NCBI GenBank assembly: GCA_017421685.1
Contig: JAFOHW010000042.1
Coordinates: 1 to 15,907, forward strand
Direction: 5' to 3'
DNA from: Candidatus Saccharimonadota bacterium
GTDB lineage: Bacteria > Patescibacteriota > Saccharimonadia > Saccharimonadales > Saccharimonadaceae
Length of the DNA: 15,907 nt
Below, in pieces: positions 1 through 15,907 of this stretch. A model generated the notes under the pieces. That model had not been told where the DNA came from. It did no database searches and worked only from the letters and a program-made list of their open reading frames with translations. The position numbers were made by a program, and so were the translations under genes. Every line of letters begins with the position of its first letter. Positions within the stretch are counted from its first letter, which is position 1.

Positions 1-351
1 AATAATGTAAATATTAACTGTAATGTAGAAAGAATAGACGCATTAATTATTGCTAATGACAAAGTTAGAACCTGTTCTGATTCAAGCAATATTAACAATA
101 TTGAAAATTCAACCCAACTTAAAGTTAATGGCGCAATTATTTCTAATAACCTTGAAGCAAACCGTACCTATGGAGCTTCTACTGGCGCTAATTCTATTAT
201 CCCAGCCGAGATTATAAATTTTGATCCGACGTTATATAAATGGGGCGACATTACGAAAGCTGGCGATGATGATGACGACGAAACCGAAATAACCGACCCC
301 GACTCTACCTTAGACGTAGTCTACATAAAAGAAACCGCTCCACGAACCTAA
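1..351 (+). CDS. C-terminal end of a surface/secreted-type hypothetical protein (partial)
   Basis: Frame 1 is open from the window edge to a TAA at 349-351, giving the last 116 residues of a protein that starts upstream. The visible part is rich in Asn, Ile and Thr with short hydrophobic periodic stretches (DALIIAND, LKVNGAIIS), as in beta-rich or beta-helical surface proteins. It has two Cys and then a segment RTYGASTGANS...PAEIINFDPTLYKW. A very acidic stretch (DDDDDETE) comes before the end, VVYIKETAPRT. From memory, similar tails (YGAGTGAN..., then ...ELAPR) occur on large exported Patescibacteria proteins; this is recollection, not a search. No catalytic motif is visible. It converges on murC with about 70 nt between stops and no obvious terminator hairpin. 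Confidence 0.7.
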   Translation, partial: NNVNINCNVERIDALIIANDKVRTCSDSSNINNIENSTQLKVNGAIISNNLEANRTYGASTGANSIIPAEIINFDPTLYKWGDITKAGDDDDDETEITDPDSTLDVVYIKETAPRT

Positions 352-367
352 CCGCTCCACGAACCTA
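334..367. repeat. Perfect 17-bp tandem duplication at a stop codon
   Basis: The unit ACCGCTCCACGAACCTA occurs twice head to tail, at 334-350 and 351-367, with no mismatch. The first copy encodes the last residues of the upstream protein, and its final TA plus the first A of copy two makes the TAA stop. A single copy would give the same C-terminus, because the base after copy two is also A. The duplication is therefore silent for the protein. It looks recent and fits replication slippage. Confidence 0.9.
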
Positions 368-422
368 AAAGTCAAAACCGGGACGGAACTCTCACATAGA
401 TATAGCTAAAATGCAAAACTTT

Positions 423-1652
423 TTACTTACTAAAAATTTCTCTAAACCATTTATCGACCGGCCCCGCCGTCATCAATACAACTAAATACCCCTCATCCCG
501 ATATCGCTTCAACTTCTCCGCCAATTCCTCGTTCGCTTCCCCAGGTTCCGCAACTTTTTGGTTCTCTAAATCTGAAATAAATTCCTCCGGCGTAATAACC
601 GCAAGCTCCGGATTCTCCCGCGTGAGATACGTCGGAAGCCAAAAAATCTTATCTGCCCCTAAAAATGCATCTCTATATCCTTCTCTAACTTCGTGTTGCC
701 TCGTATTTTGATGCGGTTGATAGACGACGACTATTCCTTTTTTACCGTTAATTTTCGCCTCATCCCGAACAACGCCCATCGTCGTCGCAATTTCTTCCGG
801 ATGATGCGCATAATCAGAATAAACTCCGTCTGAGATTTTTTCGAACCTCCTCCCGACCCCAGGAAACTCATTCAGAACCTTAATTATTTCCTTCTCGGAA
901 ATTTCTAATTCCATATCATTGACAATTTTTAAAATCGCCTTAACTGCCAGCCCGGCGTCTTTTCTTCTAATTTCCCCCGCCAATTTAAATTCCGATTCAC
1001 TAATTCCTTCTTTTATAACTTCCTGACTTTGCGACTCAAACTGTGAAAAAGCCTCTAAATATTCCTCTCTCGTCTTATAAATATCCGGATGGTCATAAGA
1101 AACCGACGGAATAACCGAAACCCAAGGATGATAGTACAAAAAGTTCCTATCATATTCATCAGCCTCATAAATAAAATACTTATCGCCTTTCTTATAAGCT
1201 CCGCTCGGCGCAAATCCCAACGTCGTTCCAACAATATAAGAAATCGGAAGCCCCAATTTTAAAGCTCCAAAAATAATCATCGCCGTTGTCGTGGTTTTTC
1301 CATGCGTTCCCGCAACCGCAACCATTTTTAATTTAAGTTCCGAGACCAAAAACGCTGTTAACTCATCCCGCTTCGTACACTTAATCCCAGAATCCTTCGC
1401 TAAGACTAATTCCGCATGGTCTTCAGGTAACGCCGAAGTATAAGCAAACCAATCGACTCCCTCCGCTAACTTACGTTTTAAAAATTCACCGTCTTGTTTA
1501 CCGATAAAAACCTCAATCCCCGCTTCGATTAATTCGTCATAAATCGCCCCCTTTTCTAAGTCCGATCCAGAAACCGTAAATCCAGCCGACTTAGCCATTA
1601 AGGCTAACGGACCCATTCCAGTTCCAGATATCCCTGATATGTAAATATTCAT
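423..1652 (-). CDS. murC: UDP-N-acetylmuramate--L-alanine ligase (MurC)
   Basis: This ATP-dependent Mur ligase joins L-alanine to UDP-MurNAc, the first peptide-adding step of cytoplasmic peptidoglycan precursor synthesis. The N-terminus has the nucleotide-sugar binding glycine motif (GISGTGMGPLA). The central ATP loop is AVAGTHGKTTTT, followed by EADEYD and the C-terminal-domain motifs GVGRRFE, DYAHHPEE and YQPHQNTR. At 409 residues it is shorter than typical MurC (about 450-490). The EADEYD sequence resembles the recycling ligase Mpl, but YQPHQNTR fits MurC better. I chose the ATG at 1650-1652. A TTG six codons upstream would extend the frame, but it lies inside the -10 box. The gene diverges from tsaE-tsaB, and both seem to be transcribed leaderless from overlapping promoters. 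Confidence 0.87.
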   Translation of the reverse strand: MNIYISGISGTGMGPLALMAKSAGFTVSGSDLEKGAIYDELIEAGIEVFIGKQDGEFLKRKLAEGVDWFAYTSALPEDHAELVLAKDSGIKCTKRDELTAFLVSELKLKMVAVAGTHGKTTTTAMIIFGALKLGLPISYIVGTTLGFAPSGAYKKGDKYFIYEADEYDRNFLYYHPWVSVIPSVSYDHPDIYKTREEYLEAFSQFESQSQEVIKEGISESEFKLAGEIRRKDAGLAVKAILKIVNDMELEISEKEIIKVLNEFPGVGRRFEKISDGVYSDYAHHPEEIATTMGVVRDEAKINGKKGIVVVYQPHQNTRQHEVREGYRDAFLGADKIFWLPTYLTRENPELAVITPEEFISDLENQKVAEPGEANEELAEKLKRYRDEGYLVVLMTAGPVDKWFREIFSK

Positions 1653-1670
1653 GATATAATTATTATACAA
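1652..1670. promoter_or_regulatory. Symmetric divergent promoter for murC and tsaE-tsaB
   Basis: A TATAAT lies at 1655-1660 on the + strand (TGATATAAT, extended -10 form), followed by 9 nt and the ATG at 1670. A second TATAAT lies on the - strand at 1667-1662, also followed by 9 nt and the murC ATG at 1652. The two boxes are separated by one base pair, and the arrangement is nearly symmetric around 1661. Transcription would start about 7 nt after each box, leaving only 2-3 nt of leader, and no Shine-Dalgarno fits. The two polymerases could not bind at the same time, so the genes should compete for transcription. Confidence 0.7.
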
Positions 1671-2560
1671 TGATTATTAATTCTGAACAAGAAATGCTAA
1701 CTTTTGGCGAAGAGTTTGCTAGTAACCTCGAAACGAAAAAGTCTGTCGTTATTGAACTTATCGGCGATGTCGGAACTGGGAAAACAACTTTTACTCGCGG
1801 CCTCGCTAAAGGTCTCGATGTAAAAGAGAGCGTTACGAGTCCTAGTTTTACTATCTCAAAATCCTACGCTCTAAAAAACGGCGGAAATTTAATCCATTAC
1901 GACTTTTATCGCCTTAGAGACCCTGGACTCATGGCCGACGACCTCGAAGAAAACCTAAAAAACCCGAAAAACATCATCGTTATCGAGTGGGGAGAATCAA
2001 TCTCCTCTCTTCTCCCAAAATCCCATATAATTATTAATATCTCTAAAAATGATAATAATTCTCGTAATATTAAAATAACCGACAATCGTAGCAATACCTT
2101 TTCGGGGGCTTCCGCGACCAACGGGGAGCGGGGTGAACGACTGAGCCCCGTAACGACCGCCCCTTGGGACGCGGACGACCTCCGGTCGACGGGCGCGAAG
2201 GAGTGTCCCCCGAAAGGTATTGCTGGATTGTCGCTGTATTTAGATACCTCAACCCCAGAAACAATCCTAAAATTAAACGATAAAGAATATAAATACGTTT
2301 TTGCCAACGACCTAGCCGAAAAACTATTAAAGTTTATTCACGATAAATTGAAAGAGAATCATAAAGACTGGAAAGATATTGCCGAAATAACTTTCATGTC
2401 CGGGCCTGGCTCTTTTACTGGTCTTCGAATTGGCGCAACTATCGTAAATACTCTAGCTTCAGAATTGAATATTCCTCTCTACGACCACAAAGGGAATCAG
2501 AAAAAAATCATCGTCCCCGAATATGGACGAAACGCTAATATTTCAAAACCAAAGAAATAA
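1670..2560 (+). CDS. tsaE: TsaE-TsaB fusion protein (tRNA t6A biosynthesis), with a reduced TsaB half
   Basis: One continuous frame of 296 residues. Residues 1 to about 136 are TsaE: P-loop GDVGTGKTT at 32-40, then VTSPSF, HYDFYRLRDP and IEWGE. TsaE is the ATPase that supports the TsaB-TsaD complex making N6-threonylcarbamoyladenosine on ANN-decoding tRNAs. Residues about 137-188 come from a GC-rich palindromic insert and are low-complexity, rich in Gly, Ala and Arg. Residues about 190-296 resemble the first lobe of TsaB (LYLDTSTPET, GPGSFTGLRIG). The second lobe of a normal TsaB of about 220-230 residues is missing. A TTG at 2228 with AAAGG ten nt upstream could start the TsaB part separately. 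The stop codon at 2558-2560 abuts the stop of the convergent gene with no spacer. Confidence 0.82.
   Translation: MIINSEQEMLTFGEEFASNLETKKSVVIELIGDVGTGKTTFTRGLAKGLDVKESVTSPSFTISKSYALKNGGNLIHYDFYRLRDPGLMADDLEENLKNPKNIIVIEWGESISSLLPKSHIIINISKNDNNSRNIKITDNRSNTFSGASATNGERGERLSPVTTAPWDADDLRSTGAKECPPKGIAGLSLYLDTSTPETILKLNDKEYKYVFANDLAEKLLKFIHDKLKENHKDWKDIAEITFMSGPGSFTGLRIGATIVNTLASELNIPLYDHKGNQKKIIVPEYGRNANISKPKK
2080..2233. repeat. GC-rich palindromic element inside the tsaE-tsaB frame
   Basis: Two arms, 2080-2108 and 2207-2233, are near-perfect inverted copies: CGACAATC, AGCAATACCTTT and CGGGGG match in order, with a GT/C difference and one extra T in the left arm. They flank about 98 nt of GC-rich sequence. 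Bases 2101-2160 contain 42 G+C of 60, far above the surrounding genes. Smaller stems can form inside: TCCGCG 2111-2116 with CGCGGA 2170-2175; a CGGGG/CCCCG hairpin near 2129-2150; and CGACC-TCC-GGTCG near 2177-2189. The element has no stop in the gene's frame, so it is translated as the inter-domain linker. It resembles REP/MITE-like or Rickettsia-palindromic-element-like insertions, but no family could be matched. A structured RNA is an alternative. Confidence 0.75.
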
Positions 2561-3685
2561 CTATTTTTTAACTTTCTCCTTTACAACGTCTCTCATTAAA
2601 ATTGCAACGAAAATCGAAAATACAACAATTAACGCCCCCATTACTGTAGCCATAATAATATAACCTTTCGTCCCGTCAGGGCGAAAAATCGAAGTCTCTC
2701 CTAAAGGCGCAACATACATCGGATCCGAAGGATTAAAAGCGACTTGCGTCCCCATATCCTCTCCCGCAATTTTTGCCTCCATAACCGTTAAGCCCATCTC
2801 GTGTGTTTTAATTCTAAACACCGACTCAACCGAATCACGATCCGCATGATAAACTCGTATTATCGCATTATCTCCTTCTGAAACATTTATTCCCGCATAC
2901 GCCAACTCTTCATCAAAAACCGCCGAATTTACTTCCCCGTTTTCATCAATCGTAATCTTTCCAGTTATCGGCCCATGGATTCCCCCCATATCTAAAACTA
3001 ACTCATTCCCAAAATAAACAAAGGTGTCGTCATCCGCTGTAATCTCAAAACTCTCCTCTCCATTTAACCCAACCGTGAAAGGAAGCGCAAAACTCATCGT
3101 AAATAGATGGTTATGACCATCATGATTAACTTCGTCCCCTTCACTAAACTTAAACTCATCTACCGGGTAAAAATCATTGCTAGAATACGAAAACTCCGCT
3201 CCCCGATCCGCCTTATAATCTAACTTAATATTACCAATATATTCCTTGCTTTTCCCCTCAATCGGATTAAACCATCTCGCCATATCCGTAAGTCCTCGGT
3301 TCGAAACCAATTTTCCCCCCTTCGCAACCGGAAGATAGTCTTCTCCAAGATAATAATCAACCATTCCCTGCTCAATATCACGATTCGTATAATTACAGCT
3401 CGCCCACTCAAACTGCCTCGAATAAAGTTCGGAGCTAACCGCTATGTCATACAAATTAACACATTCATCTGATTTCTGATCAAAATAGGCGACCGGCAAA
3501 CTAATACTCGCATCCTCATCTAAGCCCTTACTCGCCAAAACTGCTTCTGGCGTTTTTGAAATCGCTTCCTCTGAAATATCAGAAACCGACTTAGACAAGC
3601 CTAAAATCGAAAGAAAAATCATTAAAACCAACACCCCAAGTGCCGTATAAACATAAAGCTGAGTTTTCTTACGTTGCTTTTTCAT
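2561..3685 (-). CDS. Fibro-slime-domain membrane-anchored surface protein
   Basis: A 374-residue protein with a basic N-terminus and a transmembrane segment at about 10-30. A long extracytoplasmic region follows, then a second hydrophobic span at about 343-365 and a short Lys-rich tail. The outer region carries the fibro-slime signature: ADDDTFVYFGNELVLDMGG and HGPITG at about 217-242, then VYHADRDSVESVFRI at 278-292. In known fibro-slime proteins this is the sequence of a PA14-like lectin or adhesive fold. Four conserved-looking elements, DDD, HG, YHA.R and FRI, are all present. The function is probably surface display or adhesion, which is inference. It heads no operon: its promoter lies downstream of the next minus-strand gene, so it is transcribed separately. 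Confidence 0.8.
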   Translation of the reverse strand: MKKQRKKTQLYVYTALGVLVLMIFLSILGLSKSVSDISEEAISKTPEAVLASKGLDEDASISLPVAYFDQKSDECVNLYDIAVSSELYSRQFEWASCNYTNRDIEQGMVDYYLGEDYLPVAKGGKLVSNRGLTDMARWFNPIEGKSKEYIGNIKLDYKADRGAEFSYSSNDFYPVDEFKFSEGDEVNHDGHNHLFTMSFALPFTVGLNGEESFEITADDDTFVYFGNELVLDMGGIHGPITGKITIDENGEVNSAVFDEELAYAGINVSEGDNAIIRVYHADRDSVESVFRIKTHEMGLTVMEAKIAGEDMGTQVAFNPSDPMYVAPLGETSIFRPDGTKGYIIMATVMGALIVVFSIFVAILMRDVVKEKVKK

Positions 3686-3699
3686 TTCCTTACATCTTT

Positions 3700-3728
3700 A
3701 GTATAAGTTCTTTCCTGTTAAAAATCAA
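3700..3728 (-). promoter_or_regulatory. Sigma70-type promoter of the fibro-slime gene
   Basis: On the minus strand TTGATT (3728-3723) is followed by 17 nt and TATACT (3705-3700), close to TTGACA-17-TATAAT. The start codon at 3685 lies 14 nt beyond the -10 box, giving a leader of about 7-8 nt, with AAGGA immediately before the ATG. Confidence 0.6.
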
Positions 3729-3741
3729 GTCTTCAAAACCT

Positions 3742-4119
3742 CTATTCTTCCACTGAAATCCCTAAATATTCATCAGATAAAGCGTCCTCCGAAAACGGGT
3801 CTTCATAAGAATCAATCGCCCGAACATCAACCTCAAGATTTTCCAAATATTCTTCTAAATCCCCAATCGTAATCTTCCCGGTCTTCGAAAAAGTATACTC
3901 CGGCTCTCCATCATCGTCTCCTTGATTCTCGTTTTCATCAGGCAAAAACCCTGGCCTCGACCGATCGAGATAAATATCTCCAGAATTATGATAAATCGCA
4001 AGCGAAACGCTAGTCGTCGTAATCGCAATTACAACCGAAATAATTCCGAGCAAAACTAAATTGCTTCCGTTTTTCCGCATCTTCCTCTTTGCTGAAATCC
4101 TTTTTATTTTCTCTAGCAT
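3742..4119 (-). CDS. Small single-span envelope protein, function unknown
   Basis: A 125-residue protein. Its basic N-terminus (MLEKIKRISAKRKMRKNG) precedes one hydrophobic span at about 21-42, so the topology is N-terminus in and C-terminus out. The outer part starts YHNSGDIYLDRSRPGFLPDE and becomes strongly acidic to the end (ENENQGDDDGEPE..., SEDALSDEYLGISVEE). From memory, SGDIYLDRSRPGF-like sequence recurs after the membrane span in small Saccharibacteria envelope proteins; this was not searched. The ATG directly follows the stop codon of the upstream gene (TAGATG), which suggests translational coupling. AAGGGG lies about 9 nt before the ATG. No enzymatic motif is visible. Confidence 0.75.
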   Translation of the reverse strand: MLEKIKRISAKRKMRKNGSNLVLLGIISVVIAITTTSVSLAIYHNSGDIYLDRSRPGFLPDENENQGDDDGEPEYTFSKTGKITIGDLEEYLENLEVDVRAIDSYEDPFSEDALSDEYLGISVEE

Positions 4120-4617
4120 CTAAAGTTTCCCCTTTAATTTATTCACAAGATTTATATGTCCAGAAATCAATCCTCGCATTTTTAAAACATCCTGTTCGAC
4201 AACTTTTCTCTTCTTACGAACCTTAACTAACTGTTCATAAAAGTCCCCCGGCTCACTTTTACAGTCTATTCCAACTAGGTCCTCTAACTCCTGCTGATAA
4301 GCGATAAAATCATTCGAAAACAAAGTCCTCGTATCTGCAAAATTATTTTGGTTCTCAACTAATCCCGCATTAGAAAGATTATTCTCAACAACCCTAACAT
4401 TTAAAGGTGTAATAAACTTAGACAAAATCGTCTCATAGTAGCCTCCGAGATAGACCCGCGCCTTCGCATCGGCTCTCTGAAGATTTTTCAAATTATCCTG
4501 AATCCCTGAACAACCCTCAACAATTTTCGCCTCTTGCTCCTTACTCACTGCACTGACCGGCAAAGCTTGACAAAAAAGCATAAGTGTGATAAAATAGAAA
4601 ATTATCCGTTTTTTCAT
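4120..4617 (-). CDS. Secreted alpha-helical protein, function unknown
   Basis: A 165-residue protein with a clear signal peptide: KKR, a hydrophobic core IIFYFITLMLF, then ALPVSAVS with a signal peptidase I-type AXA-like site near residue 24. The mature part is rich in charged residues and Leu and looks helical or coiled-coil, especially the last 45 residues. It contains two Cys (VEGCSG and GIDCKS) that could form a disulfide. I do not recognise the family. It is the first gene of a two-gene unit with the 125-residue single-span protein, whose start abuts this stop. A shared role at the cell surface is inferred from both being exported. Its own extended -10 promoter lies just upstream. Confidence 0.75.
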   Translation of the reverse strand: MKKRIIFYFITLMLFCQALPVSAVSKEQEAKIVEGCSGIQDNLKNLQRADAKARVYLGGYYETILSKFITPLNVRVVENNLSNAGLVENQNNFADTRTLFSNDFIAYQQELEDLVGIDCKSEPGDFYEQLVKVRKKRKVVEQDVLKMRGLISGHINLVNKLKGKL

Positions 4618-4626
4618 TACTCTCTA

Positions 4627-4635
4627 ATTATAACA
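4627..4635 (-). promoter_or_regulatory. Extended -10 promoter, near-leaderless
   Basis: The minus strand reads TGTTATAAT (4635-4627), the extended -10 form TGnTATAAT, followed by 9 nt and the ATG of the secreted helical protein at 4617. No good -35 is visible. Confidence 0.6.
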
Positions 4636-4650
4636 CAAATCCAAAAAAGC

Positions 4651-6438
4651 TTAATCTCGCTTAAGCATAACCGTAAATGCCTCACTTGGGATATCGACTT
4701 TTCCAAATCTCTTCATCCGCGCCTTGCCTCGCTTCTGTTTTTCTAACAATTTCGCCTTTCTATCTCTATCTCCGGTATGAATTTTAACCGTAACATCTTT
4801 TCGGTATGCCCCAATCGTCTCTCTTGCAATAATTCTCGCCCCAATCGCAGCCTGAAGCGCAACCTCATAATTCTGTCTCGGAATTACTTCTTTTAATTTC
4901 TTCGTCACTTCACGCCCAATAGAATCCGCTTCGCTTCGATGCGCCATAACCGAAAGCGCATCTACCCTATTCCCCGCAACCAAAAAGTCCACTCTAACCA
5001 AATCTTCTGCTCGATAATCATCTATTTCATAATTAAACGACGCATACCCCGACGTCGCCGACTTTAGTTGATCATAGAAATCCGTCAATAAATTCGCCAT
5101 CGGTGCCTCAAAATCAATAATCGCCCTCTCTTCAATATAAGATAAATTCGTCTGACGCCCCCGCTTTTCATTAATTAAGTTCAGAACATTCCCAATCATC
5201 GACTTCGGCAAAATAATTTCCCCCTTAACCCAAGGCTCTCGAATCTCAGAAATTTCCGAAGCATCTGGCAAATCCGACGCCGATTTTATTTCTAAAATTT
5301 CTCCATTATTCATCACGACCTCATAGTTCGTCGATGGATTTGTCACGATTAAATCTAACTTAAATTCTCGCTCTAATCTCTCCCGAATAATGTCCATATG
5401 AAGAAGCCCCAAAAATCCAATCCGAAGTCCAAACCCTAAAACTGGCGAATTTTCTGGTTCAAATCGAAGCGCAGAATCAGATAAACTTAATTTCTCAACC
5501 GCCTCCTTTAAATCCTTATACTGGTCGTTCGAAACCGGAAAAAACCCTGCATAAACAAACGGCAGAACATCTTTATACCCAGGTAACGGCTCCAGAGCTG
5601 GCGCTTTCGCAAGCGTAACCGTATCACCAACCTTCGCTTCCCTTGTTGTCTTCAAGTTCGTTACAATATACCCAATTTCCCCAGCTTTCAATGATTCACC
5701 TGGAGTCATTTTCGGCGTCAAAACTCCAACTTCCAACGCCAAACCCTTCGTCTCCGCCTCCATCATCTTAATTTCGGTATTCTTCAAAATCTCCCCCTGG
5801 AAAATCCGAACATATAAGACTACTCCCCTATAATCATCGAAATATGAGTCAAATATCAATGCTTTAGTAGAAGAATCCGTCTTAGACCCACTATCCAATA
5901 AGTTCGGAGCCGGCCCTTCGTTTATTACTGCGTCCAATATTTTATCAACATTAAACCCAGTTTTTCCCGAAACTTCAATTATTTGTTCTCTAGGGCATCC
6001 AAGCAAATTCATGATCTGAGCCGAAACCGATTCAACATCCGCCGCCGGAAGATCAACCTTATTAATTACCGGAATAATTGTCAAATCTTGTTCTAGCGCT
6101 AAATAAACATTTGCCAAAGTCTGCGCCTGAATCCCTTGAGTCGCATCAACAACCAGGACTGCACTTTCTACCGCCTGTAGCGATCGCGAAACTTCATACG
6201 AAAAATCCACATGCCCCGGTGTATCTATTAAATTTAAGACATGTCCCTTCCAAGACATTGTCACCGGCGCTAATTTAATCGTAATCCCCTTTTCTCGTTC
6301 TAATTCCATTGAATCTAAAAGCTGAGACTTCATTTCTCGCTTCGAGACTGTCCCCGTAAGCTCCATCATCCTATCCGCAATCGTCGATTTCCCATGATCA
6401 ATATGCGCGATAATACAAAAATTCCGAATCTTTTCCAT
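4651..6438 (-). CDS. lepA: Elongation factor 4 (LepA), ribosome-associated GTPase
   Basis: A full-length 595-residue LepA, matching the usual size of about 600. LepA is a translational GTPase homologous to EF-G; back-translocation and a role in ribosome assembly have been proposed. The G1 motif is AHIDHGKST at residues 11-19, with DTPGH near 73 (G3) and NKVD near 126 (G4). The LepA-specific C-terminal domain ends in GKARMKRFGKVDIPSEAF, the family's characteristic basic tail. GFLGLLHMDIIRERLERE, a family hallmark, lies in the middle. The start is 9 nt downstream of the pnp stop with no clear Shine-Dalgarno, so it is probably co-transcribed with pnp. Confidence 0.95.
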   Translation of the reverse strand: MEKIRNFCIIAHIDHGKSTIADRMMELTGTVSKREMKSQLLDSMELEREKGITIKLAPVTMSWKGHVLNLIDTPGHVDFSYEVSRSLQAVESAVLVVDATQGIQAQTLANVYLALEQDLTIIPVINKVDLPAADVESVSAQIMNLLGCPREQIIEVSGKTGFNVDKILDAVINEGPAPNLLDSGSKTDSSTKALIFDSYFDDYRGVVLYVRIFQGEILKNTEIKMMEAETKGLALEVGVLTPKMTPGESLKAGEIGYIVTNLKTTREAKVGDTVTLAKAPALEPLPGYKDVLPFVYAGFFPVSNDQYKDLKEAVEKLSLSDSALRFEPENSPVLGFGLRIGFLGLLHMDIIRERLEREFKLDLIVTNPSTNYEVVMNNGEILEIKSASDLPDASEISEIREPWVKGEIILPKSMIGNVLNLINEKRGRQTNLSYIEERAIIDFEAPMANLLTDFYDQLKSATSGYASFNYEIDDYRAEDLVRVDFLVAGNRVDALSVMAHRSEADSIGREVTKKLKEVIPRQNYEVALQAAIGARIIARETIGAYRKDVTVKIHTGDRDRKAKLLEKQKRGKARMKRFGKVDIPSEAFTVMLKRD

Positions 6439-6447
6439 GAATTTTTT

Positions 6448-8616
6448 CTAAATTCCCTTCATCGTCAGAGATAACTTCCCATGGTCAATTGCAATCAATC
6501 GTACCTTAACTTTGTCTCCGACATGTAAAACTTCCTCAACCGACTTTAATCTTTTATCACTAATCTGCGAAATATGAAGCATTCCATCAATCCCAGGCAA
6601 TATATTCACAAACGCCCCGAAATCCTTAATCGATACGACCGTTCCATTATAAACCTTTCCAACTTCCGGCTCCTCAACTAGACCCTTAATCCAATCTAAC
6701 GCTTTTTGAATCTTTTCAGGATCATTGCCGGAAACCGTAACTAGACCTGAATCCTCAATATCAACCTCTGCTCCAGTTTCACTCGTAATCTTATTAATCA
6801 TTTCGCCACCCTTACCAATCACAGCACCAATCTTATCAGGATTAATCATCAATTTCTCAATTCTCGGCGCATATTCCGAAATTTTTGCTCTTGGTTCCGG
6901 AATCACCGAAACAATATGTTCCAAAATAAACATCCTGCCAGTATGACTTTGTTTTAAAGCTTTCTCCATAATTTCTACTGGTAATCCATGAACCTTCATA
7001 TCCATCTGTAAAGCCGTAATCCCTTCCGAAGTCCCCGTAACCTTAAAATCCATATCTCCTGCAAAATCTTCTGCATCCATTAAATCAGTTAAGACATACG
7101 CCTTATCAATGTCTGATGCTTCAATCGGCTCTCCCTTCGGAACATCAACCATTAGCCCCATCGCAACCCCAGAAACCGGTCGCTTCAAAGGAACCCCAGC
7201 GTCCATCAACGCCATACAAGACGAACAAGTCGCCGCCATCGAAGTCGAACCATTCTGTGACATTATTTCTGTAACCGAGCGAATTGTATATGGAAAATCT
7301 TCCTCCGAAGGCAAAACCGGGATTAATGCTCGTTCAGCTAAATATCCGTGACCAATCTCTCGTCGCCCCGGAGAACCAATTCTTCCCGGTTCCCCTACCG
7401 TATACGGAGGCGCATTATAGTGATGCATATAACGTCGCCTTCCTCCAGTAATTTCCATCGTATCAACCTCTTGTGCATAAGACAAAGGCGCAAGCGTTAC
7501 AATATTCATCGCCTGAGTAACTCCCCTAGTAAACAACGACGAACCATGAGTTCTTGGCAAAATCGAAACTTGCGAAGATAATGGTCTAATCTCGTCAAGT
7601 TTTCGTCCATCCGGACGTACTCCTTCTTCGATAATACCCCTTCTGACCTCCTTAAATAATGCCATCTCAAACGCCTGGTCATAAACATCCCGAAGATTCT
7701 CATCGTACCATTCAACTTTCTCGTTGTCCGTCTCGCCCTGGCCATGTTTTAGAGCCATCTCATCATGCATCGCATATTTAATGTCATCTAAAATCTGCGC
7801 CCGCTCCATTACATTTCCGCGCACCTTCGAGCCGAACTTCCCCGAAGTCCAATCCTCAACTTCCTTTATTACCGCCTCATCCGGTAAAACTAGCTCATAT
7901 TCTTGCGCCGTCGCGTTAACTTGCTTCGCTAATTCTCTCTGTAAATCTAAAACTGGCTGAACTTCAGAAACCGCCCAACGCATCGCCTCTATTACCGTCT
8001 CTTCCGGAACTTCTTTCATTCCAGCCTCAACCATCATAACCTTACCGTCTTTACAAGCGACAACTAAGTCCATCGGCGAAGCATCTCGCTCCTCTGGACT
8101 TAAGAATCCTCTAAACTCGCCCGAAACCTGTCCAATACGAATCCCTGCAACCGGCCCATCAAACGGCACACCCGCATTCATCAGTGCCGAAGAAGCCGCA
8201 ATCATCGCGACACAATCCGGACGAAACGCCGGATCCATCGAAAGTACCGTACAAACAACCTGAACTTCCTGACGATATCCTTTCGGGAACAAAGGTCGAA
8301 TTGGTCGATCAATCAATCGCCCAACTAAAACCGCCTCATCCGAAGGCTTCCCCTCACGTTTTATGAATTTCGACCCACTAATCTTTCCCGAAGCATAGAA
8401 CTTCTCTTCATAACTAATCGAAAGAGGAAAATAATCCAAAACAACCGGCTTCGTCCCAACAACAACCGACCCTAAAACTACTGTGTCTCCGTAAGTTACC
8501 AAAACCGACGAAGTCGAACGAAAACCGACTCTATTAACTTCTAGAGTCAACTCTCTCCCTAACCATTCTGTCGAGACCTTGATGGTCTTTTTTCCGCTAG
8601 GGTTTATAATGTCCAT
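6448..8616 (-). CDS. pnp: Polyribonucleotide nucleotidyltransferase (PNPase)
   Basis: A 722-residue enzyme that degrades RNA 3' to 5' by phosphorolysis and works as a trimer. Two RNase PH-type domains come first, with SVLVTYGDT, EGKPSDEAVLVGRLIDRPIR and DGRKLDEIRPL. The second carries the catalytic Asp pair in DFAGDMDFKVTGTSEGITALQMD. A KH domain follows (IGAVIGKGGEMI, about 580-645), then an S1 domain to the end (GKVYNGTVVSIKDFGAFV). The ATG at 8614-8616 is preferred because AAAGGA lies 8 nt upstream and the protein then starts like other PNPases. An ATG 16 codons upstream falls inside the leader hairpin. It is followed closely by lepA. Confidence 0.95.
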   Translation of the reverse strand: MDIINPSGKKTIKVSTEWLGRELTLEVNRVGFRSTSSVLVTYGDTVVLGSVVVGTKPVVLDYFPLSISYEEKFYASGKISGSKFIKREGKPSDEAVLVGRLIDRPIRPLFPKGYRQEVQVVCTVLSMDPAFRPDCVAMIAASSALMNAGVPFDGPVAGIRIGQVSGEFRGFLSPEERDASPMDLVVACKDGKVMMVEAGMKEVPEETVIEAMRWAVSEVQPVLDLQRELAKQVNATAQEYELVLPDEAVIKEVEDWTSGKFGSKVRGNVMERAQILDDIKYAMHDEMALKHGQGETDNEKVEWYDENLRDVYDQAFEMALFKEVRRGIIEEGVRPDGRKLDEIRPLSSQVSILPRTHGSSLFTRGVTQAMNIVTLAPLSYAQEVDTMEITGGRRRYMHHYNAPPYTVGEPGRIGSPGRREIGHGYLAERALIPVLPSEEDFPYTIRSVTEIMSQNGSTSMAATCSSCMALMDAGVPLKRPVSGVAMGLMVDVPKGEPIEASDIDKAYVLTDLMDAEDFAGDMDFKVTGTSEGITALQMDMKVHGLPVEIMEKALKQSHTGRMFILEHIVSVIPEPRAKISEYAPRIEKLMINPDKIGAVIGKGGEMINKITSETGAEVDIEDSGLVTVSGNDPEKIQKALDWIKGLVEEPEVGKVYNGTVVSIKDFGAFVNILPGIDGMLHISQISDKRLKSVEEVLHVGDKVKVRLIAIDHGKLSLTMKGI

Positions 8617-8647
8617 AAAAATTATCCTTTCTCGGGAAAACTTCAGG

Positions 8648-8665
8648 TATGAGCCCCGTCTCATA
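8648..8665 (-). promoter_or_regulatory. Stem-loop in the pnp leader
   Basis: A perfect 6-bp stem (TATGAG/CTCATA) with a 6-nt loop lies in the roughly 77-nt leader between the pnp promoter and the ATG at 8616. In E. coli, PNPase autoregulates through a leader stem-loop cut by RNase III. This hairpin is much smaller, so a comparable role is only a suggestion. Confidence 0.4.
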
Positions 8666-8699
8666 TCTGCCGTCTTCCCATTGTTAATTTACTATATCT

Positions 8700-8708
8700 A
8701 TTATACCA
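8700..8708 (-). promoter_or_regulatory. Extended -10 promoter of pnp-lepA
   Basis: The minus strand reads TGGTATAAT (8708-8700), the extended -10 form. The expected start point is near 8693, giving a leader of about 77 nt, unusually long for this window. No convincing -35 box was found. Confidence 0.6.
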
Positions 8709-8734
8709 TATTTAGCAAAAAACAAAACTAAGCA

Positions 8735-8763
8735 TTGACATTTTAGCACAAGTATGATATAAT
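8735..8763 (+). promoter_or_regulatory. Perfect consensus sigma70 promoter with extended -10
   Basis: TTGACA (8735-8740), a 17-nt spacer and TATAAT (8758-8763), with TG at 8755-8756 making an extended -10. This is the best promoter in the window and is back to back with the pnp promoter. The expected start point is near 8770. Strong constitutive transcription of the gene at 8830 is likely. Confidence 0.85.
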
Positions 8764-8829
8764 AGGAGCATGGGCATGTTTTGCCTACTTTTATTGTTTT
8801 TTGTCCTACAAAAAAGAGATAGGAGAAAA

Positions 8830-9489
8830 ATGGACTTTAAAATGGTCAAATACGAAGACGTTGTCTTTGAAGAAAGAGTCAGGGACTTCTTCGGAATGTG
8901 TGTCATCATCGGACTCCTCTTCCCGGAAAACCCCAATTTTGACATCCTAGGAAAGATCTGGGCCTCTGTAAAGAAGCCCATCGCCGACTCTGAAGGTCTC
9001 GGGGTTTCCGTTACCGGATTGTTCCGCATGGAGCCTCTTCGCAGAATCCAGACTCACCTCAAAGACAGATACGATTCTGTCCTCGTAACCCCTGAAGGGT
9101 TCAATCCAGACGACAAGGTTATCTACTCGTCGTTCTACCTGAACTGCGCGGACAAAATCGGAGAAGATCTGGTAAGGTATAATGTCCAATTTAAGGACAC
9201 TTTCTACCTCCAGATGTTAATTTTCAAAGAGACGCTCCACAAGTTTCTGGATGACCCAGACGATGGTTACAAGGCTTATTGCGATTACGTCATTAGTTGC
9301 GAAACTGTTGACGATATCGATAAGGCCATTTGCGAGGAGATTTTGAATCGTTTCCTCGCAAAGCAAGGTCTCCGCACCGAAGAGACTGAAGCCGTCGAAG
9401 AGGCCAAACAGAGAGCCCTGAAAAACCAGCGCCAGCGTCAACGCCAGCGCCGAAACAACAGGGACCGTCCCAGGAAAAACGACCTATAG
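8830..9489 (+). CDS. Unrecognised protein with Gln/Arg-rich basic tail, between pnp and rpsO
   Basis: I do not recognise this 219-residue protein. No signal peptide or membrane span follows the chosen start. The first 165 or so residues look like a mixed, acidic globular domain (MVKYEDVVFEERVRDFFGM, YNVQFKDTFYLQMLIFKE, DDPDDGYKAYCDYVI). The last 25 or so are extremely basic, alternating Gln, Arg and Asn (QRQRQRRNNRDRPRKNDL), and suit nucleic-acid binding. Start: ATG 8830 has AGGAGA 4-5 nt upstream. An ATG at 8770, six nt after the -10 box, could instead start a leaderless form with 20 extra residues including a hydrophobic run (CLLLLFFVL). Base composition is higher in G+C than its neighbours (32 of 60 in 8941-9000). 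It has its own consensus promoter and terminator and interrupts pnp-rpsO on the opposite strand. Confidence 0.75.
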   Translation: MDFKMVKYEDVVFEERVRDFFGMCVIIGLLFPENPNFDILGKIWASVKKPIADSEGLGVSVTGLFRMEPLRRIQTHLKDRYDSVLVTPEGFNPDDKVIYSSFYLNCADKIGEDLVRYNVQFKDTFYLQMLIFKETLHKFLDDPDDGYKAYCDYVISCETVDDIDKAICEEILNRFLAKQGLRTEETEAVEEAKQRALKNQRQRQRQRRNNRDRPRKNDL

Positions 9490-9505
9490 TAAGTTGACCA
9501 ATCAG

Positions 9506-9530
9506 AAACCCGCCGAATTTCGGCGGGTTT
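9506..9530. terminator. Bidirectional intrinsic terminator between the 8830 gene and rpsO
   Basis: A perfect 10-bp GC-rich stem AAACCCGCCG/CGGCGGGTTT with loop AATTT. It lies 16 nt after the + strand gene's stop and 17 nt after the rpsO stop on the other strand. The AAA and TTT flanks give a short U-run in both directions. Confidence 0.85.
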
Positions 9531-9547
9531 CCCTATTCTTAGCTAAT

Positions 9548-9814
9548 TTATTTCCTAAGTCCAAGTTTCGAAATTGTCTTCTTGTATAGCTCAAAATCAG
9601 TCTTTTCAAGGTATTTCAGCAACTTCTTTCGCTTTCCTACCATCTGGATTAAACCTCTTTTGGCCATAAAGTCATGTTTATTCTTCTTCACGTGCTCAGT
9701 AACTTCCTTAATGCGCTCCGTGAGAATCGAAACTTGTACTTCAGGAGAACCAACGTCGTTCTTATTTCGAGCAACGCGGGCAATAGCCTTGTCTTTATTC
9801 TCTTTTGTTATCAT
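9548..9814 (-). CDS. rpsO: 30S ribosomal protein S15
   Basis: An 88-residue S15, the usual length. It binds 16S rRNA helices h20-h22 and helps assemble the central domain of the small subunit. Recognisable features are the conserved [14 protein letters not shown] and [18 protein letters not shown] segments, in order. The ATG at 9812-9814 is chosen over an upstream extension because it gives the canonical length and sits 7 nt after a TATAAT box. No Shine-Dalgarno is visible, so translation is probably leaderless. In most bacteria pnp follows rpsO directly; here a + strand gene separates them. Confidence 0.95.
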
Positions 9815-9821
9815 GCGCCTA

Positions 9822-9850
9822 ATTATAGCATAAAATCTCCAATCTGTGAA
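9822..9850 (-). promoter_or_regulatory. rpsO promoter, extended -10
   Basis: On the minus strand TTCACA (9850-9845), a 17-nt spacer and TATAAT (9827-9822) preceded by TGC, the extended form. The ATG starts 7 nt after the box, so the message is essentially leaderless. Confidence 0.7.
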
Positions 9851-9884
9851 CCCCCTAAGAAGCCCAGAATCTTTCGAAGCCAAT

Positions 9885-9913
9885 TTGCTTTTTCTTTCCC
9901 CTCATAGTAACAT
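9885..9913 (+). promoter_or_regulatory. Possible truB promoter
   Basis: TTGCTT (9885-9890), a 17-nt spacer and TAACAT (9908-9913), followed by 10 nt and the truB ATG. The hexamers are weak matches. Spacing and placement fit the other promoters of this window. Confidence 0.35.
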
Positions 9914-9923
9914 TTTACTAATT

Positions 9924-10613
9924 ATGGAAAATCAATCATTAAAAAACAATCCATCAGAAAACCAAATCATCCTCATCGATAAACCCGCCGGAATCTCCAG
10001 CTTCGGCGTCGTCGCAAAAGTTCGCAGAAAATTAAAAGAAGAGTTTGACCATAAAGTGAAGGTCGGTCATACCGGAACTCTCGATCCTTTTGCGACTGGA
10101 CTTTTAATTTTATTGACTGGAAAAATGACCAAAAAATCCAATGAATTCCTGAAACTCGATAAAGTTTACGAAGCAACTTTGAAACTCGGATTTACTTCTA
10201 CAACCGGCGACCCAGAAGGGGAAATTACAAAATACACAACAACAAAAACCGAAAATCAGCCTCCGCAGTTAGAGGACATAGAATCTGTGATTAATTCATT
10301 CCTCGGCAAAATCGAACAAACTCCCCCAAAATTCTCTGCCATAAAAATCAACGGAAAACGTGCTTATAAACTAGCCAGAGAAAATAAAGATTTTGAGATT
10401 CCAAGCCGAACCATCGAAATCTACGATATCGAAATTCTAGACTATAACTATCCCGAGCTAAAAATCAGAACCCATGTCTCTTCCGGAACTTATATCCGAA
10501 CCCTCGCCGAAGACATCGGTAAAAAACTTAGTACCGGCGCCTACCTAACTTCTCTTCGTCGCCTAAAAATCGGTGACTATGACCTAAAAAACGCCGAAAA
10601 GCTAGTGCAATAA
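9924..10613 (+). CDS. truB: tRNA pseudouridine(55) synthase TruB
   Basis: A 229-residue enzyme that converts U55 in the T-loop of tRNAs to pseudouridine. The family motifs appear in order: IDKPAGISSFGVV, GHTGTLDPFATGLL with the catalytic Asp in TLDP, YEATLKLGFTSTTGD, TPPKFSAIKINGKRAY and SSGTYIRTLAEDIG. The C-terminal PUA-like extension of longer TruB proteins is absent. The ATG at 9924 was chosen; a GTG 26 codons upstream would overlap the rpsO promoter and adds sequence unlike TruB. It is divergent from rpsO. A long inverted repeat begins at the stop codon. Confidence 0.93.
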   Translation: MENQSLKNNPSENQIILIDKPAGISSFGVVAKVRRKLKEEFDHKVKVGHTGTLDPFATGLLILLTGKMTKKSNEFLKLDKVYEATLKLGFTSTTGDPEGEITKYTTTKTENQPPQLEDIESVINSFLGKIEQTPPKFSAIKINGKRAYKLARENKDFEIPSRTIEIYDIEILDYNYPELKIRTHVSSGTYIRTLAEDIGKKLSTGAYLTSLRRLKIGDYDLKNAEKLVQ

Positions 10614-10774
10614 GTTAATCGGGTTTTTCTTAAGTCTCGTGAAATCTCCAAATAAATTTAAAAATTCTTACGAACCGAAGCATGTCCGCCCCATGCGGAG
10701 GGTCCGACTAAGATTTTTAAATTTATTCTGCCGAGATTTTACAATAAACTTAAGAAAAATTTGATTAGCTTATT
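10609..10774. repeat. 166-bp imperfect inverted repeat between truB and the PRC-barrel gene
   Basis: The outer arms, 10609-10634 and 10749-10774, pair over 26 positions. The only non-Watson-Crick positions are four G-T pairs (three in the run GGG opposite TTT), so in RNA the stem is continuous with G-U pairs. Inner arms (about 10635-10670 and 10709-10748) continue with AAATCTC/GAGATTT and a stem of about 19 bp, AATAAATTTAAAAAT, broken by small bulges. The tip holds GCATG/CATGC around TCCGCCC. It overlaps the truB stop codon and could terminate truB transcription, but it is far larger than a normal terminator. Confidence 0.75.
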
Positions 10775-10792
10775 ATTATAATGTTTCTCTTG

Positions 10793-10801
10793 TGTTATAA
10801 T
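10793..10801 (+). promoter_or_regulatory. Extended -10 promoter of the PRC-barrel gene
   Basis: TGTTATAAT (10793-10801) is followed by 6 nt and the ATG at 10808, so the transcript would start at or next to the start codon. Another TATAAT lies at 10777-10782. No clear -35 was found; the long inverted repeat ends just upstream. Confidence 0.65.
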
Positions 10802-10807
10802 AAACTT

Positions 10808-11416
10808 ATGTTAGTCTACGCCTCAAAACTCATCGGCGCTAGAATCTTAAGCGTCCAAGCTAGCGGACCCATCGCCGAAATTTCCGAACCCATAGTCGAC
10901 CCCGATACTTTAAAAATCATCGCCTTTAGAGTCTCCGGCCCTCTTATCAATAGAACCGGAAATAATATTCTCGACGTTTCCAGTATTCGCGAATATTCTA
11001 CTTTCGGAATTGTTATTGACGACATCGATGAACTAGTCGGAGAAGAAGATGTTATAAGAATCTCAAAAATCTTAGCCTTAAATTTTGCTCTCCCCGGTCT
11101 AAAGGTCGAGACGAAAAAAGGCTCAAAACTTGGAAAAGTCTCTGATTTTACCGTAACTTCCGAAGATTTTACTGTTCAACAACTAGTAGTAAAACGCCCA
11201 ACCCTTAAAGCTCTCCTCGATCCCGAACTTATTATCCCAAGAAAAGAGATCGTCGAAATTACCGACTATAAGATTATCGTAAAAGATGAGGAAAAAGTCA
11301 TTAAGGCTCGCGCCGAAAAAGAAGACTTTATCCCGAATTTCGTTAATCCTTTCCGAAACAAAGAACCAGGTTTTGCGCCAGCTGATACGAAAACCCCTGA
11401 CGAACAAGGTAACTAA
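10808..11416 (+). CDS. PRC-barrel domain protein
   Basis: A 202-residue cytoplasmic protein that looks like two PRC-barrel-type beta domains in tandem. The first starts LVYASKLIGARILSVQASGP with DPDTLKIIAF (about 1-80). The second has VETKKGSKLGKVSDFTV, LVVKRPT and IIPRKEIVEITDYKIIV (about 95-165). PRC barrels occur in RimM and in photosynthetic reaction-centre H subunits and act as protein- or RNA-binding scaffolds. No specific role can be assigned here. The tail, from about residue 170, is charged and Pro-rich. The ATG at 10808 is preferred to one at 10781, which lies within a TATAAT box. Its last 74 bp overlap the 3' end of recX on the other strand. Confidence 0.8.
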   Translation: MLVYASKLIGARILSVQASGPIAEISEPIVDPDTLKIIAFRVSGPLINRTGNNILDVSSIREYSTFGIVIDDIDELVGEEDVIRISKILALNFALPGLKVETKKGSKLGKVSDFTVTSEDFTVQQLVVKRPTLKALLDPELIIPRKEIVEITDYKIIVKDEEKVIKARAEKEDFIPNFVNPFRNKEPGFAPADTKTPDEQGN

Positions 11417-12116
11417 TTAGCTTCTCATCCGAATATTTTGCTCGCTTTTTTGCGATAATTTTTAAAATCTCCTCTTCTTCATTTCTCCCTCCTAAAACCT
11501 GCTCGATAATTTCCTCTGAAATCCCCTTCTTAAAAAGCTCCATTTTTAATCGTTTCTGCGAAATTCCTTTTTTTACGAACCGATTTTGAACGTAATACTC
11601 CGCAAACTTAAAATCATCAACATACCCTCGCTCTACTAATCTCTCTATAATTAACTCGCTGAAATCATATTTCGGTTTTTCTTTCAATTTTAAAATCCGC
11701 TTTTCTAATCTTTTCGCATTTATTTCTTCCCCTCTCGCAACCATTTCCGTAACTTCTCGCTCTAACTTCCATTCTTGTTTTTTGTCTTCCGCCTCCCCTC
11801 TCGCCTGTCTACGTTTCAGATAATCTTTCAATTCCTGAATACTCCTTGGCCTAATCAAAACCCATTCTAACGCTCGTTGATACGCTTTTCCGAATTCGCT
11901 CGCTTCCTTAAAATCCTCCAACTCATCATTATTAATGATTCTTCCAACCTTAATCCCTAAATCAACAACTTGCGCAATATCTAACGAAAAAGAATATTTA
12001 TCGTTTACGAAAATATTAACTCTATTCTCGTTCCGAACCGCCTGTCGAATATCAGTAATTTTTAGCTGAGCGCTTTTCGAATCTGAAATCTCATCACTAA
12101 GTTTATAAATTTCCAT
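11343..12116 (-). CDS. recX: RecX-family regulator of RecA
   Basis: A 257-residue RecX-like protein. RecX binds RecA filaments and inhibits their extension and activities. The N-terminal part has RVNIFVNDKYSFSLDI and LGIKVGRIINNDEL, as in longer RecX proteins. The helical repeats follow: ALEWVLIRPRSIQELKDYL, then ERGYVDDFKFAEYYVQNRF, KGISQKRLKMELFKKGIS and GFSYQLAQNLV. Between the first and second helical units lies an insert of about 45 highly charged residues (roughly 108-150), probably helical, longer than usual. The start overlaps the NUDIX gene end by 14 bp, and with recA two genes upstream the operon context supports the call. The 3' end overlaps the convergent PRC-barrel gene by 74 bp. 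Confidence 0.85.
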   Translation of the reverse strand: MEIYKLSDEISDSKSAQLKITDIRQAVRNENRVNIFVNDKYSFSLDIAQVVDLGIKVGRIINNDELEDFKEASEFGKAYQRALEWVLIRPRSIQELKDYLKRRQARGEAEDKKQEWKLEREVTEMVARGEEINAKRLEKRILKLKEKPKYDFSELIIERLVERGYVDDFKFAEYYVQNRFVKKGISQKRLKMELFKKGISEEIIEQVLGGRNEEEEILKIIAKKRAKYSDEKLISYLVRQGFSYQLAQNLVLCFGKD

Positions 12117-12654
12117 TTTGTCTCAACCATTCCTCGAGCGCTAAAAACGTCAATTTATCTTTCTTTAAAGGCTTTTTTGCATACTTCTCCCGAAACTCCG
12201 TCATTTCATCATATTTAACCCACTTAACCTCAGAAACTTCTTTATCATTAAACTTAAAATCATTACCTTTTCTCGTCCAGTCAACTGCATAAATCCACGC
12301 AAAACGATTTTTATTAAATGGTCGCATGGTCACAAAATTTAGTTCAGAAGCAGTAACTTTAACTCCAATTTCCTCCTGAAGTTCTCTGGTCGAAGCTTCA
12401 ATTAAACTCTCTCCAAGATTGATGTGTCCCCCCGCCGAAATATCATAATCCCCAGGATATCTACTTACGCCTTCAGAACGTCTCTGCCACAAAAACTCTA
12501 ATCCGTCCTTTCCGCGCCTGTATAAGAAAACGACGACAACCCCAACAATCTCAACATCGTCTCCTTGTGGATTGTCTCTTGAGGATTTCCAGCCCGAACC
12601 AGGAATCGGCTCTCCATTTTTATAATAGAGTTGCCAAAACTCATTCGTATGCAT
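12103..12654 (-). CDS. NUDIX hydrolase
   Basis: A 183-residue protein with a complete Nudix box at residues 76-98: GX5EX7REUXEEXGU is met by G76, E82, R90, E91, E94, E95 and G97. The upstream DYDISAGGHI and the overall layout resemble the NUDIX subgroup related to isopentenyl-diphosphate isomerase. The substrate cannot be inferred from sequence. Its ATG shares one base with the recA stop (TAATG) and its end overlaps recX, so it is translated within the recA-recX operon. Damaged-nucleotide cleansing would fit that setting, but this is speculation. Confidence 0.87.
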   Translation of the reverse strand: MHTNEFWQLYYKNGEPIPGSGWKSSRDNPQGDDVEIVGVVVVFLYRRGKDGLEFLWQRRSEGVSRYPGDYDISAGGHINLGESLIEASTRELQEEIGVKVTASELNFVTMRPFNKNRFAWIYAVDWTRKGNDFKFNDKEVSEVKWVKYDEMTEFREKYAKKPLKKDKLTFLALEEWLRQNGNL

Positions 12655-13685
12655 TATTCTTCCGCCTTAGCTTTTTCTCTAACTTTAGCTTCAATCTCTG
12701 CCATCAACTCTGGCTTCTCACGGAATAATCTTTTAACCGCTTCTCGCCCTTGGCCTAAAGTCTCACCATTATATTTAATAAACGCTCCGGCCTTATCGAG
12801 AATTCCATACGAAACCCCAAGATCTAAAACGTCTCCCGGCTTTGAAATCCCTTCATTATACATAATGTCGAACTCCGCTGTCCTAAACGGCGCCGCAACT
12901 TTATTTTTCACAACTTTAACTTTTGTTCTATTTCCGGCAATATTATCGCCATCCTTAATCTGGCCAATTCGTCTAATATCGACCCGAACCGAAGCATAAA
13001 ACTTCAGAGCATTCCCGCCCGTCGTCGTTTCCGGATTTCCAAACATAACCCCAATTTTCATTCGAATTTGATTAATGAAAATAACCGTCGCCTTAGACTT
13101 CGAAATAATTGCCGTTAATTTCCTCATCGCCTGCGACATTAAACGAGCCTGAAGACCCATCTGAGCATCACCCATGTCTCCGTCAATTTCCGCTTGCGGA
13201 ACTAACGCAGCGACCGAGTCGACAACAATTAAATCAACCGCATTCGATCGAACTAGTGTCTCACAGATTTCTAAAGCCTGCTCCCCATTATCCGGTTGAG
13301 AAATCAATAAATTCGCCGTATCAACTCCAATTTTCTTCGCATAAGCCGGATCTAAAGCATGCTCCGCGTCAATAAATGCCGCCTGCCCGCCTTGTTTCTG
13401 AATCTCTGCAATCGCGTGTAATGCTAAAGTCGTTTTTCCCGAAGATTCTGGCCCATAAATCTCAATAATTCTGCCCTTAGGATAACCGCCTCCTAATGCT
13501 AAATCTAACGAAAGCGACCCTGAAGAAAGTAGCTCAACATCCATTTTCGGAGTCTCGCCCAACTTCATGATCGAACCATCTCCGAATTGTTTTGTAATCT
13601 GCGAAATCGCGAGCTTCAGCGCCTCACTCTTCCCATCCGACCCTTTATCATTTTTCTTTTCAGCCACCGCATCCTTTTTTCCCAT
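12654..13685 (-). CDS. recA: Recombinase RecA
   Basis: A 343-residue RecA, close to the family norm. It forms ATP-dependent filaments on single-stranded DNA for strand exchange and, where LexA exists, SOS induction. The Walker [10 protein letters not shown] is at 78-86. The Walker B region is [10 protein letters not shown], followed by the L1 loop [16 protein letters not shown] and the L2 region [21 protein letters not shown] Lys-rich extension of about 20 residues precedes the core. AAAGG lies 10 nt before the ATG at 13685. It is the first gene of recA-NUDIX-recX. Confidence 0.97.
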
Positions 13686-13708
13686 AATAGTATTACCTTT
13701 CTTTACTT

Positions 13709-13721
13709 ATTATATATTATA
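13709..13721 (-). promoter_or_regulatory. recA promoter region with two overlapping -10 boxes
   Basis: Two TATAAT hexamers occur on the minus strand at 13721-13716 and 13714-13709, 23-30 nt before the recA ATG. Either would give a short leader containing the AAAGG ribosome site. No strong -35 was found for either. Confidence 0.5.
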
Positions 13722-13748
13722 TCGTAAAATGGAAACAGAGTTGATTTT

Positions 13749-13760
13749 TACACTTGTGTA
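13749..13760. promoter_or_regulatory. Small palindrome upstream of recA (possible operator)
   Basis: TACACTTGTGTA is a 5-bp inverted repeat with a 2-base centre, about 28 bp upstream of the nearer recA -10 box. It matches neither the E. coli LexA box (CTGT-N8-ACAG) nor the Gram-positive SOS box closely. Operator function is unproven. Confidence 0.3.
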
Positions 13761-13783
13761 TGGTAGAATCAATTTGGGTTTTG

Positions 13784-13855
13784 TTAATTGCTCTTCTTAC
13801 GAGGAGCAATTTTCAGTTTAATCGTCACTTTTATATTTTCGACTTCAACTTCCAT
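13784..13855 (-). CDS. Candidate 23-residue small protein upstream of recA
   Basis: ATG at 13855-13853 and TAA at 13786-13784 enclose 23 codons. The peptide alternates charged and hydrophobic residues (MEVEVENIKVTIKLKI), looks like one or two beta strands, and has a basic end (APRKK, then SN). Upstream are AGGAGG (13864-13859, 3 nt from the ATG) and AAGGAG (13872-13867, 11 nt), the strongest Shine-Dalgarno sequence in the window, where most genes have none. The last third of the frame forms a hairpin. It could be a leader peptide or a true microprotein; conservation is unknown. Confidence 0.4.
   Translation of the reverse strand: MEVEVENIKVTIKLKIAPRKKSN
13786..13811. other. 11-bp hairpin at the end of the small ORF
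   Basis: AATTGCTCTTC (13786-13796) pairs with GAGGAGCAATT (13801-13811) around TTAC, with one G-T pair. No proper U-run follows on either strand, so it is a poor intrinsic terminator. It covers the stop region of the candidate 23-codon ORF. Confidence 0.6.
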
Positions 13856-13964
13856 AACCCTCCTTTCTCCTTACCACGTTTTTAAAACTTCACCAACCCC
13901 ATTTCCTGCGCCTCTTGTAACATACTAGAAAAAAATTTTCAACTATTTTTTAATACTTATGCTT

Positions 13965-13970
13965 ATTATA
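13965..13970 (-). promoter_or_regulatory. Possible -10 box for the micro-ORF region ahead of recA
   Basis: TATAAT on the minus strand (13970-13965) at the outer end of the long inverted repeat. It could drive a transcript through a 13-codon ORF (13923-13882) and the 23-codon ORF towards recA. No -35 or extended element supports it. Confidence 0.3.
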
Positions 13971-14135
13971 ACTAAATTTATCTTTTTACAATTTAAAAAT
14001 GATTTAAAATTTTAACACGTATATTTCTGACGCAACCGAGAAAGTTGTCCTTTTGGACAATCTTTCTCGGTTTGCCAGCGTATGACGTGCTTAAAATTTT
14101 AAGTCTTATTGTAAAAAGGTAAATTTAGTTACAAT
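13965..14135. repeat. 171-bp imperfect inverted repeat upstream of murB
   Basis: Arms 13965-14050 and 14055-14135 surround a TTTT loop. From the outside inward, ACTAAATTTA, CTTTTTACAAT, TTAAAATTTTAA, CACGT, ACCGAGAAAG and TTGTCC each occur as matching inverted blocks in the same order. They are interrupted by a 6-nt indel, one extra G, one extra A and a poorly matching stretch of about 15 nt. The tip (ACCGAGAAAG...TTGTCC) would be the strongest part. The murB -10 box starts 5 bp beyond the right arm. On the left, the arm end contains a TATAAT on the minus strand. Confidence 0.8.
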
Positions 14136-14136
14136 C

Positions 14137-14145
14137 TGATATAAT
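14137..14145 (+). promoter_or_regulatory. Extended -10 promoter of murB, leaderless
   Basis: TGATATAAT (14137-14145) is followed by 6 nt and the murB ATG at 14152, so transcription should begin at the start codon. No -35 match was found; any -35 region would lie in the right arm of the inverted repeat. Confidence 0.7.
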
Positions 14146-14151
14146 GTATAT

Positions 14152-15174
14152 ATGAGAGTAAACGAAAACATCCTAATTTCTAGTTTAACTACCATGCGTC
14201 TCGGTGGACCAGCTAGGTATGTCTTAGAAGTTGAAACCCCCGAAGAAGTTTCCGATGCCTACGGCTTTGCTGAACAGTTCAATCTTCCGACATTTCCCCT
14301 CGGTTATGGTGCTAATACTATCGGCCACGACGAAGGTTTTGAGGGCGTAATCATCATAAATCGCATGGGCGGAATCACAGAAGAAAAAATTGGTGATGAA
14401 ACCGTTCTAAAAATCATGGGGGGAGAATACTGGGATAACGTCGTTGAATACGCTTGTAATAAAAATCTAACCGGAATCGAAGCTTTAAGCAAAATCCCTG
14501 GCCTAACCGGTTCCGCTCCAATCCAAAACATCGGAGCCTACGGCCAAGAAATCGCCGACACCTTAGAATCGGTCTACGTTTACGATACTGTAACGAAAAC
14601 TTTCAAAACTTTAAAAAACGAAGAACTGAAATTTTCTTATCGAAAAAGTATTTTAAATACAACTGAAAAAAATCGATATTTCGTCATTTCTATTACTTTA
14701 AAACTTCACGAAGGAGAAATGGCTCGTCCTTTCTATAATTCCGTCGAAAAATTCATCGAAGAAAACCATTGGGTAGACTTCAGCCCTAAAGGAATTCGCG
14801 AAATCGTTAGCAGAATTCGCGCCGATAAACTTCCAGACCCAATCGAAAAAGCTAGCTCCGGCTCCTTCTTCAAGAACGTTTATCTAGATAAAACCTCCGC
14901 CGAAGCTGCCGAAGAAAAAGGTATTCCAGTCTACCACGGTAAAGACGGTGATAAGATTAACTCCGGCTGGCTAATTGGACAATGTGGCTTTTCCGGAAAG
15001 CTCCTTCATGGTATGCGCGTAAACGAAAAAGCTAATCTTGTTTTAATTAACGAATCCGCAACCGGCTACGACGACTTAGCAAAAGCTAGAAGCGAAATCG
15101 TCGGAAAAGTCTATGATAAATTCGGTTTTTGGCTCGAACAAGAACCTGTAGAAATTATTAATCCAAAAAAATAA
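14152..15174 (+). CDS. murB: UDP-N-acetylenolpyruvoylglucosamine reductase (MurB)
   Basis: A 340-residue FAD enzyme that reduces UDP-GlcNAc-enolpyruvate to UDP-MurNAc with NADPH, the step just before MurC. FAD-binding motifs are TTMRLGGPARYV and PLGYGANT (family LGxGSN-like), then GIEALSKIPGLTGSAPIQNIGAYGQE. The substrate motif FSYRKS follows. SSGSFFKN carries the catalytic Ser position, then INSGWLIGQCGFSG and a Glu near the end (EQEPVEII). Having FSYRKS and this length, it is the E. coli-like type I form. There is no Shine-Dalgarno, and the ATG is 6 nt after the -10 box. folD follows after 11 nt. Confidence 0.95.
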   Translation: MRVNENILISSLTTMRLGGPARYVLEVETPEEVSDAYGFAEQFNLPTFPLGYGANTIGHDEGFEGVIIINRMGGITEEKIGDETVLKIMGGEYWDNVVEYACNKNLTGIEALSKIPGLTGSAPIQNIGAYGQEIADTLESVYVYDTVTKTFKTLKNEELKFSYRKSILNTTEKNRYFVISITLKLHEGEMARPFYNSVEKFIEENHWVDFSPKGIREIVSRIRADKLPDPIEKASSGSFFKNVYLDKTSAEAAEEKGIPVYHGKDGDKINSGWLIGQCGFSGKLLHGMRVNEKANLVLINESATGYDDLAKARSEIVGKVYDKFGFWLEQEPVEIINPKK

Positions 15175-15185
15175 AAGGCCAAAAC

Positions 15186-15907
15186 ATGAAAGTATTAAAT
15201 GGTTCCGAACTTGCCAGTTTTATAAAAGAACGTCAAGCTCATGAAGTCAGAAGTTTTAAAAAGAAGCCAAAGCTCCTAATTATTCGCGACAGCGATAATC
15301 CCGTAATTTTAAAATATGTAAACCTAAAAATCCACTACGGCGAAGATATTGGCATCGAAGTCGAAGATTTTTGTGCAAAAAATTCCGAAGAAATAAAAGA
15401 AAAAATCCTTGCCTCTAATGAAGATGAAAATATTTCCGGCATAATCATCCAGCTCCCAATCCTCGAAAAAGAAAAAACCGACGAACTCTGCGACTTAATA
15501 AAGCCCGAAAAAGATGTTGACGGACTCGGAGAAAACGCAAATTTCGACTCCGCGACCGCAACAGCAATAAACTGGCTTCTCGCCGGCTACGACATAAAAT
15601 TAGATCATAAAAAAATCGCCATTGTTGGTCGCGGGAAACTCGTCGGCGCTCCATTATTTAGGATGTTTAAAAACTCCGACCTCAATGTCGACCTCTTCCA
15701 CCGTGGCGACGACTTGACAAAGCTTAAGCAATATGATATAATCATAACAGCTACCGGTGTACCCGGTCTAATTTCTAATTCTCTCATAAAACCAGGAGCT
15801 TCCGTTGTCGACGCCGGAACTTCTAGCGAAAACGGAATCATAAAAGGCGACCTCGCCGAAGAGGTCTACGCCCGCTCCGACCTCTCCGCTATTACCCCCA
15901 AAATCGG
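15186..15907 (+). CDS. folD: Bifunctional methylenetetrahydrofolate dehydrogenase/cyclohydrolase FolD (3' truncated by window)
   Basis: The frame runs from ATG 15186 to the window end, 240 codons, with AAAGG 6 nt before the start. FolD interconverts 5,10-methylene-THF and 10-formyl-THF in the cytosol. The catalytic Tyr-x3-Lys appears as YVNLK, followed by GI. QLPI with KDVDGLG marks the folate-binding region. The dinucleotide site is VGRGKLVGAP, followed by TATGVPGLI and VVDAGTS. The end reaches ITPKIG, the start of the family's TP.PGGVGP motif, so only some tens of residues are missing. The cofactor motif has Gly-Lys where many FolD proteins have GRSxxVG. It is co-transcribed with murB. Confidence 0.93.
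   Translation, partial: MKVLNGSELASFIKERQAHEVRSFKKKPKLLIIRDSDNPVILKYVNLKIHYGEDIGIEVEDFCAKNSEEIKEKILASNEDENISGIIIQLPILEKEKTDELCDLIKPEKDVDGLGENANFDSATATAINWLLAGYDIKLDHKKIAIVGRGKLVGAPLFRMFKNSDLNVDLFHRGDDLTKLKQYDIIITATGVPGLISNSLIKPGASVVDAGTSSENGIIKGDLAEEVYARSDLSAITPKI

Follow-up and report, generated by a model that had tools for sequence, protein, structure and literature searches.

The best-known coding palindromic elements are those of Rickettsia. The Rickettsia palindromic elements (RPEs) are palindromes of 105-146 bp that occur in intergenic regions and also in frame within genes for conserved proteins, and for one RPE host protein both translation and activity have been shown (PMC2229807). 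MITEs of bacteria (ERIC, Correia, YPAL, and others) are short, non-autonomous, dispersed, and of inverted-repeat structure (PMC2229807; PMC10969869). REP/BIME sequences with TnpA-REP (RAYT) are also dispersed palindromic DNA of prokaryotes, with REPs given as 20-40 bp (PMC3733652). In organelles, the coding palindromes of Nematomorpha mitochondria are described as inverted repeats within translated genes (PMC6649704), and mitochondrial double-hairpin elements are short hairpin repeats.

The window analyzed here is a stretch of 15,907 nucleotides from a Candidatus Saccharimonadota bacterium (contig JAFOHW010000042.1), and it carries a palindrome in the linker of a fused tsaE-tsaB gene (Table 1). 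This palindrome is one copy of an unnamed, dispersed DNA-hairpin family common in its genus. No earlier description of palindromic or miniature inverted-repeat elements in Saccharibacteria or the Candidate Phyla Radiation was found among the matches listed in the open-licence literature. The element is likely a mobile DNA palindrome of ~108-130 bp, apparently non-autonomous, that probably fused tsaE to tsaB and whose arms and core may be reshaped by template switching. Its inserts have a median length of 119 nt (interquartile range 115-127, n = 122), which fits the size of RPEs, as do segments of 108 and 128 bp shared by two recent copy pairs. Its placement is RPE-like as well: among 165 arm-bearing copies, 127 fall inside ORFs that stay open along the element, 18 at ORF ends, and 20 elsewhere. 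In the Saccharibacteria element, no two copies have the same arms and the changes are paired, the core seems able to flip, and two genes have been joined. The original prediction had proposed a likeness in principle to RPEs, and this comparison supports it; the element seems to work like an RPE, a likeness by description that does not file it as a member. Like MITEs, the element is short, apparently non-autonomous, dispersed, and built on inverted repeats. Location within translated genes is shared with the Nematomorpha palindromes, and the short hairpin form is comparable to that of the double-hairpin elements.

Within the window, the fused ORF is free of stops along its whole length, element included, and its product combines TsaE (residues 4-134) with a TsaD/TsaB-type N-terminal domain (residues 214-271) by Pfam. 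GC content is 64% at 2101-2250 versus 31% at both 1951-2100 and 2251-2400. The inverted repeat, the folds, the ORF list, and the Pfam domains together bear out the original prediction of a GC-rich palindrome that keeps the frame open and forms the linker between two domains. That prediction also described near-perfect inverted repeats of ~26 bp at the borders. The inverted repeat is real, but it does not amount to two 26-bp arms around a plain spacer; comparison with other copies gives an outer stem, P1, enclosing hairpins P2 and P3, with a nested 33-nt insert. The main arms of P1 (2090-2107/2207-2224) are 18 nt long and 89% complementary in an inverted-repeat search, and folding lengthens them outward by CGACAATC/GATTGTCG (2080-2087/2226-2233). 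Hairpin P2 is unpaired in covariance models R1 and R2, and single-sequence folding of the window copy pairs the same stretch otherwise. Tandem GA/GA mismatches are seen by eye in the helices of many copies.

Table 1. Features of the fused gene and its palindromic element (window coordinates).
Feature	Position	Strand	Basis
Fused tsaE-tsaB ORF, 296 aa, element as linker	1670..2560	+	ORF list; Pfam domains
Palindromic element copy, element orientation equal to gene orientation, outer limits approximate	2080..2233	+	Inverted repeat; folds; covariance model
P1 outer stem, left arm	2080..2107	+	Inverted repeat; fold
P1 outer stem, right arm	2207..2233	+	Inverted repeat; fold
Hairpin P2 (CCGCGACCAACGGGGAGCGG), GA/GA mismatch	2112..2131	+	By-eye comparison with other copies
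Hairpin P3 (GACTGAGCCCCGTAACGAC ... GGGCGCGAAGGAG), broken here by nested insert	2138..2203	+	Conserved helix 6, 103 copies
Nested 33-nt in-frame insert in P3, missing in the C15 copy	2158..2190	+	Comparison with C15:2100-2194

Folding of the window palindrome is far better than expected from shuffled sequence. RNA parameters give z-scores of -6.1 and -4.9 on the two strands and DNA parameters -6.0 and -6.1, with none of 200 shuffles as good in any case. Models R1 and R2 match the element at E 6.6e-15 and 1.5e-15, respectively. Rfam 15 has no match in the window at gathering score, and below that threshold (E up to 10, over 1980-2330) the best match, at E 6.8, is of no use. A BLAST search places an exact 26-bp match to window positions 2155-2180 in another copy of the same genome (C21:10903-10928). 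That copy (L241, G000:C21:10843-10977) has an inner arm resembling that of the window copy (AATACCTTTTTCG) around a different inside, and it has 26 bp in common with the nested insert, as if inner modules swap between elements.

The family is common in the genus. BLASTN of the window copy against its own genome finds partial copies, and covariance modeling with R2, which was built from 103 copies, finds 15 copies there at E <= 0.01, with stems that covary across copies; 11 of the 15 are contained in ORFs that read across the element. Across the genus, R1 matches 57 of 60 sampled genomes at E <= 0.01, with 599 matches in all and up to 29 per genome. An order-wide search at 1e-4, run with stricter filters, matches 9 of 148 genomes, six of the same genus and three of one sister genus, or 2 of 104 genera. 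A degenerate 21-mer occurs in at least 117 stretches among 84,980 species genomes; the 80 listed are all from Candidatus Saccharibacteria, many of them from ruminant gut, and one named record among the matches listed is UBA2866. Metagenome assemblies make up many of the named records, and E-values from the covariance models are approximate. The alignments used throughout are those of the covariance models; a MAFFT alignment (A1) put the outer arms out of register. The window copy has no match among 50,697 phage records, nor the C15 copy among 72,556 plasmid records. A viral contig with the 21-nt pattern (L193) was considered as a carrier and rejected: R2 matches those 21 nt only, the GC-rich surroundings are without the element, and the pattern is taken as chance.

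Pairing between the arms persists while their sequences change. From 198 distinct elements, arms were located in 165 by a 6-bp paired seed, and the 33 without such a seed were dropped. All 165 left arms have distinct 15-mers, and own arms pair far better than swapped ones (0.617 versus a permutation maximum of 0.309; positions 7-16, 500 permutations). In the alignment of 103 copies, whose fitting to the model favors pairing, 94.5% of cells are paired, covariation is 0.708 versus 0.157 when shuffled, helix 6 is 98.4% paired, and changes on both sides occur in some copy at 33 of 35 predicted pairs. The four Watson-Crick types are about equally frequent in outer pairs, with AU 25, CG 25, GC 21, and UA 21 at columns 10/180, where G-U or U-G occurs twice. 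Arms found outside the model are Watson-Crick at 3708 of 3970 pairs (93%), a figure that the choice of arms by paired seed again favors. Differences between copies were sorted by type: in 133 copy pairs with cores at least 80% identical, 562 arm differences are both-sided and still paired, 85 are one-sided, and 27 are other, and where cores are 95-100% identical the counts are 68, 10, and 1. These counts leave out 58 of the 165 copies, which have no 10-bp ungapped stem, as well as pairs with more than half of the left arm different, with a core-length difference above 3 nt, or with cores less than 0.8 identical.

Strong covariation invites the reading that the element is a structured RNA in the mRNA, such as a cis-regulator, a processing site, or a small ribozyme, with stems kept by compensatory selection. 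The conserved hairpin core with its tandem GA/GA mismatches fits that reading, as do intergenic copies, a few of them shortly upstream of TATAAT-like boxes, and a weak excess of G-T over A-C in element orientation (94 versus 62, p 0.013) is a slight hint that one strand matters. Selection on RNA is expected to leave more G-U intermediates than these stems contain: G-U makes up ~2-3% of pairs (94 of 3970 in seeded arms, 83 of 2960 in the model alignment). Counted in gene orientation, G-T does not exceed A-C (59 versus 66). Because G-U pairs are few and this excess is missing, we read the pairing as maintained in the DNA and not in the mRNA. The genic copies, moreover, comprise 88 in the orientation of the gene and 39 antisense to it, so that the mRNA often carries the antisense form, and no Rfam family is matched. 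A structured RNA, which the original prediction had offered as an alternative, is disfavored by the two orientations and the scarcity of G-U and is improbable. One lesson is that covariation in an alignment need not imply a functional RNA.

Empty orthologues, together with the copies elsewhere in the genome and genus, uphold the original prediction of an in-frame palindromic insertion. For 80 of the 127 genic copies a qualifying empty orthologue was available, with mean identities of 0.71/0.67 in the flanks and 0.16/0.165 in the arms; the remaining 47 were left out of this comparison. Because the arms are so much less alike than the flanks, arms and core are mainly inserted DNA; a likeness of one arm to the host gene in some copies means that insert limits vary. 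The first empty-site comparisons had suggested a rule in which the host supplies one arm and the second arm is an inverted copy of it. The 80-copy test and two recent copy pairs carrying their own arms reject this rule, with some copies still compatible with it. In DNA-level comparisons of empty sites, the best flank pairs are mostly ~80-90% identical and some subjects are occupied, too diverged to fix insertion points or to show target duplications.

Recent movement is indicated by near-identical segments between unrelated flanks. Two copies in the window's own genome, one in mnmA (C69) and one in a cysteine-desulfurase gene (C56), have 108 bp in common with 3 mismatches and unrelated flanks, and two copies ~670 bp apart on one contig of genome G016, also taken as recent, are 99.2% identical over 128 bp. 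The arms moved along with the core in both pairs. At the ends of the two pairs no direct repeat is seen by eye, and duplications of 1-2 bp would be compatible. At the mnmA locus (L236, ~1501-1635), the flanks outside the 108-bp common segment pair again (GGGATG ... CATCCC); either the target was palindromic or the stem has grown outward, perhaps. The two near-identical copies of G016 (L025, G016:C14) seem by eye to share one long ORF that also contains TsaD-like sequence.

The search for a mover covered Y1 transposases and reverse transcriptases only. The Y1 transposase family PF01797 is present in 2 of the 60 genomes of the genus but absent from the window's own genome (93% complete), while the same search is positive in 5 of 14 control genomes; a Y1 transposase is rejected as mover on its presence in 2 of 60 genomes only. 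Reverse transcriptases match in 38 of 60 genus genomes, mostly in frames of ~350-480 aa. None was found in the window's own genome, and since that genome has 15 copies, a reverse transcriptase seems not to be required. We take the genus reverse transcriptases as possible diversity-generating retroelements. The Saccharibacteria element differs from MITEs in having no conserved terminal inverted repeats, no target duplication by eye, and no cognate transposase among the two enzyme types searched. Its length of ~108-130 bp and the near absence of Y1 transposases set it apart from REP/RAYT systems. Nematomorpha palindromes are organellar, and both of their arms encode conserved residues, whereas the Saccharibacteria arms are mostly inserted DNA.

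Insertion within genes reaches conserved functions. An NCBIfam scan took in 10 of the 11 own-genome host ORFs, the eleventh being tsaE-tsaB itself. leuS, gatA, valS, mnmA, ychF, and a gyrase/topoisomerase subunit A gene score above cut-off, a cysteine desulfurase (E 8.7e-85) falls below it, a TatD-type nuclease falls just below, and a femX-like gene and a methyltransferase gene give weak matches below it. Of six possible frames with respect to the core, the inserts of 122 genic copies use five, five of the 127 having been left out of this count because they have no recognizable P3 motif; the unused frame is open in 3 of 159 copies. Insert peptides have more Ser, Arg, and Pro and less Trp, Tyr, Met, Ile, and Lys than the rest of their host proteins. 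The element, found in both orientations within genes and between them, would survive in genes by occupying permissive places and by having a GC-rich core in which several frames are often stop-free, and it would be translated as a Ser/Arg/Pro-rich linker.

Two other accounts of the genic copies are set against these data. The peptide might never be made, if the insert were an intron removed by self-splicing or by enzymes, or if it were bypassed in translation; insertions in leuS, valS, gatA, and other conserved genes would suit such an account. An open frame runs through the insert in 127 of 165 copies, however, the nearly always closed frame goes unused, and the 39 antisense genic copies are at odds with strand-specific splicing, which would not allow both orientations; an intron or bypassed segment is thus very improbable. 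A Ser/Arg/Pro-rich composition would also suit an ordinary low-complexity linker of a clade-conserved fusion, with a palindrome arising by chance or through an assembly artefact. Copies in unrelated genes and separate assemblies, core DNA that stays alike though read in five frames, and a fold far below shuffles leave that account with almost no probability. What was found is neither a uniform conserved linker without other copies nor a product of misassembly.

RPEs are also found within RNA genes, those for tmRNA and RNase P among them. Among the 15 own-genome loci scanned with Rfam, one element adjoins a tRNA gene and none overlaps a match. Several intergenic copies (L046, L047, L174 near 829, L181 near 4274, L029, L033) end, by eye, a few bases before a TATAAT-like box. 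Such copies may abut or supply promoters, or they may insulate from upstream transcription.

The same sites are occupied across species, in some cases with the core apparently reversed. Same-site groups number 29 and take in 91 of the 127 genic copies, for example ileS-like (8), argS-like (6), and valS (4); most of these gene names are presumptive assignments from remembered motifs, with valS and leuS confirmed in the window's own genome by NCBIfam. Orientations were compared for arms of at least 12 nt and between loci. Arms read in gene orientation exceed the 99th percentile of different-site pairs (0.684) in 5 of 33 opposite-orientation same-site pairs, spread over three sites (recX-like, methyltransferase, and argS-like), and in 15 of 90 same-orientation same-site pairs; the best arm identity among the 7480 different-site pairs is 0.861, which exceeds that of the flipped pairs. 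At the three sites the arms are 0.75-0.83 identical and the 90-nt flanks 0.57-0.79. In the best pair per site the cores are 0.86, 0.96, and 0.87 identical when flipped versus 0.54, 0.45, and 0.46 unflipped. From these alignments, the core appears to have been inverted in place between conserved arms at three sites.

Template switching offers one explanation for both observations. In yeast, template switching between inverted repeats is reported to homogenize arms and invert spacers (PMC8604942), and template switching has been proposed to create and maintain hairpins (PMC8794818). From the likeness of the paired arm changes and apparent core flips to the yeast report, we infer that template switching while the hairpin is being replicated may keep the arms complementary and sometimes invert the core in place. 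A broader version, tentative at present, would have a self-maintaining palindrome without a transposase of its own, both spread and kept by replication through the hairpin, with template switching rewriting its arms and flipping its core; it would act as a generator of in-frame linkers in a streamlined lineage and would have fused tsaE to tsaB, perhaps repeatedly.

Alternatively, the same mobile palindrome might owe its paired arms to selection for a DNA hairpin or cruciform, for instance as a protein-binding site, and its flips to a recombinase or to independent insertions in opposite orientation. The strong conservation of the core across five reading frames, most evident in helix 6, is consistent with such selection, and the recurrence of sites across many species implies that they are re-used or old. 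Paired changes prevail, however, even between copies whose cores are 95-100% identical, and the clearest flipped cases keep their arms in gene orientation, which independent insertions do not predict. This reading as a whole is the less likely one, though a serious alternative. Paired arm changes and apparent core flips at orthologous sites would open template switching to direct test as a force in long-term evolution.

The tsaE-tsaB fusion shows what such an insertion may do to neighboring genes. TsaE or TsaB matches are present in 59 of 60 genus genomes, and one continuous tsaE-tsaB ORF occurs in 5 of 60 (G000, G080, G006, G079, and G074). Model R2 finds the element in the linker of G000 (E 2.5e-16), G006 (1e-15), and G079 (4.5e-11), and the G080 linker matches weakly (0.0027 with R1; 1.2e-5 with R2, filters off). 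The fifth fusion, G074, has a long linker in which neither R1 nor R2 recognizes an element. A candidate sixth fusion, G012, was suggested by equal open-frame lengths and proved to be two separate ORFs. Unfused loci are common in relatives. In 25 of them (L199-L223), 14 have 14-17 nt between the compared domain limits, three have 59-127 nt, five have tsaE and tsaB on opposite strands, and three are unmeasurable; in G001, tsaE and tsaB have 4 nt in common. The only element match in these 25 loci (L218) lies near the 5' end of tsaE, on the opposite strand from tsaB.

Because four of the five fusions carry the element in the linker, its insertion probably made the fusion. Insertion at the tsaE/tsaB junction, where the genes overlap or nearly do so in many relatives, would have removed the stop between them and joined their frames. 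The suggestion that the insertion created the fusion thus holds up against relatives, most of which keep tsaE and tsaB separate, with the qualification from G074 that the element may not be the sole route. In domain trees of 27 of 30 loci (three without a motif were left out), fused rows are not monophyletic. At least two changes are required by well-supported branches in both the TsaB tree and the concatenated tree, where parsimony counts five; the TsaE tree requires one, with a parsimony count of three and fused rows more clustered than in 495 of 500 shuffles. The trees suggest, but do not prove, repeated fusion of tsaE and tsaB.

More broadly, copies occur inside aminoacyl-tRNA synthetase, gyrase-type, and tRNA-modification genes, and the 599 matches in 60 genomes of very small bacteria offer abundant natural material for studying how proteins tolerate inserts and how gene fusions begin.

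Two further features of the tsaE-tsaB loci were observed. TsaB is ~110 residues long in the loci viewed (window 1670-2560 and L194-L211), roughly half of the usual TsaB length, and the Pfam match of the window protein to PF00814 covers profile positions 28-85 of 264 only. The N-terminal loop of tsaE (L195, L244, L245, L209, L249) carries, in several species, other low-complexity in-frame insertions, for example RQDPPSN repeats in L245; against the palindrome models these give weak matches or none, and they perhaps belong to a second coding-repeat family.
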